Source of the DNA: Astrocystis sublimbata
Lineage: Eukaryota > Ascomycota > Sordariomycetes > Xylariales > Xylariaceae
Assembly: GCA_022453515.1 (NCBI GenBank)
Contig: JAJNNY010000037.1
Span: 62,001-126,000 of the forward strand
Length of the DNA: 64,000 nucleotides
Direction of reading: 5' to 3'
Positions 1 to 64,000 of this stretch are shown here, piece by piece. The stretch's first letter is position 1; each line of letters begins with the position of its first letter. A model generated the notes under the pieces. It ran no database searches and was not told the DNA's origin. It saw only the letters and a program-made list of their open reading frames with translations. A program made the translations under genes and the position numbers.

Positions 1-1175
1 ACGGCGGTCGGTACAGCGCGCGCGATTACATCCAGGCCGCTCAGAAGGACACCTCGATCCCGCTGACTGTGTCGCTCAACTCGCTCGCAACGCGGGTGCT
101 TTTTGACGAAGGTGCCAGCTCCAAGTGTGGCTCATCCAACGCCGCTGCTCCGCGGGCTACGGGCGTAGAGTATCTTGAAGGCAAATCCCTCTATGCTGCC
201 GACAGTCGGCGCGCGGCGGGCGCAACGGGCACCAAAAAGACTGTTACAGCCAAGCGGGAAGTGATCATTGCTGGCGGCGCCTTCAACTCGCCTCAGATTC
301 TTATGCTCTCCGGAATTGGGCCTGCGGAGCATCTGCAGCAGTTCAATATCACGGTGGTCAAGGACTTGCCGGGCGTGGGCCAGAGCTTGATGGATAATCA
401 GGAGATGCCGATTGTAGGCTCCGGTAGTGCGGGTGCAGGTGATGCTGGAGTGGCCATGATTCGCACGGCTCATCCAGCGTACGAAAACGAGCGCGATATG
501 TTCCTCATGGGCGGTCAAGGGTAAGCCAAGCCCCCCTATTCTGTGCTGACTAATCCTTCGAAACCATGATGTCTGCTGACATAAGACACTCATCTCCTCA
601 GGTTCCTCTTCCGCGGCTTCTGGCCCGACAACCAAGTCGCGCGACTACCGGCCGACCCGCCCCAACCCTACGGCGTAAGCATGGTGAAAGGGTCTTCGAA
701 GAATAACAAGGGATGGGTGAAGCTGCGCTCATCCAACCCGCAGGACACGCCCGAGATCAACTTCAACCACTACGCCTCTGGCTCAGAGTACGACCTCGAA
801 GCCATGAAAGACATGATTGCGCGCGTGCGCCGCATCTACAAGCGCGTAGGCATCACGCCGCGGGAGCCCCCTTGCACGGCCGGCGTCGACGCGAACGGCA
901 GCTGCGGCAAGGAAGACGAGGACTGGTTGCATAAGCAGACTTTTGGTCACCACCCTACGAGCACGAATAGGATTGGCGCGGATGACGATGCGATGGCGGT
1001 GCTGGATAGCAAGTTTCGCGTCAGGGGTGTTGACGGGCTGAGAGTTGTGGACGCGAGCGCTTTTGCAAGGATCCCGGGAGTCTTTCCCGTTGTTTCGACG
1101 TTCATGATCAGTCAGAAGGCGGCGGATGAGATGATTGAGGAGGCCAAGGCTGGGCAGGCAGCTGATAAATGTTGA
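1..1175 (+). CDS. GMC-family FAD-dependent oxidoreductase, 3' part (5' end outside window)
   Basis: The exons read <1..520 and 602..1175; the intron 521..601 starts GTAAGC and ends CAG, and the frame closes as GGG (Gly). The visible part begins inside the substrate/FAD region, with a GGRYSARDYI segment. It contains the family's second signature, GAFNSPQILMLSGIGP (about 265-312), where the strand turns toward the flavin. The C-terminal domain has the active-site HH of FGHHPTSTNRIG (about 948-978) and a conserved closing block, PGVFPVVSTFMIS. GMC enzymes (choline dehydrogenase, glucose oxidase, aryl-alcohol oxidase types) oxidise alcohols using FAD. The substrate cannot be told from this part. 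The N-terminal Rossmann GxGxxG and any signal peptide lie upstream of the window. No frame damage is seen, so it is probably functional. Confidence 0.9.
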
Positions 1176-1505
1176 GGTGGCCGAGAATTTAGTAGCAAAT
1201 GACAGAGCGTTTTCATGTGGAGGATCAATCGTGTGCTGATACAGAGCCAGGGCCTCGACTATTATTGAGGGGATTTTGATTGCAATCCGTAGACGAAGTG
1301 CTCGTGATGTGAACATTGATCAGGATGTGAGAGAGTAAGAATACCCTGAGGAGAAAAGTAGGAAGCAGCTTGAAGAGATTGGCTTCATGTTTTCTAACTG
1401 CTTTATTATTGAACATAGTTGCACGACTTAAGTAATCACAGGCCAAGTGTCTGTGCAAAGGTGGAGCCAGATTCTTACGAAGATGAGGCCATGAAGTTAC
1501 AGAAC

Positions 1506-2628
1506 CTAACCTTCTCTCAGGAAATCGCCACACAGGTCCATGAACCTTTCTCGTTTCTCAAAATGATTTGCATGGGAAGCATCCTCAATTGTAACCCATC
1601 GAATTCGACGGATCGTGCAAAACCACGGTTCGACACAAGCATCTCGAACCTCATCATATTCCCCGTTGATGAGCAGAGCGGGGACATCAATGTTGTGGGC
1701 TTCTTTCCAGCCTTCCCAGTCTTTGAAATTACCGACGATGGTAAATTCGGAGGGACCTTGCCTGTGGAAACGATTAACCTTCATCACATGATGCCATTAT
1801 GTTGTGGGGGAATAGTGGCTCACATAGTAACGTATGCCGATGGCTCCTCTTGAAGATGTCCAAGTGACTCCATCAATGGCTGAGGAAAGGGGTCAAGCCG
1901 ACACAAGTGTCTAGAGTAGAACTGTATACTTGCCGCCTCGTATTCGGGGCTCTCAAAGTCACCTTTCTTCTCGCATTCTTCAATGACGGTGCGAACATCT
2001 TCGGGAAGCTGCGAGAGGAGATATCGACAGCCTGCAGCATACAAAGGTATGCTAGCTGGAGCACTGGCAAGTATGAGGCTCTTCAAACCCTTCGGCTTCT
2101 GGGCTGCATATGTAGCACCGAGCACTTCATTCAGTTGTTAGAGAACGATGATCGATACACTAACGGAAACCAAGAAGCAGAGGACGATGTAACAGGTCAA
2201 AATACGGAGGATTGTGAAGCCATCACCCAATCAATAAATCAACCAACAGTGGAAGATGACTTACTACCGCCCCAGCTTTGACCAAGCATATGAAACCCTA
2301 GTTCGTGTAGCTTGAGGTGGGCTACAAGGTTCTCCAGCTCTTTGACAAAAAGGTCAAACGTCCAGAATGAATCATCGCCATTCTTCTCGGGAAAGCGAGT
2401 GGAGCGCCCACACCCGATTTGATCGTACAGTATCACTGGGATATTGTATTTCTCGTATATATCGATCATAGGGGTCATATACTCGTGGCCAGCCCCGGGT
2501 CCGCCATGAAGCAGTATGAGGGGCGGCGTGTGAAGATCGCCGACGACCTTGTACCAAGTCTTGGGAGACTTGGACGACCCAGGGATCTCGTAGGGCACTT
2601 CGCCTTCAACTACAGGTGATGGTGACAT
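1506..2628 (-). CDS. Proline iminopeptidase-like alpha/beta-hydrolase (S33 type)
   Basis: Three exons on the minus strand, 2628..2265, 2124..1824 and 1761..1506, give 306 residues, which is normal for the family. The introns are 2264..2125 (GTAAGT) and 1823..1762 (GTGAGC, CACAG end). The family's oxyanion motif HGGPG is at residues 41-45, followed by YDQIGCGRS. The nucleophile elbow GQSWGG has Ser118. The acid is in NGEYDEVRD and the His in DASHANHF near the C-terminus, so the triad is complete. Members release N-terminal proline from peptides, or act on related amides and esters. No signal peptide is visible, so the protein is probably cytosolic. It ends convergently with the GMC gene, about 330 bp away. 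The exact substrate is inferred from family only. Confidence 0.9.
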
Positions 2629-3055
2629 GGCTGGTCGTGAAACGTATGTCCGTAGAATTCAAAATCGTCCTTATTGATTAATGCGGAAGCGAAGTGTCAG
2701 TGAGTTGTAAGGAGCGATTCGGGAAGCATTTTTTGGAATGATAAATGTTGCTAAGTACGTCTTTGTCCTTCGTGTTCTCCGCATCACGCCCACCGGGAGT
2801 CTCTCCGCAACTGCGGGGTGGGGGTGATATCAGTCTTTTTGTTCTCGTCCAACGGTGCAATGGCGATCTTCCCTGTCCTTTCAGCGAGAAGATTGTGGGG
2901 TTGGCGGGTGGCAGCTTGTATGTCTTGATCTAAAGTACTTCTAGGTACATATCTGACTGAATATTGATGCCGAATGACCGAATGAGCAGGCTATGCGAGA
3001 TTTGCGGCAGGCTGTAGCCATCTATGCTCTTGGGTTAAAGTTCGTGACATGTGAT
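2629..3055. other. Intergenic spacer, no gene seen
   Basis: This is the upstream region of the iminopeptidase-like gene and the 3' flank of the GDPD-like gene. Only short chance frames occur and no repeat stands out. Confidence 0.6.
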
Positions 3056-4450
3056 TTATAGCTCTATCCTATCGGGTCCGGTAAATACAAAGTCATCTTG
3101 ATTACAGGACTTGTGTTGGTAACCATCGGGCCCCGTTTGCCTGATACCATAGCGGAGGAATTTGTATGTTGCCACCGTATCGTCCGTCATAGACCAGTCG
3201 GCGCCCAACTCGAAGACGGTCTGAGCAAGGCCAGCATTGAGTATCAGCCAATCAAGCGGGTCCGTGGGATTGATGGGAACCGGCTGCCCTGTCTCAAAAG
3301 AAAACCGGTACATGGAACCATTTACGCTGACCATGTATTTCTGCGTCGGAGCCAAGATGGGCAGATCTGGGTAGCGTTTTTTCATTTCGTAGAGTGTAGT
3401 CTGGAGCGCATAGTCTTTGGCATACCATGCCACGACATCCGGAGTCGTGAAGATTTGATTCAATTCCTTGTGAACGACAACCTTCCGTTCCGGATCGTAA
3501 AATTTGGCCCCTCCGCGAACCGCAATATCGTAGCCGAGGATATTGAGACCGACGCCTTGGAAGGAGTTTAGGAAGTTGATCGCTGCCGATGCGAGGGCGT
3601 CGTGGTCGGTATCATGGATGTCTCTATCGGCCAGTGTATGTAGCGCGGTCACATGGGGGGAGGGCACGAGTGGTATGTGATTCCAGCCGGAGTCGGGGCC
3701 GCAGGCAAGTACCGCGAGGATGAACTCTGTCGCATTTTTGAATTTATGTGTGTAAACTTGAACCCAGACATTGCCATTGGCCCATAGATCCGGACAACGA
3801 CTTAGCTGGCACATCGCCAATGCGGAATCTTCATTGCGCGCATCCACCAGGAAACTCATCCCAGGCTCGATGGAGGTGAGCTCCTCGATATACTGCCATG
3901 CAGATGGGATGTCGGTCCCCAGCGGTGTAGTAATATCTGAGAGAGCCCCGTCTACCACTTTGCGTACGGCGAATCTCCTCTCGGCCGGGGGTAGCGCCTC
4001 GAAGTCGACATCCTCCCAAGAGCCATGTCCAATGGAAATGCGGTCACGGCCCTTTTCGTGGGCTGAGATCATATGTCCTCTTCTATCAACAATGACATCG
4101 AACTCGATTGTTCGAAATGCGTATTCTACGGCCAACTTTGCGGCTTCTAGGGACCCGTCATGCATGTAAACACCCTCCCACAGGCCAAATATCCCCCGAT
4201 GCGAAATAACCTGACGCGGCTTGCCGCGAACGAGCCAGTTGTGTGCAACATTGGGTAGGCAGTGTAGAGGGTCGCACCGCATTGGCAGTTCTGCCTCGAG
4301 AGGTACGTTTGGAATGTCCCGATCCAGGGGGGGGAGACGGGCAGGCATCAGCCATATCAGCGCCGAGACAAGTAGAAGGGCCTTCCATATAAACTGGGCA
4401 TTGCGTCTGCGATACAATCTTCGGAATGAATAATAGGATAAATAAGACAT
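3056..4450 (-). CDS. Membrane-anchored GDPD/PLC-like phosphodiesterase
   Basis: A single-exon frame of 464 residues starts at an ATG (4450). An N-terminal basic stretch (RRLYRRRNAQ) is followed by one hydrophobic helix at about residues 20-37, which suggests a type II membrane protein with a lumenal or extracellular domain. The core matches the glycerophosphodiester phosphodiesterase TIM-barrel pattern: HRG at about 84-86, then DGSLEAAKLAVEYAF (the usual ENTLxAFxxA position), then IEFDV and SAHE. These provide the His, Glu, Asp and His used for catalysis and metal binding in the family. The predicted reaction is hydrolysis of glycerophosphodiesters or phospholipid head groups. The substrate is not determinable. 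A Fot1-like element lies 195 bp upstream of the start, within the probable promoter. Confidence 0.7.
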   Translation of the reverse strand: MSYLSYYSFRRLYRRRNAQFIWKALLLVSALIWLMPARLPPLDRDIPNVPLEAELPMRCDPLHCLPNVAHNWLVRGKPRQVISHRGIFGLWEGVYMHDGSLEAAKLAVEYAFRTIEFDVIVDRRGHMISAHEKGRDRISIGHGSWEDVDFEALPPAERRFAVRKVVDGALSDITTPLGTDIPSAWQYIEELTSIEPGMSFLVDARNEDSALAMCQLSRCPDLWANGNVWVQVYTHKFKNATEFILAVLACGPDSGWNHIPLVPSPHVTALHTLADRDIHDTDHDALASAAINFLNSFQGVGLNILGYDIAVRGGAKFYDPERKVVVHKELNQIFTTPDVVAWYAKDYALQTTLYEMKKRYPDLPILAPTQKYMVSVNGSMYRFSFETGQPVPINPTDPLDWLILNAGLAQTVFELGADWSMTDDTVATYKFLRYGIRQTGPDGYQHKSCNQDDFVFTGPDRIEL

Positions 4451-4644
4451 GACACACTTTGAACATGGCCCTCCTTTGCCATGGACTTTCTGAATGGATT
4501 AAAAATGAGACTTCAACAAGAGTGCCCGAGCATAGATAGGCCCCTTTAAGCATACTGTCGCGTGACATGTTTCCAAACCGGGGAATTTCTGTTGAGCTAC
4601 ATAACCCGTTTCTACACTGCAGCCAATCAAGCACCCGGCACTTA

Positions 4645-4690
4645 ACGTCGGTCCCCTATTAACGAGCCACCCCCATAAGCGGGCCACCCA
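4645..4690. repeat. Left terminal inverted repeat of the Fot1-like element
   Basis: It begins ACGTCGGTCCCC and pairs with 6459..6504 over 46 bp. The single mismatch is at the 36th base (C here, T on the corresponding strand at the other end). It is preceded by TA. Confidence 0.95.
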
Positions 4691-4874
4691 ATTACGAATT
4701 CCACCATCATCATCCATCATCTTCATCACTATTTTCTGAGCTATCCGCAATAACTATAATATAATCTTTAGCTTTACTGGGTGAATCAGTCCCGCTAGAT
4801 TCACTAGAATTATCCTCAACGTCGCTAGCGGCAATTTGCGCTCGCCGGATATTTTTAATAGTGGCAAACTTGGA

Positions 4875-6353
4875 TTAAGGGTTTAATTCTACCTTTTTCC
4901 GCTTCCGAGGAATCGCGGCTTCAAATTTAGCTTTCCAGGCTTTATTTTCGCGGCGTTCAAAAGCCAATTGAGTATCCTTTTTAATAAATGCTTTTTTAAC
5001 CTTTGAAAATAATAGCCGTTGGGTAGTAGAGCCTTTAGTAGTAGTAGTATAAGCATCCAATTGCCGACGTAGGTCTTGGGAGTGCTTAGGAGTAGACTAT
5101 ACTACTTCTGAACCATTTAAACTAGTTGGTTTTGGCAGATTATTAACCTGGCTGTCGTTTTGAGTGTTTTTTGGGGTAGTTGGTGCTTTTTGGGGAGGCT
5201 CTTTTAAAAGTAAAGAGCTTAAGAGCGGATGCCTTACCGATACCGGCCATAAACCAGTAGCTTTCCAACTAGATGTAATATTTGATATTGTTAAAGTATC
5301 TAGACGGGCTTTACGATAGTATTCGAGGAAATTTCGCTTGCCGGCAATAGAAGAATCGTATAAATAGGTAGTATAACCGAGATATTTGCGATAGGCGGTT
5401 TTCAGAGGGGAAAACACTGTAACGTCAAGAGGTTGAAGGACGTGGGAGGCATGAGAGGGCAAATATAACAGTTGGATGTTATTTTGGAAACACTCCCACA
5501 TAAAATCCATCGTTGTATGGCTGCCGTAGCCATTAAAAATTAGGAGCCTGGCTTCAGAGGCGTCTTCTGGTTGGGTTAACGGGATAAAGACCTTCCGAAC
5601 CCATTCCAACCCAATAGAATCGTCTGTCCATCCTTTTTTCTAGTGATCCCATTTCCAGTCTTTAAAAGGCCCAAGATCTAGAGGATACCACTGTTGTTGT
5701 AATGAACTGCTTTTGAAAATCACCAAAGGAGGCAGAAAGGTTCCGGCAGCAGAGATACATTTAATGATAGACGACCAGGTCCTCCCCCCAGGCGTTTTTC
5801 GCTGAATAAGGGCTTTTTGGGCCCTCCCAAGGACCAAGCCATTCTTCCCTATCCCTTCTATCACGCCGATTTCGTCCATATTATGTCTATTTTCCGGTTT
5901 GATCGCCTTGATAGTTGGGATTGCTAGGCGCTGGAACCATCTTCGGATAATGTTAGTGGTTGCCCCATTCAAACGGCGAGAGTCGATAGACCTGCTTCTA
6001 TGGACCTGAATCGATGGATTTCTGGCTAGAAAACGGGAAACCCAATGTTTTCCGAGTGATACGTTGAGCCCTTGGGCCTTGAGAACACGGCTAGCAAATT
6101 CCCTCAACTCTGCATGGGTTGGAGGGAGCCCTAAGTCGGATTGGAGTAGTACCCATTGGGCCAATCGCTGTTCTGTATCTAAAGAAACCTTCTGGCGATG
6201 GTTATGGGCTTTTTTTCTGACTGGACGGCCATGAATACGAGCTTGAAGTGTTGCACGTGGAACACCCCATTCCAGAGCGGCTTTGCGGATGCTGCGACCT
6301 ATTTCCACAGCTGCAATAGCGGAATCAACGTCATCTTCGGTATATTGAGGCAT
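4875..6353 (-). pseudogene. Fot1/pogo transposase with two in-frame TAG stops and a lost catalytic Asp
   Basis: The frame from the ATG at 6353 to the final stop at 4875 spans 493 codons without any frameshift. It is broken by TAG at 5642..5640 (codon 238) and 5099..5097. Domains in order are an N-terminal pipsqueak-type HTH (about residues 6-45, with GRSIRKAALEWGVPRATLQ), a CENP-B-type HTH (about 55-125) and the DDE domain. The first Asp (NMDE, residue 160) and third Asp (QPLDV, residue 310) are present. The second is Asn in LIFNGYGSH (residue 274, codon 5534..5532). Both stops are explained by CAG to TAG and the Asn by GAT to AAT in a TpG context, which are exactly the changes made by RIP. 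A K/R-rich tail (PRKRKK) lies near the end. The protein would be inactive even if the stops were read through. Confidence 0.92.
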
Positions 6354-6458
6354 TGAACGATAATTTACCAGCGTTCAAAATATTAAAAAAAGAGAAAACC
6401 TATAGTGGACGCAATGGTTGTGGGAAGGTGAGAGGGGAAATAGCGGTGAGGCCCAAAA

Positions 6459-6504
6459 TGGGTGGCCCACTTATGGGGGTGGCTCGTTAATAGGGGACCG
6501 ACGT
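6459..6504. repeat. Right terminal inverted repeat of the Fot1-like element
   Basis: Reverse complement of the left end with one transition. It is followed by TA (6505-6506), which completes the target duplication. Confidence 0.95.
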
Positions 6505-6840
6505 TACAATAGCTATAAGATCTACATGGCAAGGTTACTCAGACTGCCAGACCAGCCCCGTAGTACGGCGGTGAGTTCGGCTATCGCTCTTCAGGTCAGT
6601 TGATGACACTCGGACTTCTACCGCATTACAAACATATGGTCGAAACGGTGGTTCGGTCGACTGTCGGTCGAAAGCCGAATCCGGTTGGAGCTCATAGTAT
6701 TAATAGTTTGCTCGAGGTAAACGTGCTTATTTGCAAACATCAAGAATTCCAAACGTTGAGGCGAATCTCGACGTTTGAACGCTTCCAACGTTTGGATGTT
6801 TTTCGGCGTCGATTCGACTCACAACGTCTAATTATTCTCA

Positions 6841-6985
6841 ACGCCGCCTGCGCCGCCCATGCCGCCCATGCCGCTCGCAGCCTTACGCAGTACACACCGC
6901 CCACGCCGCCCACAGCCTATGGAGCCCAAGCAGTCCACGTAATTACATAATCCGCGTAGCCCACGTAGCCCACGTAGCCAACGCG
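6841..6985. repeat. Imperfect short tandem repeats (GCCGCCCAT/CAC and CCCACGTAG)
   Basis: Several adjoining imperfect copies of GCCGCCCAT or ACGCCGCCCAC are followed by three copies of a CCCACGTAG unit. The frames across it encode only low-complexity AAHAAH-type peptide, so coding is unlikely. Confidence 0.7.
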
Positions 6986-7285
6986 AGATGGTGTATCCGG
7001 GGAACTGATGCTAGCTACTGTACGTAGGCGAGTAGGGGGTGCTGGCCAGCAAATCGGACAGGGTGCATGGAATGATCAATAATGAGTTTTGAACGTTGCA
7101 CTCACTATCTCCACCCTCGGCCTTATCCGACTTGGCCTTGGTCGTCATGGCTTGGAGATCGGGGGCAAGGTGGGGGGTAAGACCGGAGATCATAGAAGTC
7201 CTGTTCACATTATATGACGTGGTTTCCCGAGTTTCCGAGTTTCAAACTCCCCGTGACAGGCGTGGCCCCTTTGAAATTGACCGTG

Positions 7286-7321
7286 CCTCGCCAATGACCT
7301 CGCCATTGACCTCGCCAATGA
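7286..7321. repeat. 12-bp tandem triplicate
   Basis: Three head-to-tail copies of CCTCGCCAATGA; the middle copy has one change (CCATTGA). Confidence 0.85.
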
Positions 7322-7447
7322 CGAGAAAATAAAAGGGACCACTATTGAACTTGGATCAGTTAACTACATAAATAAAGAGGCAATTATGTAGTAGCTTCTA
7401 GCTTTCGTTCAGTAACTTGGAATGTCTTGCGACTAACGGTCGAAACA

Positions 7448-8583
7448 ATGAATTCATCCTCCTTCTTCTGGAGCTCAGCAAACATTGGCGCCAGTGCATT
7501 GATAGTGCGTTCACCTACTTTCCTGTATTGCAACGCTGAGAATCATACTGATTATCATGGAATTGCATTGCAGGTATACCTGAACAAGCTCCTTCTGAAC
7601 AGCAAAGACTTGAAGTCTCTCTTACTGACAGTCTCATGCTGCAACTACGCTTTAATCTCACTGGTGGCACTCGTTGCGACTGACTTGGACCTCCTGAGTT
7701 ACCGCACGTTACAATTGATGATTCAGACCATCCCACTGGCGCTGTCGTCAATTGCCCACGTGGTACTGACAAATCTATCTCTTAGAAGGTCATCGTTGTT
7801 CGTGCACCAGCAGGGGAGAGCGTTCGTCCTCCCCGCTGTGGCAATGATCGAATGTGTCCTTTTCGGATCCACCATGTCCATCTCCGGCATAGTTGCCATC
7901 ACTCTCCTGGTTGTCGGTGCATTGTTGCGGCCGGTAACCCCACCCCTCAGAGGAGACAGTATAGGCCAGTTCAGACCTGCAACGGTGTTGCATGCTATGT
8001 CGCCTCGGTTTGAGCGTGGGAGCTTGGTTATTATAGCCGCTCTTGTGGCATCAGCCTCCCATTCTGTTGTTGTCAAGCAATGTCAGCAGACGTACAATGG
8101 GGACCCCAGTTCATTCCTCGCATTACAAAGCCTTTTAAGCTGCTTGATACTTGTCCCATTCATACCGTTCTTCGATGATGTTGCTTTCTTGCCAAAAGCG
8201 GTCCGATCATTGGGGGCATCAATCCCAGTTGTAAGTACGCATTGTGAAGTCTCGCTCGCGTATTCTTGTCATCTGCTTAATGAACAACGATCTACTCACG
8301 CAAGTTTAACAATTCTCTAGACCGGCGGTTTAGCCTACGTCATTACTCTCTCGCACCATCGTATGACGGCCGAGATGGGGCTAATCACTACAACTGTCGT
8401 AGGGTACGCCAAGCAGGCCATATTGCTGTGTTTTGCATTTTTTCGAGATCGAGAGTCGAGTAGCGGGGAATTACCGGGTCTTGTAGTCACAATTGCTGGG
8501 ATTATTCTGTAAGTCCACTTCGAAAGATAAAACAACCTCCCTAATCAAGAACAACTAGGTATTCTGTAACTTTGGGCATATGA
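7448..8583 (+). CDS. Drug/metabolite-superfamily transporter (nucleotide-sugar or triose-phosphate type)
   Basis: Four exons, 7448..7504, 7574..8230, 8321..8508 and 8559..8583, close in frame to 308 residues. The introns start GTGCGT, GTAAGT and GTAAGT and end CAG, TAG and TAG. Splicing creates ASALIVYLNKLLL, the first helix with the family's V(Y/F)xNK signature, which no single frame shows intact. About nine hydrophobic segments follow, with a late GLITTTVVGYAKQ helix and a final AGIILYSVTLGI. In the family these proteins exchange nucleotide sugars or phosphorylated sugars across Golgi/ER membranes. The N-terminus is very short, so an upstream exon remains possible. The substrate cannot be assigned. 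Confidence 0.7.
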
Positions 8584-8634
8584 CGGCTTGTTAGTTAGTA
8601 GGATGTGTTCTGATTATAGGAGCAACTCAAAGGC

Positions 8635-8712
8635 TCGAATCAATCAAGTAGATGAAATGGGAACTGCTGATGTTCGAATCAATCAAGTAGATGAAATGGG
8701 AACTGCTGATGT
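8635..8712. repeat. 39-bp perfect tandem duplication
   Basis: Two identical adjoining 39-bp units, the second starting at 8674, each containing AATCAATCAAGTAGATGAAA. They lie about 50 bp past the transporter stop codon, probably in its 3' UTR. Confidence 0.9.
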
Positions 8713-9719
8713 TCATATTGGATGTCAATGTCGAATACTGCGCTCCCGGATCGTGTATGAACAACCCCGCTAGCTCAATTGTAATTAATTGCTCAACACT
8801 GGCTCTATTGTATCCCCTGTTTCTCAAGGACAGTTAGGAACCATGTCACATTGTCAAGAAACAGACCTTGTGAACTGTAAAACGGTTGTTTGGTTAGTAG
8901 TATGGTGTTGGTTGCATTGGCCATTCGCTTTCTAGATTCAACTATACCACGGGTAAACATCGACACAGATCTGGCCGAGATGAAAGTGTCACGCCTAGTA
9001 CTTTACAAGACATGACATAGATGTAAGCTTATTTTGCCACTGGCTTTCTTCGGCTTCCACTGCTCTAGCGTGTCCAACATCTGAAGAAAAGTCAGGAGCT
9101 CACGTCAAACAACGCTTCTGTAGAGTCTAGCATACCGTCGGGCTTCTCTATGTTGTGCTTTTGAGGTTCTCTTGGCGTTCCAAAAAGGGCAAGTCGATTA
9201 TTTACTGGCTGGCCTAGCATGGACGTGACAGACGGATGACAGGGCAGCCAAGCATGCCAAGATTATCTAGAACCCATCTACTGGTAGTCTGGGGGCAAAA
9301 TCGGGCAAGGATCTGGCGCTACTGTACGGCACTGATCTACACTACTACCGAGCCCGATGTAACGACACACGGCACAAGGATTGGAACACATAGTTTAATC
9401 TATAGTGATGCTTGCGCGTGGTAACGTTGGCAAGCATCAGCCACGTTGGTTAGAAGGGCTCGAAAAGTTCAAGACATGTAATATGGGCGCTTGGCGGACG
9501 AGATTAAACTAAATGCACGAGATCAAGCTGGCGAGGACTGTCATCCACATGATGGAACACTCACTTGACTACTTGGGTGCAGGTTCTTTGCACAATTGGA
9601 CATGTATTGTATGTACGATAGTGATAGTGCACAGAAGTAGAGGGGTATCTCTGATGAATCCGAATAAGTTTGCAATTCCATCGCTCGCTCAACGCAATCA
9701 TGACTCGTGCCTCATTGTA
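8713..9719. other. Intergenic, no gene seen
   Basis: About 1 kb between convergent genes. The longest chance frames are under 90 codons and show no family features. Confidence 0.6.
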
Positions 9720-11139
9720 TCATATCAAAGGCGTTCCCTCCTCCTCCATAAAGAAGTTCCCAGAAAACCGTCGACTCTCTAAGAACCCCTTCGTCTCCTC
9801 ATGTATTGTCTCGCCGAGTACATCACGAAGTAGGCGCTGACCGTCGTCGTCGTTCGCGAAGTACCCCTCAACTGCCTCGACCAATTTCTCATCTACCTTC
9901 TCCTCGACAGCTTCGTCCACTACTTCCCGAATGAACGCGGTCCCTCGGTCCTCCTGGCTCTGGAGCCGCCCGTCCATCTCGTCCCAGAGCGGCTCCATAC
10001 GAGCTCTCACTTCGTCAACTAGGTCTTGCTGGCATTCCTCGAGTTTCTTGAATCGTTCTTCTATCGCGTCGATCTTCAACAAGACCTTAGCAATGATGGC
10101 TTCTTGTGCCGTCTTGACGTCCTCGATAGTCCGCTGCAGATTGAGAATCGCATCCAGGATCTTGGCGTCGATATTGCCGTCGCTTCTCTGAGAGGTCGTG
10201 ACTTCGGTATCTTCACTACCACTGTCACTGTCTTCGCGAGAACGTTTCCGAGACCGCGGCGAATCAGATGCTGTTTCAATCCAATCAGTTGTGATCATTG
10301 CAGTGGCAAGTAAGTAGAGCCCAGGAGCACTCACCAGAAGACGAACAAGGAGACAGCACTGTAGTAGCTGCGCTAGACCCTGCAATGACATGACCGTGGT
10401 ACAACGGGGGAGGGTTGCTGCATTCGCCTGAAGCCCCTGCACCTGCACCGGCTGATGTTCTAGCCTGAGCCGAACCATCCTCACCATGGACATGAGGGTC
10501 AACTACCTTGCCGCCTTTGCCCCCGTAAAGAGTCCGGATATCATCAGACAAGGGGGCAAGAGCCCCAGCAGTCGACGCAGCCTTGCACAATGATTCTAGC
10601 TGTCCTTTGGACACGCTCTCCTTGGGAAGATGAAGATAGAAGCAATATGTATCCTTGGCAAATGACTCCCATGCTTTCCACAACGTCTGCGAAGGAATTC
10701 TGTAAAAGCTGAATGGGTGGTGATTCGAAACCACAAATGTCGGCAAGCTTTTCAGCTCAAACAGCAATACATGTGTAGCCGTATTGAGCTTCTCACGAGA
10801 ATCCCCGTGTTGAAGCACCTCGCGGCATAGATCTTCCCTCTTGGCATCAATGTACGCTAGGGTGCGTATCTGGTCTGGCTTGATAAAGAGATAGAACTGC
10901 GGTCTGTACTCTCCTTTTTTCAGCCTTGTGGGAGCTCTTAACCTGACCTGCGCAGTTTTGGCACCGGTGTTGTAGTCCAGATCAAGAAACAGATCTGAAA
11001 GAGAAAAGCTGTCGAGGAGCGATGTCTGCCACGAGACAAAAGCTGGTACGCGCTTGAGGCGGATGCTGTCATCCATGGCATGACTGCCAAGGTCTTCACT
11101 CGCGTCCGAGTCAGTGCCCGATGGCGTCAAGGCGTCCAT
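9720..11139 (-). CDS. Unknown fungal protein with C-terminal coiled coil and nuclear-type basic motif
   Basis: Two exons, 11139..10335 and 10270..9720, joined across an intron starting GTGAGT and ending ACAG (10334..10271), give 451 residues. I do not recognise a catalytic family. The first half (about 25-230) looks like a compact alpha/beta domain with alternating hydrophobic strands and several aromatic residues (SNHHPFSFYRIP). A Gly/Ala/Ser linker follows. Then comes an Arg/Ser-rich basic patch, SPRSRKRSRED, that could act as a nuclear localisation signal. A long charged helix from about residue 310 (KILDAILNLQRTIEDVKTAQ and onward) has heptad-like spacing and probably forms a coiled coil. 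It is divergent from the DUF7726-like gene, 2.4 kb away. Nuclear location is inference only. Confidence 0.7.
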
Positions 11140-13546
11140 CGGGGGACCTGCAAAGGCCTGTGGTCATTAGTATCTGTTGCATTAATAACTGTATTAGTAG
11201 TAGCAATCAGTCTGGGGGGGAGGCCGGACGGGACGAAGCGGTTCAGGCCTGTCGGCTGGCAAACCCGAGGTCCTAACAGAGAAGAGTCGGCAGGCGATGT
11301 GAACCGCGGCATTGTCAACTATGAACCCCGCCGCACGACTGAAACCATTTGCGAGCAAGACAGTACAGCCTAACGAGTCACCACATCATCTCGGGCAGGG
11401 ACAACCGTTTTCGCGTGTTGTCGCTAGCCTGTCAACAACGATGGGTGCTATTCCACAGGTCCCCGGTTCCTCCAAAGAGCGTACTCACGTACTCAGTGGG
11501 TAGAAGCCGGCTACTTTAAAACGGTCCCGAACGACCGTCAACTGCACATTGCTCCGCAACATGGCCCAGTGTGCGGCGCCGTCCACTTTCGTGTGACAGG
11601 ATTCTGGAGTATGACTGACCGGATTCTGATCAAAGACCGAATGAGTATTGAACACAGAGCGAAACTTATCCAATATGCTATGCATGTATGATACTACTTG
11701 GTAGTCGTGATGGGTGATAAAGAAGAGAGAGGTGTGTAGTGGTCGACACAGTGTGAGAGGGGGGCATGGGATTTTATATGCTTCATAAAGAAGAATGTAA
11801 GATGGAGGTAAACGGATGGGATTGGCATGGAATTTATAGAGCCTAGAGTAGGTCAAGGTGGCCCTAGATGGCCGCGGAACTGCCTAATGACACTATGTGG
11901 CAGTACCGTGGAGGCGCTGCATCTTGCTGTGTGTCGAGGGAGAGCTGCAATGCCTGTCTATGTAGTACAGAGCTGACGCGGAGAATGAAAGCTTGCCATC
12001 ATGAGTCATTGTGTTCCCATGCGTGTTTGTTCTTGCTCGGTAAATACTTACCTTCTCAGGGGGTCAGGATGTCAAGATCGGTCGGCCTGGCTCTCCCAAC
12101 TTGGTGGCAAGTTTGCTGGCTCTCTCCTTCAGCCCTATTGATGCAGTCCTAATTGCTTGGGCTTAGCTGCGAGTAACTACTGCACACTGTGAAAGAGCCC
12201 GTTGGAAGCGTGGCGCCTCTGCTATTGGTGCGAGTGTAAGTCGCGTTTGATAGGCTTTCAGAACTGCACATCTGACAGCTCATATGGTTGCTTTGTGAGG
12301 TCTGCACGATCTTGGCGGGGGATGCTTCCCGCGAGTGCAATCGTAGGATAAGCTGCCTGCCTGCTTCGTTGTCTCTCTCATCCCTTCGGTGGCGGTCTCG
12401 GCTCCGACAATCGAGAAGTGTAAAAACTGCCTCATCTGAGATAGGTGCCATATGCGAGCAACCGCACATTTCAACATGGCTCCCTTCTCGTAAGCGCTTT
12501 AGACAAGTCACACAGGTGCCGGGGTAGTGTATGGAGGACAATGGCCGGTTCATTGGGTGGATGAGCTGGCTTGGGTCCGTTCCTCAAAAAGGGATTGATT
12601 GAGGCTTTGCTTAGAACATTGGTTGCCACCCAGCCAGCAGCACCACGACCTTTGACCAACTCCACATATGCTAGGTAACATGAGCTCGGGGCCGGTGGCT
12701 GACTCTGAGAGCAGGGCTTTCAAACTCGTTGGTGTCACATTTGAGATGCCCGTTTGAGCATACGTAATCGAGCAAGACATCCTACGGTATATGCGCATTT
12801 GAGCGTGTACGGTATCGCATCGTTTTCGGTCAAGTACGCCGACCAAATTTAGCGCCGGGCTCTTGGGGGTGCAACTGCAAATGGGCTCTCATTGAAGGGT
12901 GCTCTGCTGAGAGTGTTTCATAAAGCCATCTCACAAGGTTCTAGGGCATAGCTGATTGGTCGGATCTGTCTTTCAACGATGTTCAAGAGCGTGGCGAGCC
13001 AATCCGGATTGCCTGACGCGTGGTCATTCACCAGGTTCGAGATGAATCTGTATCCAGGTCATCATGACAGAAGTAGGGCCTCGTGAGGACTTGACGGACT
13101 GGACTCTACATCGGCCCGCTCTGTAGAGACGCGAGTCTTGAATTCCCAGTGTATTACGATAGGGTCGGCCTTCTGGTTGCTCAGAAACTAGCTGTGTCCA
13201 TGAGGCGAGTTGTGGATGGGTCTGCGAGCGAGAGGTGCCGTGAAGTTCTGAGCTTGTGCATGCGGCTGGTAAGCCAGGCGGGCCAGGCATCCAGGGTGCG
13301 AGGATCCTCCAGACGCGTCGCGCTTGCCCCTAGTGATAGCTATGGCTTCCTACACAGGCACTACATAATTCCTGGACCGGTAACTATGTTTGGGAAAGTG
13401 AACATCATGACAGTCTCTGTATGCAGAACAACTCAAGCTCGTAAATATATCTTGTACTATCTAGCTTCATCGATGCTTGGGTACCTAGGTATAGAACCTA
13501 CGTATAAGAGGCAATGATTTGATCTATAGGAAAGCTGATCTCGAAT
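11140..13546. other. 2.4-kb gene-poor spacer between two divergent genes
   Basis: No frame with protein-like composition was found. The longest minus frame (11856..11485, 123 codons) has no recognisable features. A palindromic GTACCTAGGTA motif occurs at about 13481. Confidence 0.5.
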
Positions 13547-15334
13547 ATGACGTATGAAGAGAAGCCATCAGGCTTGTACGGTTTTGGACCAGAGAGCAAT
13601 CCCGCCTTAGGTAGGTCTGTTAGTGTTTACCTACCTAGGTACCTTCTCAGGCAAGGTATGCACTTACACCTTTCGCTTTCAGTTCAATACGGGCACTTGT
13701 CACATCACCAGTAACATAACAATTGGCACTGCTTATGATGGCTTCTAAAACGAGTGCAAGTGTAGGTACCTAGTATGCTCTTATATTGTTGACTAGAACC
13801 TCGTGCTGACATCACAGCCCCCAGAGACAAAATCAGCTATGGGATCGTTTCCAGCACCACTCAGGCCTCCCTGAACAACACATCGCACTTTTTCGAGACG
13901 TGGTCATCGACTGTGAGCACGAATGGCAGACCCTCCAAGAAAACAGCGAGGGGATAGACAGCGAATTCGAGGAGGACAGTGACGCCGAAGAACGGCGTGT
14001 CAGGGCGCCGCACTTCAAACCAGACGGGTCTGAGTTCACGCTCGCTGATGTCCCATTCAAGTCACTGGTCGACGCAGTTGAGGAACACATACAGATGTTC
14101 ATTCCGGAACACAGCCGTACTGAAGTGTATGAGGATATCTTCAAAGGGATACACGGCGTCAAGAAATTCCCACGATGGGATCGTCAGTTGGACAACCCAC
14201 GCGCGACGCCTCAAACGTCGTTTTCAGAGTCCAGGGCCGTAAGATACGCGTCTGCTGTCATCCAACCCCCCCTTGCTGACCCAATTGCAGCCGCTAGAAT
14301 CCCGCATAGGCAATGAGCCCATCTTTGAGAAATTCGCATCAGCTTCAGACCTAAGCCTCGAAACATTGCGCCGCATCCGCGGGATGATCGCATGGCGCGA
14401 CAGCGCGCGCAGCAACGGAACGTGGGGTGCAATCGCCTGGGGCACGTTCGAGGTCACAGGTGGCCGACTAGGACCAACTACTAAACATACCCTCGGCGAT
14501 GTGCCACACTGCTATGTCCGAGACCGCCTCATGCTCGCTACCTTGGTCGATGTTGACCCCGAGAGACGCGATTACGTCCGAAAACGAGTGTTCCCAGACC
14601 TTACCGCGTCCCAAATCCAAGAATATGCAGCAGCTGTTGAGGAGATCGAACGCCAAGCCAAACCACACAAACCTGCGAAGATCAAGAAGGCGCAGAAGCT
14701 TCCAAAGAGTGCCGCGCATGACCGAAAAGTCCGCGAAATCGCAGAGCGTAAGAAGATCAACTCACCAGAGGCGCAGTGCATCGTAGAGGAAGATCAGCAA
14801 CTGGACCTCATTGACGGATCCGTCAACTTGGAACCGAACCCTGAATTCGTAGCTCTCATGAAAAAGAACGTCGAGAAAGGGGAGGCCTCCATCTTTACAA
14901 GCATCAAGCGATCAGCCATAAGACCCGATGCTCAAGTCCAGAAAGACGACGATGTATCTGTGCCAGTCGAGTGTGATATCGACAGAGACTGCGACCAGAT
15001 CCGCGCAATGATCAAGATCCTAGTTCGTGAGGGCCACTGGTCGATAGACCAGTTTGTCCGAGCATTATCTGGGCTGCGTCACCGCCAAGTCATCCAGTTC
15101 CTGTCGCACCGGGGCACACAGAAGGGAAAGGAGAGCGCCGTCTTCCAGCGTAGCTGGGACTTCTTCAAGAGGAGAGAGCTGCTCGGATTCGACCTCGCGG
15201 CTCCGCCTCCCAAGCCCCCCAGCGTGATGCGGGAACTTGCGCAGTTGCGAGGAGCCGGCTTGAATCGTGCCCCTAAGCGACAGAATGGAGCAGACTCAAG
15301 CAGGGCAGGGAAAGCTCAGAAAACGTCGCGTTAG
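13547..15334 (+). CDS. DUF7726-like fungal protein (provisional four-exon model)
   Basis: The two long exons, 13818..14238 and 14291..15334, are well supported: the intron starts GTAAGA, has branch CTGAC and ends TTGCAG, and the frame closes. The 5' end is my reconstruction: ATG at 13547, exon 13547..13610, a 28-nt exon 13683..13710, and introns starting GTAGGT and GTAACA. All phases close to 518 residues. The N-terminal half is acidic (SEGIDSEFEEDSDAEE). The C-terminal part has a block, DCDQIRAMIKILVREGHWSI, continuing through FLSHRGTQKGKESA to RSWDFFKRRELLGFD. It resembles the DUF7726 helical domain seen in many fungal proteins of unknown role. The tail is basic (RAPKRQNG, KAQKTSR). A nuclear or DNA-associated role is only a guess from the basic composition. 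Confidence 0.65.
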
Positions 15335-16887
15335 TAGGAAATAGCAGGGCCGGTGTACTGAGACCGGGACGTAGCTGGGACGTCGACAATATGGGCTCCG
15401 AGCCATCTACATTGTGTCCTTTAGTCGTGGGTCGAACATGCTCTTTGTCAGCCCGGTTACCACCATTGGAAGTCAGCAACACGTCGCCAAAGTTCTTTCT
15501 CGAATATAATCGTCTGGTCGTCTAGCCTGACTGAACTCATGGTATCCTTTGTCAACCTTATAAGCGATATTGAAATTGAGAAATATAGGATCACACGACG
15601 AAGGTCTTAGAAGTAATGAGGGCTTCTTAACCCGTTCGTCTGAAGCGGCGGTTGGCGTCGTTAAAAGTTGCCAGTCCTCTCGATGGACTTTTTGCAATAT
15701 CAACAGACGGCCACTTTGGGGTCTACAAATTGATCCTGGTACCATCTCTAAATACTATCTCCCGCTCTAGAATACATGGGATATTTGGCAAAAGAAAGAA
15801 TTGCAAGAACGGGACTTTCCTTGAGCCATCCCCTGTATTCAGAAGCAGCACCTTTGGTCTCGTTACTTCTCATCCGCCCATTCCTCTTCTCAATCAGCGC
15901 AAACCGCCCATACATATCACCACACCTCTCAATTGGCCATCGGTGGATTGTGGCTGATATATAGCGCCGGATGTGGCGCATCAACATCAATGCGAGACGA
16001 TGCAATGTGAAGCCAATAACCAGAACGCCCTGCCAAAACAGGCTGGCCGGAGTAAGTAGCTGCAGGACTGCTCCCGCTACTGGACGTATTAATACCCCTA
16101 GATACCTGTTTTCGCGTGGAAATCCTGTTGCCTTGGTACCTAGTGTAATGGACTCGGCTCATTGTTTACTGAATCGTATGTGATGGAGCGTCCCATCCTT
16201 GAGGTATGAGTTTATTCAACTCACTGAGATTACTAGCGTTTTCGTCAACATGGTCCCCAGATACTCCGCATAGTGCTGCTCTATAAGGAGTAATAGTCGA
16301 TGAAATGATATTTCTCCGAGACTACCTAGACAACGAGATCCTTCACACTAGGGTCAGTAAATTGCTGACGTCCTACCTATATTATGTTGCTTGAGCAGGC
16401 GGGGCTACCCTGCATCAGTATGCGTCTCTTGGCTCGTATGATCTTGATATGTCTCATTCAGCTCGCCAAAATAGAATTTGAAAAAGAAAAAAACATGGTG
16501 CAAGTAGCTGTATCAAAAACTGAACAGCACAGTCGTTATTTGTTTATTGTTGAAAACTCGGGTATTGACATTCCCCCCGAGTGGCAAATCGTAAACACGA
16601 TCTATGTTTACACAGATTCAGCCCATGATCTCCTGCACGTTGATTTGTTTGCAAATCGTGATCATACAAGTGGGGGAATCAATGATATGCTAACCGTGTC
16701 AACTATAAGCATTGCCTAACGGCCGCGACAGAATATGGTTGGCATATGCATACGGAATGGGTTTGGGGTATTAACCCCAACTGACAAACACCTTGTAAAG
16801 TAAAGTCATCCACATTCCGAAGTCATACAAGGGGTGTATGACGTTGTCATCCTTATCGACCAGATAACAGACGGGGTCGGTCTCAGA
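15335..16887. other. Intergenic, no gene supported
   Basis: About 1.5 kb of 3' flanks of the DUF7726-like gene and PCC1. A 111-codon plus-strand frame at 16384..16719 lacks introns, homology cues and good context, and is not called. Confidence 0.5.
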
Positions 16888-17293
16888 CTAGTCGCGGGAG
16901 GCTTCCAAGACATCTTCATCGAGCTCGCCCATGACTTCAATGACCAGACCCAGACTCTCCATGAAGGCATTGACAGCCACTCGCAGCATCCTGTTGGTGG
17001 TGGCCTTGTACTCAACACGGAGCACATTCACGACGTCGGCAGCATCTTCTGTTGCCACGAGCGCAAAGGTGCGCGACACCAGGGGCGACAGCTCCTTGTC
17101 GACCTGGAGAGCCCGCAGCGCGGTCGAGGCCAGGCGGACGGTGGGGAATGGCGCTTCGAGCGTCCTATGGAGGAGGTGCGATGCGATGGTTAGCACAGGG
17201 GGGGAGCCGGGGCTGGTGCCAAGTCGCCTTTCAAAGATAGATATAAACATACAACGAGCATGGAAAGTCAGGATCTATAGCGGTTGCTGCCAT
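16888..17293 (-). CDS. PCC1: EKC/KEOPS complex subunit Pcc1
   Basis: Two exons, 17293..17253 and 17164..16888, joined across an intron starting GTATGT with branch GCTAAC and ending CCATAG (17252..17165), give 105 residues, the usual size. Splicing produces the family's N-terminal strand FPCSLTLEAPFPTVRLAS. The other conserved blocks follow: ALRALQVDKELSPLVSRTF, YKATTNRMLRVAVNAFMESL and VIEVMGELD. Pcc1 dimerises the KEOPS complex (Kae1, Bud32, Cgi121), which makes the N6-threonylcarbamoyl modification (t6A) on ANN-decoding tRNAs. It is also linked to telomere maintenance and transcription in yeast. It is divergent from CDC14. The first exon encodes only 13 complete codons, so a single-frame view gives a wrong N-terminus. 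Confidence 0.92.
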
Positions 17294-18473
17294 GGTGATG
17301 GAGTTGTGTATATGTACTAGGTGTGGATGTGCATGGGACGGGACCTGGTCGAGGTGCGGGCCGCATGGGATCTCTTGTTGACAATGGGCCGTCGATGGGT
17401 TGATATCTCACATGGAGTTGAAGCGGGGTGTATGATTCGGGACCCGTGCTTTGATGTGTATTATATGGGGATCTGAAGTGCACGGAAAGCGGCTGATAAG
17501 ATTAGGTAGGTAGGTAAGTAGCAACTGCATAGACTCAACTCGACTCAGTGGAGTGTAATATGAGCAGGGCAGATATATCCAGCTGCAGGTAAATACACCA
17601 GTTCTGCGCACGCAACCAAGTTCCTGGTCGCATTCGAGGTGGGAGGAAGGGGGACGTGCACCTCAGCCACGCAGGGGGTCGGGGGTGATTGGGTGAGCGA
17701 GCAGAGGTGAAGATGGCTTCGATGGGCTGAGGGCTATGGGGGGATGGGGCGACGCCGCTGCAGGACGACGCAGAGTCCTGTCAGTCCCGCTGTGGCGCCG
17801 GTGGTCGATGGTAGGTATCCAGGTACCTAGGGGGGAGGAGACGAGCCAGTTGCTGAGCAACGGCGGCCGTAAACAGCAAAGTGGATAGGCTAACACCAAA
17901 ACGGCAATGGGGCGCATGAGACCTGGACGCAACGGCCAGCATACGGCGTAGGGACCCCGGCTTTCCAAAATAACAACAACAATATACAACATACAAAAAT
18001 CATCGTCACCTGCAACCACACCGACTCGACACTTGCACTCCTTCCACCACCAACCTTCACTTCGCTTCACTTCTCCATCCACTCGACCGCAGTGCGATTC
18101 GGCCAGAGCAGCCTCTTCTTGTCTTGCCTGTGCTTTGCTTGCCTATATACATCGTCTTATCATCCAATTACCCCGGCCTTCCTCGATGCACTGATGCAGT
18201 GACGCGCACACCACCAGCCGACTCACCACAACACACTGCATTATACTTAGCTATTCTTCGTCACCTGTTTCCTCCAACGAGACAGGATTGCAGAGCGCGA
18301 ATCCACATCCAGCGGGTTTGGTATCGTCGGTTTCGAGCCCACGACGGCACCATTCGAGTAGGACGCCACAGCTCTCGGCCACAGATTGCACCTACCGTTC
18401 ACCATCTCACCCTGCGTAAGCAAGGAAAGAAGCACAGGAAACACTCTCGTTCCAACAGCTCGAAGCAGTCGCC
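17294..18473. promoter_or_regulatory. Shared intergenic region of divergent PCC1 and CDC14
   Basis: 1.18 kb between the two start codons. It must hold both promoters and 5' UTRs. It contains TAGGTAGGTAGGTAAG (about 17503) and CCAGGTACCTAGG (about 17819) motifs, and long pyrimidine-rich leader-like sequence before the CDC14 ATG. No TATA box can be assigned with confidence. Confidence 0.55.
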
Positions 18474-20721
18474 ATGGGGTCCTCCTCACGGTCAGCTAAC
18501 GCAGGACTCGTGGTCGAGTATATACCAGGTATGTTTGTTTACTCCGCACGAAACTCTCCGTGTACACATCCAATGCACCCCCGGATAGCTTCATTACGCC
18601 AACATCCTCTGTGCATCGCATTGCTCGTTGCGCTTGGGCCATCTACCCACTACCCCGTTTTTGTTTTACTTGTCGCATAGTTATCTGCATGCATAGCACA
18701 CATGTATAGATGGCTACGTATTATCACGTCGAGCATACCAGCTCTTTCAGATCCGATAGCATCACTTTCCCGCAACCGCTTCTCCCGCCCTTCAATTCAC
18801 CCGTAACACTGCTGACCTATGCAGACCGCCTGTACCTGGGAGCATACAACCACACCCCCAACTCCGACACCGTCTTCCCGTATCCCGAGTCCCAGACTCG
18901 CTCGCCCACCAAGCGCTCTTCCAGGACGGAGAGCTCGTCCAGCAAGTCTCGCCGCGCACCCTACTACTTCTCCGTCGACGATATCCTGCTCTACAATGCC
19001 TTCCACCACGACTTTGGCCCGCTCCACATCGGACACCTGTACCGCTTCGCCCTGCAGTTCCACGATATCCTGGGCGCCAAGGAGAACGAGGCAAGACCCA
19101 TTGTGTTCTGGAGCCGTGCCGATCCTAAATGTACGTATTCCCAGTCCGTGGTCGCTCTTTACAGTCAAGACAGCTCGGCTGACCGTTCCTACCAGCTCGA
19201 GCGAATGCCGCTTGCATGCTGGCCTGCTACATGGTCTTGATCCAGTCATGGCCCCCTCATCTCGCTCTCGCGCCCATAGCCCAGGTCGACCCCCCTCTGA
19301 TGCCATTCCGCGATGCTGGTTACAGCCAAGCAGACTACGGTGTCACCGTCCAGGACGTTGTTTACGGAGTATGGAAGGCGAAGGAAGAGGGCTGCTGCGC
19401 GTTGGACAACTTCGACCTCGACGAGTATGAGAGATACGAGAGGGTCGACCAGGGCGACTTCAACTGGGTCACCCCCCATTTCCTGGCATTCGCCTCTCCC
19501 CAGTACAGCCCTGTGGCTCGTATTCCAGAGTCGTCGGAAGAATTTGCGGCGCTCCCAAAGACACTCGAGGAAGTCGATCTTCATCCTGGTCTGCCTGGGC
19601 CCTTCAAGAACGTCTTGAAGCACTTCTCCGAACGCAACATCGGCCTCGTCGTCCGCCTCAACTCCCCTCTTTACTCGCCCTCCTTCTTCGAAGCTTTAGG
19701 GATTAAGCATCTCGACATGATATTCGAAGACGGTACCTGCCCTCCCCTAAGCACCGTCCGTAAGTTCATCAGACTCGCGCACGAGACCATCACGGTCAAG
19801 AAGAAGGGCATCGCAGTCCATTGTAAAGCAGGACTCGGTCGGACCGGATGCCTGATCGGGGCCTATCTGATCTACAGACATGGATTCACCGCCGATGAGA
19901 TCATCTCCTTCATGCGCTTCATGCGACCTGGCATGGTCGTCGGTCCCCAGCAGCACTGGCTACACATCAATCAAGGCGTGTTCCGAGAATGGTGGATCGA
20001 GGAGAGAATCGAGCGCAAGCTGAGGAAGGAGCTTGCAGCTGGCGGTATCCAGCCAACCACACCTATCCGGGCGGGCATGCAGAGGACGTCCTTGGGCCGA
20101 AACGCCCGCGCATCAACACCACCCAGCCGGACACCCTCGAACCGCACACCGCTGGGTGAGATGGACCAGGAGAGACGTAATGTCACCAACCAGGAAGACT
20201 ACCTCCCTGCGCCGACACCGGGCCAGCCAAGGAAGACGGGACGAGCCGATCGTCATCATCCTTACCAACGCAGTCAGATGCACCAGACAGTCGAGGAGGA
20301 GGGTGTCGACACAGAGACAGACGTAGTCACCGTACACACAAGATCGAACGAAGGAGAGACGGAGGAGGAGTGGATGTTGCGCATGCGCAGCCGTCGGAAG
20401 GCATCGCAGTCCCCCGAGCGCAGCGAGAAGAGAAGCTCCTACAGCCAGACCACTACGACCGTCTACCAGGTCATAGATAACGACGCCTCCTTCGACGCCG
20501 AGAACATTGGCAGCGGTCGCCCCAAGTCCATCGCCGACGCCGTCGGCGGCTCACCCAGTCGCTCAAACAGCACTTCTGGCGTGCTGGCCAAGGTGCGGAG
20601 CAGCAAGCGATCTCAAGATTCCGCCCGTGCACGGGAGGCGTCTGGCGTCCGCAAGACGAGCGGTCGGGTTGGCAGCATTAGTGGCGCCCACTCACCGGTT
20701 CGCAAGGTCTCTGCTATGTGA
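18474..20721 (+). CDS. CDC14: Dual-specificity protein phosphatase Cdc14
   Basis: Exons 18474..18528, 18825..19130 and 19196..20721 close to 628 residues. The introns are 18529..18824 (GTATGT, GCAG end) and 19131..19195 (GTACGT, CCAG end). The N-terminal non-catalytic domain is intact (VVEYIPDRLYLGAY, then YYFSVDDILLYNAFHHDFGP and HIGHLYRFALQFHDIL). The catalytic signature HCKAGLGRTG has Cys330 and Arg336. The WPD-like loop region is IFEDGTCPP. After about residue 400 the tail is long, polar and Ser/Arg-rich, the usual regulatory tail. Cdc14 removes phosphate from CDK-type Ser-Pro sites and controls mitotic exit, septation and cytokinesis. It resides in the nucleolus, spindle poles and septum in fungi. 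The start is chosen because exon 1 supplies the conserved VVEYIP. Confidence 0.96.
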
Positions 20722-22049
20722 ACCGCCGAGGGCTCGCTACATATGCCGGAATCCAACTGACCCAACTCGTAACCTTGCGAGTTTGGTGCCCGCTTACGTA
20801 TCGATACGACTGTGAATAACCCACCAACCTATCCGGGTGCTGAGAGGCACTCACGATGACGACTCTATGACACGACTAATTGGGTCATATTTCTTGAACT
20901 GCATGCGCCGGCGTTCTGGCTGAAAAAGCGGCATCTGATTTTCACGATGCCCTTACAAAAATCATTAGTAAGGAGAGGGGATCTGGCACCTGACTAGATC
21001 TGGACCTTAACGACTCTTTTGATGATGAACTGTTTTCTCTTTTCCTTTTCCGTTGTTCATATCGGCGTTTGTGTAGTAAACACTTGGTTCCAGGTTTCAG
21101 GTCAATGTCGGTTTTCTTCTTATGCCACGGGTTTGGGACGTTTTCTTCTGCATTACCATGCGTGTTTCATATAACGGAGCGAGTGGAGTCGGTTGCGACG
21201 GTTGCATGGAGTAGCTCATCACGAATAAGAGGATCAATCAAGCATTTGGAGACGTACTACTCGTTGTCGCTATTGTTCTTGTTCTTGTTCACATTGAAAG
21301 CAGCGGACAGGCATATATAGACAAGCACGGAGAGGAGATGCCATATGTATATGTATGATGAATAGCTTTTTCTACTATCAATGTTCTTGCGATCCGACTA
21401 GACCAATCAATAATCGATGTCTTTCAAACAAAAACTCGACCCCTTTGACTCTTTCTTGTTCCTGAGATTACCATCTTATGTCACATGTCGCTCCGTGTCG
21501 CCCACGTTTGGGTCGGGACTTTTGGGTTACATTGACTATCTGAATCCGTGACATGGTGCTGGGAGTGGACGGAGGGCGATCGTCGGTGTGACCTCACCGA
21601 CCGGCTTCTCGATCCTTATGTCGATCCCTCGAAGCTAGTCTCGGCATGGCAGCAAGCTAGCTTATGCCGTGTACGCGTAGTTTTGCATTGTGTCGTGACT
21701 TGCCAATTAGAATCACGATAACAATACGTGCCGCATCTCCGCGTTTTCTTACTCTTCGCCATACTCCCCGTTTTGGGATCCTCGGTCACTCAACTCAGTC
21801 ACTCAGTCGCTCAATCACTCGCCTACATCTCACTTACTTACTCGCCCCTTCACTCATTCAATTAAGAACTCATTCATTCGCTAAGCCGCAGTCCCGTTCT
21901 AGTCGTTTTTCTCTTAAATTATTTTACTAAGGGCCATAGTTCCCACGATCGATCGGATTGGGCCGACCTCGCATGTTTCCGCCAATTGAGAACCCGTTTA
22001 CGTTGAGTGGTGTTTATCTGACCTAGGGCCGACCGACGAATGCCCTAGC
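20722..22049. other. Intergenic: CDC14 3' flank and esterase 5' leader
   Basis: No gene seen. A CACT-rich stretch (about 21785-21885, ACTCAxTCACTCAxTCGCTC type) is low complexity and probably lies in the esterase promoter or leader. Confidence 0.6.
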
Positions 22050-24639
22050 ATGGAGAAATCTGAAGAAGCTCATATTCAATCGCCATCCAAATCTCATGCG
22101 CGCACCCAATTCCAGTCTCCATCGAAGCCTAAGCGACAATGGATCCCACACTCCGGCCGCGCCATCATTGCGACCACCGTCCTTGCCGTGATCGTGGTGC
22201 TAGGTCTAGTGCTAGGTCTCACCCTCGGCCTGCTCTTGCATAGAGGCAATGGGAACGGGAGTGGAGGTGAGGGCGAGGGTCCGAGTGTGAAGCTGGGGTA
22301 TGCGACTTATCGAGGGACGTGGGTCGGTAACGGAACGGGCGAAGATGCTGGGAACGGGAGTGATGGCCGGACCAGTGATGGCAATCGTTATGGGAATAGT
22401 AATGGGAACGGAAATGTCGACGGCAATGGCAATGCGAATGGAACCGAGGTTGGTATGGAGGGCAAAGTTGCGCAGTATCTCGGACTGAGATATGCGGCGC
22501 CGCCGGTTGGTGCGAGGAGGTTTAGGGCGCCGCAGGAGCCGGAGATTATAGGAATGGGGGAGGAGGTCGTGCGGGCGAATGAGGTGAGTTTGGTTTGTTC
22601 AGTGTTTGTTTGTCAGTTCGTTCGCTGCATCGTTAATTGCGCATTTTCTTTATTTGAATTGAAAGCCGTTGTTGTTCTTGCTCGTTCTTGCTATTGCCAT
22701 TGTTTTCCGGTGTTTTGCTGCAACCTGTGCGATGAGCTTTACACCATGGTAAGTTGTTCAACTCACTCTATCATATCTGATACGTAAAAGTCAGTCTGAC
22801 GATCAATTCATTGTCTCATAATGCTGATACCATTGCGTTACAGAAAGCTCGCCTTATGTGCTATTGTCTCGATGTGGTTGTTTCGCCAACACCGATCCCC
22901 AGTTCAATCTGCGACTATGTTGCACTTCAGCTAATTGTTGCTTGCGCACTTCTGTCATAGTTCGGCCCCATATGTCTAGGCACCTCTCATCCATACCCAA
23001 GCGATGCAGAGGACGAAGATTGCCTCTTCGCCAACGTCTGGACGCCGGCGAACGCAACAGTTGATTCGAAGTTGCCCGTGTGGCTGTTCATCCAAGGAGG
23101 TGGTAAGCTCACTTGTTCATCCTCGGGTCAACAATCTCAAGCTGTCATCGTACCATTTCTTCGAGGATTGGGATCATGGACACAATTCATCATGTAATTA
23201 ACCAAAATCATAGGCTACACACAGAATGCCAACGCCAACTGGAACGGGAGTTACGTCGTCGAGCGCTCCGGAAACCGCATCGTGCTCGTCAACTTCAACT
23301 ACCGCGTCGGCCTCTACGGGTTCCTGGCAAGCGAGCGCGTCCATGCCGACGGGGACCTCAATGCTGGTCTCCTCGATCAGCGCGCCATGATGCGCTGGGT
23401 GAAGAAGCACATCATCCAGTTCGGCGGCGACCCGGAGCACGTCGTGATTCACGGAGCGTCTGCCGGCGCGGGATCCGTGGCGCTGCATCTCGTGGTTAAC
23501 GACACAAGTGTGCAGTCTGAAAAGGCCGAGACAGTAGAGGCGCAAGACCAGATCGAGACGGAGAATTTGTTCGTCGGGGCCATCGGTGAGTCGGTATTCT
23601 TCCCCGCGCAGCCCTTCTTGCACGAGCTGGAGTGGCAATTCAATCTCACGCTGGAACGAACGGGTTGCGATGAAGGCGTCGGTGGTGTCGCCGCAGACGA
23701 GGCGATGGACTGCCTTCGGGATAAATCCACCGAGGAGCTGCAGGCGGCCAATGTGCCCGCTGCTTTCCCGAGTGCGCCGCCCGGGTCAACGCCGCTGTTC
23801 TTCTGGACTCCATGCATCGACGGCGCGCTGTTACCTGATCTACCCTACCGCCTGTTTGAGAAGGGGGCGTTTCTCGACGTGGCTGTCATCATGGGGAGCA
23901 CGACGAACGGTAAGGACAACCGTTGTTCCAGTTCGAGAATTCCAGTCTTGGACATCTGCTGATAGGAGTCATGTAATCCATTTTAGAGGGCACAGTTTTC
24001 GCAACAGAGACGGCAACGCGCGACGACATGACCGCATTCTTCTTAACCAACTACCCCCACCTGTCGCCCTTGAACACGAGCGCTATTGCATCACTCTACC
24101 CGCAGCAAGCGAATTCACCTTTTCCAAACCACGCGGCGTGGTTCCCGTCGACGGCGGAGGCGTATGGTGAGACGACCTTCACGTGTCCCGTGTCCCTTAT
24201 CCTGGACTCGTACACGCAGAATATCACCAACAAAAACAACAACAACACCCCGCGAGCATGGGGGTATCGCTATGACGTGCAAGACGCCGAGAACGACGCA
24301 AGGGGGGTCGGTGTTCCGCATATCTTCGACTCGTGGGCGATTTTCGGGCCCGACAGTGAGGCTGGGGAAGGGGGCGGGCCGCAGGGGTATTATACGTACA
24401 ATGCTGAAGTCGTGCCCATTGTGATGGACTACTACATCTCCTTTGTGCGCACGCTGGACCCGTCGAAACTGAGGTCTCCAGGGACACCGGTTTGGGAGAA
24501 CTGGGGGGCACCAGAAGAGGCGAGTGGGAGAAGGAGGCTGAAAATCAGGACGGGGGATGTCGTGGTTGAGATGGAGCCGGAAGATCAAGTGGAGCGATGT
24601 GAATTTTGGAAAGGGCTTGCGGAGGTCATGAGGCAGTGA
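22050..24639 (+). CDS. Type-B carboxylesterase/cholinesterase-like, type II membrane protein
   Basis: Exons 22050..22583, 22961..23102, 23214..23909 and 23987..24639 close to 674 residues. All introns start GTGAGT, GTAAGC or GTAAGG and end TAG. A cytosolic tail of about 37 residues precedes one strong hydrophobic helix (about 38-60, IIATTVLAVIVVLGLVLGL). Then comes a Gly/Asn/Ser-rich stalk (about 66-140). The catalytic domain follows: YLGLRYAAPPVGARRF, the disulphide Cys in EDCLFANVW, the oxyanion hole FIQGGGY, the nucleophile GASAG (Ser308), the acid in GSTTNEGT and the His in GVPHIF. Family enzymes hydrolyse carboxyl esters. The membrane anchor puts the domain outside the cytosol. Intron 1 is long (377 nt). 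The N-glycan-rich stalk is unusual for fungal members. Confidence 0.88.
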
Positions 24640-24864
24640 GCATGTCGTGTATATGATGATTTGTATGTGCATGTTTCTGGATACCACGTTTGACTTTTCG
24701 ATGGCAGCAGGACAATGAGCGCAGCGCATTGATTGAATGGCGAAAGCTTCTTGAGATTCAGCATATGATATTTGTAGATACAAGTGTATAGCCAACAACT
24801 GAATAGGTACTGGTTGAACCCAATCAATTCGATAATTGTTGGATTATTTGAGGCGCGCGCGCAC

Positions 24865-26009
24865 TCATGATCTCTCTTTACCTAGGAGCTCTAAGTATTG
24901 ACCAGCCACATCAACAACCATATCCTCGTACGTCCTAAATTTAAAGCCAAAGTGAGACTCCGTCTGAGTCGCGTCCCAGTCAACGGAGAAAGTCGCCTGC
25001 GTTCCCTTCGTAAAGGTACCAGCTTCAACAGCCTTGGGGAAGTGCTTATTCACCACCTCCCACGCGTCGTCGAAGGTATGAGGTGTCGTGGCCCCTATAT
25101 TCTTCGGGACACCCTCGCCCAAAGCGAGCATGAAGAGCTTGGCAGCATCATAGACGCTGTGAGAGAAGAAGAGTTAGAATCTACTGACTTTTTGGAAAAT
25201 CTGATCTTATGTGTGAGGTGTTGCAACATGCAAAATCACCCAACATTGAAGAGCAGACTCATGGCCAGATTAGGGAACTAAAACAAAATTAGATTTACTT
25301 ACTGCACAGCACCCGAAGGCATAGCAAACGTCCTCTCCTCCCCCTTCACGACAGCAAGCAACATCTCGTTGGTGCTAGCGTTGATGTCCTTGGCTTGCAG
25401 TGCCCTGTCGTCCGTGCCAAAAACAAAGCCGGGGTACACGCTGACGACATCAAAAGTCGGGCTCTTTTCTTTAATAAAATCGGCAATAGCCGTGAGCGAT
25501 GCGGCTTTGCCTGCCGAGTAGGCCGAGATCATGTTCTCGTATGGCTTCGGGTTGGGGGCAAGTCTGGTTTCGGCCGTGATCTTCTCCGAGCTAGGCGGTA
25601 AAGAGATATTGGCCCAGATGGAAGATGCGATGACTATTTTCTTCACCGAGGGTTCCTTGATGGCGGCGTGGAGTATGCTGGTTGTGCTTTTGATGTTGGG
25701 CAGGTAGATGCCGGTCTCTGGATCAAGCACAGGCGATGGCAGAGGCGAGGCGAGGTGGATGACATGGGTTATTCCCTTGATGGCCTCGAAGTATGCCTCC
25801 TGGTTGGTGATGTCGGGCACCTCGACGAAAGTCAGCGCGTCAGATCGACCTAACGCCTTCACCTTGGGATGAGAGGTTATGGTATCAGCTTTCGATAGAG
25901 AACGGATGGCCGCCCGCACCGTATAGCCCTGTTCGAGGGCATTGAGGAGCACTTTGAAGCCAACGAAGCCATTGGCCCCGGTGAGGAGAAGATTCGGCGA
26001 CGACGACAT
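24865..26009 (-). CDS. NAD(P)-dependent reductase, dihydroflavonol-4-reductase/GRE2-like (extended SDR)
   Basis: Two exons, 26009..25303 and 25156..24865 (intron GTAAGT to CACAG), give 332 residues. The Rossmann signature TGANGFVG is at residues 10-17. The catalytic YSAGK has Tyr164 and Lys168, and SS at about 129-130 provides the Ser. The intron splits the VHVYDAAKLFMLA block, typical of fungal GRE2-type proteins. Family members reduce aldehydes, ketones or methylglyoxal with NADPH, mostly in the cytosol. It lies 225 bp from the esterase 3' end (convergent) and 250 bp from the M28 peptidase stop (same strand). The actual substrate is unknown. Confidence 0.9.
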
Positions 26010-26259
26010 GATGATTTACGTTATGAGTAGGAAAAATACACGGCTTTGATCCAGGTATGGCACTGCAGATGTTCCCGTTGAGCTGATCTGAGCTCGCAGG
26101 CTTAGTCAGACGTTTTTGTATATAGAACTGCAGTCCCCAAGAGGTGTCGGGGTAGTAACCGCTTTCTGTCTCATGCATTGATTACTGTGCATACTGCAAA
26201 AGCCGTCAATTGTGGCACGGTTGACTACGAACTGGGCAGGTGTATAACAATACTGCGCA

Positions 26260-27819
26260 TCACGCAACAGGGAAAGGCAGCACGGCAACACCCCTCGACC
26301 CATCAGCGCTCCGGGCTCGGACGCCAAAGACGACATTATCCTTGCTCAGATCCAGCGTGGCCACGTTCACCAGCCCGACGTCGACCACATCGGTCCAGAA
26401 CGGGGCTGCCGTCGACCTCCAGACGACCTCGTACGCCGCGACATTCTCCTCGCCAGCCAGAGGCGGATCCCAGTACAATATGCTGTCGTTGCTCAGCGCA
26501 GTCGTGTTCACGCGCACGTTGGTCGGCATCCCCGGCGAGTTCGCCAAGCTCCAGAGTGCCGCGCCGTTGACACGAGCCACACGTGCGATGAAGTCGAAGT
26601 CGACAAACTCGACGAGGTCGCCGTACTGCGTGCCGTCTTCAACCCGCACGTTCTGGTGCTGGTGCGCGTAGTCCTCCGCTGGCTCCGTGAAACGCACGGC
26701 CGGGTATCCGGCCTCGAGGAAGGGCCGATGGTCGCCGCTCCGGAGATAGCGGTCAAGCCGGTAGATGACGGAAACGTTCATCTGCGTGTTTTCGTTTTCC
26801 GCGACCTCCTTGATGAAACGTGCGAGGTTGCGCGCCGGTGTGTCGTTCTCGCCGCCGATCTGTAGCCGCGACTCCCGCTTCGCGCTGTTTTCGATGTTGA
26901 GGGGTGGCAGGCCTTGTCCGAATAGTCGAATGACGTGGGGGTTGGTGACGCCGTCGTCTCCTTTAGATGATCCCACGATGTCGTTGTTCAACATGCCTTC
27001 AACCTGTGATTGTGTGGTTCGCTGTTAATGACATGCTGGGCATTCGTGATAGATGGAGGTCAGGGAACAATAGTCTTCACGTACATTGACCCTCGGCGTG
27101 CTATTCGCATAAGTCTGCGCCAGGAACTGGGAGCCATACAATCCCTGCTCTTCACCCGCCACAGCCGCGAAAGCAATACTCGCTTTCGGGACGGGGTATT
27201 CCGGCCGTGACATGACCCTCGCAAGCTCGAGCGAGACCGCCACGCCCGAGGCATCATCGTCAGCGCCGGGAGCATCGCCCTCGTAATCGAGTATATTGGT
27301 ATTGCGAGTATCGTAGTGGCCCGAGATCACGTACACCCTGTTCTGGTCCGTGCCTTTCAGCGTAGCCACCACGTCACTGAGCTGCACGGGAAACGTGACC
27401 CGGTCCCCGTCTGGCTGCTGGACATATCCAATTGTTTCCACTGTCAACCGTCCATCACTTGTGTCGGCATAGCTCTGATACTCGGCGTGGAGCCAGTCGC
27501 GCGCCGCCCCAATGCCTCGCGTTCTGGACGTCTGCGTCGATAAGGTGTGTCTCGTGCCGAATGACACCAGTTTCTTGATCGTCGCTTCGATTCGCTTCGG
27601 ATCTACTAGGGCGAGAATCGAGGCTAGATCTTCCGACGGTGGCTGGGGCAAGTTGGCCTTTCCGATAGTATTTGGCGGCCAGCTCGAGGCAGAGCAGGAG
27701 AAGGTTGGAGATATCTTTGAGACATCGCCTCGGTTGTATAGAATGTTGGCTGGGTTCCTCGATGTGAATGGTATGGCAGCAGCGAAAGCCGCTTGGAGGA
27801 CTACGACTCTTGACCACAT
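26260..27819 (-). CDS. Secreted M28-family zinc aminopeptidase with C-terminal beta-sandwich domain
   Basis: Two exons, 27819..27085 and 27003..26260, with intron GTACGT to CACAG, give 492 residues. The chosen ATG starts a signal peptide ([17 protein letters not shown]). An in-frame codon lies upstream but would bury it. Zinc ligands are visible: His/Asp in SGHYDTRN, the bridging Asp in GADDDASG, catalytic Glu and ligand Glu in AGEEQG, Asp in RSGDHRPF, and the last His in DYAHQHQN. The intron junction makes [13 protein letters not shown]. From about residue 400 a fibronectin-III-like segment follows ([20 protein letters not shown], then YEVVWRST). The enzyme probably frees N-terminal residues from extracellular peptides. 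Several NxS/T sites fit secretion. Confidence 0.93.
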
Positions 27820-28998
27820 TATAGCAAACGGTTTCTGGGAAACACGCAAACCTACAGTATACTCTGACTCAGCATACTCTGACTCTTTTTCAAAGAAGAC
27901 ATAAATGAATGCCTTTATATCTTCTCTCGCATACCTGGACAGAGTGGTGATCCACAGGACCGGCACCCAGTCGCTTAAGACATTTGATGTTACTGCGCCG
28001 GAAACGTCCTGTAACGGCAGCCAAGCTACGAAGTGCTGTTATCTTGCTAGCGAACAACCAATGAGATCAATTCAAGCAGAAGAAGTCTGATGATAACAAG
28101 CTCGTTAAAGTCTGCACATCATGTAGATGCAATCCGATGCTATCCTGTATAGGAAGCTCGATGCCGATAGATAGATGTTGGCTGGAAGAGGGGTTTCGTT
28201 ACCGGGTGGTGCCGATGTACTTCTCCCCGATTCGGCGTCACGTTGGAGTAATAGCATCGTTGGAACTAATGACCGGATTTATCAATAGAGCAAGCAACAT
28301 CGTGGAATTCCAAGCAGTATAGCCGAATATGCAAACGCTTGACGGTCAATTGTGCTTCATTACGTATTCTACACTATTAATGTCTATCAAAAAGCTTCGC
28401 AAAAGTGTATTCGCACCAGAACGCCTCCATTGCGCGAACAGAACGGCAATGCTCCTGTGTCCATTCATCCATCCCACCCATCCCTTCCATACCTGCTGCA
28501 TCCATCCTCCCATCCATGGACTCTTCCATCGTACCCATCCAATGTACCCATCCAACGTCCGCACAAAAAACAAAAAAAAACAGTGAAAGCGACAAGGAAT
28601 TGCATGCTCATCAAGATGAACATGCCGCAATGCGACTCGACTCGCAGCCGAGAAGACATTCTCGTGATTGGCATTATGAGAGCAAAACTGGAACGCATAA
28701 AACAAACGTTTGCAACACGCCCGTTGGGTATCTATCAATAAGTAAGGCCACCGGTAAGGAAATCTCCGTTTCGTGCGATCGTGTCTATCGATTTGGAATG
28801 GGCGTCTAAAGGTTGGAGCCCGCGTCCATGCTGCTCGCCGTGAGAACAGGTTCAAAGTCGATGGGACCTTGAGCGAGCCATGCTATTCCAACGCGCTCTT
28901 ATTAGCAGTGGCAGATCACACTACTCTCAGAAAGACGCAAAATGACGTCCTTAGAAGAAATGCGGATCCAGATCCTCAGGCACGCTTAGGCCATGTAG
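27820..28998. other. Intergenic, no gene seen; CCAT-rich low complexity
   Basis: 1.2 kb between the peptidase start and the 3' end of the coiled-coil gene. Open frames here are products of the CCAT-type repeat and have biased composition. Confidence 0.6.
28464..28558. repeat. Imperfect CCATCC/CCATCCCA low-complexity repeat
   Basis: Irregular runs of CCATCC, CCCATCC and CCATCCAA units; all frames stay open through it by composition only. Confidence 0.75.
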
Positions 28999-31007
28999 TC
29001 ATAAATCAACACCAGCACCAGGCTTCTGTAGATGCTTGGGCTTGCCATGCGTCAATTGACCTAGCGAGAGCGTCCTAGCCGCCCGTTTCCTGGAGCCGTC
29101 GTCGGGTTCGTTGACTCCAAAGTCTTCTTCGTGGCCGTAAGGTGGCCGTTCCTCGAACGGTGTTTTGAAGGCGTCCGAATTGTCGTCCGCGCTCACGCTG
29201 GGAGGTTCATCCTCATCTTCGGCATCGTCATCATCGTCGTGGTCAAATGTCGACACAGGCTCGTCTCCACTCCGCGGTGCGTTGACGTGCGAATAATGAG
29301 TCGATCGGGACATGGCGTGGATGATCTGGGCCAGGTTGGCAACGCGTATTTCTAGCACCTGGCGAGCAGAACGTTCGGCGTCAAGCAGGGTTCTCAGCTT
29401 GTTGTAGTGGTCGGAAGTGAAAGTCTCAACCACGTCTTTCGATATGGTGGGCAGGCTGGTGACGCCCCGAACGGTGACATTTGATATCGGGCGCGGCGCT
29501 TCGCTTGTGGGTGGGCGGATGGAGGAGCCAATGTAGGTCTTCTCGTCCTCGAAAGACACCCTCGACGTGGTGGAGACGCTGTAACTAGGCGAGAGAGGGT
29601 CGGATTCTTGTTGATTTGATGTCTCGCCGTTGGGAGTATTTGTTGCCGCTTGTTTCTGTGCTGCCATATGAGCAGCAGCGGCAGGACACTCTTCCAGACC
29701 CGGCACCACCTGGAAGAGTTTTGCGACAAGCCTCTCGAGTTTCTGGTTCTGCCCCTCCAGGGACGCTATACGGTCTTCCAGGCTGCAAGCTTGCGTAATG
29801 CGCCCAGGGTTTATGACAGTGCCAAAATTGAAGGGCTCTGGGTCGGTCTTCGACTGGGACTTCTCGGTTGTGTCTGCTGCCGGATCAGTCTGCTCCCCCG
29901 TCACAAGCTCCTCGCGATTAGAGGCCGAAAGGCTTGTTGACGACAAAGGCCCCAGGTTCTGACTTGCTCTCCAGTATCGGATTTCCTCGCTGCGTTTCCT
30001 GACGAGGGCGTGCTCTTCAGAGACATCTGGCAATTGCGACAAGCTCCTCGATCTCCGACGAGATCCAATGTAGTCGACTGAAACGGCACGGCCGATACAG
30101 TCGGGGTCATACTCGTCAGTTGCATCTTGACCCAGCATGATTGCTGGCCTGGGAGTTAGGGCTAGGATGTCCGTCTCATTCCGTAGTCGCGACACAATAG
30201 GCGCACCGGATGCCGTGTTAGCCCTCCTTCTTAAAAACACCGAGTCTGATTGGAGAGAGCTGCGGGCGGAATGGATTGCTAAATAATCATCTGGCCCTAT
30301 CGAATGTGATCGCAAAGCTTCATGAAACTCAGTAATGGGCAACGATGCTGATCGCTTTGGCGCGGGCTCCGATTCAATTATGCTGTGCTCGCTAACCACA
30401 GGGTCCTAGACAGCGAAACCAGTCAGTCAAGATCTTACTACAACAACGGTGCTGCGAGAGGGATCAAATAAAATCTACTCACGCTGCGATGGTGGTCGCA
30501 TGGTCGATTTTCTACTTCTTTCTCCCGTTCCTCGTCGCGAGGTTCGGATTTCGATGTCGAGCGACTGCCCTGCTTTCTGTTGCGTTTCTTGAACAGCTTG
30601 CCGATTGCTGCCCGGAATGATGATTTCTTCCTCGACGGCGACGCCGAGTCGGTAGCTTCGCTCAAGTTGGAGTATCTCACGGTGCTAGATCGGTTGGTGT
30701 GCCGTCGTGTGTTTGGAGGGGAGCGCGCACGGGGTTGACTAGGCACGGGCTGGGCCAGAAGGTTGGTTTCCTCCTCAGGCGCATCGTTATAGACTGAGCT
30801 GATGGACGCAGCTGCGGAATCCCGTCGAGTATCGGAGCTAAGCTGGTTCGGCACAACCTCCTGGGCCACATCGGACCCAGGATTCCTCATGGGAAACTCG
30901 TCGTCGGCTATGGGTATAGGCTTGCTGATGTTGCCACGAATGTTCGAATGGGGTGGGGCCCCAGGTCGGCCTGGACCGGCGGTCGACGCGGACTTGAACA
31001 GCCCCAT
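28999..31007 (-). CDS. Unknown fungal coiled-coil protein
   Basis: Two exons, 31007..30483 and 30405..28999, with an intron starting GTGAGT, branch CTGAC, ending CTAG, give 643 residues. I chose the ATG at 31007 (MGLFKS). The frame remains open further upstream but without an ATG at its first codon. The protein is mostly disordered and Ser/Arg-rich. A strongly basic stretch (KKSSFRAAIGKLFKKRNRK) lies near residue 140. There are two predicted coiled-coil segments (SLEDRIASLEGQNQKLERLV and NKLRTLLDAERSARQVLEI). An acidic run (DHDDDDDAEDEDEPP) sits near residue 570. No enzyme motif is seen. A scaffold or cortex-type role is a guess from composition. Confidence 0.75.
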
Positions 31008-33554
31008 CGCGTTCAGAGTCGAATGTAGGAGGAGCTCGTTGTTGCTGCTGACGTGCTGGCGACAACTGTACGTGGCGCAAAGGACGATAGACGGAAACTC
31101 GGTGAATGGCCCGACGACCAGCAACCCATCTTGGTTCTTTTCCAAAAGAACTCACAACACACGTCTTTTCTCTTTTGACCACTGATGCTTTAGGAGGAGA
31201 TTGTCCAGCACTCCTTTGAAGCAGGCATCGCTAGCAATGCAACGTAGATGAGACACAGTCGTCAAGAATCGAATCAGAAAGCCCAAAGCGGCCGATACAG
31301 AGTCACTCCATAACAATGAACAGAGACAGCCTGGCTGGGGAGGGATTGGGTGTCCCCAAACATTTATGAGTGCTGGGGGGGGGATGGATTGGACGTGTGG
31401 TAACGAGCCTCTGCGACCGTCATGCAGTAGATCCGGTCTTGGGCCGAGTTCACCCAGTTAGCCGGCCTAGGTTGTGGCCTTATGAAACATGCACCTAGCA
31501 CGGTTGGCTACAAGAGGTGCGATTGCTCATCCCATGCGCCAAACATGCGGTACCAGGCAGTGTAGTATATCATGGATGTCACCCAGCAGGTAAGGTGGTA
31601 TAGGCTGCTGGGCAGGGGGACTGACTGGCAGACAAAGGCCGCCAGGATCGTGGGTGGAATGACGGATGACGATAGGTATGGCCGCCAAACCCTTGTCTGG
31701 ACCTGCATGCTATGCCACTGGCCTCTTTACCGAGTACATTGCGTACCGTACGGTACCTACCTTCACACACACACCTGTTGACACACGACCATGGCGAGCA
31801 TGGGGCCGTGATGGTGAGAAGGTCCGTGTGCGCATCGTCCCTCGCGATTCATAGCCTGGACTCCGGATTGTTAATCGCGCATCATCGGCCTGCGGAAGGG
31901 GGCCAGTAGCGCGCCAGCGACTATCTGCCAATGACAGAGGGCCGTCTCTCGCGCATGATGGATTGCAAGCGAAGAAGAAGGGCACTAGAGCTGACGCTAA
32001 ATATAGGTGCAGCGCACTCCAGGATGCTAAGCTTAGCCGATTGTACCTATCATTCGTTAGTTGCAGTGCTAGTTTTGGCCCTTGCATCACGACCAACGCG
32101 AGTCGAGGGAGATTCGGGGTCGGGAGAGGCGGGCGAGGCGGGTGAGAGGCACGGTCTGGTTCTTGACATATCTTCCGTGGAGAAATGTTTGGCCGAGCCA
32201 GTAATACCTCCTCTGGTCGACTCCGTGCTTCAATAGTCTGTTCCGTAGGCTGGCACCTGTCCAGTATCGGTGAGATATGTATTGCTCGTGCGTATTCAAG
32301 CTTATCTCCATCTGCAGAATCGCTACCAAAGTTCCAACATAGGGGCATCGTATAGCCCACGGTGGCAAGGGACGGGGAGACTGTACACTTGTTACTGTAC
32401 GCTATACTGTAATTGAAACTTTGCGGGCCATGGGTCACAACGTGACGATGCATTGTGCGTGCAATCGCTGCCCCTTTTCATCAAGACACGAATATGCTAC
32501 CTAGTAGGCATGGTACAGTACCTACCTACATATCTACCTTACATATTAGGTTGTTAGGCGGTTGCGGCAGACAGGAGGGCGGAGGTTACATTCTGCACCC
32601 AATCCGTAGTGACTTGGGTTGCGATGAAATGCTGCACGATGCAGAGCACAGGCCGAGTGGCGAGACTGGCAACGACGACCGTCTCGCCTGTTTCTCACCG
32701 AAAAGCCTCCCAAAGCAAACACCAAGCTATCGGACCTTAGTTCCTCGGGCTTTTACATAGGTAGTAGTGCTGGACGAGGTATCGTGCTACTGCAAGCCAA
32801 GCTCGAGTCATTGATTCTATAAAAAGGCAGTCAATGCAGTCAAGTCAAGGCAGTCGACTACTAGGTAATGAATGTACTTGATGCGCAGTGGGCATTCCGT
32901 GTCTGCGTTAGAGGCGGCTGAAGAAGTTCGTCATTAGCAGGTCTGGAAATGAAGTCGTGTCGCCAAAGTTCATGCCTCGAGATGCCCATGGGCTCTCGTG
33001 CCTGGCAGGGCGTACGAGGGGACGAGTACTCGTACCTATGTACTAGTAGCGACTACCTGTCGATCCGGCCTGGGAGAGGCGCGGACAGGAGCCGCGAATG
33101 GTTTGACCCTTACTTAGACTTGCCGTGTCCTGAGACAGGGCACCCCTCACCCCTCGTAATTTGGTGCCAAGGAGTGCAGGCGGCGCCTTGGGCGAAGTTG
33201 GGGCGAAGTTGGGTCGTGGGATCTCCAATCGACTACCTATTAAAGTCGTGTGCACCTCTCATCTCCGCCGAGTCCGCCACGCTCTCGCCAAAGTGTGTAA
33301 CTCGCAAAGCGTCACACTCCAGACCACCCTGCGTTTGATGAAAATGTAACCTACCCCCTTACCGCTTACAGACCTTAAGTTGGGGGGTTCTGCCACACCG
33401 CGTTACCCTCAGCACATCCGCCACATCCTCAACCGACTCAGCCGACCGAGCCGACCAGGAGAAGGACATAAACGAGATGAACACGAGAATGTGTGTAGTC
33501 GAGACTACTACAATTTCCCTCACCCAATGCAACGGTCACTCACAAGAGGGATGC

Positions 33555-33612
33555 GAGTATCTAGGTATCTATGGGGTCTAGCTACCTACCTACATAGTAC
33601 CTAGGTAGGTTT
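33555..33612. repeat. Cluster of TACCTAGGTA-type palindromic motifs
   Basis: Repeated GTATCTAGGTATC, CTACCTACCTAC and TACCTAGGTAGG motifs within 60 bp. The same motif recurs across intergenic parts of the window. Confidence 0.75.
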
Positions 33613-33717
33613 CCTGCAATGTAGTACTAGGTATATTGCATTGTGTTTTGTGTTTTGTGCCTTGTGCTCTGTGCTTTGAGTTGCCCGGAAGAGCTTGTCT
33701 CGCGAGAGCTGCTGCTG

Positions 33718-33752
33718 GCGTCGAGGATCTTGTGGCGTCGAGGATCTTGTGG
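33718..33752. repeat. 17-bp tandem duplication
   Basis: Two adjoining copies of GGCGTCGAGGATCTTGT, followed by a partial third (GGCATGG). Confidence 0.8.
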
Positions 33753-34166
33753 CATGGCAGCCCGCTTTAAACAAATCTCGGTGCGGATTAATTCGCCGAC
33801 ATATCCGCGCCCTTGCGCACCTAGATGCCCCGCAGTACAGAACCCGCGCAACCGCGTGCCCCTTCAAGTCCCCTAAGCCTTCCCCACCCGAGCCACCCTT
33901 CAAGCAGGCCCGCAGGATCCAGGCATGCCAGGCTCGCCAGGCCAAGGGAGGCACCTGCAAGAGCCAAACAGCAACAACCACCGCCTGCCACCGGGTCTTG
34001 CCGCATCCACGTCAAACTCATATTGTCATATTGAGGCGCGGTCGGCGTGCATACGACAGGAGTTCCTCTTTCGCTTGTAGAGCGACTACCTACCTACCGT
34101 ATTATTGCAGCAAACTGCTCAGTGCGTTGAGCGCACGAACGAACAATGGCCCCGCATCCCTTGTGT

Positions 34167-34168
<2 letters not shown>

Positions 34169-34198
<30 letters not shown>
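34169..34198. repeat. (TG)15 microsatellite
   Basis: Uninterrupted dinucleotide tract in non-coding sequence. Confidence 0.95.
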
Positions 34199-34199
<1 letters not shown>

Positions 34200-35242
34200 C
34201 CAGGTCAACCTGGCAAGATTCGTTGCTGCACGAACACTTCTCTGCCTACGAGGATTCGCCAGCGCATTGCTAGCGAGTCTACAGAGTATTCGTCTGTGTG
34301 TCCAAGACCTAACTATGGAGACGTGTTTATGGATACCAGAGTGGAGGTTCAAGGTAAGGCAGCTGTCATGAATTCCTGTTCTCAGCGTCGCAACACGTGT
34401 TCGGAGGATTTCCCACGCAGATGGCACTTCAAGCACTCAAAATGCGCTCAAGGACCGGGGAGCATAGCCCATACATCACGTGCATCTCTGAGACGGACGC
34501 TCGTTGCGATAGGGCCGCTAGGAAATGAGTCCAGTACTGAGTATACTCGGATTGATTACTTGGGGCCAGCTCTACATACCTACCCATACCTATCATGGAT
34601 AAGTAAGCAGATGGTCGAGTGCCTCGCACGTCATAGCATGGACCTTTCCAGTACATACTCTGTCCTGGTAGGAAACGAAAAATGATTCCCATGAGGTCCC
34701 CCATGGCCAGGCATCGAGTCCTATGGTACGGCCCCACAACGTGGGATCTGAAACGACAATGCAGTAGCGATAGCATCATCGTCTGATCTTCGCATTTACT
34801 CCCTGCAACCTGCCAGCTAATTAGGTCACTATTCACATTGTCAAACACGCTCGACTTCTGATTCGCGGACAATCTATAATGGTCAATTATCGACAAGGGG
34901 ATCAATTCAATCGACGAAATGCCCCCAAGCCCTCATTCTACTGTTTGCGCTGGAGAGAAGGGTGCCAAGGTGCCACTCGCCAGCCACCCAAATCTGTGTA
35001 TGTGGGAATCTGCGGACTGACGATGAGCCGCCAATCGGAAAAGCTGCGCCAAATCTAACGTAAAGTCTAATTACAGTACAGCCGCCAGGCACCCCAGACC
35101 CGATGCGCTCTACGGTTCTCAAATCATTGCATGAGGATGACGATACGTAGCAGTGCCGGCAAGGCTGACCCGTCAATCGTAAATGTCCAATCCGCGCCAC
35201 CAGGCCACAACCCAGCTGAAGAACCTACCTACATACGCATGA

Positions 35243-35602
35243 CTAGGCTATTTCGATGGACGCCGCGTCAATGTAGCGAAGATCCGCGTGATTTTCAAGC
35301 CAGTCCATCCAGTTGGCGAGGAACTTGCTGCCTCTAAATCGGAGAACTAGGAATCAGCAAGAAAAAGTGCATGCAGGCGCACGGGCGGACGACGTGCATT
35401 ATTTCGGGGCCAGCGAGAGAGTGACAAGTGGCAAGCTGCACTTACCTTTTCACAGTTTCCGAGTCGCCCACCACCACGAGCGAGCGCTTTGGTCGCGTCA
35501 TGGCAACTGGTTCACTATTGATTAACTTTCCAAATTTCGGGCTTATAAGGAAGCCGCTCCCGCTGTCTGCCCGTATGCAGCAGTCTTGGAGGGGCCAGAA
35601 GA

Positions 35603-35635
<33 letters not shown>

Positions 35636-37779
35636 GGGGGGGGGGGGGGGGGGGGGGATAGAGGGGGAGACAGAGAGAGGGCGGGGACAGAGAGAGGGGA
35701 ACAGGGAGAGAGAGAGAGAATAAAGGGTTGTCAACTCACCGTTCAATCGGCGCTTCTCGCTCAAGAACCCGACCTCGCCCTCGGCATTACTCCGAACCAG
35801 GCTGACAATCACAGCTTCTTTCTCTCGGCCCTGGAACCCGTCCACTGAGCCGAACTCGATGCCGGGAAAGGCGTCCTTGAGCGGGGCCAAGAGGCCGAGC
35901 TACATCATCTCATGAGCCACGTCAACGCCGGTTACAGACTTGATATCATGCCACCTTAACATGCCAACATATCCGGCAACACCATTGAAAGGGGAATTGG
36001 TCAGCCTTCACTCACCTGTGCATTATAAGGCGTGACAACCGCAATATCCTCGGGTTTTACGCCAGCCTTGACCAGCTTGCCGACATGCTGCCGCACGAGC
36101 GCGGCCTCCATCTCGTTGCTCTTGCTCTCTCCGTAGAGGGATCTAATGCTGCCCTTTTTCTTGCCTGTGTCCTCCTCTTCCTCATTTTTCTCGGGGAAGT
36201 CGCCGCCCTGCGTATCGATGAAAATGACGGGCTCGTTCGTATCTTCCGTGTCCTCCACCGCATAAGGTAGGTCTTTGAGCAGACGGGCCTTGACAACCTC
36301 CGCGGCTACGAGCTTGCCCTCGTACAGCTGATCGGACGGAAACCGCATGATAGACTCGTGCATTCGGTATTGCGTAGTGAGCATCCTCTTGATCGACGAG
36401 CCGTGCAGCGATAGTAGTCTGTCAAACAGCGTCTTCTCGAGTGACACGCCCTTGATGATGTTCTCTCCCTCCTTGACTTTCAACTTGACCTTTGAATTCG
36501 ACGATTTCACCGTAGGCGGCAACTGCAGATGATCACCCGCACACACGGCCTTTTTCGCCGAGAGCAGCGGGACCCAACACTGCGCCTCGAGTGCCTGGCT
36601 CGCCTCATCAATCACAATGACATCGAACTCCTCGTTCTTGAGCTGGTACCCCCCCGCGCCGTGCAGCGTAGCCAGCACGACCTTGCTCCCCTTGATCAAC
36701 GTATCCACGCACCTCCTTTCTCTTTCCCGGTACTCCTTCCGCAGCTCCTTCAGGTCTCCGTAGATGACCTTGCGCTCGCGCCCGCTCTTCGTCTTCTTGA
36801 TCGAGGCCTGCTTCGCGTCCATCTCCACGCGGACATCGCGCACGATCTGCCCCGCCTCGCTCGTCGTCGTGAGCACGTCGAGCGAGTGGTCCACCACGCT
36901 CGGCAGCAGTCTCGCGGGGTGGCCGAGGCGAAGAATCGGAACCTTGTGCGGCGCCAGCCTCTCGACAATGTTGTCGACGGAAATATTCGACGGGCCGCAG
37001 ACCAGGACCCGCAAGTCCCTCTTGACCATCTGTAATATGAGCTCAATGAGTGTATGCGTTTTCCCCGTCCCCGGCGGACCGTGAATCAGCGCTATCTCGC
37101 GCGACGCCAGCGCGAATCTGATGGCGTCCTTCTGGGACTCGTTGAGGGTGGGATCTAGCCATTCAATCTTGCCCAGCTCTTCATCCACCGCCAGATCCTT
37201 CGGCACAGGCGACGGCGTCCCCAGGCCAAAGAGCACCCTCATAAAACTCGAGTACTCGGCCTCCTGCATATCCCGGATCCTCTGCATCGTCAGATTCATC
37301 CTCCGGTAAGTGACGTCATCCGCCAGCTTCACAATCCACACCCGGCCCGACAAGCCCAGGGCATCTTCCCTATCGTCGTCCACGGCCACCGCGACGGCAT
37401 CTTTCTTCGTCTTCGTCACCACGCCCTTGACACCCTTTTTCTCGAGGTCCTTGATCTCCCGCTTCTTGGCGCTCCCGGCCGGCTGCTCCGCCACGAGCAC
37501 GATATCCCCCGTGCGGATGCCATGCTCGGACAACTCCCCGCCCGTGGCGGCGTCGGGAGATAGTTCGAGGACCGTCCGCCCGCCGAGTCCCGTGCGCAGC
37601 GACGAAACGACGAGGTTGGTGATGGCCACGCCGATGCGCTGCAGGGCGGTGGGGCTCGTGGCGGCGATCAGGCCGCTGGTCTCCTGGACCTCGCTCTGCA
37701 GCTCGGCGTCGAGGAGGGCGAGTTGGGTTGTGGCAAAAGCGGCGACGTCCACCGGTTGCTGTGTGGTGGGGGGTGACAT
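35243..37779 (-). CDS. HCS1: SF1B DNA helicase, HCS1/IGHMBP2-like
   Basis: Four exons, 37779..36016, 35899..35740, 35506..35446 and 35333..35243, close to 691 residues. The donors are GTGAGT, GTGAGT and GTAAGT. The small exons were found by matching conserved blocks. An N-terminal beta-barrel stalk precedes the helicase core. Walker [10 protein letters not shown] is at residues 233-241, Walker B DEAS at 391-394, motif [13 protein letters not shown], and QYRMH. Motifs V/VI fall in the spliced part: [20 protein letters not shown] and [17 protein letters not shown]. It ends [19 protein letters not shown] and about a dozen more residues. In yeast Hcs1 is a 5'-3' DNA helicase copurifying with DNA polymerase alpha. 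Human IGHMBP2 is the relative linked to tRNA and ribosomes. Intron 2 holds a very unusual composite microsatellite. Confidence 0.94.
35602..35657. repeat. Composite microsatellite (AC)n-(GA)n-G23 inside helicase intron 2
   Basis: About nine AC units and seven GA units are followed by 23 consecutive G, then further GA/GGGGA stretches to about 35720. On the coding strand it reads as a CT/C-rich tract followed by GT repeats within the 233-nt intron 35739..35507. Confidence 0.95.
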
Positions 37780-38361
37780 GTTGTTCTGTCGTCGCTTGTT
37801 ACCCTCCTAGATTGCTACGTGTTTGTGTTTTCGCGGCCTCTCATCCCGACATACCTACATGTGCATAGTTCGTCTGATCAAGTTTGATCGAAATTACTCG
37901 TAATCAAAACGCCCATGTGACAAGCCAATCGCGTTGTTGACGGGAGCTGCAGAGCTGATTCTGGGGTGCTTGAGCTGAGCGTATTGGTGCATTGGTACAG
38001 TGTAGTGAGTGCCATTGAGAGGTGACGGGAAGCTTGGTGGGGTCGGCGAATCACAGGTTGTAGGCAATGCGGGTAGCTACCTACCGGCACTTGGATGCTG
38101 CAGCTTGGACAAGCTCCCATTGGAGACGGGAACCGTGGAGCTTCAATCAATGCCACCCGACTTGGGACTACGTACATACCCTAACTTGATTAAAATAAAC
38201 ACCTACGGAGAGACTGGTGACCAAATGAGGTGACGTTGCCAAACCATATATCACAGTTTTTCGCTTGGACTGCCGATTCGATAGGGTCACTTGGTTTAGA
38301 TTCAAGTTGCGGGCCAGACTGACCTACACGCATTACGCCTCGCGCCTTACGATACCGAGGT
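37780..38361. other. Intergenic spacer, no gene seen
   Basis: Upstream region of the helicase gene and 3' flank of the DUF202 gene. Confidence 0.6.
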
Positions 38362-39755
38362 TCAATCTGTCGGCTCAGGTGGTTGTACGACTAGAACCAC
38401 AATGAGACTGATCAACATGAGCGAAAAGGCCACAAAGGTAACGAGGATGATCGACCCCCTAGAAGCCGGGAATTTGCCCTTCAGCAACCATTGCTGAGGC
38501 TGGTAGAACCGCTGATACCCAAGTAGAAGAACCAAAATCGATATCCCGATAAACGTAGCACCGAGCGGCCGTCCCAGCTGTCGGAAGCGGTGCTCGGTCT
38601 GCTCGTTCGCTAGGGAAGAGTTTAGGCGGAACAGCTGTGTGATGGCGATGCCGATCGAGGCGAATGCGAGGGACGTTCGAAGCCAGGCTAGAAATGTGCG
38701 TTCTATGCATGTGCGCCTCCCGTGTCAGCGCTGTATCGTCGACTCGGAATCATAGGCGAGTACGTCGGTAGGTCAGAGAGGAGGAAGAGGGTTGTTGGGG
38801 TTGAAGCATACCCAAAGCCAAATGGTCTCTAGCCACGCTGCCCTTGTTCTCTAGCTCGAATGACCACACGCCGTCAAAGAAGCTCCATAGCCAGTGCTGT
38901 GTCGTCTCGGCCTCGCCTTGGGGTATGTTACTTTCGTTTCGACTTATAGGGTCGGCGTCGGCTGTTATTTGGGATGTCTGCCGGTTTCGAAGTTTCGGCG
39001 TGGTCTGCGTGGTCTGGTAGTTGATGGGTTGACTAGCGCTGGCCAGGCTCGTGCTCTCGTCAGGTTCGTCGATATTGCCGGGTGATAGGTGTCCTGTCAT
39101 GGTAGGCATGGTCGAGACTCGTTTGAGGGAGCGAAGACCTTGCGCGTTCATGGAATCGGCGCGGTGTCTGCCGGCCTGCGAGTCTGCAAGTCAGTCTGGT
39201 ATAAGTAAAATAAATGAGTGAGTGATCAATCGACATGTTGATCAGCACTCCCCTCCCCCAATCCAACTCAGCTCCCCCAGATCCGAAACCAAATCTGGAC
39301 CTGGTGTAGTGAGTATGCACGATGCGCACTAGCGACGATTGCTGCTTTGCCGCCAGAATCACGCAAGAGGTGTCGGTGTGGAGCACAGCCCAGGCGCCGG
39401 GCTCGGGGTTTACAGTACTTGGATAAAGTAGACCTCGTGGCCAGCTTGCTTGGCTTGGTCGCGCGCGCATTGCAGATAGATGCTTCACTAGAGGGGTAAA
39501 AGGAAAGGGAAGTGCACGAACCTCGAGAATCGAATTGATCCTTTCCTCTCTCGACTGGCGTCTGCGAACTGAAACCCTGGGTCTCACGCCACCTGATGGT
39601 GATGGTGATGGTGTTGCATTCGACGACGCCTCCGATAGCTGCTGCTGTTGCTGGTGCTCCTGGGGTGCCGATTGCGACGATGTCGACCTCCCGACTGCAG
39701 ATGGCCCGATGGAGGAGGTGACGGCGGCCGGCTTGGAGGGTTCGCCGGTCGCCAT
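38362..39755 (-). CDS. DUF202-domain membrane protein
   Basis: Three exons, 39755..39522, 39175..38812 and 38702..38362, close to 312 residues. The introns start GTTCGT and GTATGC and end GCAG and ATAG. A second in-frame ATG at 39770 would add five residues; the inner one has the better context. The N-terminal 200 residues are polar and low complexity (Gln- and Ser-rich, VSVRRRQSREERIN). The C-terminal third is the DUF202 domain: NKGSVARDHLALERTFLAWL leads into three hydrophobic helices (SLAFASIGIAITQLF, GATFIGISILVLLLG, IILVTFVAFSLMLISLIVVL). The domain also occurs in the VTC vacuolar polyphosphate complex (Vtc1), so an endomembrane location is likely, but the function is unknown. The first intron (346 nt) has a weak donor and should be checked against RNA. 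Confidence 0.82.
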
Positions 39756-40812
39756 TGCTTGACTGACCATGCGTGTGAGTGTGAGTAGGTAGGGTCAAGT
39801 TAAGGTTCAGCTTTGCCTGGCTCGGTTCGATGCAAACTCGATCCGGATGGCGTCAATGGCACAGCACATGTAGCCGTCGCATTCATACAACGACAACGAC
39901 AACAACACCCATGCTTCCGGTTCTGCCCAGCCGCTCCCGTGCGGGGGCTTTCATGATAGTGCGGGGAGAGACTCTAGCACGGGCATAGGGTTTTCTACTC
40001 CATCGGCGAGATCGAGACTGGATGTTTGGATAGCATCAGACAACTGAACTCACCGAGGTCTGTAAAGAGGTGCGACCGGGTACTTCATTGGCCCCCCACC
40101 AGAATAGCTGAAGATCAGGGTACTCTAGGCACCTAGGCCTGCCGAGCCTGCTATGTAGTGGGTGACTACTGCAGTCTAGGTGCTGCCCTAGAGTAGCGGC
40201 TGCGCCATCAAGTGACTGCAGCGCTTCGGACATTGAGCGAAGCCTTGATTAGCTGTCCCGCCATTGCAGCTGCTGCACAGATCGTCTCGGTTCAGTAAAT
40301 GGCCACAAGATATGCGTGGATCACAAGATTGTGTTGAGGGTTGGGTGCTGGGTGGTGCTGGGTGGAGAGGCTAGCAGCCCGATGGCCATTCAGATGGAGA
40401 TAGGATGCAGTGTTGTTCATTGCCTCTTGGAATGGCTCCGAACTCCAGATCTGTTGGTGTGGCACACATCTCAATTGTCGTAACTCATTCATCTATAAGC
40501 CCGGACAGAGCAATTACCTAGGTACTTAAAGCTACCTAGGTATCCTTTGGTTAAGTTTGGCATTTTCGCCTATAAAACGTAGGTATGTAGGCAAAGGGAG
40601 TGCGAAGAAACACGCAAACATTAGCGCCACACCATAGGCTGGGTATATATACTAGTACTCCCGAGTCGCCTCTTTCTCGCGAAACCACCCCCTCTCATGA
40701 ACTTCAAGGGCCATTTCAGAGCATCGCAGCTTGACAGCGCTCTGGTCTCCAGGCATAGCCTCGACACGCGCGTCGACTTCTTAATACCTAGATATCTACT
40801 GATTCTAATCAC
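39756..40812. other. Intergenic, no gene seen
   Basis: About 1 kb. TACCTAGGTA motifs occur at about 40516 and 40535. No coding frame is supported. Confidence 0.6.
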
Positions 40813-42656
40813 TCAAGACTCGGCAGCTAGTTTGATCTTCATCATGGTGCCGTCGGCAGGCTTGGACGTTAACCTAAGCGTCTTCGCGGCGGCATGTTAG
40901 CTGAGAGTCATGTCATATCATATTGTCGAGACTCACATTATACAATTCCGACTTGACGCGATACTGCCCCTTCTCATTCAGCATCGGCCGACCCTTCTCG
41001 TCCAGCACGCTCGCGCCCAAGCCCGTCTTGACAAAGTCGTATCTGCGAGCCACGATGGCGATAATGACGCGCGCCTCAAGATTAGCAAGCTCCAATCCGA
41101 CACAGTTCCGCGGCCCTCTCTCAAACGGCCGCCACGCGCTCGGAGGGATACTGCTGGCCGCCTCCCCAAGCCAGCGCTCCGGCACCCAGTCGTCAGCCGT
41201 GTCCCCGTACACATTCGGGTCGCGATGGATGATGCTCTGGCAGCAGTAGAGGATGCAGCCGTCTACGACATACTCTTCGCCCGTGGGCACTTTGACCGTA
41301 AAGCCGCTTCCGGGCGGTGCCATGCGGGCCGTAGCCGCTGGCGGATGCAGACGCAGTGTTTCTTTGACGACTGCGTTGATGTACGTCATGCGCGACAGCA
41401 CCTGCGCGCCCTTGTCGGCTAAGATGCCACGGATCATTCGCGGGTCCGACTCGGGACCTAGTATGCTATCCAGCTCGTCGCGCACCGCTTTTAGGGCACG
41501 GGGCGTGCGGCTAAGTTCGTAGAATGCCCACTCCAAAGTCGTCGCCGTCGTATCGTGACCCGCAAACATGAAGGTGCGCACTTGCGCCGAGGTGTCCGCC
41601 AGGAGCTGCGGTGTCAGCTCTCCAGCTTCCTTGAAGCTGAGGGCAAGAATGCTTCGACCGTTTTCCTTGTCCGCCTTCGTAGCTTCGAGATACCTCCGCT
41701 CAATGGCTTTCTTCACAAGCGTGTCGACGCGCTTGGCAAGTCGCTGCCGCTTCAGGGTCAACAGAGGTACGAGGAACCACGGCGTGTTAGATTGATCACC
41801 ATGAAAGGTCTGTAGAAGCTCCCTATACAAACGGATGATCTCGCCCTGTCTCGCACTGTTCATGTGCTGGGCATCGAGATCCACATCCATTACAACGATG
41901 CCGATAATATCGAATGTTAGGTTGGACAAGAGCATTTCGAGGGAAAACTCCTGGCCGGTGACAGCGAATGCGCTGAGGAAGTTGCAGAAGGGGTCCATCT
42001 TGTCGAGGACAGTAGTCAAGAGGTCCGATATGTTCTGGCTTGTGAAGCCTGGATTATATCGCTTGCGAACATCCTTCCAGTCGGGTCCCTGGAAAAGCTT
42101 CCCGTCAACCCGAATCCACAGCAACAGCATACCAGTACGCAGGTACTATATCGTGATCGCTTACCTCCTTTCGCAAGATTGTCTCTGCTCCGATCATGGG
42201 AGTCATCTGCGCTAGACTCGGAGACTTGGGTACACTGAATGCGTGAGCCTTGCTAGGCTTCGATATTTGTTCGGCGACGTCGTGGGTAGCCACTAGAATC
42301 ATAGGAGGGTTGACGGGTCGTAGGTCTACGAACATCACGGAAGGTCGCCCTATTGATGCCCGCATGTCTTCGAAGATCGCATCTATGCCAGCAGTCAGAG
42401 CGGGCGTCAGGTCAGAGTGATGAGGGTGAAGCCTGCAGAGTCATCTACAAGTAGACTCCCCTAGTCACTTACCAGTGTGACGGTCCGCCGGTACTCCCCG
42501 ACGCGACAGCTCGCCAAAGATTTTGAGATGACCCCATATCAGATGGTTGGGCACTTGTGGGATGTGCGCGTACTGGCTGAAGCGCGCATGCCGTAGTCTT
42601 GTCAGGAGATACGTGAGGAGTAGCACGGCTCCCGCGAATAGAAGTAATCTGAGCAT
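40813..42656 (-). CDS. Cytochrome P450 monooxygenase
   Basis: Exons 42656..42473, 42382..42165, 42088..40937 and 40881..40813 close to 540 residues. The ATG at 42656 precedes a single membrane anchor (MLRLLLFAGAVLLLTYLLT). Introns start GTAAGT, GTAAGC and GTGAGT; the last ends GAAG, which restores the usual YNTLRLTSKPADGTMM C-terminus. The I-helix is AGHDTTATT, the ExxR is ETLR in VVKETLRLHPP, and the PERF-like block is WVPERW. The heme loop FERGPRNCVG has Cys463. It is an ER-bound, heme-thiolate monooxygenase needing a reductase partner. No polyketide, terpene or peptide synthase lies nearby, so a pathway cannot be assigned. All key residues are intact. Confidence 0.93.
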
Positions 42657-43244
42657 CTCGTACTCGGCCGAAGCAAGACTGTCTCGGATCAAGACTCTGG
42701 GCTCGAGAACTACGATGCCTGAAATTTATGCAAAGTTAAGGGTAGGTCAAAGCTGAAGGGCGAGGCTCCTCCTGAACAGGTGTTGTTGTTGAGTCGGCTT
42801 TCTGATTGAAGATGACCTCGATTTAGGCATGCCACAAAGCAATACGACGCTCCAATTGTATTCAGTTGCACCAACACGACATAACGCCCTTTGCGGCGCC
42901 AGAGATCTTTTCTTTGTCATAGTACAAGTCATGGATCGCGGCATGGATGCTAGAACTGTTGGCACACGACACAGGGTGACAGGATGACAGGACCAAATGG
43001 CAATTCGTTATGAGCTAGCCCACGCTACAGTAGGTGTACTTAGGGAGCCTGTAGGCTGTTGTTATGTGCGACAAAGAGTGGATGCAGCCAACTTGACGCG
43101 GTGAGTTTCTCCCTGCTTACAACTAGCGACGGCAGCAAACAGTTTCGGCAATGAGACCCAACAGCGGATGGAGATGTTCCCGGGCCAATTCCTCCAACTT
43201 TCGGATGTACTTACATGGTCCAACACAAGACACACTTTGCCATC
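42657..43244. other. Intergenic spacer, no gene seen
   Basis: P450 upstream region and amidohydrolase 3' flank. No coding frame or repeat is supported. Confidence 0.6.
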
Positions 43245-44766
43245 TCAAATGTTCTTATGGACATGGCCGTTGATCACTATAGCGCGTAGCTTCGACGTAT
43301 CTTGCAGAACGGCGATGTCCTCCAAGGGATTCCCATCAATCAGGATGACGTCGGCGAAATAACCTGGCTGTACCTTTCCCAACACGTCAGGGTAGCCCAT
43401 CATCTCACCTCCCAGGACAGTCGCAGCCATGAGGCTCTCTTTTGGAGTATAGCCGAAGAGATTCACGAAGTGCGCAAGGTCCTTGGCGTATGTGCCGTGT
43501 GGCGCCCACGCGAACCCATAGTCGCCGCCTGGGAGCACGCGAATGCCTCGCTTGTGCATCTCTTTCATGGCCGAGCATGCTGCTTCGACTTCTTGCACGA
43601 GGCCTTTCTTGGCTGCGATCTCGGGCGTGAGGCCGTATGGGGTGGCGCTGCCGTTGCAGGTTTCGACAGGTAGGTTGATGGCTGGGGCGACGAAACTATC
43701 AAATCATAATATTCAGCAGGTGTTGTTCTATCCATCTCTTTCGGGGAAATGAGGCAGCAGAGAGTGCAACGCGGCTGTGGGAACACCATCACGCAAGCAA
43801 AATATGGACAGGGTGAAATGAGTGACCCGGAAGCGTTCGTGACTGCTTACTGCGATCCTTCAGCACTTCCAGCATATCCATAGTATCAGCATCCGTGTAC
43901 GAAGCATGATAGACGACATCCACGCCCGTCAGTGCGCAAAGTCTCACGGCCGCCGCCGATCTCGCATGCGCGCACACCCTCTTACCCCTATTATGCGCCT
44001 CCTCAACAGCGGCCCTCGTCTCGTTGAGGGTGAAGTACGTTTCGTCCGCAGGCATGCTCTCGTGCGTCGCGTCGCCCGTCATGCTCAGCTTGATATTGTC
44101 AATTCCCAACGACACGAATTCGCGGACGACCTTGCGCATCCCATCCTCGCCATCCGCAAACTTCGAGATGCTCGGGATGATGGCGCCGCCCGTCGTCGTG
44201 ACCTCCTGGCAGCTAGCCAGCGTCCGCGGCCCGGGGATCATCCCGGATTTAATCGCCTGCTTGGCCACGAGATCGAGTCGTGGCTGCGCGCTCGCGGCCC
44301 CGAAACACATCGTGTACCCGCAGTCGAGGTACGTCCGCGCGGCCTGGGCCGTGTGCAGCACGTGCTCTTCGATCGGCATGCTGGTGAGGCCGTCGAGGGT
44401 CGGAGAGTTGTTCCAGCTCAGGTGCGTGTGCGAGTCGCACAAGCCGCTCATCAGGGTCTTTGTTCCGTGGCCGTCGATGACTAGTGTATCGGAGTCAGGG
44501 GCGAAGTCGAATCGGCCGACTTGGCGGATGTGCTCGTCCTCGATGAGCACGTCTCCAGGATACATGTCTGCACCGGTGGAGTCGAAGATGTTCACGTCTT
44601 TGAACAGGATCTTCTTCTTGTCGCCTGGCACATGGTTGTTGATGACGATATCGGCTGGGGTAGGCTTGTAGTACGGGAGCGCCTTGACGGTGTCGATATC
44701 GTAGCCATCCAGCCCGTGACCCCAGACTTTTCCATTAGTACCTGCCTTGATTGTAGCAGCTGCCAT
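43245..44766 (-). CDS. Metal-dependent amidohydrolase; frame does not close at its intron
   Basis: Exon 1 runs 44766..43851 and exon 2 about 43695..43245. Together they encode about 455 residues of the imidazolonepropionase/prolidase-like amidohydrolase class. Metal ligands are present: HTH (His113, His115) in CDSHTHLSW, the likely carbamylated Lys226 in DNIKLSMTGD, His267 (CAHARS), His287 (VVYHASY) and Asp in GGDYGFAW. Such enzymes hydrolyse amide or cyclic amide bonds. Oddity: the only good donor (GTAAGC, 43850) leaves one base, while the only acceptor before the conserved FVAPAIN block (GATAG, 43696) also supplies one base, so a canonical GT-AG join is one base short. Either a one-base deletion has broken the gene, or an unusual splice is used. 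The coding content is otherwise intact. Confidence 0.8.
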
Positions 44767-45575
44767 TTTGCATGTATGAACTGATGCAGAGCGGACGAGA
44801 GTATGTTCTTGTCAAGTGGAATGGCAGCATGTTATTCTGTCTATCACCCCCGCCTGGGGTATCTCGTCCATCTGACTAAGACCTCCGTCTCATCCGACGA
44901 ATGGGTAATAACTGCACCATGATGGAAATAATAGGCTATATTCGCCGATGGTGGTGGTAGCGACCAATCAGTATGGAGTTGTTGTTACAAGCGTCGGTCA
45001 GTGTCCCGACACATCGGTGATCGAAGTTGAATATCAAGGCTTGAGGTGTGGAGAGTCGGTCGGTCATCTAGTCTTTGGATGATGGATAGCAACTGCTACA
45101 TTACGTTTCATTTCTGGTGCTGGTTTATGATGTTCCGGCGTATTGGGTCAGCTCTTTTTCTCAATACATGTTCAAACACCTGCATGTTTGGAACAGCAGC
45201 ATGTGCGCGTTGTGTGATGTTGAGGCGCGACTGGTGGAGCTGAAGCCGTGTGATCTTCCCCACGCACATTCCGCTACAGCCTAGTATATGGTTAGGGATC
45301 TCATTTCCGCAACAGTAGAGTGTCGTTGGTGGCTCACATGTATATGGGACCAACACTGTGAATAGGCGTCAATTTGTGAATATTTCATTACTAATAAGAA
45401 TCGAAGCAAAAGCAAGTTATAGATGGAACATGAGAGCCAATGTACCTAGGGCGTAGATAGAAGAACGAGGACCCCTAGATCCATAGATGCTATCGATAGA
45501 CAGGTGCCAAGACGCTCTACAGCCCACAGTTATAGTGAGCCCAAACAATGACGACTGTTACTGCAAGTCAAGATC
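44767..45575. other. Intergenic, no gene seen
   Basis: About 800 bp upstream of the tRNA gene. No supported coding frame; one TACCTAGGG motif at about 45445. Confidence 0.55.
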
Positions 45576-45582
45576 GCCGGAC

Positions 45583-45593
45583 TGGCGCAATGG
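45583..45593 (+). promoter_or_regulatory. RNA polymerase III A box of the tRNA gene
   Basis: TGGCGCAATGG matches the A-box consensus TRGYNNARNNG. It overlaps positions 8 to 19 of the tRNA. Confidence 0.85.
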
Positions 45594-45612
45594 TTAGCGC
45601 ATGCGACTTCTA

Positions 45613-45646
45613 TTGAGATAACCTACACTTGTCTCGTAGAAAGCTT
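45613..45646 (+). other. Canonical tRNA intron (after base 37)
   Basis: 34 nt between the anticodon loop A37 and base 38. It contains AGA, which could pair with the TCT anticodon as in normal pre-tRNA. It would be removed by the tRNA splicing endonuclease. Confidence 0.85.
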
Positions 45647-45662
45647 ATCGCAAGGCTGTGGG

Positions 45663-45711
45663 GTACGTCTCTATGAAATTTGGCCTATTATTCAAGACTA
45701 ACGAAACATAG
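45663..45711 (+). other. Spliceosomal-type intron inserted in the tRNA T arm (53/54)
   Basis: 49 nt with donor GTACGT, branch-site CTAAC at 45698-45702 (branch A 10 nt from the end) and 3' end CATAG. The donor is the same as in several mRNA introns of this window (CDC14, M28 peptidase, aldo/keto reductase, the hydrolase at 53.6 kb). The length is within the fungal mRNA intron range. Deleting it restores an exact 5-bp T stem and 7-nt T loop. Confidence 0.85.
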
Positions 45712-45720
45712 TTCGAGTCC
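45710..45720 (+). promoter_or_regulatory. Pol III B box, completed by the intron's own AG
   Basis: AGTTCGAGTCC against consensus GGTTCGANTCC, with one mismatch at the first base. The first two bases come from the intron's terminal AG, so the B box survives in the DNA in spite of the insertion. Confidence 0.8.
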
Positions 45721-45733
45721 CACGTTCGGTTCA

Positions 45734-45748
45734 TTTTTTGGCTTTTTT
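45734..45748 (+). terminator. Pol III terminator (T6, backup T6)
   Basis: Six T at 45734-45739 and six more at 45743-45748, directly after the tRNA 3' end. Confidence 0.85.
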
Positions 45749-46210
45749 ATGCCAATCCGCTCTCCTTTTTCAACACCGATCGGTTCCCATGTATGTATCT
45801 CTAGCAATGTGAAGATGTGCTTGGTAAAAAGCATAAGGCCCGACCGTGAAGGTTATTGACGAGTATCAGCACCAAGCTGCCCCCCCATACAAGTAGTAGT
45901 CTCATGGTCGGCGGAGATCGCGTAGGGGCAGCTTTTCATACTTTTGCTACTTTGCATACTGGTATCGAGATCCTGACCACATCCCAAGGAAAGCCAGGTA
46001 ATTGCCATTTTCGATCCCAATGACGAAGCTAAAGCATTCTGGCCTTCACCCCACTCTCATTTAGCCAACAAGGAGTGAATGACCCGCAGGGTTCACGTGT
46101 TCGGCCCCTGATGAGGGCGTGGGAGAGGATACATCAGAATAATTCAGCATCAAAACCGATGCACGCACTTGAACGTGCCCCTTGTGACCAATCGTTGTAG
46201 ATTTCATGGC

Positions 46211-46531
46211 ATGAGTGAGTGCAGCATGCTGCAAGATTGCATAAGGGGTACAGCAACTCACCACATTGCTCCAAATGGAGTCACGTTGCCACTAGAAGAT
46301 ACCCTGGAAGCCATCGGCGATCAACATCATCCACAGCCGGAGCCGTAGCCCCGCACCGAGCTTCCACGGGAGATCAACATCGCCGGTTCGGTCTCAAAGC
46401 TCATGCAAGCACCCACATTTGCCGAAACATTGCCTGGCTATGCCAAGGCCTTCAGCCCAATCGGGGCCACACCGCACCGGGCATCAGGAGAAGAGCCAAT
46501 GGCCGCTTCATCATCGATCTATGATGCGTAA
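46211..46531 (+). pseudogene. Protein-like frame with one internal TAG, unknown family
   Basis: An ATG at 46211 opens 45 codons, TAG at 46346-46348, then 60 more in-frame codons to TAA at 46529-46531. Composition on both sides of the TAG is continuous and protein-like (LPLEDTLEAIGDQ before; REINIAGSVSKLMQAPTFAE and LPGYAKAFSPIGATPHR after). CAG to TAG would explain the stop. A second frame across the same stretch is also open, but has biased Arg/His composition and no ATG at its start. I recognise no family. It may be a decayed gene or an exon set with an unseen intron. Confidence 0.4.
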
Positions 46532-46934
46532 GATGACCCGAAGTCACAGGACAGATGCTTTCTAATGTCTAGTAAGCGTGAATGATGCATGTCTCCTCCG
46601 CAGACTTCCAATTTTCGATTGCCTTTTCGGACGTCAATTCGTTGCAGTCCGATAGATTATAGGATGTGATGTAGGCTACTCATATCATGCACCCTCATCA
46701 CTGACGATGTATGAATATATGACCGATTCAGCATCATTGGGGCGTTGAGCATGTCCTCAGATCTTCCGTCCAACTCACTGCATCAACAAGATATGAATAT
46801 CTATCAAGAATCACTTCTGTAAGATTCAAACCAAAGGCCGAGCCTGCTTCTAGACTACCTCTTTACTTCATACTCGAATCAATAGTATGTCAAGATTCAC
46901 GCTCTTATTTTACGTCATGGATTCGGAATCATAG

Positions 46935-47145
46935 GCACCAGTAGTTCAGGAGCTTGCTAATAAGGTCGATAGCGTAAATGGATCGGACCAGATTCGAGAA
47001 TGCGGTGAAAGACGCAGCGGCTCAGGGCCCCCTCTCTATGCTAGCTGTCTAGACCAATGCGACCTTGGAGGATTTCTATGACTACCTACACGGTCTGTTG
47101 GAGTGGGAGCCGTTCGAGCGTCGTGGCGGTGATGTGATCTACTAG
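46935..47145 (+). pseudogene. Degraded coding fragment, one frameshift and one internal TAG
   Basis: A frame with APVVQELANKVDSV continues, after a one-base shift at about 46977, as MDRTRFENAVKDAA. It passes a TAG at 47050-47052 and then reads NATLEDFYDYLHGLLEWEPF and RRGGDVIY before a stop. The pieces read as one continuous ancestral protein. The pattern is faintly like the N-terminal region of fungal phosphatidylserine-decarboxylase-like proteins. That is recollection of style, not a match, and should be tested. Confidence 0.3.
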
Positions 47146-48108
47146 AGAAGTTGTATCGTGTGTACTAGCTGGTTGTCCACCAAGCATTTCGATATGACTG
47201 ACGATAACTCACCACTCCCGCGGGTTGCCGGACATACTGTAAACGTACAAGCTCCTACCTAGCGGGCCTAGGTCATGAAGCAACCGAGTCCGGGATTTCG
47301 GGCCCCGAATGATCATTCTTCTGCTGGGCATTGTCCTTACTCAGGTAGACCCTGTTTGAAATTCTCTAGCTCTCTAGGTAGGTATGATGATGTGGACGAT
47401 GGTTTAACTCCGTGCTCCGTTACTAGTGCAATAGGTAATGCAGGATGTAAGAGGAGAGGGACAACATCGCGAGCCTGACCAATGGGAGAGTAGCAACCTG
47501 ATTCGGTATAGCGCTGTATAATCTGACCAGTAAGAGAGCATTTACTGTTTTCGGAATAGTTGCCAAGGGGATGTGTCCATGATAGCTTCATGTTTGGCCT
47601 TGGGCTTGTGCAGAGGTTACCGCATCCCAGGCGCAGCACACCTGAACCAACCTTCCTAGCCCAATATCGGACTTCGCCATTGCAAAAATAGGGCCCGTGT
47701 GGAAATTGTCGAGATTACAGGGTGTGAAGGCAGCAAGATCATGCTACATACCGGAGTTAATGGACCTTTGAGTCCTGTAGCGGTGTCTATCGTGCCTGGA
47801 TGTGCTGAGTAGACAGACAACAGACCTCTGAAGACTGAGAGAGCGGGATGCTCAAGTCTCCGTTGGTCTTTTATGCTGCTTCCATTCGGCTCTAGGTTTG
47901 TACACGATACTGCTTCAATGGTTATATAAATAGATGGAAGCCCTCGACTTCAATGTCTGGATTCTGCTCACGGCACACTTCATCTACCATTAAGCACTTC
48001 ATCCACTACTGAGCACTTCTCCTACTATCGAGCACTCGTCTACCATTGAGCATCTATATTTCAAACACCCAACTTACGTCGATTCATTCACCAACCTTCC
48101 CAGACAAG
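47146..48108. other. Intergenic, no gene seen
   Basis: Upstream region of the aldo/keto reductase. It contains CTAGGTAGGTATG at about 47374. About 47980-48060 is rich in CACTTCATC(T)AC-type short repeats just before the start codon. Confidence 0.55.
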
Positions 48109-49537
48109 ATGGCTTACAAGATTGTTAACAAGGATGTCAACGACATTGGCTACGGCTTGATGAGTAAGTCACTTCTCGATCGCCGACCACAGTCGTAGAT
48201 CAGAGCGCTGATACCATGTTCAGGTCTGCATATGCCTCGGGATCACCCTTTGTCTGACGATGATCGTATCGCAATGACCAAGGCGGCGGTTGATGCTGGA
48301 GCCAACTTCTTGAATGGCGGTGAATTCTACGGCCCGTCGCTACAGCAGAACTCATTGAGTCTTCTGAAACAATATTTCGAGAAGTACCCTGAAGATGCCA
48401 GCAAGTAAGCATGCCACAGCGTGGAAGTCGTGGACCTTGGTTACTTGCAGCCCTGGTCATATCAATTTATGCGTACATGGACTAATTAATCCGCTGCAGA
48501 GTGGTTGTCGGCATCAAAGGTGGTATGCGCATACCTCTCACCATCGATAACAACCCCGAGTACACCCGCGAGTCCATTGAGAACTGTCTGAAGCTCATCG
48601 GCGACAAGGGCAAGATCGATATGTGGGAAATGGCGAGACGCGCTACGCAAGAGGACTATATCAAGTCGCTTCGTGTCATCGACGAATATGTGAAGCAGGG
48701 GAAGATCGGCGGCGTGACCCTGAGCGAGGTGAATGCGAATACCATTCGTCAAGCTGCCAAGGTAGTCAAGGTCGTCGGTGTGGAGATAGAAATCTCGCTC
48801 TTCCACACCGACGCCATCCACAACGGCATCTGCGCTGCTTGTGCTGAGCTCGACATTCCCATCTTTGCCTATTCGCCACTTGGTGTAAGTTTTCGGCAGT
48901 CGCTTGGGTCAGTAATTCTCGTTCGTATACTCACAAGGTCTTTACAGAGGGGCTTTCTCACGGGCAAGGTACAAAAGCCTGAAGACCTATACCCACTCTT
49001 CAGACAATTCCCGCGTTTTCGGCAGGAAAATCTGGACACCAATATGAAGCTGGTCGAGAAGGTGAAAGAGTGGGCAGCAAAGAAAGGATGCACACCAGCT
49101 CAGTACGTCATATGTAACATCTACAGCAACCCATGTCTGCTTGTAGAATCGCCCACCCCCGTCCCCGTCCCCGTCTCCCATCCCAACACTTTACACACAC
49201 AGACACTCACACACACACACACACACACACACAAGAAAGGGAAGATAAAACTGATTCTGGCATGTGCAACGATCGCTAACTTGTTGTCACTACCAGGTTT
49301 TCGATCAATTGGCTAGTGGCACTTTCCAAGAGGCCTGGGATGCCAAAGATCATCCCGATCCCTGGTGCTGCCAGCCCGGAGCGCATCAAGGAGAATATCT
49401 TCAAAGTCGAGCTGACGGACGCGGATATGGACGAGGTTGACAAGTTCCTCAAAGAATTCAACCCCGTTGGTGATCGATTCAATGAGCAGTTCGCACAGAT
49501 GCTTGATTCCAATGCCACGACTGAGGTCACAGCGTAG
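48109..49537 (+). CDS. Aldo/keto reductase, pyridoxal reductase-like
   Basis: Five exons, 48109..48163, 48234..48414, 48500..48884, 48948..49102 and 49297..49537, close to 338 residues. Introns start GTAAGT, GTAAGC, GTAAGT and GTACGT and end CAG. The TIM-barrel landmarks are GYGLM at the start, the DAGANFLNGGEFYG block with catalytic Asp and Tyr, Lys in VVVGIKGG, YSPLGRGFLTGK, and the cofactor loop IPIPGAASPERIKEN. The motif set is that of the yeast Plr1/bacterial YakC branch, which reduces pyridoxal and other aldehydes using NADPH in the cytosol. In this branch a residue other than His can occupy the fourth tetrad position (here around DMWEMAR). The fourth intron carries a CA microsatellite. 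Confidence 0.93.
49208..49233. repeat. (CA)13 microsatellite in intron 4 of the aldo/keto reductase
   Basis: Uninterrupted CA tract within the 194-nt intron 49103..49296. It is preceded by CCCGTCCCCGT low-complexity sequence. Confidence 0.9.
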
Positions 49538-50391
49538 AACTTCAGGTCTTTTGACGGGCATCAACACTGTCGGTAATCAGGGGATATAAGTGACCCAAGT
49601 GATCCTTCCCGGCGCACAGTGTGACCAAGCAGGCTTTGTTTGTAGAGGTAGTCAATACAGTGTAACAAGATAGTAAACGGAGCTTCTATTGTCTTATTGA
49701 GACGAGTCTATAGTCTTGAGTTGTTCATGTCCAATCGCTTCCGAGACTCCAAGCATTCACTTGTTCATGCTTTTCGAGTTGCATCCAGCCAAGACTTTCA
49801 ATGTCATGTTGGCAGTATATCAGCAGCCATGCATCGAGGTAGATGACCAGGCGAAGTGGAATGAAGCTGATGAGCTGGGCTCTTGTTTCCCACGCTTTCA
49901 ATGTTACAACAATGTTACAACCAGAAAGTTCCAATTAAGGATTTATTAGCGCTCATGGACATTGGACATGGGTTAGTATTTATACGTGATATAAATATTC
50001 AGGATCATGGAACGTGGGGATCTGACATCGACTGCTGCCTACAGGACTCGTATGTGCTGCGATGAATATAACCCCTGAACCCCTGTCCTGGTGTTTATCC
50101 TCGCCGGCACATCGCCGCCTTGGGAAAGAGGATCGCATTTGATCTAGGGCTATCTCGGATTCCTGAAACAAAAAGTGGAACAAGTGGGCAGTTCCGCCAG
50201 GTACCGTCGTTCTCGTGGTGGAGAATGTTGGAGTTGAGTGCTTGACAGCCACCATCCCCGACCGAAGCGAAATTTCGAGTGCTGCATGTCGGTCCTTTAA
50301 GTTGGGTTGACACGCGCACTTTGCGATTGAGCAGCTGCTGCCACTCTCTGCTTTTCCCCCGTCGGCTGCTCTCCCAATTGTCACGTCAAAT
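49538..50391. other. Intergenic spacer, no gene seen
   Basis: 3' flank of the reductase and promoter of the hydrolase-like gene. No supported frame. Confidence 0.6.
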
Positions 50392-51180
50392 ATGCCCAAC
50401 GACACCAAGCCAGCTCTTCTCTTCATCATCGCGGGATGGCATACCCCTGATACATACAAGAAGCTCACGAGCGCCCTGGAGTTGCGCGGCTTTGAAGTGC
50501 ACGCGCCTCGACTGCCATCCACGAATGGCACGCGGCCTCCCGACGCCGACTATTTCACCGACTGTGAATTTATACGCAACTATGCCAAGAGCCTCATTGA
50601 CGCCGGGCGTACGGTGGCGGCCTACATGCATCAATACGGCTGTCATGTTGGTTCAAATGCGCTTTACGGACTAGGTCTGGAAGCCCGCGCCAAGCAAGGA
50701 CAGTCGGGCGGTATCTCACACCTGATATGCGTGTCGCCGTATATCCTCCCGGAGGGCAAGAGCATGCTTGACAAAGTCGAGCAGTTTGGGAGCATGGGTA
50801 TCGTGGATTTCGTCTTGAGTATTGACGAGGACGGGACTTGTCTCTTCCCGGATGCGAAGGGGTTGATGGTCGGCCCTCTCCACAACGAGAGCGAAGCAAG
50901 CTTGGCGGAAATCGAGGAATGCATCGAGACACTTAGCCGATGGAACACGAAATGCATGTCCCAGGCCGCTGATCATGCTGCTTGGAGAGAGATTCCAGTA
51001 TCGTGGATTCACACGCTCAAGGACATGGTTGTGCCTACGATGTTCCAGATAAACATGATGGGGGATATAGAGAAGGCCGGACACAAGGTACAGGCCTTTG
51101 AGATCAACGCAGCTCATTGCCCGCACCTCAGAGCTACCGAACATGTCATCCGGATCGTGGAGGAAATCCTTTCTGGTTAA
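50392..51180 (+). CDS. Alpha/beta-hydrolase-like protein lacking the nucleophile serine
   Basis: A single exon of 262 residues starting at ATG. The fold is recognisable: LLFIIAGWHTPDTYKKL, EVHAPRLPS, DAGRTVAAYMH, VGSNALYGLGLEARAKQG, HAAWREIPVSWIHT and a C-terminal block with AHCPHL. Fungal relatives carry MHSYGG as the nucleophile elbow. Here it is MHQYGC, so the Ser is Gln81 and the following Gly is Cys84. The acid candidate Asp211 and His242 remain. The protein is otherwise undamaged, which suggests a folded pseudoenzyme rather than a pseudogene. A very different catalytic arrangement is possible but less likely. No signal peptide is visible. Confidence 0.85.
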   Translation: MPNDTKPALLFIIAGWHTPDTYKKLTSALELRGFEVHAPRLPSTNGTRPPDADYFTDCEFIRNYAKSLIDAGRTVAAYMHQYGCHVGSNALYGLGLEARAKQGQSGGISHLICVSPYILPEGKSMLDKVEQFGSMGIVDFVLSIDEDGTCLFPDAKGLMVGPLHNESEASLAEIEECIETLSRWNTKCMSQAADHAAWREIPVSWIHTLKDMVVPTMFQINMMGDIEKAGHKVQAFEINAAHCPHLRATEHVIRIVEEILSG

Positions 51181-51902
51181 GCCAGCATGTCCATTGATGG
51201 CAGGTAATAACCGTGCCAAGGTCACATGCGCGATGGGAATAACACGTGTGGCGGTCCTCGCCCTTTAACTTGACATCTCGATGGGGATTGACTTGCCGGT
51301 ATAGACACATAGAAGACCGTGCTATAAAGTCACACCTCGTACGAGAGAATCTCGGGAGTCCCTCTCACCCTGTGTTTTGAGCCCTGTCTGTCGGTGCTTA
51401 GTAAGCCAAACCTCTGGGATTTTCTCTTTTTATTCCGACAATGAAGTCGAGACTTCTTCAGGCAATGTGCTCATTCAGAGTCATCCTTGAGCTTTTAGAC
51501 AAAAACGCAATCCAATGTTGTGTTTGCAAATTCTCAATCTCGAATCTACTGCACCTTTCCCAACGCCTTCCTGAACCAGGACTTCGAAATCGGCTTGCCT
51601 AAAAGGACATTCACCCTTGCCTCCTATTGTCATTGTCATCACGTAAGCCAGCTTCATTGGGCATAAGCGTCGACATTGCGGAAATCAAAAAACGTATGCA
51701 TTACATCTACCTCATGTTTTGGCAGGTCGAGCACAGTACCTTAAAGCTCAAGGTCAGATCAAATCCCATGTGTGTATCCATCAGACACGCAAAGTCCCTG
51801 AACAATCACTGCTTCCATCGGCACGCCCCCGCAACCCCACTCCCCTTTCTCGTTTCCCCCTCGCCTCGCTCTCGCGACTTGATCTTCACTCGCCTGTTCC
51901 GC
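51181..51902. other. Intergenic, no gene supported
   Basis: About 700 bp. A plus-strand frame (51627..52034) runs antisense to the Cys-rich gene and has no family features. Confidence 0.5.
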
Positions 51903-52085
51903 TTATCCCCTCTTAGCTTTCTCCCTGCAATCATGGCAGATACGATTTCGGGAGCTACACTCCTCCATCTCGTTGTCGGGGCATCCATCCTTGCCTCTTT
52001 TCTCGCAGGCGATGAACTGCAGCTCTGGGTCTGATTGATAGCCGCAATCCGGGCATGTGTAAACGTGCCAAATTCTGATGCACAT
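51903..52085 (-). CDS. Small Cys-rich protein (60 aa), possible zinc-binding
   Basis: ATG at 52085, stop at 51903. It begins MCIRIWHVYTCPDCGYQ, then has Cys in IACEKR, DGCPDNEMEECSS and ICHDCREKAKR, giving eight or nine Cys with two CxxC pairs. Many fungi have short proteins beginning MC...Y.C..C with this layout, of unknown function. It lacks a secretion signal, so the Cys probably bind metal. A further exon cannot be excluded. The antisense frame is the alternative reading; I prefer this one because of the Cys pattern. Confidence 0.5.
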   Translation of the reverse strand: MCIRIWHVYTCPDCGYQSDPELQFIACEKRGKDGCPDNEMEECSSRNRICHDCREKAKRG

Positions 52086-53660
52086 GGTGGGCTACGATGA
52101 TAGAGGCTTAAGACTGGGTGATGATCTAAAATAAGAGATCAGTATCAACATGATAGGATTCGTAAGGACAGGGTAAGCATCGATGGATGGAACTGGGCAA
52201 TTCTTGAAGTTGGTGGAGTTGAGCACCGACCGCTTGTTGCCCAAGGTGAATACAACATACCTGTGGTGCGTTTGACTCTCGGTCCCTCTGCTTGTCGCAA
52301 TCTCGTCGAGACTTGAAAACTCGTAAGACGAGAAAGTAACTATCCGCTCAGTGAATTATCAAGATGCGCATCAAGTTCCCGTGACGTGATTGTTGAATTA
52401 ACAAGTTACGATAGATATATGTGATAGTCAACTGGATATTTATAGACCTTCGGGACTTGAATCAGAGGCAAACCGCCAATGTTACACTTGATAATATTGC
52501 GAGAACCAGATCTCACCTGGCCACAAGCTTATGTCTTTCGTACGGGAGTGCTTCAGGTCCCTTGACCAGCAATGTGCTACCTGCGGCAAACAGGATACCA
52601 AGGAATGGAATCGAACTCTACGAAGAAGGAAATGTTAGTCGAAATGAACAACGACTAGGTCAGTTTGGAAGACATGTGTGTAGGGGCTCTGTGTAAGTAT
52701 GTGCCCCATGGCGCCCCAGATAGGAGCAATCTCTTGGCTAATTAAGCTGGACGATGGAAAACATGTTCTTGTATGACCTACAGCAGCAATCCCACAAGGG
52801 GTCCACCAATGACTCAAATAAGCTCCCATGACTAGTCTTAGTCGTCGACGGCCCTGGTGACACAATAGACGAGGACCACGTCACTTGTGTGTCTTCGACT
52901 ATCAGAACGCTTGTTACCCAATTACATGCCTGTGAGTCAATGTCGAATGAGGAAGCTAGGTACAATCTATCCCATGTAACACTATAGCATGTTATACTAG
53001 CTCCGATGATTGTGGTAGCTATCGTGACGTTACGGGTTGGCCAGGGGTTTCACCTCTGCTACTACCGGCTACCGGCGGCGCAACAGGATCTTCTTACTAG
53101 CAGGCGTGACTCTTTGCTGTTTGACAAGAATCTATGCCCTCCTTCATTCATTTGGAAACTCCCAGATCGAGAGGGCCAGACATTAGTGAACATGTTTAGA
53201 ATTGACACAATTGTCAAACCGCTTACCACCACGGAGACTTTCGACCCAATCCGCCTTTGAAGCTGCACTGTCAATCAAACTCATGGCGAATGCGTGAACA
53301 TGAAGCGCCGATGTGAGTGTCAAGGCTATCGATTTCTCTCTACTTTTCGATCTTGTACTGAACGAAACAGAAAACTCAACGAGTACCTATACCGAAGTGA
53401 TCGAGGTTGCATTGCTTAGTCATGGCCGGGTCCTGCTTCGGCATCTTATCTCCATTGGGACCGAACCTAGCGCCATTTCCCGAGGTCTCAACGGCGGAGC
53501 GGATCTAACAACGCAGATCTCCTCGGGCATCTTCTCCCCGGCCGATTTAAACTCCAAGCTTCTTGTAAGATCGCATTGTGGTCAAGTCGCTTGTCGGTGA
53601 TTGTGCCGATACACTCTTTTGTCAACCACTTCATGATCACTCCACGACGTTCTTGGGATC
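52086..53660. other. Intergenic, no gene supported
   Basis: 1.6 kb. Several frames under 100 codons occur but none shows family features or good splice context. Confidence 0.5.
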
Positions 53661-55063
53661 ATGAGCCATCCCACAACTAGTCTGGGCCTCACAGGCAGAC
53701 AGCCAATCATAGCTTCCGGATTGATCTTGTTAACAGCAGCATACGTTGGAAGCAACATAAGTCAGCGGCTAGCAGGCAATAGCAAGAAGGCTACGCACGA
53801 CCCATCTCCCGGAAAGACCTTACTCCCGACCTTGTCGAAGGACGAGATTGAGGCATTGCCCTACCCGCCCGATGCGCTTCCCGGCGGTCGCGATGTCGAC
53901 ACGCCGTATGGTTCCATCCGTGTCTTCGAGTGGGGTCCCGAGGACGGCGAGCGCGTGTTATTTATCCCCGGGATCACTACCCCGGTCGTGGCGTTGGGCG
54001 ATCTCGCGCACGACATAGTCGCACGGGGCTATAGAGTGATTCTGTTCGGTACGTTCCTCAACGACTTCATCAGAACGTCATATAGGACAACGATCTCGAT
54101 ATCATGTCGCATGTCGCATAGCGCAGACTACACTGATATCAATATTCTACGCAAACGTCAATGAGAGATAAGATACAGCGCTGATCCCACAGAGCATGAC
54201 CAGACCTCTTCGGCCGGGGCTACTCCGACGCCCCCAACGACAGCACCTACGACGAGCGTCTCTACACATCCCAGATCCTGCTCGTCCTCGCCTCGTCAAG
54301 GATACCATGGTTGAGTGCACCTGGGTTTCATCTCATAGGATACTCTCTAGGCGGTGCTCTCAGCGTCGCCTTCACGCGGTACTTCCCACATCACATCCAG
54401 TCTCTGACCCTCATCTCGCCCGGCGGATTGATACGCCGCCACCACATAGGGTGGACGAGCTGGCTGTACTATACCTCTGGGCTCATACCCGACTTCCTGG
54501 TCCGTCACCTCGTCGACCGTCGCATGCGTCCTGCTGCGCGCAAGTCTAAGACGTCAGCATCAACATCGTCATCAACATCAACACCGGCGACGGCGGAGCT
54601 CGGTGTGGGCAGCCCGGTAAACGGGGACGGTGACGTCAATGGCGGGGTAGCCTTTGACGGCGCGGCGGTGTCAACACGCCGACCCCATGTGACGGTGTCG
54701 GAGGTGGTGACGTGGCAGCTAGACGAGCACAAGGGGTTCGTGCCCGCGTTCATGAGCACCATCCGTAATTCACCCATCTACGCAGCACGAGAGCACTGGG
54801 ATATGCTCTCGAATATACTCGAAAGCCGACGATCCAACATCAAAGAGCGTGGAAAGGGGGACGGAGGGTTGTCAGCGGGCAGGATCCTTGTTGTGCTGGG
54901 CAGGGATGATGGTACGGTTGTGCTGGACGAGACCATCGGAGACATATACGAAGTTCTGGGTCGTGACGGGGTCGAGTTTGCTGTCCTTGACGGAGGCCAC
55001 GAGGTGGCCTTTACCTCGAGTACGCGCGTCGCAGAGTTGGTAGATGTCTTTTGGAAGTCGTGA
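53661..55063 (+). CDS. Alpha/beta-hydrolase with N-terminal membrane anchor
   Basis: Two exons, 53661..54048 and 54204..55063 (intron GTACGT to ACCAG, 155 nt), give 415 residues. The hydrophobic segment QPIIASGLILLTAAYVGSN (about 14-32) may anchor it. The core blocks are VLFIPGITTPV, RVILFDLFGRGYSDAP and the elbow GYSLGGA with Ser177. The acid is near VVLGRDDGTV and the His in DGGHEVAF. A Ser/Thr/Gly low-complexity insert (KTSASTSSSTSTPATAE and onward, about 257-290) interrupts the lid region. Substrates in this broad family are esters, epoxides or peptides and cannot be chosen. A damaged copy of 92 bp of this gene lies 87 bp downstream of its stop. Confidence 0.88.
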
Positions 55064-55149
55064 TTCAAGCTGGAATAATAGACGACGACAAGCACGATCA
55101 CATGGCTGGTGCAGCTACCCCCTTGATTGGGGCGAGAATCAGAATATAC

Positions 55150-55241
55150 GGTGGAACGAGCTGGCTGTGCTACACCTCTGGGCTTTTACCCGATTTCCTG
55201 CCCCGTCACCTCGTCGACCGTCGCATGTGTCCTGCTGCGCG
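55150..55241 (+). pseudogene. Partial duplicate of the upstream alpha/beta-hydrolase gene
   Basis: 92 bp closely matching 54450..54540 inside the hydrolase gene, with one inserted A and about a dozen substitutions. Both share TACCTCTGG... and CGTCACCTCGTCGACCGTCG. It encodes WLCYTSGLLPDFLPRHLVDR in the matching frame. No other part of the gene is recognisable next to it. Confidence 0.85.
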
Positions 55242-58200
55242 GCTTACTTCCCTCTATAGGTAGTTGCCGGGAAAACACCCACGCCATACGATATTGACCT
55301 CGTGTACCTACTACGTTTAAGGGCCCCTCCTATCTACTCAACCTCGCACCCGACGTCAACCTAGCGTGGCTGCTACCCCCGTCTGTCCGATAGACTTTCC
55401 CTCGCATCCACCGTTGTCTGCCTAACCTCTCGCATCTAACGTATCCAACGCCCCCCTCGCACCTCTCGCACCTTTCCCACTTCTCGTCGTCTGCGAAGCA
55501 TCTCGCACCGTACGTCGTCTGCTAAGCACCTCGCACTTTAAACACCATTTTGTGCCGCGGATAGTGTCAAGTGCTTTTGCACCACCTTTCTGATCGACCG
55601 TCCTATCTACGACATGACGACAACGACGGTAGACGGTATTAAAACGTTCAGATATGCAGATCGAGTGCATCACGTGCATGAAACGTGCTTAGGCACTTGC
55701 AGTTTCATTTATGGAATAGACTCTGGGCGTTCTAGACCGGTAGGGATCAGCGTATGAGTTGGATCAAGGCCTTGGTGAAGGTAAACACGACGCCATATCT
55801 CAAACATTTCTTGGTCAATTGCGTCTTGGGAAAAGTCGAACACTCTGCATCATCATCAGCAGCAGCATTGCGCCTGCTCGTGAACTGTGACACGAGTTCA
55901 TTCGCCCATGAGTTCTCTCAGTTGAACGAGACTATTGTTCGACATTCTTATGAAAATGCCGCCACTCGTGATACTCTGCTCGTGTGCTCATGTACTGTTT
56001 CAGTCCGCCCAGCTTACAAAGAAAGACTACGCGGGTGACGAGGGGGGAAAGTCGTGTCGTAGCAACAGTGCCGCCACCTGAACGCGCAGATATTGAACAC
56101 GACGTGTGTTATGAGACGACTCTCTTCGTGTCTGTGGTATGCGGGGTGAAATTTGAGTTTGAAAGTGTTGGGGGGTTGGGACTGGTCCACCACGCGGGCA
56201 CTGAAATGCGTAAGACGTATCACCGACAGTTGACAATCCCCTACACCGCCGTCTAAGTTCATATGTTCGTAACGTAGTTTCCTACGAGATGTAGCATGGA
56301 TTGATCTCAGAACCTGGCTCAAGAAATGCAGGATCACTTCGAGACGGCCGGTCGGGCCGCAGAATGGGACATTAAGTCTGACGATCAACGACAACACATT
56401 CACCGACCTACATAGTATGCAAAGCCGAGCAGTCTGGATGGAGTCAACCAAACTGACAGATGAAATTGTTAAGCACAAGTGCGGATCGCAGAACGAACAC
56501 TGACCAAGTGAATGAGAGAAATTGTGAAGAGCAGGCCGAGAAAGCATAGGTACTGTACAATGTAATTACACTTTGGTCAATTGAGGGTGGCCAACTGCCA
56601 TTCCAATTACCATAGTACTAGTAGAGCAGACCAGAAAGCCTGGGCAGCGTCAGAGAACTGCCACTATCACGTATCCGAGTCGCACACATGAGCGAAGTAG
56701 GTGGCTCGTGTGGTAGACAGATGCAGATGGTGGTGGTATGGATATGGGACATTCCGCAATTGGAGTTGCATATTGTCTTACTCGGACTTCAAACCGGACG
56801 AAGTCAAACATAAGCAAGCCAATCACGGCATGAAACTGAAGTAGGCCCATGCTAGGGAGAGTTGACTGGTGCAAGGTTGTAAATATGGTACCGGCGTGGA
56901 GCTCTGGGGAAGCTGTGCCGAGCCATGCGAACTGTACCCTGCTCCGTGGAGTTGTATCATTGGAAGATGGTTGGACAAAGACGATTTTGGGTCCCAAGAC
57001 ACATGCTGGCCCCTGCTGCTCTTATCCATCTTTGATCGACATTGGGCTCCGGCGACCAATAAGCAGAAACCACACAGACTTGGCAGACACAGTAGCGTAT
57101 GTCGATCCTGCGTATAGGAGGTGAGTTGGAGCAGAAGGCTGAGATACGATTGGAAGATTCTTTTAAGCCGTGGACAGGCGAGAGTAGCGTGCCCTCTGGT
57201 GCCTCGGGCATGTCAGGTTTCTCGACATAAGATTGGGCAGGATTGACGAGCCATCGTATCAGTAAGCGACTTGCAGTACGTGTGTTCGCTGTGGATCCAG
57301 CATGTTGTCTGTGTGTGAATATGGTTACCATGGTATATCCAAATTGTCTAAATTGCGCTGGATGCAACGGTTGAAACGCCGTGAAGGGCTGGCTCGGCTG
57401 GGGATCAGAACATCATCTAACCAGTGCAATCCGTGAGGTTGCACCTGAGTTCATCATCATTTAGCAGTGTCATAGCCAAGACAGTGACCTACGATGATCC
57501 AAATGAAAGTTCGATTGCGTAATGCTGCCATTTCTGTCGTGGTTGGCTATCGCGCGTGCGACACGAGGGGACGGGCATAGGAATCTGGAAACTGATTACG
57601 AATTGGGGTATTAGGTCATTGTCACACAGGGGGTAGCGTTCCGACTAGAAGGAGATGGTGATGGATGGGAAACGAATGAATACATGGATCAATGAGTCGG
57701 AATCTGATTGCGTAATGCGGAGGATCAGACATGGCAGTCAAATCAGATGCCACCTGAAAGAGAGAGGAAGGGATCAAGTCCCTAAGATTTACCCCGCAAA
57801 TCGATCAAGGGCCTGGGCGGCTGTGACGTCGCTGGATTCTGGGGAATGCTGGGGCGGGCATGAAGGCGGGGCGGTGCTGATCCTTACTACGGCCCCTAGT
57901 GGGCAGAACGTGCCTTCCCCGGGCGTTGGTCAAGGCAGGCCCCTGTAGTCCCTACATTAGCGGCTGTGTCTGGGTTTGGGTCGAGGTTTGGGTGTCGCTG
58001 CCGGCTTACCTAGCATGCCTGGCGAGCCCTGGAGTGCTGCAATGTGGCCAGTCCGGCAGGCGGCGAGGGCGGTACGGGGACGGGCTATTGGGCGGTCCAT
58101 CGACGCAACTCCACCCGACCCTGAACTTAGGGTCTGACGTGCGTGCCTTCCATACCGTACACCAATTGGCAACCCGAAACGGACGTGATTGCAGTTGACT

Positions 58201-59723
58201 ATTCGTCGATGACAGGAGAGTACACCTTGCTTGTATGTGATTATGCGCTAGCGCTGAGGTATCGATACCTACACGGGCGTGTGTGTGTCTGGACGCAACT
58301 GCCCCTACTTGCAGTATATGCGCGTGGGATTGCTGAGGCACTGACTGATTCAGCCAGCACTTGATGATAAATACAACTAGACGTCCTCTACTCTACTGTA
58401 CCTGCCTGTCCAACCGAAGGCGTATTCTTCTTCCACTCTTGTTCCACCTTAGCCTGACCAACATATCCAAACCTCCAAAGGTTGAAATCAACATCCTGCC
58501 AGGTCCTCTCTACTACTTAGTACACACGCATGCACACGCACTCACTACACTACCCCTTATTCCTTACTCGTAGAATTTCGTCACAGTCCGTCTTATCAGC
58601 CCCACGGCCCCTACAGTAGGCTGGACTCGGCTGGAGTAGGTGGTAAGGTAAGAGACAAATCGGAGCCAAGACGCGAAAAGACTGGAGCTAAGCTGGGGAC
58701 TATCTGCCTTAGAGCACAGCGCTCTGAAGCTTATCTTGTGGTGGTGGGTTGCCCTCTGTCTGCCCGAGTGGCACAAGACCGGCCACCAGATTGAAGACCA
58801 GATGGCTGATGCGTCTAACTTTAGCACCTCCACAACCGTTCACCTTGGTCGACTTGGTCGCTCTAAGCCTGTACTTAAGCTTACGGTAGTCTCTGGACAC
58901 ACTTTAGACGTGCTCTAGTGGCATTACCCCGCCTCACTCTCCGACCAGGCCATCCCTGGCAGCAGCAGCAGTAGCCTGGCCTCCATTCTGGACAGAGCAT
59001 CACTGGACAGTATCCCAGACACTGTCGTAGGCCCAGCTCCCGGATTGGGAGGTGTCCAATACATCTACAAGCAACACCTCTTTCTCGTCCATCACCCATC
59101 GTCCATCACCCATCGTCCATCACCCATCGTCCATCACCCATCGTCCATCATCCATCATCCGAGCCAGCAACGCACCCTCCTCACCTCTCCTGATACTTGT
59201 TTATATCTTTGTCCCCATCGCCTGCGACCTGATCGAGACCTGCAGCCGCCTGCTCGGACTGTAACTGTTCTTCGTCAGGGATAGCGTCGCATCACAGTTC
59301 GCCACGCATCAAGCATCAGACGTCGCACGGTTCATTTAATAGTTCGTACGATACCTCGTCCCATTCCACCCATACAAAGGACCATCTCTTCCGATTGATT
59401 GTTTCACGGAGTCGAGGCCCTGGCGCACCACTCTCATAACCACTGCACCGGCTCATTCCAACACATAAGAGTACCTCACCCCCATTTCGCGATCTTCATT
59501 CAACCATTCCAACAAAGAAGTCGCGAGCTATTCTCGGAAATCCACCAACCATTCATAGGCATCATTGTCACCACCACCACACCCCCCCAACGGTCTCATT
59601 CGAAGGCTCTCGAATTGGCCGTTCTGAAATACTCGAACCACGATTGACGAGGTCATCGCCCGTCACTGGATTCAATCGCCTTTACATTACACCTCCACCT
59701 CCATCACAGCCACAACCACAACC
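55242..59723. other. 4.5-kb gene-poor region
   Basis: No convincing gene. The stretch 55420-55560 is CTCGCAC-rich low complexity. 56014..56547 (minus) is open for 177 codons but looks random. The last 700 bp is pyrimidine-rich and probably the long leader/promoter of the gene at 59724. Confidence 0.5.
59087..59160. repeat. 14-bp minisatellite, four copies plus degenerate tail
   Basis: Four perfect tandem copies of GTCCATCACCCATC are followed by a shortened ATC-rich copy. They sit about 560 bp upstream of the next start codon. Confidence 0.9.
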
Positions 59724-60560
59724 ATGTCAAACGACAACTCAGGCAGACGATCGCCCAACGAGCGTCGGGGCTCGGTCACCTCGGCGGCCTTCTCCAACCT
59801 TTTCCGTCGAAACTCGGTCTCGGGTTCTGCCAACGGGAATGGCTACGGCAATGGTGCCGGTCGTGAGTCCGTGTCGGCTGCCGCTGCACGCGATCAACGC
59901 CGGCGACTATCCGTGACCACATTGGGCCTCTCGGGTGGTTCGCCGCCATCTGCTTCTGTGCCCTACGGCCTTCGCCGAGGCAGCATCTCCACCAACAATT
60001 CCGACTCCATCGACGAGAGTGCAATTGAGGACGACGAGCCTGCCAAGGTGCCCTCGACTTCTCCCTTCACCAGACGCACCAGTTTCGGCGCTCAGGCCAT
60101 GCTCAACATGCGAGGCGGTCAAACTAGTCCTGGTTCCGGTAGGCCTCCCCAGAATGCGAGCCATACAGCTGCTGCAACCCCCCGCCAAACTCCCGGTGCC
60201 TCGTCCTACTCCGCTGCTTCCGCGAGACGGATGAGCACCTCTCAGGCAAGCAACACACTATCCGCAAGAACACCTTCTGACATGACTCCCGCTCGCTCAG
60301 AAAACGGTTACAACTGGACTGAGCAGCTTAGATACCGCGCCGAGAGCAGCGTTAGTGGCCAACGTCCTACATTTAGTTCTGTATCGGCAGCTCCTAGCTC
60401 GCCCCCTCGGACCAATCCCCAACACGACCGTGCCAATTCCGTTTCGGATATGCCAGAGCCACCTCGACAGCCTGAGGTCATGAAGCCCCGACACCACGAA
60501 CGGCCCAAGCCTGACCACATGCAGGAGCGTATCCTCAAAGGCGACTTCTACATGGATTGA
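59724..60560 (+). CDS. Low-complexity fungal protein with repeated RRxS-type sites
   Basis: A single exon of 278 residues beginning at ATG. It is Ser/Arg/Pro-rich and probably disordered. It carries six basophilic phosphorylation-like sites: RRGSV, RRNSV, RRRLSV, RRGSI, RRTSF and RRMST. These fit the PKA consensus R-R-x-S/T or close variants. The C-terminus is a sharply different, ordered-looking block: DHMQERILKGDFYMD. I believe this end is conserved in other filamentous fungi, but I cannot name the family. A regulated adaptor under cAMP/PKA control is an inference. The long pyrimidine-rich upstream leader suggests translational or stress control. Confidence 0.78.
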   Translation: MSNDNSGRRSPNERRGSVTSAAFSNLFRRNSVSGSANGNGYGNGAGRESVSAAAARDQRRRLSVTTLGLSGGSPPSASVPYGLRRGSISTNNSDSIDESAIEDDEPAKVPSTSPFTRRTSFGAQAMLNMRGGQTSPGSGRPPQNASHTAAATPRQTPGASSYSAASARRMSTSQASNTLSARTPSDMTPARSENGYNWTEQLRYRAESSVSGQRPTFSSVSAAPSSPPRTNPQHDRANSVSDMPEPPRQPEVMKPRHHERPKPDHMQERILKGDFYMD

Positions 60561-62461
60561 GCGTACCAACTGCACACATAACGTGGAAGTCCATCGACCC
60601 GCACAGGCAATTGTGGCGCGCACCGATGCAACCATCATACCATCATACAGCCATTGATACAACCATCGAGTTGGGCATGCTGCCCAAGCTCGCTTTTACT
60701 GCAAGCTTTCTTATATTCATTGCACATCTATTGCTGTCAGCTATTTAGGCATCACTTTACAGGTTTCGCAGGCGTTAGACCCAAGGATGGCAATCGGCAG
60801 CAAATTGCTAGGCACTCTCCGGTTCGAGAGTGGGAAGGCGTTGAAATCGGCCCCGAGACTACCTAAATCTAGGCATTCGATCTCGCTCATTTGGAGATGG
60901 GCTTCATGCGATCAAACGAGGCAAACTGGTCGACTAAAATGTACGCTAGGAACATGTCTTGATATCCAACCGACTGAAACACAACACGACAGGCAGTGGA
61001 ATCAGACTCATGAGCTTTTATGAACAAGCAGCTTATTCAGGTTGCTCTATTTGCACATACATGTATGATATGGTCGAAGACACCCAAGGGGATGAAGATG
61101 ACTACCTTTTTGGAAGGAGGGGGATACAGTGGACAGTTTGCCTGTGAAGTTGAGTGAGGAGGAACACTGTATGAAAGATACAACACACAATTAGAAAGTG
61201 CTCAAGCATGATCACCACCTCCGTCCATCCTACCACTGTGAGTTTTGGATCACGAACTATCAACGTCCCCGTTCTGTACATGATGTGATATGCATGAAGT
61301 TTGCGGCCCGTATCGAACAATAGATCGTACGGTAGGGATTATGACTGTACAAGGTTGCGTGTTTTAGTCTCGGCTTTCCTGGGCTACGATCCCGACATGA
61401 ATAGATATGTTGAGATGTATCACACCCAGAGCCAGGATCAAGCGGCTGTATATAGGCAGGCAATGGAGAAGGGTGGGTTTCACAAGGTTCCGGTGGGAGG
61501 ACCCGGCCGGCATACCATGCCATGCCATGCAAGTAACATGAGCTATCCTAGCGCAACGGGAACAGGATCGAGATCTGGGTATAGCCTCTAGGCATGGGGC
61601 AGCATGAGCATGGTACGGGTTCGGACATGGGTTGGTTTAAGCGAGTGGTTTGGACCCGCGGCTCTGCATGTAAGGTACCGTAACCAACCGATGTTCGTAC
61701 GATTAGACGGATCTTATCGGACGATTGTTCCAGAACCCCTTGAGTGCGAATAGAAGGGCCACGCGGCGTGTCGAGGGAGGGACCCGGCCGGTAGGCATGC
61801 ACGTGCTGTATTGTTACCTAGGTATATCTTAACACATGTTTAAGTGTTGGTTGTAAATGGGACGGGACGGGAGGGAAGGAGATCTATATATGCGATGCTA
61901 TATCTCCGTAGCATGCCGGGGCATGGGTTAACTAAACGAACGTTTGGGCCCGTGGCTTTCACATGATATACTCTCTCATTTTCGTATGATGTGTTTATTC
62001 TCGGATCATCCGTTCTTAAGCGCGACTCGATCCGTAGTATGGTGTGAGTGCTATACACATAACATTCCCACAAGTTCAATATCTTGCTGAAGTGGCGGGC
62101 CTCGATTACCTAGGCAGGCATGGCGCCGAGTGACTCTAATCGAACCATGTTGGAAGCCTAAGGTCTACGCAGATAGAGTTCGACGTTATAAAGCGTCAGC
62201 TCTACCTTGACCCAGGCTCCTAGAGATATCGATAGCTTCACACGCCATCTCTTGTGTATAATTGTCAACATCTTTGGGTTTGGAGGTCAGTTACTGCTGT
62301 CCAGTGTTAGTGTCACCCTACTCGCACGGCTTGCGGTCGGTGACGACATGGCCGGTTGGGCAACGCTGTTGCCCTTGGTCGGTCAATTCTGGAGAGTGAC
62401 GCCTCAGGAATTCGGTATGAAACGAGCCTAAGAACTTTCATGGTTCTATAACTACAGCTTT
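60561..62461. other. 1.9-kb region without supported gene; diverged repeats
   Basis: It contains two diverged copies of a roughly 50-bp sequence (about 61624-61671 and 61918-61966) and two GGACCCGGCCGG segments (about 61499 and 61779). A CATGC-type run lies at about 61511-61530. No frame looks coding. Confidence 0.5.
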
Positions 62462-64000
62462 CTATGTCTGTCTATTGATCCAGAATCGTCTCACAAACCT
62501 GTCAGGAGCACGAAGATAGTGGTATTCCCTCCGCATAGCACTGTCCAACATAAAATCAAGAAGATTCTGCTGCCTGGGGTCTGTCCAACGAGGATGGCGA
62601 ATAGAGTACCGACAGATATGTAAAAAAACAGGAATAAAGAGAAACGTAAGAGATAAACGCAGAAATATAGTTATGAAAAATGATATAGCGCTTGCCACCC
62701 AGAAACACAAGCATCCGAACCATACCCGCTCACTGGCAAGCCACTGTCGAAATGTTTCGTTTCGGCCGAGCCCCTCAAAAGACATGGAGCCACCATTCAA
62801 CTCCGCTTCTATTGCCCGCTTCAACTGTCGATCCGTGGTAGTTGACACTTTGGCATCGGTGTTTATCAATTGCTCATCGATACTCGCGACAAGAATACCC
62901 AAAGCTTGGTATCCTTGAGGAGGCTCGTTGTCCTTCTCAAGCCGATGATGAGCATTGTTTAACAAAGATACTACAAGACAACCTATGGCCCAAAATGCGA
63001 CAAACAAGAACAGCAGCAGTGTCTGGAGGAACGAGGCGCCCCACTGATACCTCTACCATCAAAGCTTTGTTAGCCTACTCATATCATGATACTCCCGGGA
63101 TTTGACTGGGCTCACATCTTTAACAGGTATACAGACCCCTCTCTGCCTAATATCCTCAACCTGATAAGTCCTATTGGAGTAATCCCAGGTCATCTTTTCC
63201 CGATCCGAGTTTGTCTGATTGAAACTAGCGAAAGGCACTAGGTTGTTGTTATATTCGCGAATAAATGTTTCATTCAGTGTAGCATAGCCACTTGCACTGC
63301 TAATCAAAGTTGGCAACGCTAGAGGAAGGAGTATGCTGTAGATTAGAAACACACTAGCCAACCTCGACGGGAGACTTTTATATCTGATGAAGTCGTGAAG
63401 CAAGCGCGCAGTAGTGAAGACGGACGGCCCGCTCTCGGCGAACACGATGCGGAATGTAGCAAACGTGACGGGCTGGATAGTCATGGATTTCGTTACAAAA
63501 TTGGCGAACACTCTCCATGTCACCAGAGATAAGGTCGCTTGTCCGCCACGACCTACTACCTGCAGGGTCAAATGTCAGCTTCTTCAAGATTCACCTGCTG
63601 ACAACAGAAGTGATGCAAAGAGGAGCAGATCAGCGTCTTACTAAGCCCCAGGTCGTGTCCACAACCTTTGCCTGTGTAAATGTCAAATTTCCAGTAGCAA
63701 TGTTTATTTGGAAGAAATCCGAGGTTGAATAGACATCAGTGAAGCTACGATCGTATTTAAAGGATCCGCCAACGCTGCAAATGCCCGGGTCTCCTCGGAA
63801 ACTACTGAATCCTTTGACAACGGTCATGACTGTAGCAGCGAATACGGTGAATAGAAACCACAATTTGAGGCTGGTACCGCTCTGTCGCACGTCCGCCACC
63901 GCCTGGTGATAGAATTGGAAATGGTGCTTGTCGACTAGCGAAGCGGTTATGTTCGATTGAGAGAAATGTCTGTTCGTGTTCTCGTCCCCAAGTTGTTGCT
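62462..64000 (-). CDS. Multi-pass fungal membrane protein, 5' end outside window
   Basis: The visible exons are >64000..63642, 63559..63116 and 63052..62462; introns start GTAAGA and GTGAGC and end GCAG and GTAG, and all phases close. The first visible exon is in frame to the window edge without an ATG that looks like the start. A hydrophobic helix (LKLWFLFTVFAATVMTVV) comes first. A conserved-looking DTTWGLVVGRGGQATLSLVT block (made by splicing) and another helix (LASVFLIYSILLPLALPTL) follow. Next come a probable lumenal loop with NxS/T sites, a helix (LQTLLLFVFVAFWAIGCLVV) and two more helices near the end (CLCFWVASAISFF, LSLTFLFIPVFLHI). This architecture occurs widely in filamentous fungi as uncharacterised proteins. 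The function is unknown. Confidence 0.8.

Follow-up and report, generated by a model that had tools for sequence, protein, structure and literature searches.

A tRNA-Arg(UCU) gene of Astrocystis sublimbata with a probable spliceosomal intron in its T arm

Anatomy of the gene

The window analysed here is a stretch of 64,000 nt, bases 62001–126000 of contig C121 in the 42.6-Mb genome of Astrocystis sublimbata (Xylariaceae, Xylariales), and it contains a tRNA-Arg(UCU) gene of 156 nt on the plus strand. The gene is flanked by an amidohydrolase gene on the minus strand, which extends to 44766, and by a piece of an aldo-keto reductase gene on the plus strand, which begins at 48501; no listed open reading frame of at least 120 aa lies between the two. 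The features of the locus, numbered from the first base of the window, are the following:

45576–45731, plus strand: tRNA-Arg(UCU) gene with two introns and a 73-nt mature RNA (ARAGORN, Rfam tRNA model)
45576–45612, plus strand: exon a, with the acceptor 5' strand, D arm, anticodon stem 5' strand and anticodon TCT, up to base 37
45583–45594, plus strand: A box, TGGCGCAATGGT (assigned by consensus)
45613–45646, plus strand: intron 1, a canonical tRNA intron of 34 nt at 37/38
45647–45662, plus strand: exon b, from base 38 to T-stem base 53
45663–45711, plus strand: intron 2, an mRNA-type (GT-AG) intron of 49 nt in the T arm, at 53/54
45663–45668, plus strand: 5' splice site, GTACGT
45698–45702, plus strand: branch site, CTAAC (within ACTAAC), whose branch A lies 10 nt before intron 2 ends
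45709–45711, plus strand: 3' splice site, TAG, whose AG is the first downstream of the branch site
45711–45719, plus strand: B box, GTTCGAGTC in the DNA, restored by the final G of intron 2 (assigned by consensus)
45712–45731, plus strand: exon c, with the T loop, T stem 3' strand, acceptor 3' strand and base 73
45734–45748, plus strand: likely Pol III terminator, two T6 runs at 45734–45739 and 45743–45748

The initial annotation had assembled a 73-nt tRNA-Arg(UCU) from this locus by removing two segments, and this assembly is exact to the base according to ARAGORN, folding and the Rfam tRNA model. ARAGORN likewise places the first segment, described there as the usual intron after base 37, at 45613–45646. 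The second, the 49-nt insert between T-stem base 53 and T-loop base 54, lies where it had been placed, with an ambiguity of one G at its boundary: the sequence can be read as GTGGG/GTACGT...CATAG/TTCGA or as GTGG/GGTACG...CATA/GTTCGA, and the tRNA is identical either way. When introns are allowed, ARAGORN reports a tRNA-Arg(tct) with a 34-nt intron once intron 2 is excised and a tRNA-Arg(tct) once both introns are excised, while neither the original DNA nor the DNA lacking intron 1 alone yields a tRNA. With both inserts present, the gene scores 31.4 bits with the Rfam tRNA model, whose gathering score is 29 (3-kb locus, lax filters). Scans of the whole window, with Rfam at default filters and with ARAGORN at bacterial settings, missed the gene, and tRNA finders can therefore overlook genes of this kind. 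The minimum-energy fold of the 73-nt mature RNA is a plain cloverleaf with a UCU anticodon, recognized as a tRNA by both ARAGORN and the Rfam tRNA model.

In the minimum-energy folds, TAGAA of intron 1 pairs with TTCTA of the anticodon loop. In canonical tRNA introns, base -3 of the intron usually pairs with base 32; at the 37/38 boundary of this gene, the C at -3 faces C32 and forms no pair, and the intact paralogue L011 has a G there. Both intact tRNA-Arg(UCU) sequences, that of the window gene and that of L011, carry a G1-U72 pair followed by U73, which is not the usual acceptor end of arginine tRNAs.

The T-arm insert and the mRNA introns of the genome

Intron 1 is of the same kind as the canonical eukaryotic tRNA intron at 37/38, whereas intron 2 differs from it in both place and type. 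The signals that the initial annotation had read in the insert, an initial GTACGT, a CTAAC 10 nt from the end and a terminal TAG, are all present. The fungal branch consensus RCTRAY, located 6–36 nt before the acceptor according to PMC5832005, fits ACTAAC and its distance to the end of the insert. At 49 nt, the insert lies at the short end of the range covered by the annotated introns (55–169 nt) and by candidates picked by motif at P450 loci, the shortest of which has 46 nt.

Two matrices were used for scoring. The first was built from four annotated introns of 55, 76, 90 and 169 nt, located exactly in two genes with the species' own proteins; the second added five candidates of 46–101 nt from P450 loci, where 314 candidates before the motif filter gave seven distinct listed ones, and where one doubtful candidate (L081) and one duplicate of an annotated intron (L082) were left out. 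The four-intron matrix is the fairer one, because the five P450 candidates were chosen by their motifs. Intron 2 scored 14.1 with the four-intron and 16.9 with the nine-intron matrix, within the ranges obtained when each reference intron was left out in turn (10.8–15.0 and 13.1–21.2, respectively), and its 5' splice site thus resembles those of this genome.

These introns, located with the species' own proteins, bear out the statement of the initial annotation that the insert has the profile of the genome's mRNA introns; motif counts in the window do not. GTACGT..CTAAC..TAG occurs once, with 0.2 expected, and GTANGT..CTAAC..YAG three times, with 1.7 expected and two of the three within this tRNA gene; a looser motif was seen 13 times against 10.9 expected. 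The window is hardly enriched in the bare motif, and the motif alone therefore proves little. Similarly, splice signals by themselves are no proof of an intron, because about 1% of the window's GT...AG segments within the length range considered (46–101 nt; 307 and 148 of 26,074 with the four-intron and nine-intron matrices) score at least as high as intron 2. The weight of the argument rests on the fit of the motif to the exact borders of the tRNA.

An insert of this kind might also arise by assembly error or merely resemble an intron by chance. When the 49 letters were shuffled, none of 200,000 shuffles gave GTANGT...CTRAC...YAG from end to end, and only 8 (four-intron matrix) or 3 (nine-intron matrix) began with GT, ended with AG and scored at least as high as intron 2; the signals moreover coincide exactly with the borders of the tRNA. 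A 35-nt piece of intron 2 matches its own site only in the genome at up to three mismatches, which argues against a mis-joined repeat, and we consider an artefact of either kind extremely improbable. The same search revealed no donor copy or introner family, at a stringency that a diverged donor would escape, and the 176-nt gene sequence matched itself alone in the genome. Other T-arm introns were sought with the pattern CTAAC...AGTTCGANTC, restricted to CTAAC branch sites, which gave 6 matches in the genome against 15 in the reversed control; among the 6, the window gene alone rebuilds a T stem and fits the tRNA model.

In archaea, the tRNA splicing endonuclease reads the bulge-helix-bulge (BHB) motif, a 4-bp helix between two 3-nt bulges. 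Intron 2 could be an ectopic intron of the tRNA type, cut by this endonuclease as proposed for Cyanidioschyzon merolae, and its position fits such a reading, since a C. merolae tRNA-Ile(UAU) intron lies at the identical position 53/54 (PMC9602550). The ectopic tRNA introns of C. merolae and of nucleomorphs also resemble the window gene in that a single tRNA gene may hold several of them (PMC9602550). The reviews PMC4090602 and PMC3978253 credit the C. merolae introns to BHB recognition by the tRNA endonuclease, and their processing is described as little known in PMC9602550. Intron 2, by contrast, lacks a BHB: the central helix pairs at 0/4 or 1/4 positions at the two equivalent boundaries, by a measure that is strict for eukaryotic introns in that intron 1, the control, reaches only 2/4. 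It carries instead every spliceosomal signal where one would be expected, a set that BHB introns can do without. Cleavage of intron 2 by the endonuclease is, on this evidence, very unlikely.

State of the gene and other tRNA-Arg(UCU) loci

All 21 stem pairs of the window gene are intact (21/21), and none is broken in L011 either. The two mature sequences are identical at 54 of 73 bases; between them, 12 pairs are unchanged, 2 are changed on one side and 7 show compensated double changes, including the T-stem pairs 50-64 and 52-62, which flank intron 2. The promoter elements and the terminator are also in place. TGGCGCAATGGT and GTTCGAGTC, which we take to be the A box and the B box, were assigned by the box consensus, and no run of four T, sought as a Pol III stop, occurs inside the gene. 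The B box straddles the 3' end of intron 2, whose last G replaces base 53, so that the box is whole in the DNA. This spotless gene structure argues for use of the gene, as far as its sequence can tell.

In predicted folds, the mean pair probability of the T stem is 0.34 with intron 2 and 1.0 without it, and the branch site is partly paired in the precursor (0.62). After removal of intron 2, the anticodon stem has a competing alternative (0.47), and the corresponding minimum-energy fold lacks this stem.

Pattern searches of the 42.6-Mb assembly recovered three UCU loci: the window gene, L011 and L012. L011, on contig C105, is an intact tRNA-Arg(UCU) gene with an uninterrupted T arm and a 13-nt intron (53.0 bits; ARAGORN). 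L012, on the minus strand of contig C138 (match 74103–74132), resembles a tRNA-Arg(UCU) gene at 36.0 bits and is reported as no tRNA by ARAGORN; its stems are paired, a 2-nt deletion in the T loop also breaks the B box, and it is probably a recently damaged copy.

Three more pattern searches gave no further recognizable UCU gene. One had 12 matches against 21 in the reversed control and recovered L011 alone among the three loci; one with a D loop longer by one base had 15 against 7, and another had 8 against 20, and these two recovered none of the three. One of the pattern searches that recovered the three loci had also given 19 matches with two mismatches, six of them ending in TTCTA (judged by the letters of the matches), and none of the 19 recurs in the further searches with 12 and 8 matches. 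A UCU gene combining a 37/38 intron longer than about 30 nt with an unusual A box could escape these patterns. ARAGORN found 22 tRNAs in 81 loci of the genome, with UCU anticodons in L011 and L019 only, which are one and the same place; the Rfam tRNA search of the genome scored 63 of 1291 candidates. Beyond this genome, the 5' half of the gene had no match in the bacterial and archaeal genomes scanned, and 15 matches in viral contigs, all to arginine tRNAs with an uninterrupted T arm.

According to the initial annotation, its reading would fall if uninterrupted tRNA-Arg(UCU) genes supplied the cell while this locus gave no spliced RNA, and it had asked how many intact copies there are. The existence of L011 supplies one half of this. 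AGA accounts for 9 of 1251 codons, and for 9 of 68 arginine codons, in three genes of the window. L011 could serve the cell, so that the window gene may be dispensable and the need for it is doubtful.

The window gene might then be a recently killed copy, into which an intron or an intron-like insert has landed, which makes no tRNA and for which L011 stands in. The intact synonymous gene on C105 and the damaged third copy on C138 fit this explanation, as does the statement, in PMC4090602, that inserts in the D or T arm of eukaryotic tRNA genes mostly affect a single member of a large synonymous set and are presumed to mark pseudogenes. The genome, however, offers three UCU loci by pattern searches rather than many synonymous copies. 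Neither stems nor promoter show decay, with 0/21 pairs broken and the A box, the B box, the T runs and the pairing between the anticodon loop and intron 1 all whole, although a gene that died very recently would not yet show any. Besides, the splice signals lie at both exact ends of the insert, which should therefore be removable, and an intron need not kill its gene. We regard a killed copy as unlikely, though it is the alternative that deserves most attention.

mRNA-type introns in Pol III genes

Spliceosomal introns are regarded as a matter of Pol II, with U6 and U3 as exceptions, while tRNA introns are removed by a protein endonuclease. Two U6 genes of the same genome are interrupted by 57-nt GT-AG introns, which lie between ...AGAAGAT and TAGCATGG...:

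G000:C1:11589–11744, minus strand: U6 gene (L095) with a 57-nt GT-AG intron
G000:C130:152546–152701, minus strand: U6 gene (L096) with a 57-nt GT-AG intron

The branch sites of these introns are TTGAC or CTAAC, and their branch A lies 12 nt before the intron end. Both introns contain a B box, GTTCGAACC; such a box arises by chance in 1.3% of shuffles of the C1 U6 intron. Because two U6 genes carry mRNA-type introns, which are presumably spliced here, the spliceosome very likely handles a Pol III RNA in this fungus already.

The splice signals, the length of the insert, the lack of a BHB, a T stem that is perfect and covaries, and the U6 introns favour the spliceosomal intron that the initial annotation had proposed. 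We put at roughly 72% the probability that the locus is a Pol III tRNA-Arg(UCU) gene holding a true U2-type spliceosomal intron at 53/54 besides its intron at 37/38.

The transcription, splicing, order of steps and origin that we infer for such a gene would be as follows. Pol III would transcribe the full gene from the A box and from the B box rebuilt by the last G of intron 2, and would stop at the T runs. The spliceosome would then excise the 49-nt intron in the nucleus, as the first step, and only after this excision would the T arm form. The tRNA splicing endonuclease would remove the 34-nt intron, at a place in the order that we can only guess. RNase P, tRNase Z and the export receptor all depend on the T arm; because the T stem forms poorly in the presence of intron 2, end processing and export should await the spliceosome. 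The intron may have arisen by insertion, for example by reverse splicing, which is likewise a guess. With somewhat less assurance than the identity of the intron, we slightly favour the view that the gene gives a working tRNA, for whose maturation the spliceosome and the tRNA endonuclease would both be required and would act in a set order, and that Pol III genes of this lineage (two U6 copies and a tRNA) would accept mRNA introns provided that a B box is carried or rebuilt.

The closest parallel is found in the U6 snRNA introns of fungi, in Schizosaccharomyces and others, where a GT-AG intron likewise interrupts a Pol III gene. The U6 intron is spliced in fission yeast, and Frendewey is said to have linked it to a B box in 1990. 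U6 is itself part of the spliceosome, which makes reverse splicing at the catalytic site an easy origin for its introns, whereas a tRNA is not. Moreover, the B box of the window gene is rebuilt at the border between exon and intron and does not lie whole inside the intron, and the gene has a second intron of the endonuclease type. Fungal U3 snoRNA introns, as described in PMC5832005, resemble intron 2 in being ordinary GT-AG introns with an RCTRAC branch in a small structured RNA. That paper (2017) presents U3 and U6 as the only small structured RNAs in which introns are known to be frequent, passes over ordinary tRNA introns and does not list tRNA.

Searches of open-licence literature turned up no tRNA gene described as having a spliceosomal intron. 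As far as this literature goes, mRNA-type introns in Pol III genes are known, and what is new is a tRNA as the host. If the spliceosomal reading is correct and the tRNA works, the window gene would be the first tRNA gene with a spliceosomal intron, and the cell would rely on splicing for an arginine tRNA, tying the translation of AGA codons to splicing capacity. The spliceosome would be acting on a tRNA precursor, which has neither cap nor poly(A) tail, and intron gain would have been caught in a gene without ties to the spliceosome.

Two further U6 matches were found in the genome: one on C135, of 98 nt, seems uninterrupted by its length, and one on C143 is under the family cut-off. Some matches come in pairs, identical in sequence or in score, from the two strands of the same contig, at C29:8523/10433, C35:9337/10792 and C130:283819/297378, and the same is seen on C171 at 12419, 14486, 40835 and 42900, a pattern suggestive of inverted duplications, be it of the genome or of the assembly.
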